A stretch of 64,000 nt of DNA, taken from positions 1,426,001-1,490,000 of the forward strand of contig NZ_LR593886.1 in assembly GCF_901538265.1 (NCBI RefSeq), given 5' to 3'. Positions 1 to 64,000 of this stretch are shown here, piece after piece (the stretch's first letter is position 1; each line of letters begins with the position of its first letter). A program made the position numbers and the translations under genes. The stretch is from Gemmata massiliana (GTDB lineage Bacteria; Planctomycetota; Planctomycetia; Gemmatales; Gemmataceae). The notes under the pieces are model-generated. The model did not search any database. It had not been told where the DNA came from and saw nothing but the letters and a program-made list of their open reading frames with translations.

Positions 1-300
1 CATCGGGACGAGCGAATCGACCTTGAGCGAGACCTCGGCGCCGGTGTCGGCGTCGAACGTCTCCGGGTACCACGTCATCGAGGACGTGCGGCTCCCGGCG
101 CTCGACACGAGGCCGGCGGACCCGCCCGCGCCCTGACCGGCCGCGCTCGTGAACGTGGTGGTTCCGTCGCTCGCCCACGACGACCACCCGCTCGGCAGAG
201 CGGGGGGCGCGGTGGAGTTGAAGGTTTCGGTGAAGAGTGGGGAGAGGTTCTCGCGGACTTCGAGCGTTTCGAGCGAAAGGCACGTGCGCGGTTGTGACAT
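1..300 (-). CDS. N-terminus of a large secreted planctomycete protein (partial)
   Basis: Read on the minus strand, an ATG at 300 opens a frame without stops for 100 codons to the window edge, so the 3' part lies outside. The protein starts MSQPRTCLSLETLEVRENLSP. 'LETLEVRENLSP' matches the N-terminal LExLExRxLLS-type motif of planctomycete exported proteins (planctomycete extracellular domain). The following Thr/Ser/Gly-rich stretch (TFNSTAPPALPSGWSSW) resembles the start of a carbohydrate-binding or laminin-G-like beta-sandwich. Function cannot be assigned from this fragment. Surface or extracellular location is inferred from the motif. Confidence 0.7.
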   Translation of the reverse strand, partial: MSQPRTCLSLETLEVRENLSPLFTETFNSTAPPALPSGWSSWASDGTTTFTSAAGQGAGGSAGLVSSAGSRTSSMTWYPETFDADTGAEVSLKVDSLVPM

Positions 301-658
301 GGTGCGGCGTTGCTCCTCAACGTTGTGCGTCAGCCCGCGAACGGGTGGCCACGAGGCGCTGGTGGCTCCAGCGCGGTTCGGGCCGTTCGTGACCGTGGGT
401 CGTGTTGTCTCCTAAAGCTCGGCTGCCGGTTGAGGCGGCGGAGAAGAATTGCGCGCACGATGTCGGAAGCCACCCGATTTGTGCCGTTACCGCACCGATG
501 ACGGGCGCGACACGCACGACACGAACGGTTTCACATGGGAAGTGGTGCGGGCAGAGACAGATGTGCGGGCGAACTTAGTCTCTAAGCGATTTCATGAGAA
601 GGGGAGGAAGGCTACCTACCCCTATCCCTCTCCCTGAAGGGAAGGGGAGTCCCAGAAG
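301..658. other. Non-coding stretch, no gene seen
   Basis: Short frames here lack plausible starts and composition. The part near 301-400 should hold the promoter of the minus-strand secreted-protein gene, but no clear -35/-10 pair is visible. Around 620-648 there is a small hairpin (CTCCCTGAAGGGAAGGGG type) that is repeated at 673-692. Confidence 0.5.
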
Positions 659-780
659 AACCTACCCCCGTCCCCCTCCCTGAAGGGAAGGGGTGCAGGC
701 ATTTCATACCCGAATGTCGTCGTCCTAATCGTAGAGACTTCGCGCGTCAGTACCCCTTTGAGGGGGACGGGGGGTAGGTT
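659..780. repeat. Palindromic pyrimidine/purine-skewed repeat downstream of pyk
   Basis: The left arm (659-677) and right arm (761-780) are complementary over 19-20 nt with one bulged base: a CCTACCCCCGTCCCCCT-type arm faces its reverse complement. A second small hairpin (CCCTCCCTGAAGGGAAGGGG type) lies inside, so this is a hairpin within a hairpin. It begins 8 nt past the pyk stop on the minus strand and could end pyk transcription, although no U-tract follows. The same C-rich style is seen in the repeat inserted in the gene at 46571-48250. Confidence 0.65.
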
Positions 781-787
781 GCTTCTC

Positions 788-2227
788 CTACGGCTCGCAG
801 GACGTGCCGCCTTCGCCGACGCGGACGACGCGGACCGTGGGGAACCGCGGGCCGCCCGCGATCGGGTGCCCGGCGAGGATCACGACGCGCTCGCCCGGGG
901 CCACCGTGCCGGCCTTGAACGCATCTTCAACAGCGGTAGCCATACGATCCCCACCCGGTGCGACCGGTGTCATGCGCACGGGCGTGATTCCCCACACGAG
1001 CGCTAGGCGCTGTAGCACCGCGTCCGTGGGCGCGACCGCCACGACGGGCGTCCACGGACGGTTCCGTGTGACCAGTTTCGCCGTGCGCCCCGAGAGCGTC
1101 GGTGTCACGATCGCCGAAGCGTTCACTTCGTCGGCGAGCGAGCACGCGGCCTGGGTGATGGTGTTGTCGATGTCGTCGCTGGCCACGTCGAACGAGGTCG
1201 TGTGGGGCGTGCGCGAGTGGCGCAGGTGCGATTCGGTCTCGACCGCGATGCGGTGCATGCACGCGACCGCATCGATCGGGTACGAGCCGACCGCCGTTTC
1301 GCCGGACAGCATGACGGCGTCGGTGCCGTCGAAGATCGCGTTCGCCACGTCGCTCGCTTCGGCACGCGTCGGGCGCGGGTTGTTCCGCATCGAGTCGAGC
1401 ATGTCCGTCGCGGTGATGACCGGCTTCCCGGCCGCCCGCGCTTCGGCGATCAGCCGCTTTTGCACGGTCGGCACGCGCTCCAGGGGTAACTCTACCCCCA
1501 GGTCGCCGCGCGCCACCATGATCGCGTCGAACGCGGCCACGATCGCACCCGCGCGCCCGACCGCTTCGGGGCGCTCGATCTTCGCGAGCACCGGAACGTT
1601 CATTCCCAGAGCCGCACACGCGGCGCGCACCTCGTCTGCGGCTTCCGGCCCGCGCACGAACGACACCGCGACCCAATCCACCCCGGCGCGCGCGGCCACG
1701 GCGAGCGCGGCGTGGTCCCGTTCGGTGAGCGCGGCCATCGTGAGCGGCGTGTCCGGCAGGTTCAGCCCCTTGTTCGGGTGGAGCGTGCCGCCCACCACGA
1801 CCCGGGCGACGACGCGCCCGTCGCAGGTTTCGCCCGCTTCTAGTTGGAGCCGCCCGTCGTCGAGGAGCATCCGGTGCCCGGGGCGCACGTCCGCGAGCAT
1901 CTCCGGTTCGGTGATGACCAGATCGGAAACGTCGACCGGTGTGTTCGTGAGCGAGAAGTGGACCTTGTCCCCCGCGTTGAGGAAGCGGAGCGAAGAAATC
2001 TTCACGCGGAGTTTCGGGCCGGGGAGGTCGGCGAGGACCGCGGCGAACTTGCCCACGCGCTGGGCGGCCGCGCGGAAGTTCGCGACCCGGCCGATGTGTT
2101 CTTCTGGTGCGCCGTGGGAGAAGTTGACGCGGGCCACATCGACACCGGCCCGTAGGATCGCGTCCAGAACGTCCGGTGAATCGGTCGCCGGCCCGAGCGT
2201 GGAGACGATCTTCGTTCGGCGACTCAT
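788..2227 (-). CDS. pyk: Pyruvate kinase
   Basis: Catalyses phosphoenolpyruvate + ADP to pyruvate + ATP, the last step of glycolysis, in the cytoplasm. The 479-aa protein has the usual length and all family landmarks in order: KIVSTLGPATDSPDVL at the N-terminus, ADLPGPKLRV, the active-site lysine region VLAKIERPEAV, the metal-binding MVARGDLGVELP, KPVITATDMLDSM (usual form ATQMLESM) and DGTDAVMLSGETAVGSYP, followed by the C-terminal allosteric-type domain. The ATG at 2227 was chosen because MSRRTKIVST matches family N-termini. The open frame continues upstream only as non-homologous sequence. It is divergent from the membrane-protein gene at 2288, leaving a 60-bp shared promoter region. Confidence 0.96.
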   Translation of the reverse strand: MSRRTKIVSTLGPATDSPDVLDAILRAGVDVARVNFSHGAPEEHIGRVANFRAAAQRVGKFAAVLADLPGPKLRVKISSLRFLNAGDKVHFSLTNTPVDVSDLVITEPEMLADVRPGHRMLLDDGRLQLEAGETCDGRVVARVVVGGTLHPNKGLNLPDTPLTMAALTERDHAALAVAARAGVDWVAVSFVRGPEAADEVRAACAALGMNVPVLAKIERPEAVGRAGAIVAAFDAIMVARGDLGVELPLERVPTVQKRLIAEARAAGKPVITATDMLDSMRNNPRPTRAEASDVANAIFDGTDAVMLSGETAVGSYPIDAVACMHRIAVETESHLRHSRTPHTTSFDVASDDIDNTITQAACSLADEVNASAIVTPTLSGRTAKLVTRNRPWTPVVAVAPTDAVLQRLALVWGITPVRMTPVAPGGDRMATAVEDAFKAGTVAPGERVVILAGHPIAGGPRFPTVRVVRVGEGGTSCEP

Positions 2228-2287
2228 TGCGCACTGCTCCGTCAAGTAAACTGGGGCTGCTGAGTACAAGGAGAGGAGAGGTGATGT

Positions 2288-2941
2288 ATGGCAGAAGCGG
2301 AGCGGGTTCAATCGCATCCGGCTCGCGATACGGGCGCGATCGTTGTGATGTTCAGCGTCCTGGCCGCAACCAACGGGGTTCTTTCGTTGCTCGACCCCGC
2401 ACAAATGAACCCCCAGCACCCGGCAATTCAGGAAACGGCGATCGGAACGGTAATGGGATGGATAACGGGATTCCCACTTGTGTTCGCCCGGCGCCGCGCG
2501 GAGCCGGCAACGATTTTCGTGCGCGCCATCTACACGTGGGGCTGCGCGATGTGCGTGCTTCACATTGCGGTCGCGTTCCACCTCGCGCACGGCTGGTCGC
2601 ACGAGGTGGCGTGGGAGCACACGCGAGAGGTCGGCGGGTACGGTAACGGGATCTTCGTGAACTACGTCTTCGCGCTGGTGTGGTTCGGGGACGTGGTGTG
2701 GGCGTGGGTTGCGTTCGATTCGTACCTGAGCCGCCCGCGTTGGATCGCGTGGGCGGTTTACGGGTTCACGGGGTTCGTCGTGTTCAATGCCAGCGTCGTG
2801 TTCAACACCGGCTTCACCCGAGCCGTCTGTGCTCTGCTCTTCGTCGCCCTGGCTCGAATCGCCTGGAACGATTGGCGGACCCGCGGGCACTCGCAACAAG
2901 AAGCTCGTTCAGAGGATCAGGGCGACTCGGAAGCTCAATGA
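2288..2941 (+). CDS. Integral membrane protein of unknown function
   Basis: A 217-aa protein with about five hydrophobic segments: GAIVVMFSVLAATNGVLSLL near the N-terminus, then stretches around residues 80-100, 120-140, 150-175 and 180-200. It ends in a charged tail. The ATG at 2288 is preceded by a strong ribosome binding site (AGGAGAGGAGAGG, 2269-2281). I do not recognise the family. The layout, with short loops and conserved-looking Trp/His positions such as HLAHGWSHEVAWEH in a loop, suggests a small multispanning inner-membrane protein. Confidence 0.75.
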   Translation: MAEAERVQSHPARDTGAIVVMFSVLAATNGVLSLLDPAQMNPQHPAIQETAIGTVMGWITGFPLVFARRRAEPATIFVRAIYTWGCAMCVLHIAVAFHLAHGWSHEVAWEHTREVGGYGNGIFVNYVFALVWFGDVVWAWVAFDSYLSRPRWIAWAVYGFTGFVVFNASVVFNTGFTRAVCALLFVALARIAWNDWRTRGHSQQEARSEDQGDSEAQ

Positions 2942-3075
2942 ACTTTCGCGCAACGAACATAGTGCCTCTCGCCCGTTCTGAGTTTTCGGCCCCGTGCTCA
3001 ATCCAAAGTTCGCGCACGGTCAAAACGTGGTGAGTCGGTTGCCGCATGGTGGGGGTGAGCTAAGGTTGTCAGTGG

Positions 3076-4032
3076 TTGCCAGGAGTCAACCGCTCGGTTC
3101 CTGTGGTGAGCGACGGAAGCGTGCAACAACCAGGTGCGACCGCCGACGATCCGCTGCCCGCACTCGTTCGTGCGCTGCGGAGCGCGAACGTGGTGGACCG
3201 GCAACGTGCGGCCAAGGATTTGGGGCGCCTGGGGTGGCTCGCGCGCGACGCGATGCCCGCTCTGGTTCGCGCTCTCGACGACGAGAACGCCAAGGTGCGC
3301 GAAACGGCCGCCCACGCGATCGGCGGAATGGGGCCGGACGCGCTCGGGACACTCGTCCTGATGCTCGGCCATGCCGACAAGTACGTTCGGCGGAACGCGG
3401 TCTGGGCGCTCGGGAAGCTCGGTCCGCTCGCCCGTCCCGCTCTCGAAGACCTGTGCAATTCGCTCAAAGACCCCGATCCGCGAACCGCGTCCGGCGCGGC
3501 GCAGGCGCTCGGCAACATGGGTGCGGACGGCGCGGAGAGCGTCCCGCTTCTGGCGGAAGCGATGCGCGGGACGAACATCGTGTTGTGTCGGCTCGCGTCC
3601 AAGGCGCTGAGCCAGATCGGTGCGCCGGCGCTCGCAACTCTCATCGCACACTTGCAGCACGCGGACCCGTTCGTGCGGGCGGAATCGGCCATCGCCATCG
3701 GCTGGATGGGCGTTTCGGCCCGGTCCGCGGTCCCGTTTCTCGCTCGTGTGCTTCGCGGACCCGAGTGCCCGCTCACGCGCACGCCGATTTCGTCCCTCAC
3801 GCCGACGGCCATCGAAATGCCGAACAGCGAGGCGCTCACACCGGCTCAACTGCCCGTACCGGACCCGACGTCATCGGAAATGACCTGCCGGGTCCACGCG
3901 GCGCAAGCACTGGGGCGGATCGGATCTGCAGCTTCGGGAGCGCTGGTGGATTTACGGGAGGCTGCCCGAAGCGGCGCCGAGCCTCTGCGCCAGGCCGCGC
4001 AACAGGCGATCCGGCTGATTCAGGGAGCGTAA
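3076..4032 (+). CDS. HEAT-repeat protein
   Basis: About 318 aa built of tandem HEAT/armadillo-like helical repeats of roughly 35-38 residues, e.g. DAMPALVRALDDENAKVRET, ALGTLVLMLGHADKYVRRNA, PALEDLCNSLKDPDPRTASG and TLIAHLQHADPFVRAESA, each ending in an AA-ALG-IG type helix. Such solenoids act as protein-binding scaffolds, and related PBS-lyase HEAT repeats are very common in planctomycetes. No signal peptide is evident, so a cytoplasmic location is likely. The start is uncertain: the longest frame begins at a TTG (3076), but GTG codons at 3103 and 3106 are alternatives that leave the repeats intact. Confidence 0.85.
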   Translation: MPGVNRSVPVVSDGSVQQPGATADDPLPALVRALRSANVVDRQRAAKDLGRLGWLARDAMPALVRALDDENAKVRETAAHAIGGMGPDALGTLVLMLGHADKYVRRNAVWALGKLGPLARPALEDLCNSLKDPDPRTASGAAQALGNMGADGAESVPLLAEAMRGTNIVLCRLASKALSQIGAPALATLIAHLQHADPFVRAESAIAIGWMGVSARSAVPFLARVLRGPECPLTRTPISSLTPTAIEMPNSEALTPAQLPVPDPTSSEMTCRVHAAQALGRIGSAASGALVDLREAARSGAEPLRQAAQQAIRLIQGA

Positions 4033-4160
4033 CGAAGTACGATCTCGCCCTGCGGAAAAAGGTTTTTGTCTTCGCACCGTAGGGCTATTAGCCACACATC
4101 CCGGCCGCTCGTGTAGTCGGCGGCGCAGCATCAGATGAGTAATCTGTAGTGGGTTGCTTT

Positions 4161-5570
4161 CTAGGGGCGTCCGCTTATCCCATAAAGCGGTCGTTCGAGG
4201 AACCCCTGCCACACTTTGTCGGTGCCGTTCGTTCCGGGAACGAGTCGCTTCGCCGGTCCCGAGAACTTGGAAGGCTCGAAGTAATACTCGCTGATCTGAC
4301 CAAGCCCGGACGGGTCCGCGAACCGCGCGAGCACGATCTGCCCCGCGCGCACCGGCTCTTTCTGGGACGTGACTTGCGTGCGAACCGTGCCGTCGGGCTC
4401 GATGGACACGGCGACCGCGTCCAGTCGGAGCGTGACCGGCGGTTGGAGAAGGTACCCGTCCCGTGTTTCGATCTTCCCGTCGGTGTTGACGCGGAAGCGC
4501 CCGTGCCGTGTGAACCGGCGCTCGCCTGCGGGCGTTTGGACCTCGAAGAACCCCTGCCCTTCGATCGCGAGGTCGAAGCACCGAGCCGTGGGAATGAACT
4601 GATTCTCCGGTTGCAGCGGAATGTACGACGTCCGGTCGAGATAGCCCTGGCGCACGATGCCCACGTGCTTAACACCGGGGGCACTTTCGACGGCTTCGCC
4701 CGATTGTCTGGATTCCTTGTAATACGGCCCTTTCACCTTCACCAACTCACCCGGTTTGGGGAACTGATACAAGTTGAGTTGGCCGATGGAAACCGCCACA
4801 TTGCGCCCCGTTCCCAACTGCGTGGAGGCATAGCCATCTAGCCCGATCGAAAGGGCAATGGCGTTTCCCGGGAGGAATAGCCGCGGTTCGAGCACGTAGC
4901 CTTCGGCGGTCACGATCCGGCCCTCGTCATCGAGGTGGAAGCGCCCGTATCGAGTGAACAGTCGCTCTCGGGTCGGGGTAACGACCCGAAAGAATCCGGC
5001 CCCCTCAATCGCGAGGTCGAACATCCCATCAGTACGGGTAAAGTTCCCCCTCGGTACTCGCGTAAATGCGCTGACTGGTAGCGTGTTGATCGATCGTTGT
5101 TTCAGCTTTCCTGTGCCGTCTTTGCCCGGCGTGCTCAGTGTGGCCGGGCCGGATTCTCTGGTTTCGGAATCGTAGCCGCGCTCGAATGACAGCAAGTGTT
5201 GTGGGTGAGCGAATCGGTAGAGGAGAATTTGGCCGAGCGGTACGGGTTCCAGATTTGGCACAAGCGCGTGAACCAGACCGTCTTTGGCAATCACCACCCC
5301 GGTTGCAGATTCGGGCACGGTTAGCTGAGGGGTGAGGAGGTAACCTTCGCTTGTTTCCAGGCTGCCTTGAACATTCCGGTGCAACCGTCCGACACGCGTA
5401 TACAGACAGTCCCCACTAGAGTTCGTGACTCGGAAGTATCCCTCACCTTCGATCGCAATATCGAGCATTCGGTCTGTCGCAACTAACTTTTCCTTTTGAA
5501 GAATTGGGAGAAATGGGCGAGCGTGAGCTTCTTGCGTGAATGCAAGAAGTGCGAAGGTCACCAATCCCAT
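4161..5570 (-). CDS. Secreted protein with three tandem flagellar rod/hook-like domains
   Basis: The 469-aa product has a short signal peptide (MGLVTFALLAFTQEAHA). It then has three copies of a unit of about 130 residues at roughly 35-165, 183-316 and 331-463. Each unit opens with [M/F]-LAIEG-GFF-V (MLDIAIEGEGYFRV, MFDLAIEGAGFFRV, CFDLAIEGQGFFEV), continues with FTR-GRF----G-I-T--GY-L and ends with G-I-LYRF/LARF. That is the core of the FlgE/FlgF/FlgG family of flagellar rod and hook proteins. The usual N- and C-terminal coiled helices that build the rod are missing. A strong ribosome binding site (GGGGAGGAG) precedes the ATG. No other flagellar gene is nearby. The role is unknown; see findings. 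Confidence 0.85.
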   Translation of the reverse strand: MGLVTFALLAFTQEAHARPFLPILQKEKLVATDRMLDIAIEGEGYFRVTNSSGDCLYTRVGRLHRNVQGSLETSEGYLLTPQLTVPESATGVVIAKDGLVHALVPNLEPVPLGQILLYRFAHPQHLLSFERGYDSETRESGPATLSTPGKDGTGKLKQRSINTLPVSAFTRVPRGNFTRTDGMFDLAIEGAGFFRVVTPTRERLFTRYGRFHLDDEGRIVTAEGYVLEPRLFLPGNAIALSIGLDGYASTQLGTGRNVAVSIGQLNLYQFPKPGELVKVKGPYYKESRQSGEAVESAPGVKHVGIVRQGYLDRTSYIPLQPENQFIPTARCFDLAIEGQGFFEVQTPAGERRFTRHGRFRVNTDGKIETRDGYLLQPPVTLRLDAVAVSIEPDGTVRTQVTSQKEPVRAGQIVLARFADPSGLGQISEYYFEPSKFSGPAKRLVPGTNGTDKVWQGFLERPLYGISGRP

Positions 5571-5745
5571 CGGGATCTCCTCCCCTGAGTTTTAGGGTCG
5601 AAATCCTCCCGACGTTATCGAGTTGAGGTGGCCGAAGCAAGGGCGTGTTAGTTCAAGAAATGGCTTAACGTTCGCTCTATCGAAACACTCACAGCCTTGA
5701 TCCCGCCGGTATGTCGGGGGAAGCAAGGCTGCGCGTTCTTCACAT

Positions 5746-6657
5746 CTACTTTGGCTGCTTAAACTTGCTGATGGGAAGGGGAGGGGACACCACCGACGGG
5801 AGCTCTGGCTGGAATGCTGGCAGTTTCGGCTCGTATTCGGGTGCCGTGGGTACGGGCACGTGCTGAACGAGCGGCGGTTCCGGTGTGTGCTTCGGCGGCG
5901 TGGTCATCGTGACGGCCGGTATCGCGGGCTTCTTCGCCAGCGGCGGTTCGTCTCTTGAAACTACCAGCGGTGGGAGGTTCAGCGCCGCGCGGATCGCGGA
6001 CCGTGGACCCGGCAGGATGTTCGGCCAGAACAGTCGCGGGCCGGGTTGCGGCGTGGGGCGCGCTGCGACCGGCGGGAGCTGCGGGACGGGCGTTGCCGCG
6101 ATGGGTTCTGTTGGAGGAGAAGCTACGGGCACGGGCGGCGCGGGAATGAAGGCTACCACTTGGCGCGGACCGGACGGGCTGGCAAAGGGCGGCTCGATCG
6201 TCTGGTTGCCCGTGCCGTCCTCGTTCTTCGCGGTGCGGTAGCCGTTCAGGTGATATACCCACAATGCCCGCTTCGCCGCGAGGCGCACCAGCGGCGACGG
6301 ATCGTTATCGAGGGCCATTTCTAGCGCGGCGCCGGCTTGCGGGACCACTTCATTCAACTGGCGGAGCGAGTTCGCGGCCTCGGCACGAACCCCGGCGGAC
6401 GTGTCTTTGCGAAGTGCGGTGATCAGGGTCGGGGCCGCGTCCGGGCACATGCGCGGATCGGCGCCGCCGAGTTCGTCGGCCGCGGTTTTGCGCTTCTTTT
6501 CGTCGGGATCGCTCTTCAGCGTTTCGATCAAGGCGCGGGCTTTTGCCTCATCTACCGCTTTCGCTTTCCGAACAAACAGACTGTCGGCCTTGGCGTCGGC
6601 CGCGCTGATTGCGGAGAGCGCGAAAAAGAACGTGAGTAGGAACCGGGTGCGCGACAC
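5746..6657 (-). CDS. Exported HEAT-repeat protein with proline-rich C-terminus
   Basis: 303 aa. Residues 1-22 (MSRTRFLLTFFFALSAISAADA) form a signal peptide. Residues about 35-135 carry two to three HEAT repeats (ARALIETLKSDPDEKKRKTA, TLITALRKDTSAGVRAEAAN, AALEMALDNDPSPLVRLAAK). From about residue 150 the sequence is a long proline/valine-rich low-complexity tail (APPVPVASPP, PPLAKKPAIP, PEPPLVQHVP). It is probably periplasmic or surface-associated, with the helical part binding a partner and the tail acting as a flexible spacer. It lies upstream of the rod-domain gene on the same strand, 175 bp away. Confidence 0.85.
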   Translation of the reverse strand: MSRTRFLLTFFFALSAISAADAKADSLFVRKAKAVDEAKARALIETLKSDPDEKKRKTAADELGGADPRMCPDAAPTLITALRKDTSAGVRAEAANSLRQLNEVVPQAGAALEMALDNDPSPLVRLAAKRALWVYHLNGYRTAKNEDGTGNQTIEPPFASPSGPRQVVAFIPAPPVPVASPPTEPIAATPVPQLPPVAARPTPQPGPRLFWPNILPGPRSAIRAALNLPPLVVSRDEPPLAKKPAIPAVTMTTPPKHTPEPPLVQHVPVPTAPEYEPKLPAFQPELPSVVSPPLPISKFKQPK

Positions 6658-6870
6658 GAGGGGACTCCACGAATGGTCTCCCCCCGTGGGCGCGGGCTTC
6701 GAGGGAAGAACTCAAATAGGAGATCGTCCCGGTGGCGGATGTGTTGCCGGTGTTTTGGGAAAATGGGAGAGCGCGGGGATTTGCCGGACCGCTACGCACG
6801 GCAAGCCGGTCGTAATCGACCGGCCCGCCCGCTCATGTAACTGGAATTGGCTTGATAATCGGCGAAATCA

Positions 6871-7104
6871 CTAGAATCCGCCGAGCCCGCCGCCGCCCGG
6901 TCCGCCGCCCTTGTTCCGGTCCCGGAGGTTCTCTTCCTTCTTGGGAGTGGGCGGCGGGCGGTACGTCGCTTTGTCGGGTTCGTTGTAGCGCGTCTCGTTC
7001 GGCGGGAGCTGGTAGTCCTCGCGCTGCGGGCTGTTCACGTTGTACTTGTCCTGGTAGCACCCGACCGCCGCGCATGCGACGACCAGGGCAAGTAGCGCCC
7101 GCAT
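6871..7104 (-). CDS. Small lipoprotein
   Basis: 77 aa. MRALLALVVACAAVGCYQ is a type II signal peptide with lipobox AVGC, so the mature protein would start at Cys16 and be lipid-anchored. The rest is hydrophilic and disordered-looking (PQREDYQLPPNETRYNEPDK, PPPTPKKEENLRDR) and ends in glycines. Similar small lipoproteins are common in planctomycetes and have no known function. The ATG at 7104 is the only start that gives the signal peptide. Confidence 0.7.
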   Translation of the reverse strand: MRALLALVVACAAVGCYQDKYNVNSPQREDYQLPPNETRYNEPDKATYRPPPTPKKEENLRDRNKGGGPGGGGLGGF

Positions 7105-7203
7105 GTCTGCACTCCCACGTTCGTGTTTCGGCCCGGATATAGCCGGATGAACCTGGGATGCAAGGGGAATGTTTCCGCCCCTCGCGTGAACACGCGGTTC
7201 GAC

Positions 7204-7971
7204 TCAGTGGGCGATCTTCCCGTTTCCGTTCCCATTCCCGTTCCCGTTGGACAGGGAACCGTTGCGGAGCAGCCACTTGGTCGGGAGGCCGCCGGTGCGG
7301 AAGACGTCGGTGAGCATGAGCCGGGCGGTCGCGTCGCGGACGGTCGCTTCCATTGCGCCCACCGTTTCTTCGATCGCGTACTCGATGCGCTTCAATTGCA
7401 CGTCGTCGCCGTCGATGATCGCGTAAGAGGCGTGCGGGTTGCCGTCGCGCCCGATCCCGACGCTACCGGGGTTCACGACGAGCGTGTTGCGCACCCGGAG
7501 CGTGTAGGGCACGTGCGTGTGGCCCGTGAGCACGTAATCGACCTTCAGGCCCGCGAGTCGCGGGTGCCAGAACGCGGGATCGGCTGGGGCGTACTCGTCC
7601 ATCGGGTCACGCGGGGTGGCGTGAACGAGCAGGAACCGTTTGCCGTTGAGTGTGAACATGCGGGACGTGGGCAGTTCGGCGAGGTAGCGCCGCTGGTCGC
7701 TCGAAAGGGTCGCGACCGCGATCGGGCGCGTTACCGACGTGAGGAAGCGGAACCCGCCGGCGCCCTGGATGTCGACGTTCTGCGCGACGCCGTGGTCGTG
7801 GTTCCCGCGCACGCAGTAGGTCGCGTTCTGGCGCACCCAGTCCACGCACCACCCCGGCTCCGGGCCGTAATCGACGATGTCACCGACACATAGGCACACG
7901 TCGAACGGCTCGCGGATCGCCTCAAGCGCGGCCCTGTTGCCGTGGATGTCCGCGACCACCAGAACGCGCAT
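7204..7971 (-). CDS. Calcineurin-like metallophosphoesterase (YfcE/MJ0936 type)
   Basis: The 255-aa protein carries the dimetal phosphoesterase signature in order: D-x-H in VVADIHGN (residues about 5-12), GDIVDYG (about 31-37), GNHDHG (about 57-62), LLVHATP and GHTHVPY (about 150-156). This fold hydrolyses phosphodiesters or phosphomonoesters. The substrate cannot be told from sequence; the nearest characterised relatives are YfcE-like phosphodiesterases. An Asn/Gly repeat (NGNGNGNGNGK) forms the C-terminus and is probably a flexible tail of replication-slippage origin. Cytoplasmic, no signal peptide. Confidence 0.9.
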   Translation of the reverse strand: MRVLVVADIHGNRAALEAIREPFDVCLCVGDIVDYGPEPGWCVDWVRQNATYCVRGNHDHGVAQNVDIQGAGGFRFLTSVTRPIAVATLSSDQRRYLAELPTSRMFTLNGKRFLLVHATPRDPMDEYAPADPAFWHPRLAGLKVDYVLTGHTHVPYTLRVRNTLVVNPGSVGIGRDGNPHASYAIIDGDDVQLKRIEYAIEETVGAMEATVRDATARLMLTDVFRTGGLPTKWLLRNGSLSNGNGNGNGNGKIAH

Positions 7972-8401
7972 GCAAACGGCCTCCTATCGCGAATTCTAGA
8001 ACGCGAACGGGTGGGTGATGTAAAACCGGGTGTAAAGCACGGGGGCAGTAGACAACGTAGTCAGCAGAGATCAAGACCAAAGATCAAATTAGAATATTCT
8101 CGGATTTTGTCGCGTGGGTGATTGGATGAGGGTGCGGGGGCGTAATTGACCCGGTGAACTCGAAAATTCTCAGTAAGTATACTTGCGTCCAAAGAAAGTG
8201 TGTGGTATTTTTAGTGTACAGGCGTGACATGTGCGTCGTGAAGAATCGAGAGCGGCTGTGAGTTGCTCTCTGCACCAAATCTGTAGTTCGACGTGTTAGG
8301 TGGATCTTCGCAAGAAATCGCAGGATAAGCAATTGCGGCGATTGGCTAACAATCCGGTTTCGGAAAATGTTAGCCAATGTTAGCCGGAGTCGGCATGGAC
8401 G
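7972..8401. other. AT-rich non-coding stretch with TGTTAGC direct repeats
   Basis: A stretch of clearly lower GC than its surroundings. A minus-strand frame (8084-8461) exists, but its composition is unlike a protein and it has no ribosome binding site, so I do not call it. Near 8344-8386 it holds GGCTAACAAT followed by AATGTTAGCCAATGTTAGCC, a tandem 10-nt repeat. A similar arrangement occurs in the AT-rich gap at 33379-33490. Confidence 0.5.
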
Positions 8402-8448
8402 CCTCTGAAACCGGTCCCATTCATGGTGCCGAGTCCCGGTTTCAGGGG
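8402..8448 (-). terminator. Hairpin downstream of the BON gene
   Basis: CCTCTGAAACCGG (8402-8414) pairs with CCGGTTTCAGGGG (8436-8448), 12 of 13 positions, with a 21-nt loop. It lies 20 bp past the stop of the minus-strand BON gene. There is no U-tract, so it is at most a weak terminator or an mRNA-stabilising hairpin. Confidence 0.4.
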
Positions 8449-8468
8449 GCAACAGTGTCAAACAGTCG

Positions 8469-9380
8469 TCACTTCACCAGTTTCGGGTCCACCGCGACGC
8501 GGACCACGCCCGATACCTTGCGGGCTTCCGCCACGAAGTCCACCACGTCGGTGATTTGCGCCGCGGACCCGCTCACGAACAACCCGCCGTCGGGCTTCAG
8601 TTCGGCCGTCAGCTTCGCGAAACGGGCGTCCGTCGCGCGGATCGCCGCGACCGCGGTGAGGACGTCCGATGGCTTCGCGCCCGCGGAGCCGGTCAGCGCG
8701 CCCGGGGCCGTCGAGGGGGCGCTCGGCGCCGTTGTTGGCGGCACCTTCGCGACAGTGTGCGGAGCCACAGGTGCTCCGAGCAGGCCGACGACCGGCGGAC
8801 CGAGCGAGGTCGGGTGCTGGGCGACGACCGTCTTCTGCACCGACGCGACGAGGTCGGTCGGTTGGGGCGGCGGCACCGGCGGAATGTACCCTTCCGGGGC
8901 CGCGGGCGGGATCGAGACGCCGGGCAGGGGCGTGCTGCTGCTGGTCGGCTTCGTACCGGGCTTCATCCGGTCGGCCACGGCCCGCATGAGCGGGTCCGGG
9001 TCGGCTTCGATGAAGCACGTGTTCTTCACCGACTCGATGCCGGGGATCGCACGCACCACGGCCTCCGCACGCTTCTTCACCGATTCGCTGGTGACCGGGC
9101 CGCCGATCACCGCCCCGCGGTCCACCACACTCACGAAAACGTGAGCATCCTTCAGCACCGGGTCCGCATCAAAGGCAGCAAGGGCGGCGCGGGCGAGTGC
9201 GACGTCCGAGATAGAAACCGGCTTCGCCGCCGGAGCAACAAGTGGTACCGGTGAGGAAACCGGGGCACCCGGGGGAAGTGGGTCTACTGCGAACAGTGTT
9301 CCGACGCCGACCGTGCCCGCCACGCAGGTAAACCCGGCGAGCGTGCGAAGCGTTGTCGATGACAGTAGGTGCGTGAACAT
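8469..9380 (-). CDS. Exported protein with two BON-like domains
   Basis: 303 aa with an N-terminal hydrophobic segment (TLAGFTCVAGTVGVGTLFA). One BON-type domain (about residues 60-125: alpha-beta fold containing VFVSVVDRGAVIGGPVTSE and AIPGIESVKNTCFIEADPD) is followed by a Pro/Ala/Thr-rich linker (about 130-215). A second degenerate BON-like domain is at 225-303 (LKPDGGLFVSGSAAQITDVV, SGVVRVAVDPKLVK). BON domains bind membranes or phospholipids in periplasmic proteins such as OsmY. The ATG at 9380 has a good GAGGT site 8 nt upstream. Confidence 0.75.
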   Translation of the reverse strand: MFTHLLSSTTLRTLAGFTCVAGTVGVGTLFAVDPLPPGAPVSSPVPLVAPAAKPVSISDVALARAALAAFDADPVLKDAHVFVSVVDRGAVIGGPVTSESVKKRAEAVVRAIPGIESVKNTCFIEADPDPLMRAVADRMKPGTKPTSSSTPLPGVSIPPAAPEGYIPPVPPPQPTDLVASVQKTVVAQHPTSLGPPVVGLLGAPVAPHTVAKVPPTTAPSAPSTAPGALTGSAGAKPSDVLTAVAAIRATDARFAKLTAELKPDGGLFVSGSAAQITDVVDFVAEARKVSGVVRVAVDPKLVK

Positions 9381-9781
9381 GGTGAAACCTCACCGGCGGG
9401 CAAGGTGCGTAACGATTGTTACGACTCGCAACACCGCGGGGGCGTGCTTCTATTCTTTGTCACGGTCAGTTGTGATGAAATTGCGCGCGTGTCATTTTTA
9501 CAAAATCGACGTGGCGAATCGTTCCGCAGAGACCGTGTAGCGAACAGTGTCCGGTCAGCGAAAGAGGTCCGGCTGGGTAAGATGTGCGGTCGCGTGCTCC
9601 CGATTCCCCAGCCCGCGGAACCTGTCCTTGTGAGCACCTGTATTGGCGCACCACCCACGAAATCGCCGGTGAATCGCCCTCATGGGCGAGTGCAGAGGCT
9701 TGCTTGTGATGGTGGGGTAATTGGGCGCGAGTAAGGTGCCGGTATCGCCCGACGCCTGCGAGGGTGGATTCACACGAACTG
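9381..9781. other. Non-coding gap between two minus-strand genes
   Basis: Upstream region of the BON gene. It contains the perfect palindrome GTAACNNNNGTTAC near 9408-9423 (GTAACGATTGTTAC), a possible operator-like site about 30-45 bp before the BON start codon. No convincing coding frame was seen. Confidence 0.4.
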
Positions 9782-11506
9782 CTACTCTTCGAGCGGCAGA
9801 AGGACGGGGAACAACCCGGTGGCGGCGTTCGCGTCACCGGTGAACGCGGACTTCATCGGCAGGCGGATGGTGAACTTGCTTCCCTTATCGATGACGCTCT
9901 GAACGAGGATGTCGCCGCCGTGTTCGCGGACAATCTTGCGACTCACCGGGAGGCCCAAACCCGTTCCGCGGCTGCCCTTCGTGCTGACGAACGGGCGGAA
10001 GATGTCTTCGAGCTTGTCCGTCGGAATACCGGGGCCGTTGTCCATCACGATGATCTTCGCCCAGGTGCCGTCTGGTTCGAGAATCGCTTGTACCGAGAGT
10101 TTGGCGTTCGGGTGGTCTTCGAGAGCGTCGATGGCGTTGCTCACGAGGTTCAGTGCGGCGCGGTGAATGCCCTCCGTGTCGCACGGGACGACGGAAACAC
10201 CAATCCCCGGGCGCCATTCGATCGCAACGCCGCGGTCCGTCGCGCGCCCGCGGATGATTTCCAGCACGTCCTCGCAAAGCTTATTGAGGTCCGTCGGCTC
10301 GACCGCCGGTTCGCGCTCCTTCGAGTAGCTCAGCATGTCGAGGATGAGTTCGTCGATGCGGCTCTGGTTCCGCTCGACCAACTTCCAGCCCTTGCCGAGC
10401 AGATCGGTATCGGACTCCTTGATCGCGGTGCGGACCATATCGGCCCCGAACCGGACGCCCTGCATGATGTTTTTGATGTGGTGCGAGAGCGCCGCGATCG
10501 TTTGACCCACGGCCGCGAGGCGCTCCGCGTTGACGAGCGCCTCGTGGTACCGGCTCTCCTCGACCGCGATTGCGGCTTGGTGCGCGATCGCACTGGCGAG
10601 GTGCAGGTGGTCCTCGGTGAATTTGCCCGTATCGAGCCCGCGGGTCACGACCTGCTTGAGCGTGGATTGGGTGTCGAGGAACAGCACCCCGACCACCTCG
10701 CGCCGCCCCTTCATGGGGACGCAGATGGCCTCGCGGATGTTGTGCCGGTGGAGGCTCTCGACCCCGCTGAACCGGTCGTCGTTGTGGACGTCTGATACGA
10801 GAACGCCCTGCTTTTCGTGGATGACGTGATCCACGATCGTGTGGCTGACGGCGAGTTCTTCCTGCCGATTGGTTCCTTCGCGGTACCGCACGGCCTTGGG
10901 GATGAGGCGCCCGCTCTCGTCGCGCACCATGAAGCACCCGTGGTCCGCGTCCACGGACTTGAACACGAGGTTCATCACGGCATCGAGGAGTTGATCGACG
11001 TCGAGGATGTGGCTGACGACTTCGGCGGTCTCGTAAAGAGCCGCGAGGCTCGCGAGCCGGGTGCGGACCCAGTCGGTCGCGACGGACGGGCGCGAGAGAA
11101 TTTGGCTGCCCGCGTCGGCCGTGACGGTGCGCACGATGGCCGAGTTGAGATCCTGGTCCGGTTGCGCCCGGAGCCGCACGCGCTCGGTGAGTTCGTTGCC
11201 GAGTGCGGGCATCTCGTTGCGCCCGACGGTGAACATCAGCACCGACTGGCCGATGGTGATCGCGTCGCCGCTCCGCAGCGGGGCGACCTGGACCGGCTGG
11301 CCGTTCAGGAGCGTACCGTTCCCGCTCCCGAGGTCGACGAGTTCGTACCCGTGCGCCCCCGCCCGCACTTCGAGGTGCCGGCGCGAAACCTGTGTGTCGT
11401 GGAGCGATACGGCGTTCGCCGAGTGCCGGCCGATCGTAACGGTGGCCCCGGTCAGCTCGAACTGCTTCCCTTCATCAACACCGCGAATGACGATCAGCCG
11501 GGGCAC
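9782..11506 (-). CDS. FHA-GAF sensor histidine kinase
   Basis: About 574 aa, soluble. Residues 1-100 form an FHA domain (VTIGRHSANAVSLHDTQVSR, GSGNGTLLNG) that binds phosphothreonine. A GAF domain follows at about 150-320 (LYETAEVVSHILDVDQLLDA ... ICVPMKGRREVVGVLFLDTQ). The kinase core follows: H-box ALSHHIKNIMQG, then N-box LNLVSNAIDALEDH, G1 DNGPGIP and G2 GTGLGLP. The core resembles NtrB/AtoS-type kinases. The GTG at 11506 was chosen because GCGGAGGAG lies just before it and PRLIVIRG begins the FHA fold; the frame extends 22 codons further without homology. FHA input suggests cross-talk with Ser/Thr kinases, which are plentiful here. Confidence 0.93.
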   Translation of the reverse strand: MPRLIVIRGVDEGKQFELTGATVTIGRHSANAVSLHDTQVSRRHLEVRAGAHGYELVDLGSGNGTLLNGQPVQVAPLRSGDAITIGQSVLMFTVGRNEMPALGNELTERVRLRAQPDQDLNSAIVRTVTADAGSQILSRPSVATDWVRTRLASLAALYETAEVVSHILDVDQLLDAVMNLVFKSVDADHGCFMVRDESGRLIPKAVRYREGTNRQEELAVSHTIVDHVIHEKQGVLVSDVHNDDRFSGVESLHRHNIREAICVPMKGRREVVGVLFLDTQSTLKQVVTRGLDTGKFTEDHLHLASAIAHQAAIAVEESRYHEALVNAERLAAVGQTIAALSHHIKNIMQGVRFGADMVRTAIKESDTDLLGKGWKLVERNQSRIDELILDMLSYSKEREPAVEPTDLNKLCEDVLEIIRGRATDRGVAIEWRPGIGVSVVPCDTEGIHRAALNLVSNAIDALEDHPNAKLSVQAILEPDGTWAKIIVMDNGPGIPTDKLEDIFRPFVSTKGSRGTGLGLPVSRKIVREHGGDILVQSVIDKGSKFTIRLPMKSAFTGDANAATGLFPVLLPLEE

Positions 11507-11627
11507 GCGCTCCTCCGCGCTTCGATTCTGAGCGACAGGGGATACCGTACCCCGGGAACGGAGATGAGGCAACCACCGTTAGGGCGCTGCGTGCGGATCG
11601 AGCAAGACGCGGTTCTTGCCGATGAGC

Positions 11628-12659
11628 TTACTTCCGCTGAAACAGCACGAGTTGGCTCTTGTTCGTCCACCCCTTTTCCGGCTTCGGCTTCGGCTGCCAA
11701 TCCTTGCTGACGCTCAGGACCAGATCCTGATGCCCGGCCCGGCCCCGGTCCGCCACCGTGAACCCCTCGTACCCCCACCCGTCGGACTGCGCCGGGGCCG
11801 TGAGTAACCGGACGGGCTTCTCGAACCGCGGTTGCCCCTCACGGGACGTGTTCCGGCACCAGTAGAGGTCATAGAGCCACCGTTTATCTGCGCTCAGGTA
11901 CCCGCCGGCGAATAGCACGTCGAACACCCCGTCGCCGTCCCAATCGGCGAACTGGAAATCGTAGGGGGTTCGGTCGGCCACCTGTGGCAGATCGAACGGC
12001 TTCACGGTCACCTCGGACTTCCCCTTAAGTGGGCCGACCCCCACCAGGAGCTTCCAGCTCTGCGAGTCGACGAGCACCAGATCGGTACGGCCGTCGTGGT
12101 CCCAGTCGAGTAGGTGGGGCTGGGAGTGGCCGCGCACGACCCAGGCTCGCTCCTTCGGCGTCATGTCGGACCGGACGAACGTGATCTCTTGGCCGGCGGC
12201 GAAAGTGCCGTCCGCTTTCCGCAGGAACAGGTGAACCGTCCAGGGGTCACAGCAGTTGGACCCGGAGACCAGGTCCGCTCGGCCGTCGCCGTCGAAGTCC
12301 CCAAACTGGGGAGTGAACAGTCCGCAGCTTCACCCGGCCGGGATGCGGCCCGACGGTACGGCGTCGTCGAACCACGTCGGCTTGGCGTACTCGGGCTCGG
12401 TGGTGGTCCCTCGATTCCGGTAGACGAGCAGCCGGTCCCAGGCGCCGACCAGCAGATCGATCTTCCCGTCTCCGTCGTAATCCGCGTAACAGGGCTTCAG
12501 CCGCGCCGCGAACTCCGAACCGTCCAGAATCACTTTGGGCGGACCGAACTCAGTCAGCCGTTCAGCGGGCCGTGGGTCGGCACGAGACTGACGAGGCGCT
12601 CCGACGGCCACCAGCACCAACCCGATGGCACCCAGCGCTACACGCGAGCGGATTCGCAT
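11628..12659 (-). pseudogene. Exported FG-GAP/VCBS repeat protein interrupted by an in-frame TGA
   Basis: From an ATG at 12659 (ribosome binding site GGAGGG), a signal peptide (MRIRSRVALGAIGLVLVAVG) leads into beta-propeller FG-GAP repeats with Ca-binding D-x-D-G-D-x-x-D loops: YADYDGDGKIDLLVGAWD, FGDFDGDGRADLVSGSN, LLDWDHDGRTDLVLVDS and FADWDGDGVFDVLFAGG. A TGA at 12332-12330 interrupts the frame between ...SGRIPAG and SCGLFTPQFGDFDG. Both sides are in the same frame and homologous sequence continues across it, so only one codon is affected. Options are a nonsense mutation (recent pseudogene), a sequencing error or, less likely, recoding. The full product would be about 343 aa and exported. 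Confidence 0.8.
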
Positions 12660-12940
12660 TCCGAGACCCTCCGAGAGGCGACGGACCCCACCCAGGGGCC
12701 GCCGGGCCGTTCCGCATCCCGGAATCACTACGTCCCCCGGCTCGCTGTGGTTGATCGCATGTTACATTGCGCTGGCCGAGGTGCGGAAGGCGGCCGAGGT
12801 GCAGAAAATGTGCGCAGGTGATGCGCTGCCTCGGTGGGCGGCCCGGGCTCGTTGCGGGCCGGCGTTCGCGCTTGCACCGGGCGCCGGATCGGTCATGCTG
12901 GGAGCGGGCAATCGATCGAGGACTCCAGCGGAGTTAGCAC

Positions 12941-13336
12941 ATGGGGCTTACTATCGCGACCACTCTCCTGGTTCTGCTCGCGAAAGAGTCGCAGCCCGCA
13001 CCCACCAAAACTTACGTGACCGGCTTCGTTGCGGCGTTGCAGGAGCGCATCGAGGACGACGAACACTTTCGGTATCAGGCCCTCTGTATAACCTGGTGGT
13101 GGCGCACATCTGACCCGGGCTATCTCAGGAATTACATTTCGGCGCGCGAGTTCCAAGAGTGGCGACGAGGTCTGCGCGAGGAAAAGGCCAAGATTCGGAA
13201 ACTGCACGTCGAATCACTCGTACTCCAGGAGCTGGCGGAACGGGCCAAACGGAAAGCGGAAGAAGCGGAACGAGAGGTGGAGCGCGTCAAACGCGAAGTT
13301 TTGGAGGAGCAGCGTCAGCAAAAGAAAACGCCGTGA
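12941..13336 (+). CDS. Hypothetical protein with C-terminal coiled coil
   Basis: 131 aa, no family recognised. The N-terminus (MGLTIATTLLVLLAKES) is hydrophobic and may be a short anchor. The middle contains Trp/Tyr-rich sequence (ALCITWWWRTSDPGYLRNYI). The C-terminal 65 residues form a highly charged helix (AERAKRKAEEAEREVERVKR) typical of a coiled coil. The ATG at 12941 has only a weak upstream GGAG. Codon use fits a real gene, but the function is unknown. Confidence 0.55.
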   Translation: MGLTIATTLLVLLAKESQPAPTKTYVTGFVAALQERIEDDEHFRYQALCITWWWRTSDPGYLRNYISAREFQEWRRGLREEKAKIRKLHVESLVLQELAERAKRKAEEAEREVERVKREVLEEQRQQKKTP

Positions 13337-13499
13337 CTGAAGCTTACGACCGCCCCGACGTGTTCGATCACTGCCGTGGTCCCGGGCCACACGTGCCGGG
13401 TACTGGGGCGTCGACCTGGTGCTGGGGAAGGAGTAGCGAAAGTACGTTAAGGGTGTTACGCTCTGCAGGAGTAACCGGTTGATGTTACCGAGGTGAAGT

Positions 13500-13811
13500 G
13501 TGAACCCGAATGAACTCGCGTCCGACGGCTTCTTCTTCGCGCTTCACTTAATCGAGAGTTTCGGTGTGGTATACGACCGTGACGCTTTGCTCGTTCGTCT
13601 CGAAGAAATCGCACGTGGTGAAACGTCGGTTTTCAACAGCCCAGAAGAAGAACTAGCCACATTAGAGAAGCAGCGCGGATACCCTGCCGGTCCTGAAGAG
13701 CGGGCGGATTTTCTGAGCGGCTTCGCCAACCGCACAGACATGGACCTGAACGCTCGACTCACAGCCAACCGAATTTTGGAAGTTATTCGGCGGGATATGG
13801 GTGCGGCTTAG
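13500..13811 (+). CDS. Small hypothetical protein
   Basis: 103 aa, acidic, without signal peptide or membrane segment. The GTG start at 13500 has a good site (GAGGTGAA) overlapping closely upstream. The sequence is helix-rich (LHLIESFGVVYDRDALLVRL, SPEEELATLEKQRGYPAGPE). No family recognised. It has its own upstream gap of about 160 bp and no linked partner, so no role can be inferred. Confidence 0.6.
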   Translation: MNPNELASDGFFFALHLIESFGVVYDRDALLVRLEEIARGETSVFNSPEEELATLEKQRGYPAGPEERADFLSGFANRTDMDLNARLTANRILEVIRRDMGAA

Positions 13812-14288
13812 GAATATCTGACGCTCCGACTACTGCTCGACGACCGAGCACAAGGAGCGCCGACCAGCCGATTTCACTTTCGCTCACGCCCGCACTTCGA
13901 CCAGGCCGACTCTCTCCGGGGGGCTCACGATCCTCGGAGGTCACGTCACGGCCCGCCAAACCCATGCTCCCGGCCCCAACCTCGGAAGAGATCTGCTCCG
14001 ATAGGGCGCTGTTGATTACCAGTATCGCGCAGTTCACTTCGATGTGTTGATCGCGAAGTGCGAAGCCGGGCGGTGGTTGGCGTGAGTGTGCGACCGGGTC
14101 TCGCCGATCAACCTGCGCGCTGGCCAAGGTGAAGGCGGCTATTGAAGAGCGGGACGGGGCTCTTTCAGCGCGATGATCGAAAATTTCGAGGCTATTAAAG
14201 GGCTGAAACCGAGCCGGTTCACTGCCGTCATGTGCGTGCCCCGACCTGCTCACCGTGAGGTGCCCCATGCTGGGGACGGAGGTGACCA
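13812..14288. other. Non-coding gap, nothing identified
   Basis: A minus-strand frame spans most of it (13783-14289) but overlaps the 3' end of the preceding gene and has no ribosome binding site or recognisable protein features. The last 15 bp hold the ribosome binding site (GGAGGT) of the next gene. Confidence 0.4.
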
Positions 14289-14768
14289 ATGACCGAAGCG
14301 GAACAGGCGACCGATCATGACAAGTTGCACGGTGGGACCGCTCTCACGTCTTTAGTTTTCTACGCGAAACACGTGGTATGGTTTGTGGTCGCATTCGGCG
14401 CGGCTTACACAGCCACGTTCTTAGCGTTCTGGTTTGGGTCCGGTGTGGCCGCAGAAGTTAGGGAACAGTTGCCTTCACCACTACCCGAATTGCAGATCCC
14501 CAAGCTACCCCAAATCATTCGGGCTTTGGTGCTTCTCATCGGCCCAGGTATTTTCGCCGGGATTGTGGCTGTGGCCTGCCCCCGGTGGTGGAAGAGCCTC
14601 ATTGCCGGTCCCGGGTTCGGCGTGCTCGGGGGAACCCTCTTTTATCTCTCGCCCGCCGAACGGCTGCAAGCTCCCATCATCATTCCAGTTGCATGGACTA
14701 TGGCTGGGCTGATTGGTAGCGCCATCGTAATCGTCAGGCGAGCTTTCACTGTGAGCGCCGCGTGCTGA
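14289..14768 (+). CDS. Small integral membrane protein
   Basis: 159 aa with about four transmembrane segments: VVWFVVAFGAAYTATFLAFW (about 30-50), IIRALVLLIGPGIFAGIVAV (about 77-96), a segment near LIAGPGFGVLGGTLFYL (about 105-121) and IIIPVAWTMAGLIGSAIVIV (about 130-149). Strong ribosome binding site GGAGGTGACCA before the ATG. No family recognised. Confidence 0.7.
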   Translation: MTEAEQATDHDKLHGGTALTSLVFYAKHVVWFVVAFGAAYTATFLAFWFGSGVAAEVREQLPSPLPELQIPKLPQIIRALVLLIGPGIFAGIVAVACPRWWKSLIAGPGFGVLGGTLFYLSPAERLQAPIIIPVAWTMAGLIGSAIVIVRRAFTVSAAC

Positions 14769-14880
14769 TCGCGAAGTGCGGGGCGATCTGCTGGCTCACC
14801 GAGTTCCGCGACCGGAGCAGGGCTTCAGCCTCGCGAGCGAATTGATAATCTGTGTACGGTGAAGGTCGAGGGGCTCCGCC

Positions 14881-15501
14881 GTGCGCATCGTTTGCATTTC
14901 CGATACTCACGGTTGGCACGACCGAGCGGACGTGCCCGAAGGGGACGTCCTCGTTCACGCGGGCGACATCACGCGACACGGGTCGCTCAAGGACGTCGAA
15001 GACTTCGACCGCTGGCTCGGAGTGCTGCCACACAAACACAAGATCGTCATTTGTGGTAACCACGACTGGTGCTTCCAGGAAACGCCGGCGGAAGCCCGTG
15101 CCCGTCTCACGAACGCGACCTACCTCGAAGATTCCGGCTGCGAAATTGAGGGGCTGAAGTTCTACGGCAGCCCGTGGACGCCGTGGTTCTCCGACTGGGC
15201 GTTTATGCTTCCCCGAGGTTCGGAGCTGGCGGCGAAGTGGGCACAGATCCCGAACGGATTGGACGTGCTCATCACGCACGGTCCGTCGGAAGGTATTCTC
15301 GACCGCAATCGAACCGGTGGGTGCTGCGGTTGTCGTGACCTGCTCTATCGCGTGCTGGAAGTGAAGCCGCGCCTGCACGTGTTCGGCCACATCCACGAAG
15401 CGGCGGGGCGAGCGGACATCGTGGGGACCATTTTCCTCAACGCCAGTACCCAGATGGGAAAGGGGCGGGGCGTTGTGATCGAACTCGGGAACGGAGCGTA
15501 A
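14881..15501 (+). CDS. Metallophosphoesterase, MPPED/UPF0046-like
   Basis: The 206-aa calcineurin-like phosphoesterase has ISDTHGWHD (residues 6-14), GDITRHG (28-34), GNHDW (59-63), ITHGPSEG (about 127-134) and FGHIHEAAG (about 161-169), giving the complete two-metal site. The domain arrangement and the GSPWTPWFSDWAF segment resemble the metallophosphoesterase-domain (MPPED) family found in animals and many bacteria, whose physiological substrates are unsettled. Start is GTG at 14881, since MRIVCISDTHG is the expected beta-1 strand. Cytoplasmic. Confidence 0.9.
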   Translation: MRIVCISDTHGWHDRADVPEGDVLVHAGDITRHGSLKDVEDFDRWLGVLPHKHKIVICGNHDWCFQETPAEARARLTNATYLEDSGCEIEGLKFYGSPWTPWFSDWAFMLPRGSELAAKWAQIPNGLDVLITHGPSEGILDRNRTGGCCGCRDLLYRVLEVKPRLHVFGHIHEAAGRADIVGTIFLNASTQMGKGRGVVIELGNGA

Positions 15502-15676
15502 CGACTCCGAGCGCTTCATACTGCTGCCGCCGCTCGTGCCATTCGTGGCGCTGGCTCTACGATGGGCGGCAGTGCGAAGGAAAAGCACAGCGCAGGGGCG
15601 AATGATTCGCCCCATTCACGTCTTTAAAATCAACCGGCAGGAGTAAGTGCCCCGACCAGCGATGTTGGGTCATATT

Positions 15677-15699
15677 TGGGCGCCACCAGGTGTGGCGCC
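15677..15699. terminator. Hairpin between convergent genes
   Basis: GGGCGCCAC (15677-15685) and GTGGCGCCC (15691-15699) form a perfect 9-bp stem with a 5-nt loop. It sits 8 bp past the RRM gene stop (minus) and about 180 bp past the phosphoesterase stop (plus). No U-tract, so assignment as a terminator is tentative. Confidence 0.5.
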
Positions 15700-15706
15700 C
15701 CAGCGG

Positions 15707-16084
15707 TTAGTACCGGCGCCCGCCGCCACCACCGTACCCGCCACCACCAGAGCCACCGCGGCCACCGGAACCACCGCGGCCACCACCGTACCCGCCGCCA
15801 CCACCACCGTACCCGCCACCACCGCCACCACCGCTGCGCCCTTCACGTGGCTTGGCTTCGTTAACGGTCAGGGACCGGCCATCGAGCTGCGTCCCGTTGA
15901 GCGCCGCAATAGCTTGGTCCCCGCCGTTGCTCATTTCCACGAACGCGAACCCGCGCGGGCGCCCCGTTTCCCGGTCCGTGATGAGTTGCACTTTGGTCAC
16001 TGTGCCGTACTGAGAGAAGACCTCTCGGAGTTGGTCCTCGGTCGTCGAGAAAGACATGTTGCCGACGTACAAATTAGTTGCCAC
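15707..16084 (-). CDS. Glycine-rich RNA-binding protein with one RRM
   Basis: 125 aa. Residues 1-80 form a single RNA recognition motif with RNP2 (LYVGNM) and RNP1 (RGFAFVEM). The rest is Gly/Arg/Tyr-rich (GGGGYGGGRGGSGGRGG). This layout matches bacterial and cyanobacterial Rbp/RRM proteins, which bind single-stranded RNA and are often cold-regulated. The GTG at 16084 was chosen because it starts MATNLYVGNMSF, the usual family N-terminus; the frame extends 19 codons upstream without homology. The 215-bp upstream gap could hold regulatory leader RNA. Confidence 0.92.
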   Translation of the reverse strand: MATNLYVGNMSFSTTEDQLREVFSQYGTVTKVQLITDRETGRPRGFAFVEMSNGGDQAIAALNGTQLDGRSLTVNEAKPREGRSGGGGGGGYGGGGGGYGGGRGGSGGRGGSGGGGYGGGGGRRY

Positions 16085-16299
16085 GATCGTAAATCCCCAG
16101 GCCCGGTGGGCCGAAAACGAACACGAGTGAGGATGTCTCACCCGGCATCATCGTATCCGCGCGACGCGCGACGCGCACTATTTATTTCGGACATACGGAC
16201 CACTTTGAGCCGGTGCCCGGGTCTCGCCGGGCAGATTCGCGCCTTTTTCTCTCGCGCGAGCCGACCGTACCGCACTTCGACACCACAGAGAACCCGCGG

Positions 16300-16554
16300 C
16301 TAACTTTTGGGAACGTGATTCTTTTGCTCGTCGCGCCAGTACCGCGGGTTCCGGTTCGGCGGCGTCGGGATGATCCGCTCGAGAGCCTCGAGCAGTTCCG
16401 GGGAGAACGTGAGGGTGCCGGTGTCCCGGTCATACGTGGCCGAGAGGGAGTGATCCTGCGGGTGGACGAGCACATCGGTGTAATCGTCCCGCCACACCCA
16501 ACCGCGGTCCAACATGGACTGGACCTGCTCTTTGGCGGTGAGTCGCTGGGCCAT
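16300..16554 (-). CDS. Small hypothetical protein
   Basis: 84 aa starting at ATG 16554 (AGAGG site upstream). It is short, soluble and has no cysteine clusters: MAQRLTAKEQVQSMLDRGWV, then a beta-rich middle (YTDVLVHPQDHSLSATYDRD) and a basic tail. It lies 38 bp downstream of the desaturase gene on the same strand, so the two may be co-transcribed. No family recognised. Confidence 0.6.
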   Translation of the reverse strand: MAQRLTAKEQVQSMLDRGWVWRDDYTDVLVHPQDHSLSATYDRDTGTLTFSPELLEALERIIPTPPNRNPRYWRDEQKNHVPKS

Positions 16555-16592
16555 GTGAGACCTCTGCACGGGGCCAATGGGGAGAAAACGGA

Positions 16593-17705
16593 TCAAGCCG
16601 ATCGGAGCCGTCCGAGTTCGCGCAGCCAGCGGAAGTGCGAGACGACACCGGCCAGGAACGTGCGGTGCGCCGAGTAGCGCACCCCGAACTCGGCGCACGT
16701 GGCTTCGATGATCCGCGACAGCGCCGGGTAGTGGATGTGGCACACGCGCGGGAACAGGTGGTGCACCACTTGGAAGTTCAGCCCGCCCAAGAGCCAGCAC
16801 AGCACCCGGCTCTCGCGGGCGAAATCCACGGTCGTCTGGACCTGGTGGACCGCCCACGCGTCCCCCATCCGGCGCCCGCCCTCGATCGGTTGCGGGAACT
16901 CGGCTTCTTCGACGCAGTGTGCCAACTGGAACACGACCGTGAGTACCACGCCCACCACCGCCGTCACCACCGCGTAGAACACCAGCACGACCCACCACGA
17001 GTGGACCAGCATCGGGATCACCAACAGGAGCCCGATCGACACCGCTTTGCCCGTAAGGAACACGACCAGATCCCAGCCCCTGGGCCGCGGCACGCGGTGC
17101 GTCCCGATGGTCCCGGCGATCACGTCCCGGAAGTCGCCGTACAAGTGCCACACGGACGCGGTCACCCCGTACAGGGGCCACAGGTACAGGTGCTGCCACC
17201 GGTGGAACCAGAGGCGCGGCTGCTGGGGCGCGAGGCGCGCGACGCGCCCCACGTCGATGTCGGTGTCCTGCCCCGCCACGTTCGGGTACGTGTGGTGGTA
17301 CACGACGTGCTTCCACTTCCACATGTACGAGCTGGCCCCGATCAGATCGAGCGTGAGGGCCGCGAGCCGGTTCACCCAGGCGAACCGCGAGTACGCGTGG
17401 TGCCCGCCGTCGTGCTGGATGCTGAACCCGACCGCGGAAATGGCCAGCGCGAGGGAGATCGAGAGCGGGGCCGCGAGCCACACGGTCGGCGCGGCGAACA
17501 CGAGCAGCGCGTAAGACGTCGCGAGCCACGCGAGGATGACCGCGGTCTTCAGGTACATGCGCCAACAGTCGCGCTCGCTGCGCCCGGACTCCGCGAAGTA
17601 CGCATCGGTCCGGCGCTTCAACTCGTTCAGGAACCCGGCCTCGTCCTTCGGGAACTTCGGAGGTGGTGCCGAGGTGCCGACCAAAAATTCGGATCGTGAT
17701 GACAT
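16593..17705 (-). CDS. Membrane fatty-acid desaturase
   Basis: 370 aa, inner membrane. The three histidine boxes of acyl-lipid desaturases are present: HDGGHH (about residue 95), HHTYPNVAGQD (about 133, an HxxHH-class box in the form VVYHHT) and QVVHHLFP (about 306; Q in place of the first H is typical of front-end desaturases). Hydrophobic pairs flank the boxes (AVILAWLATSYALLVFAAP; GLLLVIPMLVHSWWVVLVFY). It likely inserts a double bond into membrane acyl chains, with iron at the His site. No cytochrome b5 domain is fused, so an external electron donor is needed. Start ATG 17705 gives MSSRSEFLVG; longer starts only add unrelated sequence. Confidence 0.88.
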   Translation of the reverse strand: MSSRSEFLVGTSAPPPKFPKDEAGFLNELKRRTDAYFAESGRSERDCWRMYLKTAVILAWLATSYALLVFAAPTVWLAAPLSISLALAISAVGFSIQHDGGHHAYSRFAWVNRLAALTLDLIGASSYMWKWKHVVYHHTYPNVAGQDTDIDVGRVARLAPQQPRLWFHRWQHLYLWPLYGVTASVWHLYGDFRDVIAGTIGTHRVPRPRGWDLVVFLTGKAVSIGLLLVIPMLVHSWWVVLVFYAVVTAVVGVVLTVVFQLAHCVEEAEFPQPIEGGRRMGDAWAVHQVQTTVDFARESRVLCWLLGGLNFQVVHHLFPRVCHIHYPALSRIIEATCAEFGVRYSAHRTFLAGVVSHFRWLRELGRLRSA

Positions 17706-18003
17706 GAGGAAACGGTTTCCGTGAACCGACCCGGTACGGCGTGCCACGCGAGTGAGGCAACCGCGCGAACGGGTATCGGCTTTGGAGTTACGAGACGACC
17801 GCTTCCGAGACCGATTGCGGCCCGAAAGGTTAATCCTACGTCGCACGGGGGAAAAAACGAACCGAATCTCGGGTTCGTATGGGCACGCGGGGCGCGGGGC
17901 GCGAATAAATGCTACAGGGGGCGTTACACCTGCCGCGCACCGCGCGGTAGTATCAGCGCGGCGGTCATTTGGCCGCTCCCGAACTCGAACCGAGGCACGT
18001 GCG

Positions 18004-18102
18004 ATGGCAAAAGGCAATAACTCCCAGGGGCGCGAGAAGAAGAAGCCGAAGGCCGCGAAGGGCGCACCCGTGAAGGCCCCCCCGCCTCCCAAGAAAAAGT
18101 GA
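18004..18102 (+). CDS. Tiny Lys/Pro-rich protein (32 aa)
   Basis: ATG at 18004 encodes MAKGNNSQGREKKKPKAAKG followed by PVKAPPPPKKK. The N-terminal MAKG-N-----REKKKPK pattern is like a widespread group of tiny basic bacterial proteins of unknown function (recalled, not searched). A strong hairpin follows 40 bp downstream (18143-18170), supporting a real transcription unit. It may bind nucleic acid given its charge, but this is inference. Confidence 0.55.
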   Translation: MAKGNNSQGREKKKPKAAKGAPVKAPPPPKKK

Positions 18103-18142
18103 TTCCGTAAAGACGGTGTTCGGTGCCCGAGAGCCGAAGCGG

Positions 18143-18170
18143 TACGGAACCGGCACGAACCGGTTCCGTA
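18143..18170 (+). terminator. Hairpin terminator after the tiny basic gene
   Basis: TACGGAACCGG (18143-18153) and CCGGTTCCGTA (18160-18170): a perfect 11-bp stem with a 6-nt loop, followed by ATTTCT. Confidence 0.6.
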
Positions 18171-18291
18171 ATTTCTGCGCCCTGCGGTCACCGTGCCGAC
18201 CGGGGCGAGCGGGCTATTTCGGAATAGTCGAACGGGGTGCTGTCAACTCTGTTATGATCGACCTGCCGCGACACTCAAGCAGGGAGACATA

Positions 18292-18552
18292 GTGGGCGAT
18301 GAACTAACCATCAATTTCTTGGACTGGCTGACTGAGAGTGGGCGGGTGCGGCTGTGGTACCAATCCCAAGAGGGGCGCTCGGACGAGTTGTGGCTGGGCG
18401 CAAAGCAAGTGACCCATTCTGACCTCGCTCGGGTCGCGCGACACTGGTCGGGCGGGAGCAACCTGTCACCGGAAACTGCCGGAGCGTTGGTGAGCCTGGC
18501 GCTGGAGAAGGTCTCAACGTCGTCGGGGCGCGAGTGGCACTCGGCCAAATAA
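18292..18552 (+). CDS. Small hypothetical protein
   Basis: 86 aa from a GTG start at 18292, chosen for the upstream GGGAGA site; the frame runs 33 codons further up but that part has no ribosome binding site. The sequence is soluble and mixed alpha/beta (ELTINFLDWLTESGRVRLWY, HSDLARVARHWSGG). A clear intrinsic terminator follows. No family recognised. Confidence 0.55.
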   Translation: MGDELTINFLDWLTESGRVRLWYQSQEGRSDELWLGAKQVTHSDLARVARHWSGGSNLSPETAGALVSLALEKVSTSSGREWHSAK

Positions 18553-18566
18553 GAGAGCGTGTAACG

Positions 18567-18598
18567 AACGGGGGCTGCGGCCCCCGTTTGAGTTTTCC
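18567..18598 (+). terminator. Intrinsic terminator
   Basis: AACGGGGGC (18567-18575) pairs with GCCCCCGTT (18580-18588) around a TGCG loop, followed by TGAGTTTT. It lies 15 bp after the stop of the small gene at 18292-18552. Confidence 0.75.
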
Positions 18599-18689
18599 CA
18601 CATCGCAGAACTCCCACCGCGCGACTCCGTAGTGAAGGGCGCGGAGGGGGCGCCTGACTTGCAGGCACTGCTAACTGTCTCAAGACGCC

Positions 18690-18989
18690 TCACAGCTTGT
18701 CGCGGCGCTCCTTATTTCGCTTTCGGCGCGTGATCGGTTGCTTGCGCACCCACTTGATGAACGCGGTCAGCTCGGGCGCTTTTCGCAGCGCTTCGATCGT
18801 CGGGTACACGGCCGCGAGCGTCGCGTTGGTGTAGGTCGCGTGGACCATCCCGTGGCACTGCGAGCAGATCATCGCGACGTCGTCGCTCGTGCCGCCCTTG
18901 GACTTCGGTAGGCAGTGGTGCTGCGTGAGGGCGGACCGGGTGAACCCGCGCCCGCACAGGCCGCAGGGGGTCGGTTTCGGCTCGTTCAT
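18690..18989 (-). CDS. HNH-type zinc-binding protein
   Basis: 99 aa starting at ATG 18989. It contains CGLCGRGF (Cys pair), QHHCLPKSKGGTSDD and CSQCHGMVHATYTN, i.e. two C-x-x-C knuckles around the HH...H pattern of the HNH/treble-clef nuclease fold. The C-terminal third is basic (RKQPITRRKRNKERRDK). HNH domains cut or bind DNA using a metal; small stand-alone copies like this one have no fixed role. It is divergent from the beta-propeller gene at 19099. Confidence 0.75.
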   Translation of the reverse strand: MNEPKPTPCGLCGRGFTRSALTQHHCLPKSKGGTSDDVAMICSQCHGMVHATYTNATLAAVYPTIEALRKAPELTAFIKWVRKQPITRRKRNKERRDKL

Positions 18990-19098
18990 ACCACACGCCC
19001 GCTCGCGGTGAGGCGCCAGAACGCCGGTGTACTTCTCACTTCCAGGAATGATACACTGAAGCACGATTGGTTCGCGCTTACCCGAAAGGACACGCCGC

Positions 19099-20130
19099 AT
19101 GAACGTGTTGTTGCTCTCCCTCGCGCTCAGTCCGGCGGCCCAGCCGGACGACTGGAAGGCCGCCGAAACCGCGCACCTGAAGAATATCAAGCAGCTCACG
19201 ACCGACTTCGTGCGGGCCGGTGAGGGCTACTTCGCGCCGGACGGCACGAAGATCATCTTCCAGGCCGAGGAGAAGGACACGGGGAACCCGTTCTACCAGA
19301 TCTTCATCATGGACCTGAAGACGGGCAAAGCCACGCGCATCAGCCCCGGAGTCGGCCGCACCACCTGCGGGTACTTCCACCCGGGCGGCACGAAGGTCAT
19401 CTTCGCATCGAGCCACGGCGACCCGGACGCGAAGAAGCACCAGGAGGCCGAGTACAAGCAGCGCGAAGAGGACAAGAAGAAGGGCGTGCGCCGGCGGTAC
19501 TCGTGGGACTTCGACCCGCACATGAAGATCTACGAAGCCAATCTCGACGGCACGGGGCTCAAGTGCCTCACCCCGGACGCGAAGGTGTACACCGCCGAGG
19601 GGAGTTACTCCGCGGACGGCAAGCGGATCGTGTACAGCGCGGGCAACGCGGGCAACGTGCAACTGTTCACCATGAACGCCGACGGCACGAACGCGAAGCG
19701 CGTCACCGACGCGCCGAACTGCTACAACGGCGGCCCGTTCTTCAGCCCGGACGGGAAGAAGATCGTGTTCCGCGCCGACCGCAAGGAAAAGGACCGCCTC
19801 CAGCTCTACGTCATCAACAGTGACGGCACCGGTGAGAAGGCGCTCACGGCCGACGACAAGTGGGTGTTCTGGGCGCCGTACTGGTACAAGGACAACAAGC
19901 ACATCATCTACACCGGCGCGGACCACTCGAACCCGCTCGCCCCGCCCAACTACGACCTGCACTGGATGGACACCGAGTCGGGCAAGAAGGCGCGGATCAC
20001 CTTCGCGCCCGGTCAGGACGTGCTCCCGGTGTTCAGCCCGGACTACACGAAAGTGATGTGGACCTCGTCGCGCGAGGGCGGCAAGGCGGCCCAAATCTAC
20101 ATCGCCGACTTCACCCCGCCGAAGGAGTGA
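19099..20130 (+). CDS. TolB-like (PD40) beta-propeller protein
   Basis: 343 aa. A short N-terminal hydrophobic stretch (MNVLLLSLALSPAAQ) looks like a signal peptide. Then come about six PD40/WD40-like blades, recognisable by F-PDG-KI-F and LY-I--DG--- patterns: YFAPDGTKIIFQA, YFHPGGTKVIFAS, SYSADGKRIVYSA, FFSPDGKKIVFRA, VFSPDYTKVMWTS. The fold is that of TolB and the propellers of exported peptidases, but no hydrolase domain is attached, so a binding or structural role in the periplasm is likely. The highly charged insert KKHQEAEYKQREEDKKKG (about 113-130) is unusual. Confidence 0.85.
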   Translation: MNVLLLSLALSPAAQPDDWKAAETAHLKNIKQLTTDFVRAGEGYFAPDGTKIIFQAEEKDTGNPFYQIFIMDLKTGKATRISPGVGRTTCGYFHPGGTKVIFASSHGDPDAKKHQEAEYKQREEDKKKGVRRRYSWDFDPHMKIYEANLDGTGLKCLTPDAKVYTAEGSYSADGKRIVYSAGNAGNVQLFTMNADGTNAKRVTDAPNCYNGGPFFSPDGKKIVFRADRKEKDRLQLYVINSDGTGEKALTADDKWVFWAPYWYKDNKHIIYTGADHSNPLAPPNYDLHWMDTESGKKARITFAPGQDVLPVFSPDYTKVMWTSSREGGKAAQIYIADFTPPKE

Positions 20131-20317
20131 CCGGCGTTGTGCCCCTTCGCAAATGAGTAAATTCCGTTGCTTGCGGAGCGGAGCATTTGCGGTTAGAACC
20201 GCACTCAACGTGTTGTAGCTTGCGTTTAGCTCGTGGGTTTCCCACAGGACGATGTTGCGTCGTCCGAGCGCCTGCTCTTCCACTCGTCTCGGGGACCGCT
20301 GTTCCAGCACCGCTTTC

Positions 20318-20400
20318 GACCGCGGTGACCTCATCAGTGAGGCGGTCGGGAGCAACCCCGCCGGTCGTGGTTCCGCCTCACTGATGAGGTCACCGCGGTC
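20318..20400. repeat. Perfect 28-bp inverted repeat
   Basis: Arms 20318-20345 and 20373-20400 are exact reverse complements over 28 nt (arm begins GACCGCGGTGACCTCATCAG), separated by a 27-nt loop. Flanking bases (about 20301-20317 and 20401-20417) also pair imperfectly. It lies about 190 bp past the preceding stop and 240 bp before the PilZ gene, so it is not an ordinary terminator. Confidence 0.8.
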
Positions 20401-20460
20401 GGCGGTGCCGTGAGCGTTCCGCGAACCAGGTTAAGAAGTAAACGCAGTGATTCGACACGC

Positions 20461-20496
20461 ACGAACCGGGGAAGCACTAGCGCTTCCCCGGTTCGT
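20461..20496. terminator. 15-bp perfect hairpin
   Basis: ACGAACCGGGGAAGC (20461-20475) and GCTTCCCCGGTTCGT (20482-20496) with a 6-nt loop. Terminator-like, but the following CTTGCTTTGG is only moderately T-rich, and it is 330 bp from the nearest upstream stop. It could be another member of the palindromic repeats. Confidence 0.5.
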
Positions 20497-20642
20497 CTTG
20501 CTTTGGCGGTGCGATCGGTATTCGCGCGCGTGCGGCCGCAAGGTAACGTCCGGACCGCCCGCATTTGTTGCGAACCGGTGCTAGAATGAGGTCGCGTTAG
20601 AGCAGGTTGGCTCGCCCGGTGGAACGGAGAACAGGGGCGAAG

Positions 20643-20966
20643 ATGGCAGACGCAAAAGACCGGCGCGCGGCCGAACGGATGGCCGTGAACGCCGGAACGG
20701 GGTGCGGGTTCGTTGGGCCGGTCGCGGAGAACTTCGGGCCGGCCAAGGTCCGGGACGTCTCGCTGGACGGCATCGGGCTCGTTTTGACGCGCCGCGTGGA
20801 AATCGGAACGCTCCTGGCTCTCACGCTCACAAACGCCACACAGAAACTGTCCAAGACGGTCCTGGTTCGGGTCGCACACGTCACCGCGTCGCACGGCGGG
20901 TTCCTTGTTGGAGGGACGTTCGCCGAACCACTCACTTACCAGGAATTGACGTCCTTCGTGATGTAA
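20643..20966 (+). CDS. PilZ-domain protein
   Basis: 107 aa, a stand-alone PilZ domain. The c-di-GMP-binding signatures are recognisable: an arginine motif (DRRAAERM, residues 6-13, R-x-x-x-R type) and D-x-S-x-x-G (VRDVSLDGIGLVL, about 36-48). The C-terminal beta strands follow (VLVRVAHVTASHGGFLVGGT). It would be a cytoplasmic c-di-GMP effector for motility, adhesion or secretion. The arginine motif is slightly degenerate, so binding needs proof. Start ATG 20643 was chosen over an upstream TTG. Confidence 0.78.
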   Translation: MADAKDRRAAERMAVNAGTGCGFVGPVAENFGPAKVRDVSLDGIGLVLTRRVEIGTLLALTLTNATQKLSKTVLVRVAHVTASHGGFLVGGTFAEPLTYQELTSFVM

Positions 20967-20985
20967 ATCGCTGTTTGAAAGAGCG

Positions 20986-21068
20986 TTTCACCGCAGAGGG
21001 TACGAGAGGGCGCGGAGAAAAGCGAAGGCCGAAATGCTTTGCTTTTCTCCGCGCCCTCTGCGGTGAAA
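20986..21068. repeat. Palindromic repeat of the 'CACCGCAGAGGG' class
   Basis: Right arm 21041-21068 is the reverse complement of left arm 20986-21023 except for a 10-nt insertion (21001-21010) in the left arm. The motif (TTTCACCGCAGAGGG ... CGCGGAGAAAAGC) resembles intergenic palindromes seen in many unrelated bacterial genomes. Here it separates the convergent PilZ gene and the gene at 21080 and could act as a bidirectional terminator. Confidence 0.7.
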
Positions 21069-21079
21069 TCTTTTGTATC

Positions 21080-21622
21080 TCAACTAATCAGTCCACCGGT
21101 CGGCGGGGACGGGCTCAGTTCTTCCCACTCCTCGCGCACCTTTCGTAGACCGAGCGCGCACACCTCGAACTGGTCGCTCAGCCGGCGGAACAGGCCGGCT
21201 TCCGCGTCGTGGTGCTGTTCCTCTTCCAATCGGCTCGTGAGCATGTACCCGCGCTTGCCCTGGGCCGTGTAATTGACGAAGGCGTCCTTACACATACGCG
21301 ACCGGATGCGCTCCACCGCTTCGGGGTAGATGCCGGTCCAGAACAGGGCGAAGTCGCCGATGTGCCGGTAGTAATCGCGCTGCGTCTTGCCGCCGGTCGG
21401 CAGGCGCTCCGCTTCGACCACCATTTCGCTCAGTTCCGTGAGCGGCTGCCCGGTGGCGCCGCGCAAGCGGTACACGTCGTCGTTATGAATGAAGCGCGTG
21501 AGCAGCACGGAGAGGTAATCGGTGAGGGGCGGGTCGGCCACGCCGAGATGGGAGAAGAAGGCGTGTTCGGCAAGCCCCGCGAACATCCGCCGCAGCGGGT
21601 GCTCAGGGGGTGGGGTCCACAT
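21080..21622 (-). CDS. Conserved hypothetical protein, helical
   Basis: 180 aa from ATG 21622, predicted mostly alpha-helical and soluble: HPLRRMFAGLAEHAFFSHLG, DYLSVLLTRFIHNDDVYRLR, RDYYRHIGDFALFWTGIYPE and a charged helix SRLEEEQHHDAEAGLFRRLS. His/Glu positions are frequent but no ferritin-like motif is complete. No family recognised. Convergent with the PilZ gene. Confidence 0.7.
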   Translation of the reverse strand: MWTPPPEHPLRRMFAGLAEHAFFSHLGVADPPLTDYLSVLLTRFIHNDDVYRLRGATGQPLTELSEMVVEAERLPTGGKTQRDYYRHIGDFALFWTGIYPEAVERIRSRMCKDAFVNYTAQGKRGYMLTSRLEEEQHHDAEAGLFRRLSDQFEVCALGLRKVREEWEELSPSPPTGGLIS

Positions 21623-21742
21623 GGTCGCTCGGTCCTCCGTTCGTTCGTCGCTGGAAGTCGGGGTAGATCCCTACTCCAAACATGACGCGCGACTCATAGA
21701 AAATCAACCGCAATGTGGCAAGGTTGAAAATTGAATTATTAT

Positions 21743-23437
21743 TCAATTGCCCGAATCGGGCACGACGACCGGCGGGCGCACCGGCGTCGAAGGGAGCGGC
21801 GGTTCCTCAATCACGGTCGGTAAGCGGTTCGCACCGGGTACGGGAACCGACGTCCATTCCTGCACGGGCAACGGTTGGGCGGTGTTCGGTGCCGGTGGAA
21901 CCACAGACGCCGGGGGCGGTACCGGTGTGGGAGCCGCCGCGATCGGTGCCGCGGGCATTTCCTCTGCCACTTGGGGAACGCTGGCAAGTGGCGCCGGTTG
22001 CGCGGACGGCTTCATTTCCGGGGTGGGGCTGAGCGGCATCGCGGCGATCGGCACTTGCGGAACGGGGTTGGCGAGGCACTGGTTCGGGTGCCCGAGCACG
22101 CAGTAAAGCCGGAACTGCGCCCGGTTGTACTCGGCAACCGCGGCGAAGAACTCGGTGTTGGCTTGCGATAGTGCCTGAAGTGCGCTGGTTGTTTCTTGCG
22201 GACGCGTGTTCTTCTGCGAACGTTCGAGCGCAGCTTTTAGTGCCGGCTCTGCAGTGTTCAGTCGCTGTGCCGCGGTTCGTACTTGTGCAAACGCCGTCGC
22301 CACTTCGGTCGCGATGCGGTCTTGTGCGCGGAACAGATCGATTGTCGCGCCTTCCAGTTCGTCTCGCCCCTCGTTCGTTTGGGTTTTGTCGCTGAAAGCG
22401 ACCGTCACGAACTCGCGGAGCTGCTGCGGGGCGATGTCGAACCGTTCGCCGGAGGTTTCCGGATCGCGTGCGCTCGCGGGTACGCTCCGCACGGCGAGGC
22501 TCGGCACGAGCGGGCGGAGTGATTCTTGTTTCAGGCGCGCGAGCGTCGCACGCACGAGAGCCTGGTTCCCGGCCAATTCCGGGCGCGTTGTGAGCGCAAC
22601 GGGAACGAGTTCGTCGAGGCTGATGGCAGGATCAATAACCGCGATCGGCAGGAACGCGGGTTCGGCCGGTTCGACGCGAGTCGCGGGCGGGAGCCCCAGC
22701 GCGCAAGCGAGTTCGCTGTTGGCCGTGCGCTCGCGTTCGTGTGCGGCGGTGACGGCTTGCTTTCGGCGACCGAGTTCTGCGCGTGCGTCGGTTGCATCGG
22801 TCGCGCTCTTGGCAAACTCTTCCGCACGCGACTCCGCGGCAATCGCGCCCGCCAAATCGCCGCGTGCTTGCTGCAGCGCGAAATACGCATCCGCCGTTGC
22901 AACCGCGGGGTCGTTTACAGGTGAAGTCGAGCGCTGTTCCTGGCGCGCGGCGAGTGGGCTGTAGATCGCGTCCGAAAACGCGAACAGCGCATTGGACCCG
23001 GTTCCGATCGTGAGGGCGTTTCGGTTCGCTTTCCCGGTGGTCTGCGGCGTTCCGGAATTCGCGGGGTAGTCCGCCCCCAGCGAGACGTTCGCGAGCCACA
23101 GGACGCGCGCCCGATCGTAGATCGCGGCAGCCGACGTGACTTGCTGCGCGGCAATTTGCACATCGAGCGGGCGCGCGTTCGAGAGCTTCAGCGCGGTCGC
23201 GAGGTTGATGGGCAACGGCGCAGGTTCGGTTGTTTGCGCGGAGTTGGTAGCGGGTTGCTTCCCGCTCGCGAGTGAAGCGGGCGGAACGGGCGTGGAACTG
23301 CGCGGAGCGGGGCGCGTGGGCTGTTGGGCGCGTACCGTTTCCCGCGGCCCGTCGGAGGCTGCGTCCGTTGCGCACCCGGTCGCGGTCCCCAAACCCGCAA
23401 CGGTCCACGCGAACAGTGCGCGGCGGAATCGCTCCAT
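21743..23437 (-). CDS. TolC-like outer-membrane efflux lipoprotein
   Basis: 564 aa. ATG 23437 gives MERFRRALFAWTVAGLGTATGC, a lipoprotein signal with Cys22. After a Pro-rich spacer, two long helical/strand repeats of the outer-membrane-efflux type follow (about 80-270 and 280-460; e.g. LATALKLSNARPLDVQIAAQ, AVATADAYFALQQARGDLAG, FRAQDRIATEVATAFAQVRT, LSQANTEFFAAVAEYNRAQF). The C-terminus (470-564) is Pro/Ala/Val-rich. The family (NodT/TolC) forms trimeric exit ducts for pumps. No inner-membrane pump is adjacent, and the membrane-beta part looks weak, so it may be a divergent or partner-less member. Confidence 0.8.
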   Translation of the reverse strand: MERFRRALFAWTVAGLGTATGCATDAASDGPRETVRAQQPTRPAPRSSTPVPPASLASGKQPATNSAQTTEPAPLPINLATALKLSNARPLDVQIAAQQVTSAAAIYDRARVLWLANVSLGADYPANSGTPQTTGKANRNALTIGTGSNALFAFSDAIYSPLAARQEQRSTSPVNDPAVATADAYFALQQARGDLAGAIAAESRAEEFAKSATDATDARAELGRRKQAVTAAHERERTANSELACALGLPPATRVEPAEPAFLPIAVIDPAISLDELVPVALTTRPELAGNQALVRATLARLKQESLRPLVPSLAVRSVPASARDPETSGERFDIAPQQLREFVTVAFSDKTQTNEGRDELEGATIDLFRAQDRIATEVATAFAQVRTAAQRLNTAEPALKAALERSQKNTRPQETTSALQALSQANTEFFAAVAEYNRAQFRLYCVLGHPNQCLANPVPQVPIAAMPLSPTPEMKPSAQPAPLASVPQVAEEMPAAPIAAAPTPVPPPASVVPPAPNTAQPLPVQEWTSVPVPGANRLPTVIEEPPLPSTPVRPPVVVPDSGN

Positions 23438-23611
23438 CCTGAACGTCCCCCGTCTCGGCTCGTCCGAACAATATTTCGGGTCGGCATACCCCCGTCGGTG
23501 CCCGGGTGCAACCGCAACCTCCGGGGCACTTCCAGTGTTCGATTGAATGGATAAACTCACGGTGCCGCGGGCGTTACATGGCCCGCGCCCGGTTCGCATT
23601 TGCGAGACACC

Positions 23612-26365
23612 ATGCTCCACATCCGGATTCTCTCCGCCGGGGCCGCGCTCCTCAGCGTGCTCTGCCTAGCACTCCCCGGTACCGGTCGGTCTGACGAAAA
23701 GGCTTCCCCTCCCAAATCCGTTTCCGTTGATCGCGAACAGGTGCGCAAGGAGCTGGAAGCAAAGCTCACGGGGAGGGCACCGACGGAGGTGGTCGCGTTC
23801 GTGGAGCAGTTGGCCCGGGAATGGGTCGTGCGGAAAGGGGCTTACGAACTGGCTCACCGGCGCGTCACCTCGCAAGTGACCGAAGTGAGCAAGGACCGAC
23901 AGCGGGTCGACGATCTCAAATCGCCCCCACCGGTTCCGCTGGTGCTGCGATCAGCGGATGTGGAAGCCGCACTCAAGGCCGAACAAACCGTGGTGGATTA
24001 CCACGCGACTCGTGTGAAGCACCTCGAAGCGTGGAAGAATGCGGTGACCGCGCTCGCAGTTGCGGGCGCGGATTTCGACCGTGCCGCGCGCGCCGCGGAC
24101 GATCACCTGTTCGCGATGCGCACCGCGTCTGCGTTTGCCGCGAAGGTCGGGGCCGGCAAACTGCCCGATGCTGTTGAAGCGAAGCAACTCGACGATGCGG
24201 CAGCTCGAATCAAGGCACTCGGTTCCGAGGTTCGAGACGCCCTTGAGAAAGCGACGAGTGACTCGGCTGGTGTCGAGAAACAACTCGTTGACGCGCGGGC
24301 CGCATCCGACGCGGCCGCGGCGAAACTCGAAGCACTGAAGGGCGCCCAGGCGGATACGCTCGCGGCGTTCCGGTTCGAGGAACATGCGCGTTCGATGGCA
24401 CCTGCCCAACTGGTGGACGAGTTCGCCAAGACTCGCAAATCGCTTGCGGAGAAGACGGGCGCGATCAGTGGGGACGCGGGCGATTACAAGAAGGCGGTTG
24501 CGAGCGCGAGTGAAACGCGACACGCACTCAACGCGGTCAAAGAGCCGCCTCCACCGACTCGTGCGGAAGTGCCCACCTCGTTGGAGCAAACGACGCGGGC
24601 GCTGGCCGGTGTTCAAGCCTATCTCACGGCCCGAGTGCGGAACTCGGTCGAGCGCGAGGAAAAGGTCAACGCTCTGATTTCCGCGCTTGACGAATTGGAA
24701 CGACGAGCGGTCGCGTACTCAACGACACTCGATGACACCCGGCGCCTCGCGGCTCAGGTCACCGCGTTCGCGACCGAGGTCGAGCGTCGCGTGGGGAGCG
24801 GGGATCTCGACGCGGCTCAGGTACCGGCCGGATTTGGAGGCACGGATCGTGTTCAACTCGACGGTGAATTGCGGGCCGTTACGCTCGCTATCCAGCAACT
24901 TCGCCAGGAACGCGAGCAACTCCGCAAGCCCGATCCGGACGCCGAAAACATCAAGGCGCTGACGGGGCACCTCCTCGCGCGGGTGGACGAGCGGCTCAAC
25001 TTGCTCGCCGATTTGAGAGCACTCGCGCACAGCTACACCGTCCCGCACAAGGACCGACCCGAAGCCGAGCAGAAGCGCCTCGACCAGCGTACCGCCGAGC
25101 GCGTGAACGGGGAGGCCGCCGAGTGGGACTGGCTCCTCGCGTTCGACCGGTCAAAGGGGAGTGCGAGCGCTGCGGAGCTTCTTTCGGCGGACTACCGGGA
25201 ACTCATCGATTTCGACGACCGGGCCGACACACTGAAGCGCCAAAAAGAGGCGCTGGAGAACTTGGTGGACCTCGGCCGGCGCGAAACAGCCGACATCGCG
25301 AAGTTGCGGACCGTTCTAGAAAAGTACGAAGCGACTTCTGAAAGCACGCGGAAGTGGGACGAGTGGCTCCGCTCCCGGGCTTCTTCGGGCGGGTTGAAGG
25401 CGGAAGAGGCCACCTACCGCGACGAAGTGGCCCGACTGAACGCGGTCACGCTCGCGAACGCCCGGCGCGTTGAGGCGCTCACCGGTAACAGCGCCACGGA
25501 CGCGAGCAAGGTCGCCGAACAAACCAAACTCTCGGCTACTGGCGGCGAAATCGGCAAGGCGCGAGCGGAACTGCGGGCGGCGCGGATTCGCGGGTTACGC
25601 GAAACTGGGATTCGGATCGGGATCGTTCTTCTGTGTGCGTTCATTCTCCCGCGAGTGATGGTGTTTATTCTGGGGCGTGCGATTCGAGGTGGTACGAACG
25701 AGGCCGGTAGCCCGTCACCCGTGCTCGCCGCGCTTCGCAGAGTATTGAAGGTCGGGGCGTGGGCCGTTGCGCTCGTACTCGTTCTGAACATTCTCGGCTA
25801 CGACGTGACCGCGCTCGTGATGGCCCTGGCGATCGGTGCGTTAGCTCTCGCGCTCGCCGCGCGGCCGATGATCGCGGACGTGCTCGGGTCGGTCGCCATC
25901 TTCGCCGAGCGCCGGTTCAAGGTGGGCGACGTCGTGCGCCTGGGAACGGGCGAACCGGCCCGCGTCGTCGGGCTGACGTGGCGCTCGACCGCGCTGAAGA
26001 ACGCGACCGGGCTGATGCTCAGCGTGCCGAATCGCAAGGTGACCGAGTTGACGGTGGAGAACCTGTCTCGAGGTGGCGAAACTTACGATGCGATCGCGGT
26101 CACAGTCAGCACGGACAAGGACGCAGGGAAGGTCGTGACTGTACTTCGCGGTGCGGTGGGGCAGTGCAAGAACGTCTCGGCCGACAACGGCGTGGCCGTG
26201 GTGCGGTACAGCCAGAAGGGGCACGTCAAGGTCGTGGAGTACCGGTTCTGGTGGTTCCTGAAGGACTACGAGGCGCGGACCAAGACCCGCGACGAGGTGT
26301 TCGCTCGCATCGCGCTCGGCCTCTCGCAAGAGGACATGGCTGGAATCGAAGTCACCCTGGGGTGA
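23612..26365 (+). CDS. MscS-family mechanosensitive channel with large periplasmic domain
   Basis: 917 aa. ATG 23612 starts a signal peptide (MLHIRILSAGAALLSVLCLA). Residues 30-640 are a long, charged, helical/coiled-coil region as in MscK/YjeP-type proteins. Membrane helices follow (IGIVLLCAFILPRVMVFILG; AWAVALVLVLNILGYDVTAL), then the MscS pore helix (VMALAIGALALALAARPMIA, with Gly/Ala packing) and the beta domain (GDVVRLGTGEPARVVGLTWR, SVPNRKVTELTVENLSRG). It opens under membrane tension to release solutes. It ends only 17 bp from the convergent kinase gene. Confidence 0.92.
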   Translation: MLHIRILSAGAALLSVLCLALPGTGRSDEKASPPKSVSVDREQVRKELEAKLTGRAPTEVVAFVEQLAREWVVRKGAYELAHRRVTSQVTEVSKDRQRVDDLKSPPPVPLVLRSADVEAALKAEQTVVDYHATRVKHLEAWKNAVTALAVAGADFDRAARAADDHLFAMRTASAFAAKVGAGKLPDAVEAKQLDDAAARIKALGSEVRDALEKATSDSAGVEKQLVDARAASDAAAAKLEALKGAQADTLAAFRFEEHARSMAPAQLVDEFAKTRKSLAEKTGAISGDAGDYKKAVASASETRHALNAVKEPPPPTRAEVPTSLEQTTRALAGVQAYLTARVRNSVEREEKVNALISALDELERRAVAYSTTLDDTRRLAAQVTAFATEVERRVGSGDLDAAQVPAGFGGTDRVQLDGELRAVTLAIQQLRQEREQLRKPDPDAENIKALTGHLLARVDERLNLLADLRALAHSYTVPHKDRPEAEQKRLDQRTAERVNGEAAEWDWLLAFDRSKGSASAAELLSADYRELIDFDDRADTLKRQKEALENLVDLGRRETADIAKLRTVLEKYEATSESTRKWDEWLRSRASSGGLKAEEATYRDEVARLNAVTLANARRVEALTGNSATDASKVAEQTKLSATGGEIGKARAELRAARIRGLRETGIRIGIVLLCAFILPRVMVFILGRAIRGGTNEAGSPSPVLAALRRVLKVGAWAVALVLVLNILGYDVTALVMALAIGALALALAARPMIADVLGSVAIFAERRFKVGDVVRLGTGEPARVVGLTWRSTALKNATGLMLSVPNRKVTELTVENLSRGGETYDAIAVTVSTDKDAGKVVTVLRGAVGQCKNVSADNGVAVVRYSQKGHVKVVEYRFWWFLKDYEARTKTRDEVFARIALGLSQEDMAGIEVTLG

Positions 26366-26382
26366 ACCAGGGGCTGCCAAAG

Positions 26383-29300
26383 TTACTTTGAATCCACGTC
26401 GAACCAGGCGGTGATGTCGAGGCGCGTGTGCGGCGAGCACTGGTTCGCGTCGGGGATCGCGTCGTAGGCCGCGGCCGCGGCCGGACCGAGGTGCGGGAGC
26501 GCGGCCAGCGGGACCGAGGTCCACTCGCGGTAGATCGTGAGGTCGTCGCAACTGTCCGTGATCGGCAGCGCGGCGATCGGGATCGCGCGCCGCGCCAGTT
26601 CTCGCAGTGCTTCGCCCGAAGTTCCCCCGGGGCACGAGAGCACGGACACTTCCGACGCGGCCCAGGGGCCGTTCCCGGCCCACGCGGGCTCTGCTTCCTG
26701 GTACGCCTGTTCGATGGCCCGTTCTGCTTGCTGTGGTGTGCGGAACCGCTCCGCGAACATGCTCGCCAATCCGACCTCGCCGAGCCGCTGGTCCAGGTGC
26801 GCGCGGGTTTCTTCAAACACGACTGCGATCACGTCCTCGACCCCGGACGACGAGTTCAGGCACACCTGGAACAGTCCGCCGGTTTCCGGTTCGAGGACCG
26901 ACTGCACGCGCCGGTCGATGTCGGTCAGGTCCGCGTCGGAAAGCACCTTGAGGAACCGGTTGACCGCGTCGCCGATGGTCGGGCACCCCGGCGGCATGAG
27001 CCGGCGGAGCGACGCGGGCGGTTCGGGCGGCGCATCGGGCACGCTCGCGCTGGCGGTCGCCATGCGCTGCCGCGCGACCGCGACGTCGGCGATCTGCATC
27101 GAGAGCACGTCGCGCACGATCTGGTACGCGGTGACCATTTGCCGGAACGTGAGCGCCTGGAACCGGGCACGCGGGTACTGACGCAGCGCGTCGGTCAGCT
27201 CCGCGGCCGACGGCTTCCACATGCCCTTCTGGTAGTGCGCGTACCGCGAGAGACACTCGAACCCGGCGACGGCCTTGGAATCGAGTTCGACCGCCAGGTG
27301 CGTGTACCGGTCGATGAGCCGGTCCGTGGTGGCGAGGAACTGGCGGAACAGTTCTTCGGTCCCGGCGAGCCGGAACTCGGCGTCGTCCACGAGCACGGGC
27401 GCGAGCGTGCGGAGGTCCAGCGCGAACGCGGACCCGGCGTCCGCCGCGGCCCGAGCGACTTCCTCTTCCAGTGCCGTCTGCGGGCGCTTCACGGACGCCG
27501 CCGGCGGCCCGAGCAACCGGTTCAGGTCGTTGAGAGCAACATGAATTTGGGTCGGTTCGGGGAGCCGGTTGAGCCACCCGCGCGGTACGAGCGGTTCGGT
27601 GACCGACTCCACCAGCGTGTCGACGCGCCGGCCCGCGCTCTGGTCCGCGGCGCGCTGGAGGCGCTCGAGGACCGTTTCGGGGTCGAGTCCCAGTTGGGTC
27701 CACCGGCTCTCGGCGATCCCGGGCATCACCTCGCGCACGCGCTTCAGATCGGGAGCGGCCCAGCGCCGCAGGATCTCGCGCCCCACGGACGCCGCGGTCC
27801 GGCTCACCACTTCGGCGCGAGGCCAGTCGAACGTCGCCACCCCGAACGCGGATACGGTAACTGGTCCCGGGTGCTCGGTGACTTCCTCGGCCGCGCGCGT
27901 TTCGTCCGTGCAGCGCCCGATCGGGGAGAACAGGTCGAGTCGGATGCGCTCGGCCGCGTCGCTATACGGCTTGAGTGCGGCGGCCGCAGCGCCCGGGTCC
28001 GGGGTCCGCTGGGCACCAAGCGCGCCGAGCGCGACGATGCGCGAGCCGGGCTTCTGAACACCCCCGGACCCGAACCGCGCGCGCGAGCCGGGATTCGGGG
28101 TACCCGGCGGCGGGGTGATTCCAACACCGGATTGCGGTACGACTCCGGACGCCGAACCGGGCAGCAAGTAACACCGGGTGAACGGCGCGTCCTGTTCTTT
28201 GACGTAGCCGCTTCGCTCGTCAAAGTGCGCGGTGAACAGTGTGTCCGAGCGGCTGTAGTGGTTCAGTTCGGTGAGCGCGGCAAAGGTGTTGCCCAGCGCT
28301 TGGGGCGGGGTGAGCGTCGCGTCCGCGGGCGGCAGGACGAACAGCCCGATGATCTCCGGGCACTCGTACCCCATGCGCTTGAGCCGGTTGCGCACGGCGA
28401 ACGCGAGGTCGAGGAACATGCCGCCGCTGGTGCCGCCGGCCAAGCTGCCCGTGATGTACACGCGGGGGCGGTTCGTGCGCCGCTTCAGGCCGGTGCGGGC
28501 CTCGGTGAGCAACAGTGCGTCGGGTGTGACGGCCGCGTCGAGATCGGCCTGCACCTTCGTCATCAGCGCGCGGTAGTGGTCGAGGAACGCGAGCCGCCCG
28601 AGCGACCGGATTCCCAGGGTTTGGGGCGCACGGGGGATCTTGTAGAGCAACTGCGCGTCGAACCAGCCCTCGGTGAGGCTGCGCCCGTTGAACCGCGGCT
28701 TCAGGTAGTGCCCGGCGCGGTTCAATTTGGCCGCGAACACTTCGTCGGCGTCGAGCTTCGCCAGTCGGTCGGCGGGGCGCTCGCGGTTCGCTTCGTCGAT
28801 GGCTTCGGAATCGGTGTCAATGTACAGCGTGCGGAGTGCCGGCGTTAAACCGGAGCGCCCGTAGCGCTCGTTGAGATCGAAGCGCAACCGCTGAATGACG
28901 CGCAGACCCGCGTTGCCGAGCCCGAGCACGAGTGCCGGCTGGAGCGGGCCGTCGCCGGACAGTTCCGGGGGCGCGGGGGTGAATACCGGGCCGTAAGTTT
29001 CGCCGCGCTGGGGGGTGTCGTCGGTCAATGACAGCGACGAGAACACGGACCCGGGCGCGGGCGGAACGCTAATCAGGTTGGGGGTTTCGGATTCGGACGT
29101 GTTGAACCGCCCGGGTGCGGAGATGCCGCTCAGCGGCGGGGCGCCGGCCAACGCGCGCACGAACGCGGAAACGTTCGGCCACCGGTCCTCCGGCTTCTTG
29201 GCCAGCGCGCGAGCGAGCGCGGGACGGTCCGCGGGCGGGCTGGGGTCCAGGTACGGCGGCAGGCTCAAGTGCTGCATGAGCAGTTGGCTCATGCTGCTGC

Positions 29301-29958
29301 CGTCGAACGGGCGCGCCCCGGTGAGCAGTTCCTGGTACACGCACGCCAGACTGTACTGGTCGCAGTAGCGGGTAATCACGCCGTCGAACGTTTCGGGGGC
29401 CGCGTATACCGGCGTGATGCCGCCGGTGACCTGGGCCATCAGCCCTTGCAGATCCTTGACCTGCCCGAAGTCGGCCACCTTCACGTGGTTGTAGAGCAGG
29501 AACAGGTTCTGTGGCTTGATGTCCAGGTGCTGGAGCTGGAACTGGTCGTTGAACAGGTCCAGCACCTCCGCGATCTCGGCCATGTACTGGAGCAGCTCGT
29601 CGCGCGGGATGCCGATGAGCCCCGCCTCGCGGCACGCGCGGAACCGGTCCCAGAGGTTGCAGTCGGCCAGCTCCATCACGATCATGAGCCGGCCGTCGAT
29701 GATGTCGAAGCGGTCGAGCGCGAGGAGGTACGGGTGCCGGACCTGCTTCACGCGCTTGAGTGATTTGAGTTCCTGCTCGGCGTAGCGCACGAGGTCGCTA
29801 TCTTTGGACCGCAGGTCGCCGTGGATGATCTTGACGGCCTTGAAGATCCCGCCGGGGGCCTCGCAGCGCCAAACTTCTCCGAACCCGCCCGCGCCGAGGC
29901 GATCGAGGAGCTTGTAACCGGGGATCGGCTCGACCTGGGCTTCGGGACGAACGAACAT
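26383..29958 (-). CDS. Ser/Thr protein kinase fused to a tubulin/FtsZ-like domain
   Basis: 1191 aa. Residues about 14-275 are a kinase: LGAGGFGEVW loop (21-30), Lys43 in AVKII, catalytic HLDIKPQN (144-151; Leu replaces Arg of HRD), DFG (163-165) and APE (187-189). After a linker, residues about 340-900 match the 'tubulin-like' family: nucleotide-binding start LVLGLGNAGLRVIQRLR (343-359), acidic TLYIDTDSEA, and a GSLAGGTSGG loop (504-513) equivalent to the tubulin/FtsZ GGGTG(T/S)G signature. The C-terminal 300 residues are helical with no clear family. It could phosphorylate partners while binding GTP; polymerisation is inference. The ATG at 29958 begins MFVRPEAQVEPIPGYKLLD. Confidence 0.87.
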   Translation of the reverse strand: MFVRPEAQVEPIPGYKLLDRLGAGGFGEVWRCEAPGGIFKAVKIIHGDLRSKDSDLVRYAEQELKSLKRVKQVRHPYLLALDRFDIIDGRLMIVMELADCNLWDRFRACREAGLIGIPRDELLQYMAEIAEVLDLFNDQFQLQHLDIKPQNLFLLYNHVKVADFGQVKDLQGLMAQVTGGITPVYAAPETFDGVITRYCDQYSLACVYQELLTGARPFDGSSMSQLLMQHLSLPPYLDPSPPADRPALARALAKKPEDRWPNVSAFVRALAGAPPLSGISAPGRFNTSESETPNLISVPPAPGSVFSSLSLTDDTPQRGETYGPVFTPAPPELSGDGPLQPALVLGLGNAGLRVIQRLRFDLNERYGRSGLTPALRTLYIDTDSEAIDEANRERPADRLAKLDADEVFAAKLNRAGHYLKPRFNGRSLTEGWFDAQLLYKIPRAPQTLGIRSLGRLAFLDHYRALMTKVQADLDAAVTPDALLLTEARTGLKRRTNRPRVYITGSLAGGTSGGMFLDLAFAVRNRLKRMGYECPEIIGLFVLPPADATLTPPQALGNTFAALTELNHYSRSDTLFTAHFDERSGYVKEQDAPFTRCYLLPGSASGVVPQSGVGITPPPGTPNPGSRARFGSGGVQKPGSRIVALGALGAQRTPDPGAAAAALKPYSDAAERIRLDLFSPIGRCTDETRAAEEVTEHPGPVTVSAFGVATFDWPRAEVVSRTAASVGREILRRWAAPDLKRVREVMPGIAESRWTQLGLDPETVLERLQRAADQSAGRRVDTLVESVTEPLVPRGWLNRLPEPTQIHVALNDLNRLLGPPAASVKRPQTALEEEVARAAADAGSAFALDLRTLAPVLVDDAEFRLAGTEELFRQFLATTDRLIDRYTHLAVELDSKAVAGFECLSRYAHYQKGMWKPSAAELTDALRQYPRARFQALTFRQMVTAYQIVRDVLSMQIADVAVARQRMATASASVPDAPPEPPASLRRLMPPGCPTIGDAVNRFLKVLSDADLTDIDRRVQSVLEPETGGLFQVCLNSSSGVEDVIAVVFEETRAHLDQRLGEVGLASMFAERFRTPQQAERAIEQAYQEAEPAWAGNGPWAASEVSVLSCPGGTSGEALRELARRAIPIAALPITDSCDDLTIYREWTSVPLAALPHLGPAAAAAYDAIPDANQCSPHTRLDITAWFDVDSK

Positions 29959-30281
29959 TCGGGCGGCCCCGGAACGGAGGGGAGCTTGGGTGCGGACGTA
30001 CTAGTGGAACCGTAGCACAGTATTTCCGGCCGAGTCTGAAGAACCCGCGGGATGGGAAGAGCTGAAATTTCGTGCGGGATCGAAATCGAGTGGCTTAAGA
30101 ATGGGCGAACGTTAGTTCGATTCCCTAACTATGTTGGCTTTCGGTTACTTGCGAACGGTGTGGCGCGGCCCGCGGCATTCTGGGCGAACGGCCGGTGTAA
30201 GCCGGCACGGTGTTGGGCACAGGCGCGGAGGAGAACTTTTGGCAGGATCGACAGGATTCTGAAGCAAGTGTCCCATTCGGT
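29959..30281. other. Intergenic region upstream of the kinase-tubulin gene
   Basis: Holds the promoter region of the minus-strand kinase gene and the 3' end of the next one. At 30241-30260 it contains a GGCAGGATCGACAGGATTCT motif, a single copy of the AGGATTAACAGGAT-type sequence present in the large palindrome at 41567-41870. AAGCAAGTG/CACTTGCTT (30262-30290) forms a hairpin overlapping the stop of the next gene. Confidence 0.5.
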
Positions 30282-31175
30282 TCACTTGCTTTCCAAACTC
30301 AGGTAGTAGTCGATTTCGGCACGGAGCCGCTCTCGTTCGCGGCTGCTCTCGGAGATCGGGTCCACGAGTCGCTTCGCGTCCCTGTACTCTCCGCGTTCGC
30401 ACAGCAGTTGCGCCGTGAGCAGATCAAATTCTTCACGCGCGACGGCGGGCAATGTGGCCCGGTGCTTGGTAACAGCCTCCATCGCGAACCGGCGGGCTTT
30501 CGCCGCTCCTGCGAATTCGAGGTCACGCAGAACGCGCGCCTGGGCGATTAGTTGGGCCGCATTGGTCCCAGTTAACCGGTCCTGGGCTTCAGGCATCACT
30601 TTCAGATCCTCTTCGTTCGAGACCCCGCTCGTTACTCGCCTCTCAATGAGGTGGGCGTAATCATCCAGTGCCTTCTTGAGTTGTTTCGAGGGGGCCGTTA
30701 TTTCGAGCGTGACTGGTTCGGACGTAATGACCTCGTCACCGATCGCGACCGCGAGCCGGAGTCGCCACTTACCGGCCGTGTGAAAGGTTGGTGCCAATGC
30801 ACCATGCCCGCTTAAACGTTCATAACGAACGATACTCTCGCTCGCGCCTACTTTGACCTTTGCGGGCTGGCCACATTTGAGCCCTTCCCGGCTCAGGGAC
30901 GTCCTCTCGAATGTAGTGGTGTCCGGAGGGCAAATCTCACAGCGGACACCGCCCCACGAAGCATCGAACGGCCTGAGCAGAGCAACCGCTTCCTTTCCTT
31001 TATTTCGGAGGATTCCCTTGATGATAACTGGATCGCCAACGTAAAGGGACGTCGTGGCGGGGGCAACGGTGAGCACCACCTGTTCGGACGCTTTCTCCGG
31101 CGGCGCTCCCACTACACGCTCGGGGGTAACATTCGCACAGATCAGCGCGAACAGAAGGGAGACCCGACGGGGCAT
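30282..31175 (-). CDS. Exported protein of unknown function
   Basis: 297 aa with a signal peptide (MPRRVSLLFALICANVTPERVVGA, cleavage near residue 24). Residues about 30-160 look like an Ig-like beta sandwich (LYVGDPVIIKGILRNKGKEA, HTAGKWRLRLAVAIGDEVIT). Residues about 165-297 are helical, TPR-like (AQLIAQARVLRDLEFAGAAK, LLTAQLLCERGEYRDAKRLV). No named family recognised. Periplasmic location is inferred. Confidence 0.75.
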   Translation of the reverse strand: MPRRVSLLFALICANVTPERVVGAPPEKASEQVVLTVAPATTSLYVGDPVIIKGILRNKGKEAVALLRPFDASWGGVRCEICPPDTTTFERTSLSREGLKCGQPAKVKVGASESIVRYERLSGHGALAPTFHTAGKWRLRLAVAIGDEVITSEPVTLEITAPSKQLKKALDDYAHLIERRVTSGVSNEEDLKVMPEAQDRLTGTNAAQLIAQARVLRDLEFAGAAKARRFAMEAVTKHRATLPAVAREEFDLLTAQLLCERGEYRDAKRLVDPISESSRERERLRAEIDYYLSLESK

Positions 31176-31333
31176 AGCGCGCTCCTTCGGCCAACTCGTA
31201 CTACTTCGGGCGGGGGGACGTGTTCGGCCCGGTCTGTAAGTGCTTCCTCAAATCAGAACGAGGATGTGTCTCACTTGTTGGTCAAAATATGGCCGACGGG
31301 AAGGGGATCGCCCTGACACGTGGGTGCCGACCG

Positions 31334-33175
31334 TCACCGCACTTCGGCGTCCTTCTGCCACACCGCGGCGAGCAGGTGCAATCGGCGAACGATGCGTTCC
31401 GCCAGACCGACGCCCGCGACGCCCGCACCGATTAGCCCCGCGACCAGCACGCGGAACCCCAGCGTGAGCGCGGTATCTGCGAGCGTCAGCAGCAGCACTG
31501 CCCCCACGAGCGGCACGCCGCTCGCCAGTGTTACCATCGCGCCAAAGGGAGCCGTCAGCGGGTAGACCTCGTTCCAGCCCTTTGTCGGGGTGTACGTGTC
31601 CGCGTTCCCCAATTGCGGGTACAGCGCGCGGAGCACCACGTAGGCGATGCTCAGGTAACTGAACACGACGCCGATGAGCCCCCCCAGAGAGAACGAGATG
31701 AAGTAGTGCGCGTACAACTGCCACGGAATCGGGCCGGCGCACACGTCGATGACGATCGGGAAGATCAGTGCGCCGGGGAACCAGCCGATCGCACCGAGGG
31801 CCGCCGCGCGCCAGCACAGTTGACACACCTGCGCGCGAAAAGCGTCGAGTTCCGGGCCGGACATGGTCGCCACTTTCGGGAGCTGGCGCTTCACTTGCCG
31901 GAACAGGTAAAGTGCGGTGCCGCCGAAAACGGGGTACGCGATCAAGTTGTACACGATCACGAGCCACGCGAACACGATTCCCTGCTCGGTGGTCAGGCGC
32001 ACTTCGACCGCGTTGTAGCTGATCTGCACGAGGGACGCGATCACGTGCGGGAGGATGCCCGCCACGGCCAGCGCGTAGAGCGGGAACGCGGTCGCCCACC
32101 GGCCGATCGGGGACGGCGCGGGAAGGGTGCGCCGCGCGGTCAGTAGCTGCCTCGCGCTCGCCAGTGCGGTCGCGAGTTCCGTCGCGGTCTGGTACCGGTG
32201 GGTCGGCTCGGGATCGATCGCCCGGCAAATCACCGCGGCCAGTTCGCGCGGCACGTGGGTCATCGCGTCGGGGACCGTTCGCACTTCGGGCAAAGTGGCA
32301 CGGGCGGGCACGGTTCCCTGAGCGATCGTTTCTTTCGTTTCGGAAACGTTGTGTTGGAGCGTGGGGCGGGTGCCGGTGGCGAGTTCGTACAGCACCACGC
32401 CGAGCGAATAAACGTCGCACCGCTCGTCGGCCTTCCCGCCGGGCAAGTTGAGCATCACCGCGCGGTACTCGGGGGCCATGTACGCGAGCGTCCCGCCGTA
32501 CCGCGTGTCTTCGGGGTTGTGCCGCGTGCGGTCGAACGCCACGTTGAAGTCGGCGAGCATCGGCCGACCGTAGGGCGTGAGCAGGATGTTACCGGGCTTG
32601 ATGTCGCAGTGCAGGATGCCGTTCGCGTGCGCGAACGCGAGCGCTTCGGCCATGCGGCCGCCGAGTCGACACACGGCTTGCGGGAAGTCGTCGGCTTCGA
32701 GTGCCTCGCGGTCGCGGAGCGCGGCGGGGTCGAACCCCGGGTCACCGCGGCGCAACTGGTCGAGCGCATCGAGTAGCGCCCGGCCCGATTCCGGGACGCG
32801 CCCGCCCTCGAACACGCGCCGAATGATGACCCCGAGGTCCGCGCCGGGCACGTACTGAAGACACAACCCGCTTAGCCCGCTCGGTGGGTCGAGGAACGCG
32901 GAGTAGACCTTCACGATGTGGTCGTGCTCCAGCCCCGCGAGCACCTGGCCCTCGTTGTGTCCCGTCGGTTCGCCGTCCATGACCTTGAGCGCGACGTGGC
33001 GCTCGAGAGACACTTGTCGCGCGAGAAAGACCTGCCCGAAAGACCCCTGGCCGAGTTTGGAGATGACCTCGAAATCGCCGAAGCGCTTCGGGACCGCGTC
33101 CGCGTAGGTCCACGCGGGCGGCCCGGTCGCGGCTTTCGTTCCCTCTTGGTGCGGCCGTTCGGGTAGCGTACTCAT
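31334..33175 (-). CDS. Membrane-bound Ser/Thr protein kinase
   Basis: 613 aa from ATG 33175 (AGGGGA site; the frame extends 56 codons upstream without homology). The N-terminal kinase domain has LGQGSFGQVFLA, Lys in HVALKVMD, HCDIKPGNILL (Cys replaces Arg of HRD), ADFNVAFD (DFN instead of DFG) and YMAPEY. The C-terminal part (about 370-613) has about six transmembrane segments (FPLYALAVAGILPHVIASLV, GIVFAWLVIVYNLIAYPVFG, LIFPIVIDVCAGPIPWQLYA, GLIGVVFSYLSIAYVVLRAL and two more). The membrane domain might sense a signal. Metal-binding Asp of DFN is kept, so activity is possible. Confidence 0.9.
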   Translation of the reverse strand: MSTLPERPHQEGTKAATGPPAWTYADAVPKRFGDFEVISKLGQGSFGQVFLARQVSLERHVALKVMDGEPTGHNEGQVLAGLEHDHIVKVYSAFLDPPSGLSGLCLQYVPGADLGVIIRRVFEGGRVPESGRALLDALDQLRRGDPGFDPAALRDREALEADDFPQAVCRLGGRMAEALAFAHANGILHCDIKPGNILLTPYGRPMLADFNVAFDRTRHNPEDTRYGGTLAYMAPEYRAVMLNLPGGKADERCDVYSLGVVLYELATGTRPTLQHNVSETKETIAQGTVPARATLPEVRTVPDAMTHVPRELAAVICRAIDPEPTHRYQTATELATALASARQLLTARRTLPAPSPIGRWATAFPLYALAVAGILPHVIASLVQISYNAVEVRLTTEQGIVFAWLVIVYNLIAYPVFGGTALYLFRQVKRQLPKVATMSGPELDAFRAQVCQLCWRAAALGAIGWFPGALIFPIVIDVCAGPIPWQLYAHYFISFSLGGLIGVVFSYLSIAYVVLRALYPQLGNADTYTPTKGWNEVYPLTAPFGAMVTLASGVPLVGAVLLLTLADTALTLGFRVLVAGLIGAGVAGVGLAERIVRRLHLLAAVWQKDAEVR

Positions 33176-33619
33176 CGGTCCCCTGCGACGTGAAGCAGTA
33201 CGCTCTTGTTTTACCACACGGTTCAGTGGCGTTGTGTGCTTCACGCAAATGCGAATACCGGACCAGATACAGATTGTGCCTTTATTTTTTCTTGCCGGTA
33301 GCGTATAGTGTAAATATGTTTCAGGCGCCGGCTTCGGGGACAAGATGGCGGCACTTGAGAGGTGAGAGCCCGAGCCGATGGGCTAACAATAATTACAGTA
33401 GCGATGCGGCATAAAGCGTTTTATGATGTGATCTTGCGTCGAAATAGGTAGCTGATAGTCGGTCCGGGAATGTTAGTAAATGTTAGCTGCGCGTGTTCGA
33501 GGCCTGGACGTGTGCGGGCTTGCACGCACAAACGCTGACGAGTGAGCGAAACCACTCCCAACCACTCGTCAGCGGTACCGGTCCTGTTTTTCCTTTTTCC
33601 TTTTCTCTTTTGCCTTGTT
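33176..33619. other. AT-rich gap with TGTTAGC repeats and a hairpin
   Basis: Region of low GC between two kinase genes. GGGCTAACAATA near 33380 and GAATGTTAGTAAATGTTAGC near 33468-33487 repeat the arrangement found at 8344-8386. A 12-bp perfect hairpin (CGCTGACGAGTG 33533-33544 / CACTCGTCAGCG 33563-33574, 18-nt loop) is followed on the plus strand by a long T/C tract (33585-33620). It may terminate transcription coming from either side. Confidence 0.5.
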
Positions 33620-34477
33620 TCAGTCTTCCAACTCCGCCGGGTCGTCGAGTTTGGCCGCGGCCTGGTCCGCGAGCTGGTCGAGCGTGCCCTGGATGTGGCT
33701 CATGCGCTCCGGGCGCTTGGTCGCGTTCGGTTGGAGGCACTCGTGGATCAGGTCCGCCAGGTCTTCGGGCACCATCGGGTTCGCGGTTCGGACCGGTTTG
33801 AGTTGCTCCTTGAAGATCTTCTTGTTCATCGGCAGCGCGTTCTCACCGGTCATCCAGCACGGCGGGAGCTGGAGCGTGACGAGCCGGTACATCGTGACGC
33901 CGAAGTTGTAGATGTCGGTGCGCTCGTTCACGATCTTGTGTTCCACCGTTTCGGGCGCCATGTACTCCGGCGTGCCCTGCACGCGGTCCTTGCCCTCGCC
34001 CTTGATCCACGCCAGACCGTAGTCGAGCACCTTCACCCGCGTCCCGCGCTCGTGGATCAGATTGTTCGGTTTCATGTCGGCGTGGTAGACGCCCTGTTTG
34101 TGCATGTGAGTGAGGCCGTCCGCGATGCGCTCGAGCATCCGGAGCAACTTTGCCATTCTTTGGAGCGGGAGCTTGTCCATTGTCTGGCCGGGTACGTATT
34201 CCAACAGTAGCTTTGCTTTTTTCGGCCCGGAGAACCACCCGGCTTCCGTTTCGAGCGCGTGGACCTTCACCAGATTGGGGTGATTGAGCATCTGCCCGAC
34301 GCGGAACTCGTGCTTCGCTTGTTCCAGGTACTTCAGATCGTCCTTCCCCTCAATGGGGACGAGCTTCAGGGCGTACTCTCTTTCGTCCTCGGCGCGCCGG
34401 ACGTGTAAAATGCTACTGTTCGCACCGGTACCCAGCGTACCCAGTACCGTGAACTTGCCGATTTTGTCGATCACCAT
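33620..34477 (-). CDS. Ser/Thr protein kinase (short, soluble)
   Basis: 285 aa containing just a kinase domain: LGTGANSSILHVRR (glycine loop), Lys in YALKLVPI, HADMKPNNLI (Ala in place of Arg of HRD), LDYGLAWI (DYG in place of DFG) and YMAPETVEHK. No membrane segment or sensor domain is present. ATG 34477 gives MVIDKIGKFTVLG, the expected start of the N-lobe. It may act downstream of another kinase. Divergent from putA at 34636. Confidence 0.88.
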   Translation of the reverse strand: MVIDKIGKFTVLGTLGTGANSSILHVRRAEDEREYALKLVPIEGKDDLKYLEQAKHEFRVGQMLNHPNLVKVHALETEAGWFSGPKKAKLLLEYVPGQTMDKLPLQRMAKLLRMLERIADGLTHMHKQGVYHADMKPNNLIHERGTRVKVLDYGLAWIKGEGKDRVQGTPEYMAPETVEHKIVNERTDIYNFGVTMYRLVTLQLPPCWMTGENALPMNKKIFKEQLKPVRTANPMVPEDLADLIHECLQPNATKRPERMSHIQGTLDQLADQAAAKLDDPAELED

Positions 34478-34635
34478 CGGGCACCGCTCGTCAGGTGTAA
34501 TGCTCGGGTGAATGGTACACGGTCCGGCGCCGAATGAAAGCACTCCTCCCCACCTATCTCCCTTTGGGGCAGGAACTTTGATTCTCCCTCCTCTGTTTTG
34601 AGGCGGGACAAGATCCGATTCATAACGACCTTCAT

Positions 34636-37600
34636 ATGGCTAACGACCTCGACGAACGTACCAAGCAATACGGCCGCGAAATCTTCGCCCGGCTCGACCG
34701 CCAGGGGCCGGTGCTGTTCACCCGCGCCTGGCTCGAAGACAAGCTCATGGGTTTGGGGATGCACGACCCCGCCCTCAAGGTGCAACTGTTCCGCTTCGTG
34801 GACACGCTGCCGTACCTGAAGCAGCCCGCGGAAGTGTCGCGGCACCTGCGCGAGTACCTGAACGAAGCGAAGGACGAATTGCCCTGGTGGGTGCGCTGGG
34901 GCACGCGGCTCATCCCGAACCGCGGTGTCTTGGGGCAGGGGCTGGCGTTCGCATCGCAGCGCGGCGCGGAGCAGATGGCCCGGAAGTTCATCGCCGGGTC
35001 GAACGTGGGGGAGGCGGTCGAAGCCGTTCGCACGATGCGCGACCGCCGGCTCGCGTTCACCATCGACCTGCTCGGTGAAGCGACCATCACCGAGGTCGAA
35101 GCGGACCACGTCCAGAAGCAGTATTTGGACCTGCTCACGGGTTTAACGCGCGAAGTGAATACGTGGCCCGAGGAGCCGACGATCGACCGCGACGACCGCG
35201 GGCCGATCCCGCGCGTGAACGTGTCGGTGAAGCTGTCCGCGCTGTTCAGCCAGTTCGACCCGATCGACCCGGAGGGTACGTCGCGGGCCGTGTGTCGGCG
35301 GCTGCGGCCGATCCTGAGCCTCGCGAAGCAGACCGGCGCGTTCGTCAACTTCGACATGGAGCAGCACAGTTTCAAGGACGTCACGCTGAAGATCTTCCGC
35401 GACATCCTGACGGAGCCGGAGTTCCGCGACTGGCCGAGCGTCGGGATCGCGATCCAGGCGTACCTGAAGGACACCGAGGCCGACCTCCACGCGCTGCTCG
35501 ACTGGGCGAAGAACGTCCGCAAAACGCCCGTGTGGATCCGCCTGGTGAAGGGCGCGTACTGGGACTACGAAACCGTGATCGCGGCGCAGAATCACTGGCC
35601 TGTCCCGGTGTTCACGAAGAAGTGGGAATCGGACGCCAACTTCGAGAAACTGACCGAGTTCCTGCTCGCGAACGTGGACTGGCTGATCCCCGCGTTCGGG
35701 TCGCACAACATCCGGAGCATCTCGCACGCGATGGCGGTGGCCGAGAAGCTCGGCGTGCCGCCGCGTCGGTACGAGTTCCAGATGCTCTACGGCATGGCCG
35801 ACGCGATCAAGGAATCGATCCAGTCGCTCGGCCAGCGGGTCCGCATCTACACGCCCTACGGTCAACTGCTCCCCGGCATGGCGTACCTCGTCCGCCGGCT
35901 GCTCGAGAACTCGTCGAACGATTCGTTTTTGCGCCAGGGCTTCTCCGAAGGTTTGTCGGAAGAAGTGCTGCTCACGAACCCGGCGGCCAACCGGCGTGCG
36001 CTGCCCGCCGAATCCCCCAACACTCCCACAACTTCCATGACCGCTACGCACTCGCCCGCACACACCGTGAGTTCTGCCCCCGTGCCTACGAGCGCGCCCG
36101 CCGCGTTCATCAACGAGCCGCTCACCGACTTCTCCGTGGAAGCGAATCGCGTGGCGATGAAGGCCGCGCTCGATCAGGTCCGCTCGGAGTTCGGCCGCAC
36201 ATACCCCATCGTGATCGACAACAAGCCGCTGCCGGTCACGAAGACGCTCGACCGCGAGAACCCGTCGCGCAAGTCGGAACTGATCGGCAAGGTCGCGATG
36301 GCCAACGTCGAACAGGCGAAGCTCGCGGTGAAATCGTGCCTCACGGCGTTCGACACCTGGCGCGACACGAGCGTCGAAACCCGCGCCAAGCTGCTCCGCG
36401 ACGTGGCCGAGCAGTTCCGCAAGCGCCGGTTCGAGTTGTCCGCGTGGATCGTGTTCGAGACCGGCAAGCCGTGGCGCGAGTCCGACGCGGACGTGGCGGA
36501 AGCCATCGATTTCTGCGAATACTACGCGGTCGAAATGCTGAAACTTGGCGCGACGCAGCACCGCGACGTGCCGGGCGAGGACAACCGGTACTTCTACGAG
36601 CCGCGCGGCGTGTCGGTGGTCATCGCGCCGTGGAACTTCCCGCTCGCGATTCTCGCGGGGATGGCGACCGCCGCGATCGTCAGCGGGAACACGGTCATTC
36701 TCAAGCCCGCGGAGCAGTCCGGGATCATCGGCGCGAAGCTGATGGAGTGCCTGCAAGCCGCCGGCGTTCCCCCTGGCGTGGCGAACTTCCTGCCGGGGGA
36801 CGGCGAAGAAATCGGGCCGACGCTCGTGCAGCACCCGGACGTGGCGCTGATCGCGTTCACCGGGTCGCTGAAGGTCGCGCTGCTCATCAACGAGCAGGCC
36901 TCGAAGACGCCCGGCGGTCAGAACTTCGTGAAGAAGGTCATCGCCGAGATGGGCGGCAAGAACGCGGTCATCGTGGACTCGGACGCGGACCTCGACGAAG
37001 CGGTGAAGGGCGTGGTCGATTCGGCGTTCGGGTTCGGCGGGCAAAAGTGTTCGGCCGGGTCGCGTGCGATCGTGCTGGACGGGATCTACGACCAGTTCTT
37101 GAACCGGCTCGTGGAAGCGACGAAGTCGCTCGCGGTGAAGGCCGCGGACGACCCGGGGTGTTCGCTCGGTCCGGTCATCGATGCCGAGGCCCGGGACCGC
37201 ATCCTCAAGTTCATTGAGGCGGGCAAGAAAGAGGCGAAACTCGCGCACCAGACCGACCTCGGCGCGCTGATGGAGCAGGGGCACTTCATCCCGCCGACGA
37301 TCTTCGCGAACGTGCCGGAGAACGCCGGGATCGCACAAGAAGAGATCTTCGGGCCGGTGCTGTCGGTGATCCGCGCGAAGGACTTGGACGACGCGCTCCG
37401 GATCGCGAACGGCACGCGGTACGCGCTCACGGGCGGGTGCTACAGCCGTAGCCCGAGCCACCTCGAAAAGGTGAAGCGGAAGTTCCGCGTGGGCAACCTG
37501 TACATCAACCGCAAATGCACCGGCGCCCTCGTAGACCGCCAACCGTTCGGGGGCTTCAAACTGAGCGGGATCGGCTCGAAGGCCGGCGGCCCGGACTACC

Positions 37601-37683
37601 TGCTCCAATTCGTGCTCCCGCGCACGATCACCGAGAACCAGATGCGCCGCGGGTTCGCCCCGGAAACGGGCACGGGGGAGTGA
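34636..37683 (+). CDS. putA: Bifunctional proline dehydrogenase / glutamate-semialdehyde dehydrogenase
   Basis: 1015 aa. Oxidises proline to glutamate in two steps. Residues about 130-440 are the FAD-dependent proline dehydrogenase barrel (RLVKGAYWDYETVIAAQNHW, FGSHNIRSISHAMAVAEKLG, YTPYGQLLPGMAYLVRRLLE). A Ser/Thr/Pro/Ala linker (about 455-490) joins it to the NAD-dependent aldehyde dehydrogenase (about 520-1005): VVIAPWNFPLAILAG, FTGSLKVAL, catalytic Glu region EMGGKNAVIVDSDADLDEAV and catalytic Cys in GQKCSAGSRAIV. No N-terminal ribbon-helix-helix DNA-binding domain is present, so it is an enzyme only and not a self-repressor as in enterobacteria. ATG 34636. Confidence 0.95.
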   Translation: MANDLDERTKQYGREIFARLDRQGPVLFTRAWLEDKLMGLGMHDPALKVQLFRFVDTLPYLKQPAEVSRHLREYLNEAKDELPWWVRWGTRLIPNRGVLGQGLAFASQRGAEQMARKFIAGSNVGEAVEAVRTMRDRRLAFTIDLLGEATITEVEADHVQKQYLDLLTGLTREVNTWPEEPTIDRDDRGPIPRVNVSVKLSALFSQFDPIDPEGTSRAVCRRLRPILSLAKQTGAFVNFDMEQHSFKDVTLKIFRDILTEPEFRDWPSVGIAIQAYLKDTEADLHALLDWAKNVRKTPVWIRLVKGAYWDYETVIAAQNHWPVPVFTKKWESDANFEKLTEFLLANVDWLIPAFGSHNIRSISHAMAVAEKLGVPPRRYEFQMLYGMADAIKESIQSLGQRVRIYTPYGQLLPGMAYLVRRLLENSSNDSFLRQGFSEGLSEEVLLTNPAANRRALPAESPNTPTTSMTATHSPAHTVSSAPVPTSAPAAFINEPLTDFSVEANRVAMKAALDQVRSEFGRTYPIVIDNKPLPVTKTLDRENPSRKSELIGKVAMANVEQAKLAVKSCLTAFDTWRDTSVETRAKLLRDVAEQFRKRRFELSAWIVFETGKPWRESDADVAEAIDFCEYYAVEMLKLGATQHRDVPGEDNRYFYEPRGVSVVIAPWNFPLAILAGMATAAIVSGNTVILKPAEQSGIIGAKLMECLQAAGVPPGVANFLPGDGEEIGPTLVQHPDVALIAFTGSLKVALLINEQASKTPGGQNFVKKVIAEMGGKNAVIVDSDADLDEAVKGVVDSAFGFGGQKCSAGSRAIVLDGIYDQFLNRLVEATKSLAVKAADDPGCSLGPVIDAEARDRILKFIEAGKKEAKLAHQTDLGALMEQGHFIPPTIFANVPENAGIAQEEIFGPVLSVIRAKDLDDALRIANGTRYALTGGCYSRSPSHLEKVKRKFRVGNLYINRKCTGALVDRQPFGGFKLSGIGSKAGGPDYLLQFVLPRTITENQMRRGFAPETGTGE

Positions 37684-37688
37684 GTGGA

Positions 37689-38669
37689 CTACTCCTCCAG
37701 TCTTCCGTCAATCAGGACTCCCGCGCCGAAACGGTCTTCGAGTATCTGTCGTGTTTCTGGCGTGCAACCTCTTATTTCGACACCGCCTTCGGTGTCGTAG
37801 AGGTTGTGTCGCAGGTCGAGTGTCGTCAAGCGCGGAAGATTCCGGGAGGTCGCGAGCGCTCGCAACCCTCGATCGCCGATTCGGTTTGCAGTTAAATCCA
37901 GGTGTGTTAGCGAGCGAAGGCGCTCGCAACGTGCCAGCACTTCAGCTCCGGAGTCGTCGATATCGGTGCATCGAAGCTTGAGTGATTCGAGTTGCCCGAT
38001 CAGATCTCCTTCCGTCAAAATCGCTAGCCAGATACAGTTGTATGAGAGGTCGAGGTGGCGCAGTGCGGGCAGCGCTGTTGATCGGCTCAGCAGTTCGATC
38101 CCTTCCGCGGTGAGGTACCCGTTATCGTTATCAGCTATCAACTCCAACCGGGTCACGTTTAGCAGGGATTTTGAGCGAAGTAGTGCCCCCAGTGCTTTAG
38201 TTTCAAACCCGGCCCGGTAGATTCTGAGTTCCTTCAGCCGCAGTAATTCGGCGCATTCGGCTGAGGCCGCGTGCGGCCATTTGTGGAAAAAAGTGATCCT
38301 CTGAATTGGTGCGAGTTGGAAGACTTCGGTAGCGTGGTCTGCAAACTGTTTTTCTTCGTCACAGATAACGAGTGCTCGGATAAAGCCGCGGTGAAAAAAG
38401 ACATCGTAAATGAGGTTGCGGAAGGAATTGGCGGCTTTGAATTTCTCGAAAGGCTGTTCCCACACTTCCTGGTGTGCAGCAAACAGTTCCTGCTCCCGCT
38501 CCTTCAGCCTTGCGCTTGCATCTCCGCGTGCCAGTGCAATCTGCACGCGGATGAACTCGGCCCGCGCCTCGTCGCCGTGCTCTTGGAGCCAGTCGGCGAA
38601 TACGAGGCGCGGGGTGTCATCGTCGGGGGTGTCACAAACCGCGCGTAACAGGGCGTCGCGTTCGTTCAT
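37689..38669 (-). CDS. TIGR02996 repeat-companion / leucine-rich-repeat protein
   Basis: 326 aa. The N-terminal 45 residues MNERDALLRAVCDTPDDDTP-RLVFADWLQEHGDEARAE are the classic TIGR02996 repeat-companion domain, so far described mainly from Gemmata-type planctomycetes. Leucine-rich repeats follow (LLNVTRLELIADNDNGYLTA, LPALRHLDLSYNCIWLA, LESLKLRCTDIDDSGAEVLA, LTHLDLTANRIGDRGLRALA, RLTTLDLRHNLYD). Function unknown, probably protein binding. ATG 38669 overlaps the stop of the upstream paralogue (ATGA), implying coupled translation. Confidence 0.9.
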   Translation of the reverse strand: MNERDALLRAVCDTPDDDTPRLVFADWLQEHGDEARAEFIRVQIALARGDASARLKEREQELFAAHQEVWEQPFEKFKAANSFRNLIYDVFFHRGFIRALVICDEEKQFADHATEVFQLAPIQRITFFHKWPHAASAECAELLRLKELRIYRAGFETKALGALLRSKSLLNVTRLELIADNDNGYLTAEGIELLSRSTALPALRHLDLSYNCIWLAILTEGDLIGQLESLKLRCTDIDDSGAEVLARCERLRSLTHLDLTANRIGDRGLRALATSRNLPRLTTLDLRHNLYDTEGGVEIRGCTPETRQILEDRFGAGVLIDGRLEE

Positions 38670-39352
38670 CTCCGCCTCGGGTGGATGATTTCCAGTGTGA
38701 GGATCAGGCGATCGCCGAGGATCGGGCGCAGTACCGGTTCCGCCTCCGCGAGACCGCGAGCGTCTCCGATCAAATGCACCGCACGCAGGCGGGATAGTTG
38801 GGGGTAATCCAGGAACGCCGCGATTTGAGGTTTCGCACCCCATTCGTGATACAGAGCGTTGCAAATGACTTCGATTCGGTGGAAGTACCGGAAGCTCCGG
38901 AACGTTCCCCGGGAGTTGGGAATCTTCGCCCGGCCGATATCGATTTCCCGAATCGGGGTCGTTGCGAAGATCCGGTCCTGGTCTTTGAGAAACAGTGCGA
39001 TGCCCTCGTCGGTAATCCGCGCCGATTCGATAAACCCGCGGCGAAATTCGCCCCACTGAAGACCCGGTGGAAGGTACCGATGCGGCGTCGCGTGGATGAT
39101 GGAACGCGGCATTTGAGGGAGTTCGTACTTCCAGTTCGAGCCGTGTGTCCGGCGCAGGTACTCGGCACGTGCGCTCGTTGCTCGAAACTCGGCGTCGGGT
39201 AAATCCGGAGTTCTCATCGCGCAACTCACGCGGATGAATTCCGCTCGCGCTTCGTCGCCATTTTCCTGGAGCCCGTCAGCGAATACCAATCGCGGCGTAT
39301 CGTCGTCGGCGTTGTCGCAGATCGCACGCAACAGAGCTTCGCGCTCGTTCAT
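38666..39352 (-). CDS. TIGR02996 repeat-companion protein (paralogue)
   Basis: 228 aa. MNEREALLRAICDNADDDTP-RLVFADGLQENGDEARAE is nearly the same N-terminal domain as in the next gene, with DG for DW. The remainder is a degenerate leucine-rich region (RYFHRIEVICNALYHEWGAK, LSRLRAVHLIGDARG). ATG 39352 was chosen because AGAGGTG lies just upstream; a GTG at 39358 is part of that site. The two genes form an overlapping tandem pair, probably from duplication, and are divergent from the gene at 39503. Confidence 0.87.
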   Translation of the reverse strand: MNEREALLRAICDNADDDTPRLVFADGLQENGDEARAEFIRVSCAMRTPDLPDAEFRATSARAEYLRRTHGSNWKYELPQMPRSIIHATPHRYLPPGLQWGEFRRGFIESARITDEGIALFLKDQDRIFATTPIREIDIGRAKIPNSRGTFRSFRYFHRIEVICNALYHEWGAKPQIAAFLDYPQLSRLRAVHLIGDARGLAEAEPVLRPILGDRLILTLEIIHPRRR

Positions 39353-39502
39353 TAACACCTCTGCGGAGTGAGATTTCGGACAAAGTAGCCGAATTCAGCA
39401 GCGAGAGTAAATCTTTCGCCGGTCGGAGCGAATACGATGGAGTGCGGGCCGGGAATGCGGCTACATTTTCAACAGACACACCACCCGACAACGGGTTCGA
39501 TC

Positions 39503-40378
39503 ATGGTAGACGACTACGACCGTGACCGCGAACGACGACGCGGGGAAGGTAGCGACCGCGATCGGCACCTCGCCCGGCGCTTTGAGCGCGCCCGCCGGCG
39601 CTACGACGACGAGTATCGCACCCCGCGCAGGGGGGCGAGCACTCTCGGCATCATCGCGTTCGTGGGTGGACTTCTCGCGCTGGTTGTCGGCATCATCCCG
39701 TTCTTGGGCGCGGTCGCGATCTTCGCGGGCGGACTCGCGCTGGTGCTCGCACTCGCGTCCGTTCTGATTGCCCGGAGTTCTAATCAGAAGATGGGCTTTC
39801 CCGTCGCGGCAACCGTGGTGAGCGGAAGTGCGGTCGCCCTCTCGTTGATGTGGATCGCGGTCATTGGGTCCATGATGGACAACAGAGCCGCAAGGCGGGC
39901 CGCTCCTCCGCCGCTCCCCGTGCCACCTCCCGCACAGGTCCGAGGAAACGCGAACCCGCCTCCCAAAGCACCGAGCGAGAACAAAGTCGACGAGGAGAAG
40001 TTCCAGAAGCAACTGCTCGAAGACCTCGCAAAAGACCGCATCAAGGAAGAGATCCGCAACGGCCCCGGTACCCCTGTTAGCGCCGAAACGCTGGAAACGG
40101 ACTACCTCGCGAACGTGGTTTCGGCAGAACTGCGGTACAAGGACAAGGTGCTCGCGGTTACGGGTAAGGTAGTGCGCGTCATCCGCGAGGAGGGCAAGTC
40201 CTACGTCCTGGAACTGGAAACGGGCGAACCCACCAAGACGATCAACTGCGAGTTCGCCGAACAAAAGAAGTATCCACTCGCCTCGGTCAAGCGCGGCCAA
40301 GAAGTGACGGTTCGCGGGCTGTGCGCCGGGCGCGTCTCGGATCTCGTGACGCTCAAGGATTGTGTTCTGGCGAAGTAA
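39503..40378 (+). CDS. Membrane protein with C-terminal OB-fold-like (tRNA_anti-like) domain
   Basis: 291 aa from ATG 39503. N-terminus is very charged (VDDYDRDRERRRGEGSDRDR). Three hydrophobic segments follow (LGIIAFVGGLLALVVGIIPF, AVAIFAGGLALVLALASVLI, VAATVVSGSAVALSLMWIAV). After a Pro-rich linker, a C-terminal domain of about 80 residues (YKDKVLAVTGKVVRVIREEG, VKRGQEVTVRGLCAGRVSDL, VTLKDCVLAK) matches the OB-fold 'tRNA_anti-like' family found in bacterial membrane and periplasmic proteins. Specific function unknown. Confidence 0.8.
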   Translation: MVDDYDRDRERRRGEGSDRDRHLARRFERARRRYDDEYRTPRRGASTLGIIAFVGGLLALVVGIIPFLGAVAIFAGGLALVLALASVLIARSSNQKMGFPVAATVVSGSAVALSLMWIAVIGSMMDNRAARRAAPPPLPVPPPAQVRGNANPPPKAPSENKVDEEKFQKQLLEDLAKDRIKEEIRNGPGTPVSAETLETDYLANVVSAELRYKDKVLAVTGKVVRVIREEGKSYVLELETGEPTKTINCEFAEQKKYPLASVKRGQEVTVRGLCAGRVSDLVTLKDCVLAK

Positions 40379-40391
40379 CCCGCCAGAACAC
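40362..40391. terminator. Bidirectional hairpin between convergent genes
   Basis: GTGTTCTGGCG (40362-40372) and CGCCAGAACAC (40381-40391): perfect 11-bp stem. It overlaps the stop of the gene at 39503-40378 and lies 9 bp from the stop of the convergent gene at 40400. Confidence 0.6.
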
Positions 40392-40399
40392 CAACTCTG

Positions 40400-40738
40400 C
40401 TATTCCTTCACCGCGGGCGCTTCGAGTGCCCGCGGTTTGTGTTGTGGGGCGATCGCCACCACCGGCAGCCCGAGCAGGCGCTTCACCGGGATGAACTCGC
40501 CCACGTCGTTCCCTTCGATACGGTGGCCGATCCACTGGAGCAGGTAGCCGCCTACGATTGCCCCCACTCCCCAGTACCACTCCGCCACAAACAGCAGCGG
40601 GATACCCGCGAACGCGAGCGGGATGCCGAGCATGTGAATCCAGTAGTTCGCGGGGGTCTGGTGCCGGTCCAGCCAGTTGCGCCGGGCGCGGCCCGCCAGC
40701 GCCAGTATCTTGCGCGCGATCGGAAAACGGTAACTCAT
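40400..40738 (-). CDS. Mpo1-like (DUF962) membrane protein
   Basis: 112 aa. Contains the conserved features of the DUF962/Mpo1 family: HQTPANYWIHMLGIPLAFAG with an N..H..G.P core, two hydrophobic segments, and LLQWIGHRIEGN (GHxxEGN). In yeast Mpo1 is an iron-dependent dioxygenase for 2-hydroxy fatty acids; bacterial copies are not characterised. ATG 40738 gives MSYRFPIARK. Confidence 0.78.
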   Translation of the reverse strand: MSYRFPIARKILALAGRARRNWLDRHQTPANYWIHMLGIPLAFAGIPLLFVAEWYWGVGAIVGGYLLQWIGHRIEGNDVGEFIPVKRLLGLPVVAIAPQHKPRALEAPAVKE

Positions 40739-40865
40739 GCGATCAGTTTCAAATTCCCGGTTGCAAGTTTCAAGTTGTTCCGCGCCGCGACTTGGCGAAC
40801 CCGCCCGGAACCGACAGACTGATTGAAACGCGGACCCCTGGAACCCGGAACCGGAACTCCTCCCA

Positions 40866-41534
40866 ATGATCGCACCTTCCATTCTCGCCGCCGACTTCTC
40901 CAAGCTCGGCGAACTCGTGCGCGAAGTCACAAAGGCCGGGGCCGACCGCATCCACGTCGACGTGATGGACGGGCACTTCGTACCCAACCTGAGCATGGGC
41001 TCGGTCGTCGTGAAGGGGCTGCGCCCGGTCACCACGATCCCGCTCGAAGTTCACCTGATGGTCGAAGACCCGGGGCGGTTCCTCGACGGGTTCGTCAAAG
41101 AGGGCGCGGACACGCTCATCGTTCACCTGGAAGTGCTCGCGGACCCGCGCCCCATGCTCGAACACATCAAGAAGGCTCTCGGGAAGAAGGTCGGATTAGC
41201 GTTCAACCCGGACATGCCCATCGAGCGCATCGAGCCGTACCTGCGCGACATCGACCTCGCGCTCTGCATGACCGTGTTCCCCGGCTTCGGCGGCCAGGCC
41301 TTCATCCCCGACAGCCTCGAACGGCTGAAGAAGCTCCGCGCGCTGGTGAACGAGCACAACCCGGCGTGCGAGATCGAAGTGGACGGCGGGATCGACGCGC
41401 GGACGATCGGGACCGCTGCCGGCGCCGGCGCGAACGTGTTCGTCGCGGGCACCGCGGTGTTCGGCGCGCCGGCTGGACCCGCCGCGGCCGTGAAGAACCT
41501 CGCACTACTCGCGAGCGAGCAGATGTCGTGGTGA
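40866..41534 (+). CDS. rpe: Ribulose-phosphate 3-epimerase
   Basis: 222 aa, TIM barrel. Interconverts ribulose 5-phosphate and xylulose 5-phosphate in the pentose phosphate pathway. Diagnostic segments: IAPSILAADFSKLG (residues 2-15), HVDVMDGHFVPNLSMG (catalytic Asp, metal-binding His), LEVHLMVEDPGRFL, MTVFPGFGGQAFIPDSL and IEVDGGIDARTI (second catalytic Asp). Length and motif order are standard. ATG 40866. Single gene with the palindromic element 41567-41870 just downstream. Confidence 0.95.
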   Translation: MIAPSILAADFSKLGELVREVTKAGADRIHVDVMDGHFVPNLSMGSVVVKGLRPVTTIPLEVHLMVEDPGRFLDGFVKEGADTLIVHLEVLADPRPMLEHIKKALGKKVGLAFNPDMPIERIEPYLRDIDLALCMTVFPGFGGQAFIPDSLERLKKLRALVNEHNPACEIEVDGGIDARTIGTAAGAGANVFVAGTAVFGAPAGPAAAVKNLALLASEQMSW

Positions 41535-41566
41535 GCGATGGAATTCAAAGCAAAGTCAAGAAGAGA

Positions 41567-41870
41567 CGCGGATAAACGCAGATAACGCGGATCAAGACAA
41601 GAAGCAGAAGAGCATTTGACAGGATTAACAGGATCGACCGGATTCGGAATTCCAATCCCAGGGCCGTTTGATGTGTGGAAGTGGGCAGGTACTAGCGCCC
41701 ACCCGCTCGTTGGCACTCGCGGTTCGCCAAAAGGCTTAGGCGAACCGCGAGTGCCAACGAGCGGGTGGAAGTACGCAACCGTGAGAACTAAACGGCCCTC
41801 TTCCGAATCTTGTTGATCCTGTCCACAATTCTGTTTTGGTTTTGATCCGTGTTATCTGCGTTTATCCGTG
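41567..41870. repeat. Nested palindromic element (about 300 bp)
   Basis: From outside in: GCGGATAAACGCAGATAACG-type arm (41567-41595) faces its complement (41842-41870). TTGACAGGATTAACAGGATC-type sequence (41616-41635) faces 41811-41824. CAGGGCCGTTT-type (about 41659) faces AAACGGCCCT (41789-41798). The centre is a perfect 30-bp inverted repeat (41699-41728 / 41739-41768). Outer pairing is imperfect and the inner is exact. It has no coding potential and lies between rpe (plus) and the BBP7 gene (minus). Confidence 0.8.
41699..41768. repeat. Perfect 30-bp inverted repeat, copy 1 of a dispersed family
   Basis: Arms 41699-41728 and 41739-41768 with a 10-nt loop (AAAAGGCTTA). The arm shares 28 of 30 bases with the arm at 53231-53261, and the two differing positions change in both arms together. 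A shortened relative lies at 44358-44385. Confidence 0.85.
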
Positions 41871-41900
41871 GCTGCCTTCTGCTCTCTGCTCTTCTCGGGA

Positions 41901-43133
41901 TCAGTGGCGAAATTCAAGACCGAAGTTGATCGACTGCACCCAGAAGTCGTTGAGTACGAGCCCGCTGTTGGCGGGGTTGAGGGCGTCATGCAGTTGCCCG
42001 GCGCGGCTGAGGTACTGGAGCGAGTAGCCCGCGAACACCCGCGCGCGTTCACCCACCTGCCGACCGATCGACAGGTTCACGACGGGCATCACCGCGAACT
42101 CGCTCTTCTCGGCCGCAGTAAGTGCTCTCAGTGCCGTGAACTGCGACCCCATGCGCCCCTCCGCGCCCGCGAAGAGCCCGGTCGCGGTCACGTCAGGTGT
42201 CACGACCCCGAACGCGACCTTTGCGGTCCCGGATGCGTACCAGCCGTTCTTGCGAACTTCGCCCGCCAAGCCGATCTGCCCGCCGTGGAACGGGCTCGAT
42301 ATTGTCACGCGGCTGCTCCCGTAGCCCTCGCGCTGGTTGTTCCCGGACCCGTCCGACTGTCCGCCGAGGTACAGCCCGTCTTGCAGGTACGCGAAACGGT
42401 ACCCCACGAGTGCGTCGAGTCGGGCGTTGTCGGTGCAGAACAGTTTGCGCCGGTAGTTCACGTCCACTGTGGTGAAGGTCGTTACGAGTGTGGAGGGGAA
42501 CGTGGTCACGATTTGACTCGCGAGTGGTTCCGGGAGCACGATTACTTGCGCTTGTGAGGTTCCGCGCCCTTCCGGAAACAGCACCAACATTCCGGGGGCG
42601 GCCCCGAAAAACGTGTCGTCCGTACCGCGAATGAAGAAGCTCGCTTCCAGCCCGTTGGTGTGCGATTCATCGAGCCAACGACCGAGAACGAGTTCCAGAG
42701 CCGCCTCGAACTGTCCGATTGAGCGCCCCGTCACGGGTACCACCGGGCCGGGAGCCGTGTTCCCCAGCACGTCCGACAGGCGCAGCCGAACGTCCGACGG
42801 CAGTCGGCTCGACGGTGTCCAGGAAAGTCCGAGCGCTCCAGAAGCCCACCACCGCCCGTCCGGTCCGCACATTTCGGGTCGGCGCGGGCGCTCGGGCGCC
42901 TTTTCTGGCAGGTACAGGTAACCCTGGTCGTAATCGATCCCAGGCGCAGCCCCCGGACGAGGCACTTCCGCTAACGGGGCATCGGGCGGTGGGGGCGGGA
43001 GCAGCGGTGGGAGTTCGGTCGGGCCGTTAGAAGCGGGTGGGGCCGGAGGTGGAAGTGGCGGTTGAGGTTGCGCTCTCGCCGGATCGAGGCTAAAGAACAC
43101 AACGCCAAACGCGACCAACCAGCGGTTTCGCAT
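41901..43133 (-). CDS. BBP7-family outer-membrane beta-barrel protein
   Basis: 410 aa. ATG 43133 (GAGGGGGCGAG site) gives a signal peptide MRNRWLVAFGVVFFSLDPARA followed by a long proline-rich segment (about 22-70). A beta-barrel region then runs to a C-terminal aromatic-type end (WVQSINFGLEFRH). The segment VDVNYRRKLFCTDNARLDAL / VGYRFAYLQDGL is characteristic of planctomycete BBP7 porin-like proteins. It is probably an outer-membrane barrel; pore function in this family is inferred. Confidence 0.88.
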   Translation of the reverse strand: MRNRWLVAFGVVFFSLDPARAQPQPPLPPPAPPASNGPTELPPLLPPPPPDAPLAEVPRPGAAPGIDYDQGYLYLPEKAPERPRRPEMCGPDGRWWASGALGLSWTPSSRLPSDVRLRLSDVLGNTAPGPVVPVTGRSIGQFEAALELVLGRWLDESHTNGLEASFFIRGTDDTFFGAAPGMLVLFPEGRGTSQAQVIVLPEPLASQIVTTFPSTLVTTFTTVDVNYRRKLFCTDNARLDALVGYRFAYLQDGLYLGGQSDGSGNNQREGYGSSRVTISSPFHGGQIGLAGEVRKNGWYASGTAKVAFGVVTPDVTATGLFAGAEGRMGSQFTALRALTAAEKSEFAVMPVVNLSIGRQVGERARVFAGYSLQYLSRAGQLHDALNPANSGLVLNDFWVQSINFGLEFRH

Positions 43134-43377
43134 CTCGCCCCCTCGTCGCCACGCTTCCCCCACAAACACGAGCCAAATAGTCCCAGCGCCGCACAAGTTC
43201 AACTGGAGTTTCCCCGCGCCCCGGTCGAACAGAGGAGATACGCAGTTCGCCGTCACTTCCGTAACCGGGGCACTTCAGATGGCTTACGCTCTCCAGCGCG
43301 CAGTACGCGCGTTGTTCCCATTCTTCGGCCCGCGTAAACTGTCGGGGGACGCGCCCGCAGCCGCAGGAGGAAGGAAG

Positions 43378-44340
43378 ATGTCCCGCCGACTCGTCGTCGT
43401 GATCGTTCTGCTCGCGTTCCTGATCGGTGCGGGATTCGTGGGGTACGACCGGTACTTCAGCGCCCCCCCGTCGGCGGTCGCGCCGATTCACGTCGACACG
43501 GGGGACAGGCTCCCGACTCAGTCCGAGTTCGACGAACTCGCCAAAACGGACCCGGTGAAGATGCTTTCTGCCTGCCTCACGCGCTACGAGCGCGAGGTGC
43601 AGGGGCTGCACTGCACCCTGGAGAAGCAGGAGCGCGTGCAAGGGAAGCCCAAGCACCCGGAAATGCCCGGTGCGGAGGTCATCGACCTGTGGGTGCGCGG
43701 TGACGTTCCCGACGCCAAAACCAAACAGACCGCGATCGAGGTCGTGATGAAGTGGCGCTCCGGCGCCAAGCGCGTTCTGTTCGCGGAGGTGCGCGGTACA
43801 CTCTTCAGTGAGAAGCCGGCCCCGGACGGGCTGGACAAAAAAGTCATAACCTGGCGCCCGGACGCTCGCGGGGTCAAGCTCGGTCCCGCGCTCGACCCGA
43901 ACAGTAGTGCGGCCCAGGGGCAGTCGCGGTACTGCATCCGCGACGCAGGGCTTTACCGCAGCATGCTCCGCACGCACGAAGCGTGGAAGGGACGCAAGGA
44001 GGTCGGCGAGTTCAAGTACGAGTACCTCGGTACGAAGGCAGTCGAGAAGGCCGACGGGCGTGAGTGCCACGTGATCCGGCGCATCTGCCCGCGCACCGAG
44101 TTGGACGCATTCGAGCTGGGCGGGACCGCGCCCACCGACCCGAAGACCGTTGCGGCCGAGGGGTTCACGGAAGTGGTGATTTACATCGACCGCGAACGGT
44201 GGCTCCAGGTGGGGACCGAACAGTACCGCACCGAACCCGACGGCACGCGGGTCACGCTCGGCACCTATTTCTTCCGCGACGTGGCCCTCAACCCGACCTT
44301 CGCCAGCGACACGTTCACAACCGATGGGCTGAAAAGGTGA
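43378..44340 (+). CDS. Membrane-anchored DUF1571-type protein
   Basis: 320 aa. ATG 43378 with a strong AGGAGGAAG site. An N-terminal membrane anchor (LVVVIVLLAFLIGAGFVGY) is followed by an extracytoplasmic domain with the DUF1571 layout (LSACLTRYEREVQGLHCTLE, beta-rich repeats, VIYIDRERWLQVGTEQYRTE), fold similar to LolA/LolB-type half-barrels. The family is common in planctomycetes; function not established. Family assignment is from memory of the pattern. Confidence 0.7.
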   Translation: MSRRLVVVIVLLAFLIGAGFVGYDRYFSAPPSAVAPIHVDTGDRLPTQSEFDELAKTDPVKMLSACLTRYEREVQGLHCTLEKQERVQGKPKHPEMPGAEVIDLWVRGDVPDAKTKQTAIEVVMKWRSGAKRVLFAEVRGTLFSEKPAPDGLDKKVITWRPDARGVKLGPALDPNSSAAQGQSRYCIRDAGLYRSMLRTHEAWKGRKEVGEFKYEYLGTKAVEKADGRECHVIRRICPRTELDAFELGGTAPTDPKTVAAEGFTEVVIYIDRERWLQVGTEQYRTEPDGTRVTLGTYFFRDVALNPTFASDTFTTDGLKR

Positions 44341-44350
44341 GGTAACGTGC

Positions 44351-44397
44351 GATGAGACCACCCGCGAGTGCCAACGAGCGGGTGGAGCTTTCTCATC
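44351..44397. terminator. Hairpin between convergent genes, derived from the 30-bp repeat family
   Basis: CCACCCGC (44358-44365) pairs with GCGGGTGG (44378-44385); outside it GATGAGA (44351-44357) pairs with TCTCATC (44391-44397). The core is a deletion derivative of the repeat at 41699-41768, now placed as a terminator-like structure. Confidence 0.6.
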
Positions 44398-46387
44398 CCT
44401 TCTCTTCCGTCAGGCGCCGCACGATGTTCATCAAGTCTTCGGGGTGGAACGGCTTCTGAAGGAACTCGGTGTGGGCGCCGAACTCGGCCGTGACGATGCG
44501 CTTGTCCGTGAACCCGCTCACGAGGATCGCGGGTAGTTGCGGCGCGAATAGCCGGAGCGTCTTGAGAACCTGATCGCCGGTGACCCCCGGCATCATCACG
44601 TCGATGACCGCGACCTTGATCGCGTCGCGGTTGCGGTGGAACTGTTCGATCCCGGACGCGCCGTCCGCGGCCAAAATCGCGGTGAAACCCAGCTCTTCCA
44701 GCGTCGAGGCCGTGACTTCACGGACGAACATTTCGTCGTCAATCACCAGAGCCGCGTTCGTGGCGCGCGAGGAACTCGGATTGGCGGCGGGAACGGACGC
44801 AACCTGTTCGACCGGTCCCGGCCAGTACACGGTTACGGTGGTGCCCACGCCCGGCGCGCTCTCGACGCGGATACCGCCCTTGTGGGCGCGAACGATCCCG
44901 AGCACGGCTGCCAGCCCCAGCCCGCGTCCGGTGAACTTGGTCGAATAGAACGGATCGAACATCCGCCCGCGCACCTCGGCCGACACGCCGGGGCCGGTGT
45001 CGCTGACCGCGAGGCACGCATACCGTCCCGGGGCCGGAGCGAGGTGGAACGTACCGTCCGGCATCCCGGTCGGGATTTCGGCGGGGTACGTGCGCACCAC
45101 GATTTCGCCCGATGCTCCTGCGAGCGCTTCGGCCGAGTTCGTGACGAGGTTCACCAGTACTTGCCGCACCTGGGCGGAGTCGGCGTGCGTGAGAGGGAGG
45201 TCGTGTGCGAGTTCGTACCGCACGTTGTGCGGCGCGGCCGGTCCCGCCAGGAGCGGCGCGGACTCGCGGACCAGTGGCGTGAGGTCGATGCGCGCGGCGC
45301 CCCCGAGGTTCCGCCCGGCGTAGGAGAGCATCTGCCGGCACACCTCGGCCGCGCGCCGGCACGATTGCTCGATCTGGTCCAGGTACGCCGCGGCGGACGA
45401 GTTGGCGGGCAGCCCGCGTCGGGCCAGGTTCGCGCTTCCGAGCACGACGGTGAGGATGTTGTTGAAGTCGTGCGCCACGCCGCCCGCGAGCACCCCCAGA
45501 CTCTCCCACTTCGCCGCGTCGCGGAGCTGCCGGTTGAGCGCTTCGCGCTGCTCCTCCGCGCGCTTGTGTTCCGTAATGTCGGAGGTCACGGCGATGATCC
45601 GAACGGCCTTCCCCGTGGTATCGCGGAGCACCTGTCCGCGGGTCGAGAACCACCGAGGGAAACCGTCCGCGGCTGGGGCGCGCCCGCGGAATTCGTACTG
45701 CATTGGCTCGCCGGTCTCGATCGCCCGCTGGCGCCCGGCCGTCACCAGGGCCAAGTCGTCCGGGTGGACCGCGTTGAGTGCGAGTTCAGGGTTCGAGTAG
45801 TCCGGCCCGTGGGGTACGCCGTAGAAGTCCGAGATGTCGATCGTGGTTTCCCACGTGTTCGTGGTGAGATCCATGTCCCAGGCGAGCATCTTCGCCCCGT
45901 CCAGCGCCGCCCGGAGCCGGGCGCGACTGTGCTCCAATTCCTCGGCCGTGGCCCGGTACGGGGTCACGTCCAGTGCCAGGGACAGAGTGGAAATCAGGTT
46001 CCCCGCGTCATCGAACAGTACAGAGGTGTACCATTCACACCAGACGAGCCCGCCTCCCTTTGTGTAGTTCGGCGTCACGACCACGCGCCGGGCCGCGCTA
46101 CCGGCCTGCCGATCGCTCGCGATTTGGTGGGCTAACTCGCGGTTGTCCTCGTGGACGAACTTCCATTCGAGTAGTCCCTTGCCGAGCACTTCGGCGGCGG
46201 TCCAGCCGAACACGCGCTCGGCCTGGGCGTTCCACCGGGAAACGCGGGTTTCCCGGTCCCATTCGATCACGATCAGCGGGGTGTTTTCGGCGTGCGCGGC
46301 AAGTTTCTGATGCGCGAACCGGAGCTGGCGCGCGGCTTCCGCACCGGCGTCGTCGGGGGGAACGGGAGGGGCGGGCGAATCGGACAT
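44393..46387 (-). CDS. Hybrid sensor histidine kinase (PAS-PAS-HK-receiver)
   Basis: 664 aa, no transmembrane segment. Two PAS domains (about 25-150, ENTPLIVIEWDRETRVSRWN; about 160-285, LDGAKMLAWDMDLTTNTWET). HisKA H-box LAGGVAHDFNNILTVVLGSA, ATPase N-box LVNLVTNSAEAL, G1 DTGPGV and G2 GRGLGLAAV. A receiver domain at about 545-660 has acidic pair IDDE, phospho-acceptor VAVIDVMMPG and conserved LQKPF. ATG 46387 preferred to an upstream TTG. Soluble, so it probably senses a cytoplasmic cue; the output partner is not adjacent. Confidence 0.93.
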   Translation of the reverse strand: MSDSPAPPVPPDDAGAEAARQLRFAHQKLAAHAENTPLIVIEWDRETRVSRWNAQAERVFGWTAAEVLGKGLLEWKFVHEDNRELAHQIASDRQAGSAARRVVVTPNYTKGGGLVWCEWYTSVLFDDAGNLISTLSLALDVTPYRATAEELEHSRARLRAALDGAKMLAWDMDLTTNTWETTIDISDFYGVPHGPDYSNPELALNAVHPDDLALVTAGRQRAIETGEPMQYEFRGRAPAADGFPRWFSTRGQVLRDTTGKAVRIIAVTSDITEHKRAEEQREALNRQLRDAAKWESLGVLAGGVAHDFNNILTVVLGSANLARRGLPANSSAAAYLDQIEQSCRRAAEVCRQMLSYAGRNLGGAARIDLTPLVRESAPLLAGPAAPHNVRYELAHDLPLTHADSAQVRQVLVNLVTNSAEALAGASGEIVVRTYPAEIPTGMPDGTFHLAPAPGRYACLAVSDTGPGVSAEVRGRMFDPFYSTKFTGRGLGLAAVLGIVRAHKGGIRVESAPGVGTTVTVYWPGPVEQVASVPAANPSSSRATNAALVIDDEMFVREVTASTLEELGFTAILAADGASGIEQFHRNRDAIKVAVIDVMMPGVTGDQVLKTLRLFAPQLPAILVSGFTDKRIVTAEFGAHTEFLQKPFHPEDLMNIVRRLTEEKG

Positions 46388-46570
46388 CGGCTGCTCTGGG
46401 CGTGAGAACAATCGCCAACAAGGACTTCCGCGGATTATAGAAAGTCGGTACGAGGAAGCCGCACAGCAGCTAATTCAGGTGCGATCAGCCTCGTGCGAAA
46501 ACTCACTCCACGCGCCGACACGGGCGTGCGCGCCGATATCTAATACGAGACTATCCGCCATTTCTCTCAC

Positions 46571-48250
46571 TTACTCGCCTAATTTCTGCGAAGCCTCAAT
46601 ACACCGGTCGAGCAGCGCCTGTTTTCGCTTGGGGTACACGAAGCGGCCTTGAGTCTCGATCCATTCTTGCGTTTGTTCGATTAATCCCTTCAGCGCCGCG
46701 ACCGCGTCCGGCTTTCGGGTTGGCTCCCCCACAACTACCGGAGACGTGTGCGCGAAACCGGTGCCACCCGCCGCACGCGCTGCGACCCAACCCGGTTCGC
46801 TGACGGTCGCTTCTGCGTGCTCACCCGACGCCACCACTTCACCGTTTACGACGATCTCCACTCGTTGCGCTCCGAGAGGCGAGCGCGAAGTAGCGCTGAC
46901 GTGCGAGCCTTCGACCGTGAGCGTGAGCAACGGCCCCGTGGTGACGAACGTGCGCCCCGCGCGAACCGCGTCGAGCCAGGAAGAACCTAACCCCCCGACC
47001 CCCTTCGCCTCCGTTCTCTCCGGTCCTGTCAGCGGAGCTTCTCGTGGATCGGCGGTAAAGGAAGGGGGAGCAGAACTATCGTTGGGTTTAAGCTCCTCTC
47101 CGTGCTCCGGCCCGCGAGAAGCTCTGCTGACAGGGCCGGAGAGCAAGCCGGGAGGGGTTGGGGAGGAGTTAAAGGCAAGACCTAACCCCCCGACCCCCTT
47201 CCCTAAGAAGGAAGGGGGAGCAGAACCAAAAACAACAGATTCTCTACTGCCTTCGGTTTTAAGCCCCTCTCCGTTTAGGGGAGGGGTTGGGGAGGGGTTC
47301 TGCCTTGTTGCCCCCGCATAGGTCCGCATCGCGCCGAGCGGAACGGTGTTTGAGTCCTTGCCGCTCGCGCCGACGAGGGGAACCATCACCCCCGCGTCCC
47401 AGAGTCGGTACACCCACGGCATCAGCGACGATTTCCGTGGCTTCGCACAGACCTCGATCGCGTCGATCTTCCCCAAAATCGCGGCGACGAGCGCTTCACC
47501 CCCAGTGATTCCGCCGGCCGGCTCGAACGCATCGACCCACACCACCAGCCCGCGCTTGCGGTGGCACTGGTCGCACCAGTCGCAGATGCCCCAGTCGTCC
47601 GAGTCTTCGCCGCCGAACGTGAGCGGGAACACCGGGCGGTGCGAGTTCAGGAGCGACACCTTACCCAACACCGGGTGCGTGTTGAAGGTGTTCACCACAA
47701 CCGCGTGCCCGTTGCGTTCCAGGGCGGGGGCTTGCCCGCTGAACGCGAGCAGGTTCGGTGTGGTGGTGTACGTGTTGGCGTCCAGTGCGAGTACCGGGAG
47801 GGGCGTCGCGAGTACGTTCGCGGTCATCAAGTCTTCGGCTTGTGCTTCCAGTAGTGCCGCATGCGGGGAGAGGAAATGGCTCCGCGCATCAAACGTTACC
47901 CAGCCTTCGGCGCGGGTATCGACCCAGCGCTCGATGGCGAACCGCAGTGAAATCTGGCCCGCGCCGAGCGTCGTGGCCGCGTCGAGGGGCGTCCATTCCG
48001 GTCCCTTCGCGGCCTGCACGCGGAGCGGGACGCCGGCCGGGAGCGGCACTTCGCACGCGCCGTCAATGTAGAACCAGCGCTCGCGCCCGAGTTTCAGGTG
48101 CCCGCCCACGTCCTCGTTGCGCCCGCAAGCAAATTCCGCGGGTCGACCCAATGGCGCGTAGGGCGTGCCGTCCGGTCCGGTGATGCGCACGCGGACAGGA
48201 ACCGGGCGGTGCGTGGTCGCGTCGGTGATCCGAAGGTGAACGTTCAGCAT
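46571..48250 (-). CDS. PHP/CehA-like protein with in-frame palindromic insertion
   Basis: 559 aa. The main body (residues 1-315 and 422-559) is a planctomycete protein with an N-terminal beta domain (MLNVHLRITDATTHRPVPVR) and a CehA/McbA-type metal-hydrolase-like region (SHFLSPHAALLEAQAEDL, DWGICDWCDQCHRKRGLVVW, LVGASGKDSNTVPLGAMRTY ... WLDAVRAGRTFVTTGPLLTL). Between MRTYAG and WLDAVRAG, where relatives have a short loop (recalled, not aligned), residues about 316-421 are a low-complexity insert (QNPSPTPPLNGEGLK, SAPPSFLGKGVGGLG) encoded by nested DNA palindromes. The frame stays open. Function of the family is unproven. Confidence 0.8.
   Translation of the reverse strand: MLNVHLRITDATTHRPVPVRVRITGPDGTPYAPLGRPAEFACGRNEDVGGHLKLGRERWFYIDGACEVPLPAGVPLRVQAAKGPEWTPLDAATTLGAGQISLRFAIERWVDTRAEGWVTFDARSHFLSPHAALLEAQAEDLMTANVLATPLPVLALDANTYTTTPNLLAFSGQAPALERNGHAVVVNTFNTHPVLGKVSLLNSHRPVFPLTFGGEDSDDWGICDWCDQCHRKRGLVVWVDAFEPAGGITGGEALVAAILGKIDAIEVCAKPRKSSLMPWVYRLWDAGVMVPLVGASGKDSNTVPLGAMRTYAGATRQNPSPTPPLNGEGLKTEGSRESVVFGSAPPSFLGKGVGGLGLAFNSSPTPPGLLSGPVSRASRGPEHGEELKPNDSSAPPSFTADPREAPLTGPERTEAKGVGGLGSSWLDAVRAGRTFVTTGPLLTLTVEGSHVSATSRSPLGAQRVEIVVNGEVVASGEHAEATVSEPGWVAARAAGGTGFAHTSPVVVGEPTRKPDAVAALKGLIEQTQEWIETQGRFVYPKRKQALLDRCIEASQKLGE
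46986..47303. repeat. Tandem nested palindromic repeats inside a coding region
   Basis: Two copies of a bipartite unit, each with two hairpins: CCCCTTCC...GGAAGGGGG type and CCCCTCTCC...GGGGAGGGG type. Copy 1 is 47180-47303. Copy 2 (46986-47175) has an extra segment in the loop of both hairpins. These two extra segments (about 47014-47046 and 47106-47147) are inverted copies of each other, 29 of 32 bases identical. Length and frame keep the host gene open. Confidence 0.8.
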
Positions 48251-48320
48251 GATGAGAAACGTGTTCCGACACAAAGAGACAGTGTTTAGAGCGAACCCGA
48301 TTCGGCGCTGCGGGTTTGCG

Positions 48321-48349
48321 CTGGCGTTGATATTGGTCGATGTTATACT
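48321..48349 (+). promoter_or_regulatory. Possible sigma-70-type promoter of the DUF1549/DUF1501 operon
   Basis: -10-like TATACT (48344-48349) with a weak -35 CTGGCG (48321-48326) at 17-bp spacing, 70 bp before the ATG of the DUF1549 gene. The -10 is good and the -35 poor. Confidence 0.35.
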
Positions 48350-48418
48350 TGCGTAAGACCTGCCTGCCGAATGATCCCGCCGCGACCCGACATCCCACCC
48401 CCACCAGGAGCACCCTTC

Positions 48419-50134
48419 ATGCGGCTCCGTTTGCTGCTACTCGCAGCCGTTTGTGTGCTCGTACCCGTAGCTACCAACGCGGCGGACCGCGCGCCGGCAC
48501 CGCGAACCGTGGAATCGGCCCCTATTCCCGCTCCGCGCGCCGTTGAACCGGTTCACATTCCCGCTCCCCGCGCTCTCGTCGCGTCCAGCTTGCTCCCAAT
48601 CGAACAAGTCATCGATCAGTTCGTGGACGCCGCGATCACCGAAGCCGGTATCGCGACCGCGGAGCAGGCCGACGACGCGACCATGATTCGTCGGCTCACG
48701 CTCGACCTCGTGGGGCGCATTCCGACGACGTGTGAGGTGGAAGCCTACGTCAAGTCTACCGACCCGGACAAGCGCGCGAAACTGGTCGACCGGCTGATCG
48801 CGTCGCCGGGGTTCGTCCGGCACCAGGCGGCGCTCTTCGACGTCATGCTGAACCCCGACGGCGAGCGCCGCGGCGGGGCACTTCGCGCGTACCTCGCCGA
48901 CGCACTGAAAGAGAACAAGCCCTGGGACCGGATCTTTCGCGAGGTGATGCTGCCCGATGAGTCCGACCCCAAACTGAAGGGCGCCGCGGAGTTTCTGCGC
49001 GGCCGCCTCACCGATGCCGACAAACTCACGGCCGACGTGAGCGTCGCGTTCTTCGGGGTGAACGTGAGTTGTGCCCAGTGCCACAATCACCCGCACGTCG
49101 AGGATTGGACCCAGGACCACTTTTACGGGATGAAGGCGTTCCTCGCGCGGACCTTCGACAACGGCGGATTCCTCGGCGAGCGCGGCTACGGCACCGTGAA
49201 GTACAAACCGACCAAAGGCCCGGAGCGCACTGCGAAAATGATGTTCCTCACGGGCGCGACCATCGAGGACGCGAACGCGAAGGAACCGAGCGCCACGGAG
49301 ATGAAGTCCGAGAAGGAACTGCTCGATAAGGCGCGGACCGCGAAGGCTCCGCCTCCGGCGCCGAAGTTCAGTGCGCGGGCCAAGCTCGTTGAGATCGCAC
49401 TTAAAGGGGAGAACGCGGACTTCTTCGCCCGCTCGCTCAGCAACCGGTTGTGGCACCGGTTCCTGGGGACCGGGCTGGTGAGCCCGCTCGACCAGATGCA
49501 CAGCGAGAACTCCCCGAGCCACCCGGAACTGCTCACGTGGCTCGCCCGGGACACCGTCGTCAACGGCTACGACATCAAGCGGCTGGTGCGCGGGATCGTG
49601 ATGAGTCGGGCGTACTCGCGCAGCAGCCGCTTCGAGGCGTCAGAAGCCGCGCCGCCGAGCAAGATGTTCGCGGTCGCGCGCCTCAAACCGATGACACCGC
49701 TGCAACTCGCCACGTCCCTGAAGATCGCGGCCACGGACCCCGTGACCTTCGACAAGCTGAAGCCCGAAGAGTTCGAGAAGCGGATGGAACAGATCGAGTC
49801 CTCTGCACGCGGGCTTGCTGCGCAACTTGCACAGCCGACCGACAACTTCCAGATCGGCGTCAGCGAAGCGCTCCTTTTCAGCAACGGGGACCGGCTGATG
49901 AGGGAGTTCCTCACGGACGCACCGGGCACCGCACTCGGGCGCGTGAAGCAGATGAAGGAGCCGAAGGAAGCAGTCGAGTTCCTCGTGCGGACCGCTTACG
50001 GGCGCCCGGCCACCGAACCCGAAGCGACCGCGCTCGTCGCCTACGTCGAGAAGCGCAAGGGACGCGAACCCGAGGCGTACCGACAAGTGCTCTGGGCGCT
50101 CGTGACCGCGCCCGAGTTCCGATTCAGCTACTAG
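48419..50134 (+). CDS. DUF1549/DUF1553 planctomycete exported protein
   Basis: 571 aa. ATG 48419 (AGGAG site) gives a signal peptide MRLRLLLLAAVCVLVPVATNA. The DUF1549 domain (about 50-220) includes LTLDLVGRIPTTCEVEAYVK and SVAFFGVNVSCAQCHNHPHV, whose CxxCH could bind heme covalently. The DUF1553 domain (about 300-560) includes SNRLWHRFLGTGLVSPLDQM, SHPELLTWLA and ALVTAPEFRFSY. Such proteins are abundant in planctomycetes, nearly always followed by a DUF1501 gene as here; they may belong to exported redox or degradation systems, but the role is unproven. Confidence 0.95.
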   Translation: MRLRLLLLAAVCVLVPVATNAADRAPAPRTVESAPIPAPRAVEPVHIPAPRALVASSLLPIEQVIDQFVDAAITEAGIATAEQADDATMIRRLTLDLVGRIPTTCEVEAYVKSTDPDKRAKLVDRLIASPGFVRHQAALFDVMLNPDGERRGGALRAYLADALKENKPWDRIFREVMLPDESDPKLKGAAEFLRGRLTDADKLTADVSVAFFGVNVSCAQCHNHPHVEDWTQDHFYGMKAFLARTFDNGGFLGERGYGTVKYKPTKGPERTAKMMFLTGATIEDANAKEPSATEMKSEKELLDKARTAKAPPPAPKFSARAKLVEIALKGENADFFARSLSNRLWHRFLGTGLVSPLDQMHSENSPSHPELLTWLARDTVVNGYDIKRLVRGIVMSRAYSRSSRFEASEAAPPSKMFAVARLKPMTPLQLATSLKIAATDPVTFDKLKPEEFEKRMEQIESSARGLAAQLAQPTDNFQIGVSEALLFSNGDRLMREFLTDAPGTALGRVKQMKEPKEAVEFLVRTAYGRPATEPEATALVAYVEKRKGREPEAYRQVLWALVTAPEFRFSY

Positions 50135-50195
50135 CCCCCGACCACGAGACATTCACCCTCGACTGCAAGGTCGGGGCGCTAAACACGAGGCAATC

Positions 50196-51500
50196 ATGGC
50201 TCGTAACACGTTTTGCGGCTCCGCGGCCCACGCCGTCAACCGCCGCGGGTTCCTCGGTGGACTGGCCGCCGCGGGCGCGGCCGTCGCCGCCGATATGACC
50301 GCCCTGAACGCGCTCGCCGCTCCCGGGGTGAACGGGGCGCTCAAGAAGACGCAGAAGCGCGTCATCCTGTTGTGGCTGGCCGGCGGCGCTTCGCAGCTCG
50401 AAACGTGGAACCCGAAGCCGGGCGCGACGACGGGCGGGCCGTTCCGCTCGATCCAGACCGACGTGCCCGGGTTGCGCATCTCGGAACTGATGCCGAAGAT
50501 GGCAGCGCGGATGAAGACCACGTGCCTGATCCGCGGGCTGAACACCAAGAACGGCGACCACGGCAGCGCGGCCCAGACGATGATGCGGGGCCGGCGCGAT
50601 GAAGCCGCTCTGCGCTACCCGGACCTCGGCGCGGTGATCGCACGCGAAATGGGCCGCGTGGACAGTAAAGTTCCCGATTACGTCACGTTCTACACGCAGA
50701 CCGAGGGGCGCAACGTGGCCCCCGGTGATGCCGGGTTCCTCGGCGCCCGGTACGCCCCGATGGAACTGACCACGAGTAACTATCCGGAGTTCATCAAGAG
50801 GCTCGACGGCATCACCGACCTCGACCACCAGGAGCGCGGGGAGCTGCGCGACCTGCTGGGCAAGCAGTTCGGCCGCGGTCGCAGCTCCGAAACGATGAAC
50901 AGCCAGAACGAAGCATACCAGCGCGTCCGAGGGATCATGGCGAGCGAGAAACTATTCGACGTCACGCAGGAGCCGCAGAAGATCCGCGACCGGTACGGCT
51001 CGACTCAGTTCGGCGAGCAGGTGTTGATCGCGCGGCGCCTGGTAGAAGCCGGTGTGCCGTTCGTGCGCGTCGGGCGCGCGTGGTGGGACAGCCACGGGCA
51101 GAACTTCGAGACGCACCAGGAAATGGTGCCCGAACTCGATCACGTCATGGCGACGCTGATCGACGACCTCTCCGAGCGCGGGATGCTCGACGACGTGATG
51201 ATCGTCACGCTCTCGGAGTTCGGGCGCACGCCGAGCATCAACTCGAGCTTGGGGCGCGACCACTTCGCCAGCGCGTGGAGCAGCACCATCACCGGGTGCG
51301 GCATCAAGCGCGGGTCGGTGTACGGCAAGACCGACCCGAAGGGGCAAGCCGTGGTGTCCGAAGAGGCGGACGCGGGCAGCCTGTTCGCGACGATCTACTC
51401 GGCCCTCGGACTCGACCCGGACAAGAACTACCACGTCGGCAGCCGGCCGATCCCGCTCGTGAACCCCGGCGTGCACCCGATCTCCGCGGTGTTGGGGTGA
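50196..51500 (+). CDS. DUF1501 protein (alkaline-phosphatase-like fold)
   Basis: 434 aa. The N-terminus has a twin-arginine-like signal (NRRGFLGGLAAAGAAVAADM). The body matches DUF1501: ILLWLAGGASQLETWNPKPG, RTDVPGLRISELMP-type segments, LNTKNGDHGSAAQTMMRG, WWDSHGQNFETHQEMVPELD, VTLSEFGRTPSINSSLGRDH, which correspond to metal-site regions of the sulfatase/phosphatase superfamily. Exported folded, in the same operon as the DUF1549 gene 61 bp upstream. Enzymatic activity is not established. Confidence 0.94.
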   Translation: MARNTFCGSAAHAVNRRGFLGGLAAAGAAVAADMTALNALAAPGVNGALKKTQKRVILLWLAGGASQLETWNPKPGATTGGPFRSIQTDVPGLRISELMPKMAARMKTTCLIRGLNTKNGDHGSAAQTMMRGRRDEAALRYPDLGAVIAREMGRVDSKVPDYVTFYTQTEGRNVAPGDAGFLGARYAPMELTTSNYPEFIKRLDGITDLDHQERGELRDLLGKQFGRGRSSETMNSQNEAYQRVRGIMASEKLFDVTQEPQKIRDRYGSTQFGEQVLIARRLVEAGVPFVRVGRAWWDSHGQNFETHQEMVPELDHVMATLIDDLSERGMLDDVMIVTLSEFGRTPSINSSLGRDHFASAWSSTITGCGIKRGSVYGKTDPKGQAVVSEEADAGSLFATIYSALGLDPDKNYHVGSRPIPLVNPGVHPISAVLG

Positions 51501-51549
51501 AAACGAGCGCGGTATCATGGTCACGGGCACCCGCGACCGGAGGTAACAC

Positions 51550-51786
51550 ATGACCCGCGAAGAACACCGCACTATCAACGAGGCCGCGTTCCCGCAACTG
51601 AAGTCAACAATCGATGCGACGTACCCGCCCCGACAGTTCGTGGCGATTGCGGGCGGGAGGATCGTTGCCGACGACGCGGATTTTGAGAAGTTGCGCGAGA
51701 AGCTGCGGTCCCTCGGGATCGATATTTGGAACGCGCTCGTCGAGCGCGCGGGGGACGATACCCCGGATTACCTTGAGATTCTTTAG
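51550..51786 (+). CDS. Small hypothetical protein
   Basis: 78 aa, soluble. MTREEHRTINEAAFPQLKST at the start; the core VAIAGGRIVADDADFEKLRE resembles a 'DUF5678'-like small alpha/beta fold seen in many planctomycete and cyanobacterial operons (uncertain). Very strong ribosome binding site GGAGGT. First gene of a tight cluster with the retropepsin-like and WD40 genes. Confidence 0.65.
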   Translation: MTREEHRTINEAAFPQLKSTIDATYPPRQFVAIAGGRIVADDADFEKLREKLRSLGIDIWNALVERAGDDTPDYLEIL

Positions 51787-51800
51787 ACACGGGACGCCCG

Positions 51801-52217
51801 ATGCCCGAACAGCGCAACCCCTACCGCGGTCCGCGTCCCTGGCTCCGGTTAGGGTTCCGCGCTCCGGACCGAACTGTCATGAGTCTCGACCTGGTAGCGG
51901 ACACCGGTAGCCCGGCCGGAATCATTATCCGCACTGACCTCATGAACGCGCTTCGCGTCGCCCCGTCTCGAAATCGTCAGAGCAATTTCGGCGAACTCGA
52001 AGGCGGTTGGATTCAGTGGCACAATCCCGATCTGGGGATCGTCGAGCTGGTCCTTGCTTTTGGGAACGATCGGGCCGCGACCGCAGCTGCGCGGTCCCAC
52101 CCCGACTTCGTGGGCCTGATCGGGCTCCCGTTGCTCCGGTTGGGCGAATACGGCGGCAACGCTACCGACTTCTGGTTCCGGTACCCACCCACCCCAACTC
52201 CCACTTCGTTGCCATGA
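51801..52217 (+). CDS. Retropepsin-like aspartyl protease-fold protein
   Basis: 138 aa. The motif DLVADTGSPAGIIIRTDLMN (about residues 30-49) is the D-T-G active-site loop of retroviral-type aspartyl proteases, followed by beta strands and FVGLIGLPLLRLG (the I-G-x-P/L second motif). Single-domain proteins of this type would act as homodimers. Proteolysis is inferred, not shown. 14 bp from the gene before and overlapping the next (ATGA at 52214-52217). Confidence 0.7.
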   Translation: MPEQRNPYRGPRPWLRLGFRAPDRTVMSLDLVADTGSPAGIIIRTDLMNALRVAPSRNRQSNFGELEGGWIQWHNPDLGIVELVLAFGNDRAATAAARSHPDFVGLIGLPLLRLGEYGGNATDFWFRYPPTPTPTSLP

Positions 52218-53215
52218 AAGCTCCCCTGCCGGATACCCTCAAGTCGGTCAAGGACTTTTCCCGGCCGACGATCACGTTCGCGATCGCGCGCGCGAACGGG
52301 TTCGATACCGCGTACATCGGGTGCTCGGACTTCAAGGTGTACCGCGCCGACTTTGCCGCGCCCAAATTCGAGCCGAAGAACCTGTACTCGCACGAGAGCT
52401 ACGTCACCGGCGTCGCGCTCTCGGGCGACACGCTCGTGAGCGGCAGTTACGACGGCAAGTTGATCTGGTTCGATACGGACGAAGGGGACGTGTATCGCAC
52501 CACAGACGCACACGCGAAGTGGATCCGCAAAGTGGTCGCGTCGCCGGACGGGAAATTCGTCGCGAGCGTGGCCGACGACATGGTGTGCAAGGTGTGGGAC
52601 GCTGCAACCGGCCGGCTCGTTCACGCGCTGAGGGGGCACAAGGAGAGGACGCCCAACGACTTCACCTCCATGCTCTACGCGGTGACGTTTTCCGCGGACG
52701 GCAAACTGATCGCGACCGGCGACAAGGTGGGGCACGTTGTCGTGTGGGACGCGGCGACCGGGAAGGAACTGGCCGCCTGCGAAGCGCCCGTCATGTACAC
52801 GTGGGACAAGGTGCAGCGGCTCCACTCCATCGGCGGCGTCCGGTCGCTCGCGTTCTCGCCCGACGGCAAGTCGCTCGCGGTTGGTGGGATGGGGCAGGTC
52901 GGGAACATCGACCACCTCGAGGGCAAGGCGCGCGTGGAGGTGTTCGACTGGAGGACCGGCAAGCGGACGGCCGAGTTTCCTGGCGACAAGTTCGCGGGGC
53001 TGGTGAACCGGCTCGCGTGGGCGCCGGACGGCTCCTGGCTCGTGGGTGCCGGCGGCGCGAGCGAGGGGTTCCTGTGCTTCTTCGACCCGGCCGGCAAGAA
53101 GACGCTGCGCCAGGAGAAGTTGGCGGCGCACGTTCACGACTTCGCCATCTCCGACGCGGGCGACCTCATCACGAGCGTCGGCCACAATCGGATCACGGTA
53201 CACAGGCTCGGGTAA
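52214..53215 (+). CDS. WD40 repeat protein
   Basis: 333 aa, cytoplasmic (no signal). Seven-bladed propeller pattern: SYVTGVALSGDTLVSGSYDG, WIRKVVASPDGKFVASVADD, LYAVTFSADGKLIATGDKVG, VRSLAFSPDGKSLAVGGMGQ, VNRLAWAPDGSWLVGAGGAS, each with WD-like ends (CKVWDAATG, VVVWDAATG, VEVFDWRTG). ATG 52214 overlaps the preceding stop, so translation is coupled. Its association with the retropepsin-like gene may be functional. Followed by a 31-bp inverted repeat. Confidence 0.88.
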   Translation: MKAPLPDTLKSVKDFSRPTITFAIARANGFDTAYIGCSDFKVYRADFAAPKFEPKNLYSHESYVTGVALSGDTLVSGSYDGKLIWFDTDEGDVYRTTDAHAKWIRKVVASPDGKFVASVADDMVCKVWDAATGRLVHALRGHKERTPNDFTSMLYAVTFSADGKLIATGDKVGHVVVWDAATGKELAACEAPVMYTWDKVQRLHSIGGVRSLAFSPDGKSLAVGGMGQVGNIDHLEGKARVEVFDWRTGKRTAEFPGDKFAGLVNRLAWAPDGSWLVGAGGASEGFLCFFDPAGKKTLRQEKLAAHVHDFAISDAGDLITSVGHNRITVHRLG

Positions 53216-53230
53216 GTTGAGTTGCGTAGC

Positions 53231-53304
53231 CCCACCCGCTCGTTAACACTCGCGGTTCGCCCGGAAGTTTCTTGGCGAACCGCGAGTGTTAACGAGCGGG
53301 TGGG
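53231..53304. repeat. Perfect 31-bp inverted repeat, copy 2 of a dispersed family
   Basis: Arms 53231-53261 and 53274-53304, 12-nt loop (CGGAAGTTTCTT). Same arm sequence as 41699-41728 except GG is changed to AA in the left arm and, correspondingly, CC to TT in the right arm. Lies between convergent genes (WD40, plus; response regulator, minus) and can serve as a terminator. Confidence 0.85.
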
Positions 53305-53360
53305 CTTCCACACTTACTCGCTTCCGCACGCGAGTTTCTGATTTGTGACCTGTGACGGTT

Positions 53361-54341
53361 TCAGGACGCGATTGCCGTGTTCCGGCTCTCGGCGCTCGAA
53401 CGGACCTTGGTCAGCGTGACCCGGTTCCCGGCGGTGTTGTACCGCACGTCGGTCATGAACGAACGCATCAGGAGCAGCCCGCGCCCGTTCGGGCGGTCGA
53501 GGAGCGCCGGGTCGATCGCGTCGGGCATGCTCGGCACCTCGAACCCCGTGCCCTCGTCGGTGATGACGAACGTCGCTTTGGCCGGGGTCACGCGCGCCAG
53601 TACGCGGACGCGACGATCGACGAACGGGGGCTGGTACCGGCGCGTCCGTACCAGTGCTTGGAACGCCTCGCCGCCGTTGCTCTTCAGGTCGCCGCCGATT
53701 TCCAGGTTCCCGTGGTAGATCGCGTTTAAGAGTGCTTCTTCGAGCGCGATCCCGACCCGGGTGGCGCTGTGGCGGTTGCACACGTCGAGGGCCAGCAGGT
53801 CCTCGCGGATCTGGGCGACCAGTGGGCCGACCAAGCGCGGGTCGTTTTCGAGCACGAACCGGCTCGTGCGCCCGGTCATCCCGGAGAGCAGTCGTGTGCG
53901 CTCCGACGCCGACTGCGCGTTCGCGAGCACCCGTTCCAGGATGCGCCCGAGATCGGTTACCATCGCCCGCTTCGGGACGTAGTCCGCGGCCCCCGCCTTG
54001 AGCGCGTTGACCGCAACTTGCTCGCTCCCGTGCCCGGTCATCAGGACAACGGGGACGCTCGGGAACCGGTCGCGGACCTGTTCGACCAGCGCGAGCCCGT
54101 CCATCTTCGGCATGTACACGTCGGTGAGAACCAGGTCCGGCTGGTCCTTCTCGATGTGCTGGAGGGCCGCGACCCCGTCGTTGGCGTGCGCGATCTGCCA
54201 CGAGCCCGCGGCGTCGAGTAGTGTGTGGACGATCCGGCGCTGCACGGACGAGTCGTCGACCAGGAGGATCGTCGGGAGAACCTGCGCGATCGATTGCGGT
54301 GCGCTGGGAGCGTCTATGGGAGCACTTGCTTGAGCAGGCAT
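53361..54341 (-). CDS. Response regulator with RsbW-like ATPase output
   Basis: 326 aa. Receiver domain at about 24-140: LLVDDSSVQRRI (acidic pair), phospho-acceptor Asp74 in LVLTDVYMPKMDG, LMTGHGS and the conserved Lys in YVPKRA. A HATPase_c_2 domain at about 190-315, with ALEEALLNAIYHGN (N-box) and DEGTGFEVPS, GRGLLLMRSFMTDV, is like anti-sigma kinases RsbW/SpoIIAB. It probably switches a partner (sigma factor or antagonist) on phosphorylation. ATG 54341 has a GGAAGGTG site. No sigma factor is adjacent. Confidence 0.9.
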   Translation of the reverse strand: MPAQASAPIDAPSAPQSIAQVLPTILLVDDSSVQRRIVHTLLDAAGSWQIAHANDGVAALQHIEKDQPDLVLTDVYMPKMDGLALVEQVRDRFPSVPVVLMTGHGSEQVAVNALKAGAADYVPKRAMVTDLGRILERVLANAQSASERTRLLSGMTGRTSRFVLENDPRLVGPLVAQIREDLLALDVCNRHSATRVGIALEEALLNAIYHGNLEIGGDLKSNGGEAFQALVRTRRYQPPFVDRRVRVLARVTPAKATFVITDEGTGFEVPSMPDAIDPALLDRPNGRGLLLMRSFMTDVRYNTAGNRVTLTKVRSSAESRNTAIAS

Positions 54342-54516
54342 GTCGGCGCACCTTCCACGGCTTCGGCCGGATCGGACCGAGTGAACGTACAGATTCCACC
54401 GTAGAACAGGGCCGACCGGCGCGCGAAGCGGGCGCCGGGGTTGCCAGGTATTTCTTCCGCGGAACACCCGGGGTTCTGCATTAGCACGAATCGTTCGCGC
54501 CGGCGCGAACACGCGG

Positions 54517-55704
54517 TCAGATCCGGACGAAGATTTTGTGCCGGTACAGCCACCACAGAACGAGCCAGAATGTGGTCAGGAACGCGAACCCGCTCGCCAG
54601 CGGCTCATACGATCCGGCCTGTGCGAAGATGTTCGCGCCGAGGTGCGTTTTGAACGAATCGAGTATGAATCCTTTGATTAGGTGCTCGCCGGCGTAGGCC
54701 ACGATCGAGTTCGCGCCGATCACCTTCAGCGGGAACGCCCACCCACCGGGTAACCCGGTGTCGAGTAGCGCCGAGAATAGTGCGAGCAGGAGGAAGCACC
54801 ACCCGCCGCTGAACAGCACCCACGCGGGCGTCCAGATGCGTTTCACGTTCGGGCAGACGCCGGCCGCGTCGAGCCCCCAACCGGCCGCCAGGAGAACGAT
54901 CCCCAACCCCACGAACCGCCCGATCTTCGCGCCCGGTGTGGTCGGAGCGCGCAACCACCCACCCGCAATCAGTCCGAGGATCATCGTCGCGAGCGTGGGG
55001 ATGAAACTGAGCGTCGCGTAGCCGCCGCGGTTGTGAGTGAAGGGCGTCTCGCGCGGGAACAGGTTGAGGAACCACACGTCAAACGCCCACGCCGCGTTAG
55101 TGTTCTTGTCCCAGTGTGCCGCGAACCCGGTCGGGCGCTCGGCCTCGGGTAGTCCGCTCACGGCCCGGTAATCGAAATCCGGGGCGGGGAGCGGGTACAG
55201 CGCGAACACAGCCCAATAGCCCACAAGGAGCGCGCCGACCGCGACCCACTGCCACACGGGACGCACGCGCCCGAGCACGAACAGGAACACGTACCCGAGG
55301 CCGATCTGCGAGAGCGTGTCTTCAAACGTGAAGTTTGTTTGTGACTTCCCGACCGAGCGCAGGAACACCCCGAGCGCGACGAGCAGGAACGCGCGCCAGA
55401 AGGCGTGCAGCCAGCTCACCCAGGGCGCTTCTACCCGGGCCGCACGCGACGCGAGCGAGAAGGGCAGGGCGACTCCGACCAGGAAGGAAAACGACGGCTG
55501 AATCAGGTCGTGTAGCGAGCACCCGCGCCACGCGACGTGGTCCTGGTGGTGCGCGAGGAAGCTCCAGAACTCGGAACCCGGAAGCGCTTTCTTCATCGCT
55601 CCGAAGCGCAGCACCTCGGCCATCATCAGGAACATGATGAACCCGCGGTACGCATCCACGGACGCGATGCGCGCCGCGCGCGGGGAGTGTTCAGGCGACG
55701 ACAT
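54517..55704 (-). CDS. Multispanning membrane protein, HGSNAT/DUF5009-like acyltransferase
   Basis: 395 aa with about ten transmembrane segments. The start VDAYRGFIMFLMMAEVLRFG (D-x-Y-R-G) and the Trp/His-rich loop HHQDHVAWRGCSLHDLIQPS fit the DUF5009/HGSNAT-like group of membrane acyltransferases, which transfer acyl groups to extracytoplasmic sugars. Later helices include FIPTLATMILGLIAGGWLRA and VIGANSIVAYAGEHLIKGFI. Substrate unknown. ATG 55704 with GGGAG site. Confidence 0.8.
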   Translation of the reverse strand: MSSPEHSPRAARIASVDAYRGFIMFLMMAEVLRFGAMKKALPGSEFWSFLAHHQDHVAWRGCSLHDLIQPSFSFLVGVALPFSLASRAARVEAPWVSWLHAFWRAFLLVALGVFLRSVGKSQTNFTFEDTLSQIGLGYVFLFVLGRVRPVWQWVAVGALLVGYWAVFALYPLPAPDFDYRAVSGLPEAERPTGFAAHWDKNTNAAWAFDVWFLNLFPRETPFTHNRGGYATLSFIPTLATMILGLIAGGWLRAPTTPGAKIGRFVGLGIVLLAAGWGLDAAGVCPNVKRIWTPAWVLFSGGWCFLLLALFSALLDTGLPGGWAFPLKVIGANSIVAYAGEHLIKGFILDSFKTHLGANIFAQAGSYEPLASGFAFLTTFWLVLWWLYRHKIFVRI

Positions 55705-55730
55705 GGCGCTCCCGGAGAGTGAAAATGACG

Positions 55731-55779
55731 AGTGGGGAGTGAGAAACCGGGGTGCGTCCCCGATCCCTCACTCCCCACT
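55731..55779 (-). terminator. Nested hairpin after the WD40 gene
   Basis: AGTGGGGAGTGAG (55731-55743) pairs with CTCACTCCCCACT (55767-55779); inside, CGGGG (55748-55752) pairs with CCCCG (55758-55762). It lies 24 bp past the stop of the minus-strand WD40 gene and before the acyltransferase start. Confidence 0.55.
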
Positions 55780-55802
55780 CTATTCGTCACTACCTGTTCG
55801 CG

Positions 55803-57668
55803 TCAGTCCAACCGCTTGTTGGCCCCGGCGGAGAGCAGCGGCAGGCGCCACTTGCGGGCGCTCTTGTCCCAGCTCGCGGAGTACACCGACCGGCCGTCCG
55901 GAGCGAAGCACACGCCCTGAACGCCGTCCGCGTGGCCCTCCAGTTTCTTCAGTTCCTTGCCGCTGTCGAAGTCCCAGATGCGGACCGTCTTATCGTAGCT
56001 CGCAGACGCCACGAGCTTGTTGTCCGGGCTGAGGGCGATCTGGTACACCTGTTCGGTGTGGCCCTTGAACCGGCGCTGTTCCTTGCCGGTGGCCACTTCC
56101 CACACGTGAACGTCCTTGCCGCGTGCGCCCGACAGCGCGGTCTTCCCGTCGGCGCTGACGACGATGGTGTAGACCATCATCCCGTCGTGCCGGTCGTACT
56201 TGCTCACCACGTCGCCCGTTTTGCCGTCGTACACGGTGATGACGCCCGCGTCGTTACCGGCCAGCACGAACTTGCCGTCCTGGGAGACCGCGACGCTCTC
56301 GACCGATTCCTTGCCGTCGCCGTAGCGCTTCACTTCTTTGCCCGTCTTCAGATCCCACGCGCGGCAGGTTTTGTCGCTCGCGCCGGAGATCAGTGTCTTC
56401 CCGTCGGCGGTGAGGGCCAACCCGCGGATCGCGACCGTGTGGCCCTTGATCTGGGCCGTTTCCTTACCCGACTTCAGATCCCACACGCGGATGATGTTGT
56501 CCCCACCGGCGGTTACCGCTTGGGCGCTGTCGGGCGTTAGGACCACGCTACCGACCCAGCCCGTGTGCCCTTCGAGCACCTTCAGGCACTTGCCGGTTCG
56601 GGTGTCCCACACGCGCACCGAGTTGTCGTTGCTGACAGTAACAAGCGTCTTGCCGTCGAGCGTGGCGGCGGCGGTGGCCACGGCCCCGGTGTGCCCCTGG
56701 AAGGACAGGTTGAAGAGGGCCGGGTAGTTCTTTTCGATGTCCTTGACGCGCTCGTTGCTGGCCTTCAGTTCTTCGTCGTTCGCCGCAACCGCGATCGCCG
56801 CCGAGTACCACTCCCAGGCGCGGTCGATCACGCGCCGCTGTTCTAGCCCCCGGAACTCTTGTGCGAGCTTGTACCACGCCTCACCGACCGCGGCCCGGTC
56901 CTTCGAGGTCTTGGGGTTAGCAAGGTCCAGGGTCGCGGCGGCCGCGAGTTCCTTGCGCGCGGCTTTTTCGAGGTACTTCAGCCCCACGTCCCAGCGCCCG
57001 CGGGTGAAGGCCTGGTACCGGCCGAGGGTTTCGCTCGCGGCGGGGTCGTTCGGCTTCGCCTTGATCGCGCCCTGGGCTGCTGTGAGCGCCTCGGCTTCAC
57101 GCAGGAGCCGGCGGGCTTCCAGCGTGGCGTCCGGGTCTTCGGCTTTCTTGGCCGCGGTCGCGAGCAGCTTGCCGAGGACGACGGTGGTCGTGAAGTCCTC
57201 GCGCTCGAACGCGGACGACGCGGCCTCGGTGGTGAGCGCGATCAGCCCGGTGTCCTCGGTCGAGGCGAGGGCCGCATCGCCCAGGAGCTTGATCGTGTCC
57301 GGGGCGAGGTTCTGGTCCACGCCCGGGAACTTGGTACTGAGCGCCACGAGTGCGTCGAGGGTAAGCCGGACGTCCCCGCTCACGGCCGCGAGCTGGCGGG
57401 CCTCGTCGTAGCTCGCGTACTGCATCGCGGGCGTCTTGCGCTTGGGGGCCTCGGTGTACAGCTTCTTGGCGAGATCCTTCTTCGCCTTGGCGTCCATTTC
57501 GGCCGCCTTGTAGTGCTTCTCGTAGGCGTCGCGCAGCGCGTCAACGGACTCCTTCACGTCTTTGGGAGTCGGCAGGTCCGGTTCGCTCGCGGCCGTCGCC
57601 AGCCCGAAGGCGGTGAGCGCGAAGAGCGCCGGCGCGACGATCCGGAGCCGGGTAACTCGAATAGACAT
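55803..57668 (-). CDS. Exported WD40 protein with helical N-terminal domain
   Basis: 621 aa. Signal peptide at the start (MSIRVTRLRIVAPALFALTA). Residues about 30-320 are helical/TPR-like with many Ala/Lys (AQGAIKAKPNDPAASETLGR, GRWDVGLKYLEKAARKELAA). Residues 325-615 hold a seven-bladed WD40 propeller, with GH...WD signatures: FQGHTGAVATAA ... VRVWDTRTG, LEGHTGWVGSVV ... IRVWDLKSG, IKGHTVAIRGLA, FKGHTEQVYQIA, LEGHADGVQGVC. A periplasmic scaffold role is likely. ATG 57668 (AGAGGGA site); longer frame upstream has no homology. Divergent from pdxA. Confidence 0.9.
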   Translation of the reverse strand: MSIRVTRLRIVAPALFALTAFGLATAASEPDLPTPKDVKESVDALRDAYEKHYKAAEMDAKAKKDLAKKLYTEAPKRKTPAMQYASYDEARQLAAVSGDVRLTLDALVALSTKFPGVDQNLAPDTIKLLGDAALASTEDTGLIALTTEAASSAFEREDFTTTVVLGKLLATAAKKAEDPDATLEARRLLREAEALTAAQGAIKAKPNDPAASETLGRYQAFTRGRWDVGLKYLEKAARKELAAAATLDLANPKTSKDRAAVGEAWYKLAQEFRGLEQRRVIDRAWEWYSAAIAVAANDEELKASNERVKDIEKNYPALFNLSFQGHTGAVATAAATLDGKTLVTVSNDNSVRVWDTRTGKCLKVLEGHTGWVGSVVLTPDSAQAVTAGGDNIIRVWDLKSGKETAQIKGHTVAIRGLALTADGKTLISGASDKTCRAWDLKTGKEVKRYGDGKESVESVAVSQDGKFVLAGNDAGVITVYDGKTGDVVSKYDRHDGMMVYTIVVSADGKTALSGARGKDVHVWEVATGKEQRRFKGHTEQVYQIALSPDNKLVASASYDKTVRIWDFDSGKELKKLEGHADGVQGVCFAPDGRSVYSASWDKSARKWRLPLLSAGANKRLD

Positions 57669-57820
57669 GAACGGTCCCTCTGGGGAGCATCGAGTGGTGG
57701 TACCGTACAATTGGGGGAGGTCGCGGAATAAAAAGCCGAATAGTATCCGCAACTTACCTAGTACCCGCATTCTACCCCCGTGTAATAGCCTCGCAAGCAA
57801 CGGACCCGCGAGAAGGCACG

Positions 57821-58828
57821 ATGACGCAACTTCCCAGAATCGCAATCACTACAGGTGATCCAGCCGGCGTTGGCCCTGAATTGTGCTTAAAGCTGCTGCG
57901 CGACGAGCGAGTGCGAGAACTCTGTGTGCCGGTGGTGATCGGGGACGCCGACGTACTCGCGCGCCTAGCCCGGCACCTCGGGTGGCCGGAACCAGAGCGG
58001 GTGCTCGACCGGACCGAATGGGCGAACTTTAACGGTGCCAATGATGCGGCGTGCGTTCTCGACCTGAAGGCGATTGATGCCGGTATGGTGCGACCGGGTA
58101 CGGTGTCCGCGGCGTGCGGGAAGGCGGCTTACGATTATGTGAATTGTGCCATCGACGAGGCTCTTGCCGGGCGCGTGGACGCGATCGCGACCGGCCCACT
58201 ACATAAGGAAGCCCTCCACGCGGCCGGCATCCCGTTCCCGGGGCACACGGAGATCCTCGCGAGCCGCACGAACGCGGACCGCTCCTGCATGATGCTCACG
58301 GCCGAAGCGATCACGTGCAGCCTCGTCACCGTTCACGTCGGGTACCGCGAGGTGCCCGCCCTTCTCACTACGGAACGCATCCGCGACACGATCGACCTCA
58401 CGGCCGCCGCGATCCAGCGCATTCGCGGGCGCGCGCCGCGGCTCCTGGTGTGCGGGCTGAACCCGCACGCGGGCGAGCACGGACTGTTCGGTGACAGCGA
58501 AGAGGAACGCATCATCCTCCCCGCAATCGAGTCCGCGCGGGCGGCGGGAATCGACGTGGACGGGCCGCTCCCGCCGGACACGGCGTTCCTACCGAAGTAC
58601 CGCGCCGCGTGCGATGCCTACGTGTGCATGTACCACGATCAGGGGCTGATTCCACTGAAAGCGCTCGCGTTCGAGGAGGCGGTCAACATTACGCTCGGGC
58701 TACCCATCGTGCGCACGAGCGTCGACCACGGAACCGCGTTCGACATTGCGTGGAAGGGAGTCGCCGACGTGTCGAGTTTCGTGCAGGCGGTCAAGCTCGC
58801 GGCGAAGCTCTGCGGGAGCGCGAACTGA
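57821..58828 (+). CDS. pdxA: 4-hydroxythreonine-4-phosphate dehydrogenase
   Basis: 335 aa. Oxidises 4-phosphohydroxy-L-threonine in vitamin B6 (PLP) synthesis. Motifs: ITTGDPAGVGPELCLK, VDAIATGPLHKEALHAAGIP, GHTEILASRTN (metal-binding His), VTVHVGYREVPALLT, LNPHAGEHGLFGDSEEE, AYVCMYHDQGLIPLKAL (metal-binding His), LPIVRTSVDHGTAFDIAWKG. Full length and all metal-site histidines present. ATG 57821. Divergent from the WD40 gene. Confidence 0.95.
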   Translation: MTQLPRIAITTGDPAGVGPELCLKLLRDERVRELCVPVVIGDADVLARLARHLGWPEPERVLDRTEWANFNGANDAACVLDLKAIDAGMVRPGTVSAACGKAAYDYVNCAIDEALAGRVDAIATGPLHKEALHAAGIPFPGHTEILASRTNADRSCMMLTAEAITCSLVTVHVGYREVPALLTTERIRDTIDLTAAAIQRIRGRAPRLLVCGLNPHAGEHGLFGDSEEERIILPAIESARAAGIDVDGPLPPDTAFLPKYRAACDAYVCMYHDQGLIPLKALAFEEAVNITLGLPIVRTSVDHGTAFDIAWKGVADVSSFVQAVKLAAKLCGSAN

Positions 58829-58911
58829 CCGGGAGGCTCCAAACGGCTACCGCGCTTGCACCCGGCGCGGGCACCGCATACCATCCTCTTCACCACACTC
58901 GGGAAGTGACG

Positions 58912-60678
58912 ATGGCCCGTGACCGCAAACTCCCGCCCACCGGAAACGGCCCCGACTGGGACCGCACCGTGCGCCTGTTCCAATCGGGCGCGCCGGAATT
59001 CGTGGAGGCGATCCGCCAGCGCACGAACGCGCCCGCACTGGCCACGTTCGCCGAGACGTGGTGGACGGACCCGCGGATCGAGGCCAAGCGCCTGCTGTTC
59101 AGTTACCTGGACCTCCCGTTCAACTCCCCGCGGCACGAGCCGCTCGTCAAGCGGTTGTTCAAGTTCGCGGACACGACCGGCGACGACGCGGTGATGGCCC
59201 GGTTCCTCGTCGGGTTCGATCGCACCATCCGGCGCCGGCGCGCGACGAAGCAGAAGTACAATTATCGTTCGCGCGCCTACGAGTCATACGAGTCTGTTTC
59301 GACCCCCGGCGACACGACGCTCTCGCGCGACGACCGCTCGTACTCGGGACCGTGGTTCAGCCAGAACCGCGAGCAATTTACGCGGGGCAAGTTCCTGTTC
59401 TCAGTGGCCACGCGGAACTACTTGCGCCGGCGGGCGTGGCGGTACTTCCGCAAGCTCGGGCGCAAGGAGCCGGCCCGTTACATCCCGGCGGTCTGCGCGG
59501 CGCTGAAGCTCTACACCGACGCGGACGTTCCCGACGGCCTCGCGCTGCTCGACAATTGGGGACTGGTTCACGTCCTGTTCCACCACTCTCCCACGATCGT
59601 CTCGAAGCCGGCGGGGTGGCGCGTCGCGGACGGGGGAACGCTGGCACGGTTGCAGCCGGACCCGATGTTCCGCAAGTTGTGGCTACGCAGCCCGGAGCCG
59701 ATTTTCGACCTGCTCGTGACCGCGAAGTGCCGGGTGGTCGCGACGTGGGCGGTGCAGATGCTCCGCCGGCACTTCCCGGACCGGCTCGCGCAGCTCACGC
59801 TCGACGAGATCCTCGCCTGGGTGACCGCGCCCAACACCGCGCTGAACGAACTCGCGATGGAGTTGCTCGAAGCGCGCGGCGGGCTGGAAGAGGTCAGCAT
59901 CGAGCAGTGGTTGCGCATCACGGACGCGGTGCGCACGGACCTGCTCGACCGGATCTGCGCGATGGTCGAGCGGAACGTGAAGCCGGAGTTGGTTACGTTC
60001 GCGTCCGCGATGCGGCTCGCGATGCAGCGCCCGGTTCCGCTCGCGCGTCTGGGGTTCGCGTTCCTCAAAGGTAAGAAGCCGCGTTCGCCGGAGGAACTGA
60101 CCGCGGTGTTCAACTTGCGGAACGCAGAGGCCGAGCCGCTCCGCGTTGATCTCGTGAAGTGGGCGTGCGAGGTGCTGAGCGAGCGAAGGGACTTTGACCC
60201 GTTGTGGGTGCTGGAGTTCCTTGACAGCCGCTTCGAGGAGGTGCGCGAGGTCGGCTGGGAGTGGCTCCAGACCGAACCGCGTGCGCGCGACGCGATCCTG
60301 GTGTGGCAGCGGCTCCTGGAGTCGCCCTACGACAACATTCGGTTACGCTTGGTGGGAATGTTGGAAGACCGGGCCAAGGAACCGACGGGGCTGACGAAGT
60401 TCTCTCCGGAGCGCGTGCGATTCCTGTGGGCCACGGTGCTCCTGAACGTTCACCGCGGGAGCCGCGCGAAACCGTTCGTGGTGCGGCAAATTATTGATCG
60501 CCTCACGGACCACCCGGACGAGGCCGGCGACCTGCTCCCGATGGTTGCGGTCGCGCTGCGCTCGGTGCGCGGGCCGGAGTTCCGTGCGGGGTTGGCCGGC
60601 GTTGCGGGCTTCGTTGCGAAGAACCCGACGCGGAAGCCGCTCGTGGAAGCGGTCTTTCCGGAGTTACAGTGGAACTAA
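58912..60678 (+). CDS. Large HEAT-like helical protein of unknown function
   Basis: 588 aa from ATG 58912, 83 bp after pdxA. Soluble, no signal. It is rich in Arg/Leu/Trp and appears as an alpha solenoid (HEAT-like) with motifs such as ALATFAETWWTDPRIEAKRL, LVTAKCRVVATWAVQMLRRH, EEVREVGWEWLQTEPRARDA, YDNIRLRLVGMLEDRAKE. The basic stretch RRRRATKQKYNYRSR and aromatic linker are unusual. I cannot name the family. The SWIM gene about 640 bp downstream on the same strand may be functionally linked. Confidence 0.8.
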   Translation: MARDRKLPPTGNGPDWDRTVRLFQSGAPEFVEAIRQRTNAPALATFAETWWTDPRIEAKRLLFSYLDLPFNSPRHEPLVKRLFKFADTTGDDAVMARFLVGFDRTIRRRRATKQKYNYRSRAYESYESVSTPGDTTLSRDDRSYSGPWFSQNREQFTRGKFLFSVATRNYLRRRAWRYFRKLGRKEPARYIPAVCAALKLYTDADVPDGLALLDNWGLVHVLFHHSPTIVSKPAGWRVADGGTLARLQPDPMFRKLWLRSPEPIFDLLVTAKCRVVATWAVQMLRRHFPDRLAQLTLDEILAWVTAPNTALNELAMELLEARGGLEEVSIEQWLRITDAVRTDLLDRICAMVERNVKPELVTFASAMRLAMQRPVPLARLGFAFLKGKKPRSPEELTAVFNLRNAEAEPLRVDLVKWACEVLSERRDFDPLWVLEFLDSRFEEVREVGWEWLQTEPRARDAILVWQRLLESPYDNIRLRLVGMLEDRAKEPTGLTKFSPERVRFLWATVLLNVHRGSRAKPFVVRQIIDRLTDHPDEAGDLLPMVAVALRSVRGPEFRAGLAGVAGFVAKNPTRKPLVEAVFPELQWN

Positions 60679-60683
60679 ATCGT

Positions 60684-60712
60684 GTGCCCCGCTCACACAA
60701 TGAACGGGGCAC
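60684..60712 (+). terminator. Terminator-like hairpin
   Basis: GTGCCCCG (60684-60691) pairs with CGGGGCAC (60705-60712) around a 13-nt loop, 6 bp past the stop of the HEAT-like gene. No U-tract. Confidence 0.5.
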
Positions 60713-60723
60713 GAAAGAGCTTA

Positions 60724-60935
60724 CGGTGTCCGTCGCGATCCGAGACCACCATGCTGCGATGTTCCGTCGCGGTTGAAGTTGCTCGCGATTGCGTCCCCAG
60801 GTGCGTTGTTCTTGTTCGCCGTGGCGTAAGGCCATGCGGCGAGCTGAATCAACCCGAGTCCTCGCCGCATGGCCTTACGCCACGGCGTCGTGAACGCATC
60901 TGGTCCTCGATTGAAGTCGGTTGCGGCGGACACCG
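60724..60935. repeat. Variable-stem hairpin element, copy A
   Basis: 212 nt. Outer stem 60724-60736 / 60923-60935 (12 of 13 pairs). Conserved 5' module about 60740-60816 (GCGATTGCGTCCCC, GTGCGTTGTTCTT). Inner perfect 27-bp stem 60817-60843 / 60861-60887. Apical 17-nt loop CTGAATCAACCCGAGTC (60844-60860). Conserved 3' module about 60888-60920 (GAACGCATCTGGTCC, ATTGAAGTCGG). The inner stem sequence is unrelated to those of copies B and C. Confidence 0.85.
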
Positions 60936-60948
60936 CAATACAAGGGTG

Positions 60949-61053
60949 AACCCCGCCCGCAAGGGCGGTGGGTAGCCCAACAATTAATGGCAATGGTGAT
61001 TGGCGGTCAACCTTTGGTAGTGAGTTTCACCCACCGCCCTTGCGGGCGGGGTT
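60949..61053. repeat. 25-bp inverted repeat with self-complementary arms
   Basis: Arms 60949-60973 and 61029-61053 are perfect complements across a 55-nt loop. Each arm can also fold alone: CCGCCC-GCAA-GGGCGG on the left, CCGCCC-TTGC-GGGCGG on the right. It sits exactly between hairpin elements A and B. A related single hairpin with changed but paired stem lies at 63803-63818, just after element C. Confidence 0.8.
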
Positions 61054-61073
61054 CGCCAAGATTGCCAAAACTT

Positions 61074-61274
61074 GGGTGGTGGTTCCGAGACCTTCTCTGC
61101 GGCGCTCCGCCGCGGGTGCGATTGCTAGCGATTGCGTTCCCCGTGTCGTTGTTCTTTTCGCCGCCCGGGGGTACCCCTGGACGGGCGGAATCAACCTGCG
61201 TTCCCGTCCAGGGGTACCCCCGGGCGGCGTTCGTGAACGACTCGGGTCCACGATAGAAGTCGGTTCCACCGCCC
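61074..61274. repeat. Variable-stem hairpin element, copy B
   Basis: 201 nt. Outer stem 61074-61088 / 61260-61274 (12 of 15 pairs). 5' module 61085-61158 with its own small hairpin GCGGCG-CTC-CGCCGC (61099-61113). Inner perfect 27-bp stem 61159-61185 / 61203-61229. Loop CGGAATCAACCTGCGTT (61186-61202). 3' module with GAACGACTCGGGTCC and GAAGTCGG. Ends 46 bp before the SWIM gene, so it may lie in its leader. Confidence 0.85.
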
Positions 61275-61320
61275 ATGATTCCCAGGCGCCTTGCCAACGG
61301 CGGGCGCGAGAGGTCGCTGA

Positions 61321-63015
61321 ATGCTGCTGAACACGGCGTATCGCGGGCGGAGCAACGTCGCGCAGACCCCCGTCGGCTTGGCGGTGTCGCTCGCGCCCAA
61401 CTTGCGGCGCGACCGCGTGAGTTTCGTCGGCGTGCTGCGGCAACCGCTCCGGTTCCGCGAAGCGATGTCGGCCCTTCACGACGTCGTCATTTCCGATTTG
61501 CGCTTCAAGCCGAAGGACAAAACCGGCTACGAGGAGTGGAAGAAGCAGGAGGCCGCGAAGGAAGCCCGCATCCGCACTGAGGCCGTGAAACTCAAGCGCG
61601 CGGAACTGGAGAAGGAGCGCGGCCGCCCGATGCCGCGCAACTTGGAACGACAGTTCCAGAAGTGCCGGCAGCGGTACTGGGAGGCGCGCACGCGGTACGG
61701 CACGCTACTCTCGCGCGAAGACCCGGAACTGTGGCGCATGCTGATGCCGTGCGACCCGGTTATCACCGTTAGCCCGGACGTGATGTTCTTCGAGTGCTTC
61801 AGCGCGGACGAGAGCAGTTACGGGTGCCTGACGGTCGAGCGCGAGGCGTTCGAGGCCGAAACCGACGTGGCGCTCGGCACCACGAACGTCGATTACTCGT
61901 GGCGCCTCTACGAGCACTTCCAGACCATTCGGAGTTATCGCGAGACGCGCTTCACCATCGACCCGATGGGTTTCGAGGTGCAAACCACCGCAGACGAGGC
62001 CGGCTACCGCGAAGAGAAGATCGACCTGCCGCAATCGTGGTTGCGCGGGTTCTCGGCGCTGCAATCGGCGATGAGTTTGCCGATGCGCCGCGTGCCCGTG
62101 AGCCGCGAAGGGATTTACGCGCTGGTCGCGTTCCTGAAGCGCAACAAGGCGAAGGCGTCGCCGCGCGCGGTCCGGTTCGAGCTAACGCCCGGCGCGCCAG
62201 TGAAGATCGTGCTCGAGCCGTGGAACAAGGAAATCGTTCTCCACGACACGCCGTACCCCGGTCCGCGCAAAGAGGTGATTCGCACTTGGGGACGCGACCG
62301 GCTCCGCGTGTTGGGTCGGCTCCTTCCGCTGCTCGATGGCGTGGACGTGTACCTGCTCGGGACGGGTCTGCCCAGCTTCTGGGTCGCGAAGATGGGCGAG
62401 ATGAAGCTGACGCTCGGACTCTCGGGGTGGACCACGAACGACTGGACCAGCGGCGGCAGCGCGATCGATCAGCTCGCGCCGCCCGTCGCGCCTCCTGTCG
62501 AGGTGATGAACGCGATGGCGGCGGCGTTCAAGCAATCGCCGACGTGGACCCTCGACGCGCTCGCGAGCAAGACCCGCACGTCGGCCCCGGCGGTATCGGC
62601 CGGGCTGAACAAGCTCGCGCTTCTGGGGCAGGTGATTCACGATCTGCCACACGGTGTGTACCGGTGGCGCCAGGTGATGCCGGTCACGCTCTCGGCCGAG
62701 GTCATCGGCCCGGAAAACGAAGAGACGGTCGCCGCACGCGACCTGGGCCGGTGGAAGTGCCGCATCACGTCCGACAGCTTGGACGCGAAGCGGCAGCGCC
62801 GCATCGTCGGCACGGTGGACGGGCGGTCCGGGTCCGAGGTCACGCTGGACGCGGACGACCGCATCGTGGCGGGGAAGTGTTCGTGTTCGTACTTCTACAC
62901 GGGCGGCCTGCGGAAGGGTCCGTGCCGGCACTTGCAAGCGCTCCGCAACCAGGCGCTCGACATCGGCACGGACGGCGGCACGCTGGACACGTGGTTCAAG
63001 CGGTTCACGAACTAA
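61321..63015 (+). CDS. SWIM zinc-finger protein
   Basis: 564 aa, cytoplasmic. The C-terminal motif CSCSYFYTGGLRKGPCRHLQ (about 520-539) is the C-x-C-x(n)-C-x-H SWIM finger. The N-terminal region (about 1-130) is charged and helical (DKTGYEEWKKQEAAKEARIR). The middle (about 130-500) is mixed, with a winged-helix-like stretch (TWTLDALASKTRTSAPAVSA). SWIM fingers bind DNA or proteins; bacterial SWIM proteins are often linked to MoxR-type ATPase and VWA genes, none of which is visible in this window. ATG 61321. Translationally close to the next gene (16-bp gap). Confidence 0.88.
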   Translation: MLLNTAYRGRSNVAQTPVGLAVSLAPNLRRDRVSFVGVLRQPLRFREAMSALHDVVISDLRFKPKDKTGYEEWKKQEAAKEARIRTEAVKLKRAELEKERGRPMPRNLERQFQKCRQRYWEARTRYGTLLSREDPELWRMLMPCDPVITVSPDVMFFECFSADESSYGCLTVEREAFEAETDVALGTTNVDYSWRLYEHFQTIRSYRETRFTIDPMGFEVQTTADEAGYREEKIDLPQSWLRGFSALQSAMSLPMRRVPVSREGIYALVAFLKRNKAKASPRAVRFELTPGAPVKIVLEPWNKEIVLHDTPYPGPRKEVIRTWGRDRLRVLGRLLPLLDGVDVYLLGTGLPSFWVAKMGEMKLTLGLSGWTTNDWTSGGSAIDQLAPPVAPPVEVMNAMAAAFKQSPTWTLDALASKTRTSAPAVSAGLNKLALLGQVIHDLPHGVYRWRQVMPVTLSAEVIGPENEETVAARDLGRWKCRITSDSLDAKRQRRIVGTVDGRSGSEVTLDADDRIVAGKCSCSYFYTGGLRKGPCRHLQALRNQALDIGTDGGTLDTWFKRFTN

Positions 63016-63031
63016 CCCAAGGGGTTCTCTG

Positions 63032-63517
63032 GTGACGAAGTCGGTTCTGTTCGCGGGCGTGCTCGGGGGGCTGCTCGGTGGGTTCGGGGGCTACGCGCTG
63101 TTGCGAACGCTCCCGTCGGCGACGAAGTCCGCGGGGGGCGAGAAATCAGCACCGAGCGAAACGCGCGAGCGGGCCGATGAATTGGTCACCAAGCTCCGCA
63201 CGGGACAGGAAGAAGAGTTCTTCAATATGCTCCGCACGGGGTTCGTTGATCCGCTCAACGACGAACAGTTCGGGCGGCTCCGGCAAGGGATCGTCGAGTG
63301 GCGGCAGAAGTTCGCACAAGAGTACGGCGCGCCTGGGGATTTCGAGTTCGGCCGCGAAACCGTGCTCAGTCCCTCGCTGGTCCGCGTCGCATACGTGGTG
63401 AAGCACGCGCACGGGGCCGTGGTGTGCTTCGTCATCTTTTACAAGCCGGCGAACGACTGGCGGATTCTCGCTTTCAGCTTCAAACCGCTGGAAACCGCGT
63501 TCGACATGTTGCGCTGA
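63032..63517 (+). CDS. Small membrane-anchored protein
   Basis: 161 aa from GTG 63032, 16 bp after the SWIM stop. An N-terminal glycine-rich anchor (SVLFAGVLGGLLGGFGGYAL) is followed by a soluble alpha/beta domain of about 110 residues (ELVTKLRTGQEEEFFNMLRT, SLVRVAYVVKHAHGAVVCFV, DWRILAFSFKPLETAFDML). The fold pattern resembles NTF2/SnoaL-like or DUF4019-like domains, but this is uncertain. Likely co-transcribed with the SWIM gene. Confidence 0.7.
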   Translation: MTKSVLFAGVLGGLLGGFGGYALLRTLPSATKSAGGEKSAPSETRERADELVTKLRTGQEEEFFNMLRTGFVDPLNDEQFGRLRQGIVEWRQKFAQEYGAPGDFEFGRETVLSPSLVRVAYVVKHAHGAVVCFVIFYKPANDWRILAFSFKPLETAFDMLR

Positions 63518-63588
63518 GTGCATTCGGACGATTGCGACCGCGTGGCACGGATGAGCGCCTGTGTGTCTAACAGAGTGACTGAAGTCAA

Positions 63589-63789
63589 GCGACCGGCTCC
63601 GAGACTTAAACATCCTGCGGCGCTCCGCCGCGGGTGCGGTTGCTTGCGATTGCGTTCCCAGGTGCGTTGTTCTTTTACGTCCCTGGACAAGTTAGTCCGC
63701 GACTGAAAAGACCGGTGTCTCTCGGACTAACTTGTCCAGGGACGTTGTGTGAACGCATCTGGTCCACGATTGAAGTCGGAGCCGGTCGC
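63589..63789. repeat. Variable-stem hairpin element, copy C
   Basis: 201 nt, the same length as copy B. Outer stem 63589-63602 / 63776-63789 is a perfect 14 bp. 5' module 63599-63676 with hairpin GCGGCG-CTC-CGCCGC, GCGATTGCGTTCCC and GTGCGTTGTTCTT. Inner stem 63677-63699 / 63723-63745, 23 bp perfect. Central loop CTGAAAAGACCGGTGTC (63703-63719). 3' module GAACGCATCTGGTCCACGAT then TGAAGTCGG. Confidence 0.85.
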
Positions 63790-63802
63790 CTTGTTTTACC
63801 CA

Positions 63803-63818
63803 CCGACCGCGCGGTCGG
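63803..63818. repeat. Small hairpin next to element C
   Basis: CCGACC-GCGC-GGTCGG within the flank ACCCACCG...CGGGGTTCG. Compared with 61029-61053, the same flanks hold CCGCCC/GGGCGG, so the stem base pair has changed on both sides. Confidence 0.6.
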
Positions 63819-63840
63819 GGTTCGTCGTGCGAGCGCTGCT

Positions 63841-64000
63841 ATGAGCATGTTCGACTGGATCTTCCGGCGCAAGCGCGACACAACTCCGACCCCGGAAAGT
63901 GCTCCGCCCTCTGTTCCCTCGACGCCCGACCCGCGCGGGCAGCAACCCGCACCCAAAGCCGAACCACAAGCGGAAACACCCGCCGACCCGTACTCCGCGT
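63841..64000 (+). CDS. N-terminus of an unknown protein (partial)
   Basis: ATG 63841 opens a frame that runs past the window end: MSMFDWIFRRKRDTTPTPES, then a Pro/Ala-rich stretch (PPSVPSTPDPRGQQPAPKAE). The amphipathic, basic start followed by a Pro-rich linker is like regulators or scaffolds tethered to the membrane. Nothing more can be said without the rest. ATG 63847 is an alternative start in the same frame. Confidence 0.6.
   Translation, partial: MSMFDWIFRRKRDTTPTPESAPPSVPSTPDPRGQQPAPKAEPQAETPADPYSA

Follow-up and report, generated by a model that had tools for sequence, protein, structure and literature searches.

Retrons are bacterial systems of defense against phages, and their type XIII class reportedly goes back to the classification of Mestre et al. 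2020. In our literature search, which covered papers other than that one, no account of a type XIII non-coding RNA (ncRNA) or of a retron with multiple ncRNAs was found. In the retrons Ec86, Sen2-like, Asa1/Squ1, Eco8 and Kva2 the stem is the part acted on by phage factors, and phage methyltransferases, SSB or HTH proteins act as triggers of known retrons by way of the msd stem (PMC12548924, PMC13405049, PMC13158370). Whether the sequence of the msd stem carries specificity has been stated outright to be an open question (PMC13158370). Here we describe a locus of Gemmata massiliana, lying in a window of 64,000 nucleotides (contig NZ_LR593886.1, positions 1,426,001 to 1,490,000), whose hairpin elements are very probably msr-msd genes belonging to a retron of type XIII, with its HEAT-ARM, SWIM and reverse transcriptase (RT) genes; one RT would here make a set of msDNAs that differ in their duplex stems.

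The preliminary description of this DNA had reported three hairpin copies with a constant frame, a 17-nt loop and unrelated, self-paired stems, and all of these are present (Table 1). Each element measures about 200 nt, the common frame and loop enclosing inner stems that are unrelated in sequence and paired throughout; the gap between the two arms is 17 nt in copies A, B and C, and the loops of B and C agree with that of A at 13 and 12 of 17 positions, as had been counted before. Of the inner stems, described earlier as 27, 27 and 23 perfect base pairs, those of A and B stand at 27 nt, while that of copy C is a 26-nt stem, 96% complementary, with 23 pairs uninterrupted. Copy A, previously placed at 60724-60935, extends slightly further on both sides, its outer stem being 16 nt long. 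Upon RNA folding, each of the three copies lies 10-11.6 standard deviations below dinucleotide shuffles. A retron is characterized by an ncRNA lying 5' of its RT and made up of outer inverted repeats (a1/a2), an msr hairpin and a long msd stem-loop, and all of these parts were found. An unpaired G after CCGA is invariant in 32 aligned copies and is a candidate branching guanosine next to a1. The interval between copies A and B also holds a genuine REP-like repeat.

Table 1. Features of the retron locus, in positions of the window.
Feature	Position	Strand	Remarks
HEAT/ARM-repeat protein, type XIII retron	58912..60678	+	ATG at 58912 assumed; PADLOC HEAT-ARM_XIII 596.7 bits, E 1.3e-179
ncRNA copy A (candidate msr-msd), HEAT-ARM/SWIM intergenic	60721..60938	+	outer arms 60721-60736, 60923-60938
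Copy A helix 4, base of inner stem	60797..60903	+	CCAGGTGCGTT (60797-60807) pairs with AACGCATCTGG (60893-60903)
Copy A inner (msd) stem, 5' arm	60817..60843	+	27 nt, 100% complementary to 60861-60887
Copy A apical loop	60844..60860	+	CTGAATCAACCCGAGTC; 16/17 between orthologues despite replaced stem
Copy A inner (msd) stem, 3' arm	60861..60887	+	pairs with 60817-60843
ncRNA copy B (candidate msr-msd)	61073..61274	+	immediately 5' of SWIM gene
Copy B inner stem and loop	61159..61229	+	arms 61159-61185 and 61203-61229; loop 61186-61202; 27 nt, 100% complementary
SWIM protein, type XIII retron	61321..63015	+	PADLOC SWIM_XIII 598.3 bits; C-terminal SWIM zinc finger
Small accessory ORF	63032..63517	+	161 aa; between SWIM and copy C; in some, not all, relatives
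ncRNA copy C (candidate msr-msd)	63589..63789	+	immediately 5' of RT; outer arms 63589-63602, 63776-63789
Copy C inner stem and loop	63677..63745	+	arms 63677-63702 and 63720-63745; loop 63703-63719
Reverse transcriptase, gene start	63841..64000	+	528 aa; extends past the window to G000:C1:1491427 (own genome)

That no reverse transcriptase had been visible earlier was an effect of the window edge: the RT gene starts about 50 bases 3' of copy C and runs past the end. Its product matches PADLOC RT_XIII at 517.6 bits (E 8.6e-156), the best of 60 matches, and among solved structures it is retron RTs that come closest to it (Ec86, 2e-57). The motifs YADD, NAxxH and VTG are present; in 14 RTs from several families YADD and VTG are invariant and NAxxH nearly so. 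As in type XIII, the HEAT-ARM and SWIM genes share an operon with the RT, and the order HEAT, SWIM, RT is conserved among relatives. Of the three readings offered in the preliminary description (retron-like, template-switch, or structured regulatory RNA), the first holds up even literally: the elements are very probably the ncRNAs of a type XIII retron, and the SWIM gene between them is one of the components by which that type is named. A regulatory RNA unconnected to the RT is unsupported. The AlphaFold2 model of the HEAT-ARM protein (pLDDT 80) is nearly all helical, and a structure search with it returned generic helical repeats only. For the SWIM protein, a low-confidence model (mean pLDDT 54) gave matches to sliding clamps over approximately residues 50-374 by Foldseek and VIA-align (Z 12.6), and from this low-confidence model the subunit is predicted to resemble a PCNA clamp; no solved relative of it was found by sequence. 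Pfam and NCBIfam gave no match to an effector enzyme for either SWIM or HEAT-ARM, and the accessory ORF has no family match in PADLOC, Pfam or NCBIfam.

Covariation was assessed with a structure set by hand on 32 copies, RNAalifold on four copies having given a poor structure of the inner stem. The score over the 32 sequences is 0.492, compared to 0.173 for shuffled and at most 0.20 for slid alignments, and the change between TGCGTT/AACGCA and GTCGTT/AACGAC, singled out beforehand as compensatory, proved to be real, the same helix covarying across the 32 sequences. Among 1506 cells of the inner stem, 1477 are Watson-Crick pairs, 4 are G.U and 18 are A.C, and helix 4, which covaries, has 0 G.U in 292 paired cells. 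Given the near absence of G.U, against shares of 19% in hairpin 1 and 18% in the outer stem, the inner stem is probably maintained as DNA.

A covariance-model search of the own genome and of Gemmataceae, as had been proposed earlier, found a fourth copy (D) at G000:C1:858355-858567, 0.63 Mb away, and dozens in relatives, so the elements are not a product of chance. The outcomes that the preliminary description had named as refuting, a lack of further copies or of covariation, thus did not occur. Copies in this genome thus number 4 in 10.1 Mb, and in the family Gemmataceae there are about 70 matches in 29 of 95 genomes, most positive genomes carrying 2-7 templates each, some of them at conserved sites distant from the RT. 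In nearly all positive Gemmataceae genomes the matches adjoin this RT subtype. Orphan sites are syntenically kept (site D in at least seven genomes, site E in at least four), and some orphan copies adjoin unrelated genes. One relative without this RT (G012) has a site-D copy that has lost the msd stem, another, a 96% complete draft (G024), holds an intact orphan copy and yielded no RT of this subtype, and a third (G074, locus L117) has a tandem array of three copies. The cultured relative Limnoglobus roseus PX52 has the locus with two copies. Among 391 genomes of other Planctomycetota only 7 matches were obtained, all seven next to genes for HEAT-ARM and SWIM; six of these loci include the RT as well, and the seventh was cut by the region fetched. 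Further copies occur in Verrucomicrobiota and Myxococcota at loci found by RT alone, and outside Gemmataceae the copy is single and sited directly upstream of the RT, like copy C. The other RT_XIII subtype (loci L114-L116, L118 and L119) gave no match to our ncRNA model (R2) and has inverted repeats of different kinds. Rfam yielded no match at gathering score, only chance microRNA-hairpin matches far below such scores.

Comparison of orthologous sites has revealed that the frame is about 98% identical and that the resemblance between inner stems often does not exceed that of random sequences. Between the own genome and its relative G009, with an identity of 0.906 at fourfold sites of the RT, frames are 97-99% identical, the stems of A, C and D agree at 0.39-0.48, which is the shuffled level (mean 0.49), and the stem of copy B is identical. 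In two cases 27-bp stems are unchanged beside fourfold sites differing by 19% (P about 0.004 each), whereas other stems agree no better than random sequence beside fourfold sites with differences of 9-25%. Between loci L160 and L162 one stem block has changed on both arms together. The earlier view that stems are rewritten therefore stands for the inner stem at orthologous sites and fails for the outer stem, which differs among copies of one genome and is conserved between orthologous copies. Stem turnover is not universal either, judging from three Polyangium species that have one common stem. Words of 10-11 nt recur in unrelated copies above shuffles.

What the stem sequence is for can be read in different ways. 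The elements might be retron msr-msd genes whose stem sequence is functionless, any perfect DNA duplex of fixed length sufficing, with stems that drift neutrally while hairpin-templated correction or RT-mediated rewriting preserves their pairing, and with the extra copies as tolerated duplicates. This is a serious possibility, although we lean against it. The stems have no common target-marking motif: restriction or methylation-type sites (GGTACC, ACCGGT, GAATTC, GATATC) are striking by eye, yet six-base palindromes number 33 compared to 42 in dinucleotide shuffles, and gapped palindromes are not enriched either. Since palindromic sites are not enriched, a role of the stems as bait, specifically for site-specific methylases, finds no support. 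Nor has a source been found in known viral or genomic sequence for the stems searched (A, B and C in viral contigs, C in GTDB genomes, A and C in the own genome), a joint change of one block in both arms has occurred (L160 and L162), and a clamp-like partner would hold DNA without reading its sequence. On the other hand, steady drift does not predict that unchanged and random-level stems should both occur at the divergences given above, and orphan copies and their pairing are preserved at conserved sites. Spacer-like acquisition of stems from phage or mobile DNA, with recognition by base pairing of the msDNA, would accord with wholesale replacement in a kept frame and with the recurrent short words, but we consider it very unlikely: stems A, B and C have no exact 21-nt match in IMG/VR viral contigs, an 18-mer of stem C has none in GTDB genomes, and stems A and C have none elsewhere in the own genome with 2-3 mismatches allowed. 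Besides, a sequence tied up in a hairpin of 27 bp is ill suited to guide base pairing.

An RNA that regulates the operon in cis and is not reverse transcribed would likewise be intergenic and on the same strand as the operon genes between which it lies; it appears improbable, since G.U is nearly absent from the inner stem and helix 4 and not from the other helices, and since orphan copies stand next to unrelated genes. Hardly any credence is left for mobile palindromic elements (MITE or REP-like) that came into the operon by chance. The presence of multiple copies in a genome, of inverted repeats, of a tandem array and of a true REP-like repeat between A and B would fit, but the copies are few and at conserved syntenic sites, no common ends or target duplications were seen, every copy outside Gemmataceae adjoins retron genes, and mobile copies would have common stems where here both outer and inner stems differ. 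The conserved retron association and the covariation refute a MITE or REP element.

The type XIII retron reading thus draws on what was observed of the genes present, the RNA structure and its covariation, the number of copies and the replacement of stems, and a mechanism can be proposed. Each element would give an RNA closed by the outer stem, with the 5' module (CCGAGAC, the GC hairpin and GCGATTGCGT) as msr and the unpaired G after CCGA as putative branching residue. The RT would copy the 3' part, with presumed limits enclosing helix 4, the variable inner stem and the loop, from every copy, including distant ones in trans. Since one RT has three operon templates and a fourth 0.63 Mb away, there is probably a mixed msDNA population with different stems. 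Frame and loop would be recognized by the shared proteins, and the inner stem would need only to be a DNA duplex of about 27 bp, gripped sequence-independently, perhaps by the clamp-like SWIM protein, with its sequence exposed to DNA-binding or DNA-modifying proteins of phages. Binding or damage of the duplex may then release the HEAT/SWIM effector, and stem diversity could widen the range of sensing or allow escape from phage decoys. Taken in full, this would be a multi-template retron, where one RT and effector set serves 3-7 msr-msd RNAs, including distant conserved orphans, and a standing msDNA repertoire, whose stems are replaced under selection by two-armed rewriting, is in effect a library of diversified innate sensors that a PCNA-like clamp subunit holds; we put this forward tentatively, at somewhat less than an even chance.

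On the specificity of the stem the locus offers a natural experiment, in which the same RT and effectors would work with templates differing almost only in the stem, and in which orthologous sites have had the stem alone exchanged; the varied set of stems suggests varied DNA "sensors." Trans-acting templates with an unrelated stem, if true, would be useful for DNA production in cells, and a clamp-like subunit, if true, would be an unexpected effector part for a retron. With type XIII retrons the locus shares three proteins that strongly match PADLOC RT_XIII, SWIM_XIII and HEAT-ARM_XIII and an RT-adjacent ncRNA with outer inverted repeats, and it differs in having several ncRNAs per RT, distant orphan ncRNAs and wholesale stem replacement. 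The RT family, msr hairpin and long msd stem-loop are those of Ec86, Sen2-like, Asa1/Squ1, Eco8 and Kva2, which in the cited papers have one ncRNA per system as opposed to several here, and NDT, TIR, OLD or HEPN effectors in place of HEAT-ARM and SWIM. Diversity-generating retroelements are similar in that their RT adjoins a constant frame enclosing a hypervariable part; here, in contrast, the adenine mutagenesis pattern is absent, an unsystematic look near the RT gave no template/variable repeat pair, the RT belongs to the retron family, and the variable part is a self-complementary RNA/DNA and not a protein-coding repeat. What is new here is thus the 2-7 templates per genome, the replacement of inner stems, their DNA-like pairing and, from a low-confidence model, a PCNA-like SWIM protein.

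The three hairpins of about 200 nt with a 17-nt loop in the preliminary description are present, with the stem lengths tabulated here, and they are very probably the msr-msd RNAs of a type XIII retron. PADLOC recognized the neighboring genes as HEAT-ARM_XIII (596.7 bits), SWIM_XIII (598.3 bits), and RT_XIII (517.6 bits), the reverse transcriptase (RT) carries the YADD, NAxxH, and VTG motifs, and among solved structures it comes closest to those of retron RTs (Ec86, 2e-57); together, these results place the elements among the genes of such a retron. No RT had been visible at first; the gene begins inside the window and extends past its end. The operon runs HEAT, A, B, SWIM, small ORF, C, RT. 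Homologs of the small ORF are diverged (36-51%) in some relatives and missing from others.

Features of the retron in the source genome (G000, contig C1); positions without a contig refer to the window (G000:C1:1426001-1490000)
Feature	Position	Strand	Remarks
ncRNA copy A	60721-60938	+	inner stem 27 nt, 17 nt between arms
REP-like palindrome GAACCCCGCCCGCAAGGGCGGTGGGT	60945-60973 / 61029-61057		between A and B
ncRNA copy B	61073-61274	+	inner stem 27 nt, 17 nt between arms
SWIM gene	61321-63015
Small ORF	63032-63517		161 aa, hydrophobic N-terminus; between SWIM and copy C
ncRNA copy C	63589-63789	+	inner stem 26 nt, 17 nt between arms
REP-like palindrome GAACCCCGCCCGCAAGGGCGGTGGGT	63797-63823		after C
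RT gene	63841 (start)		about 50 nt downstream of copy C; 528-aa product
RT, search for reverse transcriptases	G000:C1:1490582-1491190		past window end
ncRNA copy D	G000:C1:858355-858567		sequence search and covariance model
Second RT_XIII subtype (L115)	G000:C1:7590000-7606000		own SWIM gene

Folding of A, B, and C is each 10-11.6 sd better than that of shuffles. A covariance-model search, proposed in the preliminary description, added copy D together with many matches in Gemmataceae; beyond A-D, sequence search and covariance model gave no convincing further copy in the 10.1-Mb genome. The REP-like pattern has 24 exact matches genome-wide, several of them inverted pairs, and its reversed control none. 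The first model (R1) matched in 29 of 95 Gemmataceae genomes, with about 70 matches of at least 49 bits in the loci examined, halves and pieces ending at contig ends included, and the layout HEAT, ncRNA, SWIM, ncRNA, RT is repeated among these relatives. At the level of the order, an improved model built from 32 copies (R2) matched in 28 of 102 genomes, the majority with at least two copies. Elsewhere in the phylum R2 matched in 7 of 391 genomes, a single copy each. In six the copy is flanked by SWIM and RT; in the seventh it lies past SWIM, where the contig stops and any RT would be out of view. Loci of Verrucomicrobiota, Polyangium, and Myxococcus located via RT alone likewise hold one copy each, upstream of RT. 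This distribution of matches speaks strongly for the element being the ncRNA of the retron and for multiplicity as a trait of Gemmataceae. The maximum is seven copies alongside one RT of this kind (genome G074, R2). For the retron in general, it is likely that one RT uses all copies. At one G074 locus (L117:4987-5689), three tandem copies, their stems all different, lie within 700 nt, distant from RT. The source genome holds nine reverse transcriptase genes, at least four within reach of the RT_XIII model, and ncRNA of the A-D kind is absent from its second-subtype locus.

Among the 32 copies, both sides had changed at 47 of 59 pairs, and the covariation score was 0.492 against 0.173 when shuffled and 0.12-0.20 when slid. 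Most inner-stem positions show all four Watson-Crick pair types. Arm-to-arm alignment of 59 distinct stems, scoring G.U and A.C alike, gave 1477 Watson-Crick, 4 G.U, and 18 A.C among 1506 cells, which are not phylogenetically independent; stems from other phyla gave 408, 1, and 16. A selected RNA helix is expected to tolerate G.U above A.C, and a DNA helix is not. Since G.U is nearly absent from the inner stem and absent from helix 4, and reaches 19% in hairpin 1 and 18% in the outer stem, we infer that the former two are maintained as DNA, namely the msd, with hairpin 1 as msr and the outer stem as a1/a2. The presumed msd folds into the same hairpin as single-stranded DNA. A copying process that produces perfect stems would also give few G.U pairs. 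The stem mismatches are strand-asymmetric, mostly A on the 5' arm opposite C on the 3' arm (14 vs. 4 reverse).

Between the source genome and genome G009, fourfold-site identity is 90.6% in the RT gene and 81.3% in the SWIM gene; in copies A-D the 5' module frames are 97-99% identical and the outer stems the same. Inner-stem similarity is 0.48 for A, 0.39 for C, and 0.42 for D, the level of shuffled stems (mean 0.49, 99th percentile 0.64), and the stem of B is identical, as is that of A between G009 and G011. Because the replaced arms enclose an orthologous loop (16/17 in A), the two arms appear, from these alignments, to be swapped jointly with the loop left in place. Exchange can be partial, as loci L160 and L162 differ in a mid-stem block altered on both arms, and turnover is lineage dependent, one stem being common to three Polyangium species. 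The stems at L095:5119 and L129:5258, from different genera and sites, both contain the palindrome-like word AGCGAACAAGTTCG.

Copy D is surrounded by ordinary genes, and its site is also occupied in G009, G010, G011, G012, G024, and G025, with a transposase-like insertion in G011; a second orphan site is common to G014, G015, G018, and G022. G012 has no RT of the subtype and its site-D copy has lost the msd stem, yet G024, also with no such RT detected, keeps an intact copy, so that a link between RT absence and orphan decay is suggestive only.

As to stem function, a serious alternative to a sensor repertoire is that stem sequence is free and duplex length alone matters, and a PCNA-like fold predicted for the SWIM protein could account for a grip independent of sequence. 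The best 50 Foldseek matches of that protein are all sliding clamps (PCNA and 9-1-1 among the top solved structures), and VIA-align superposed 181 residues on a clamp (Z 12.6, 3.8 A), on a model of low confidence (mean pLDDT 54); the fold is a lead. Comparisons of A-C with viral contigs, of C with GTDB genomes, and of A and C with their own genome found no origin of the stems. A repertoire in the form of enriched palindromic sites was rejected, as the stems show no such enrichment. A selected sensor repertoire is nevertheless plausible, if held tentatively. In known retrons, msDNA guards an effector and phage proteins acting on msDNA are the trigger (PMC12548924, PMC13158370, PMC13405049), whether methyltransferases (PMC12548924), SSB (PMC13158370), or a helix-turn-helix protein bound to the stem loop (PMC13405049), and msDNAs that share an unchanging frame but differ in their stems would, by analogy, fit a repertoire of sensors.
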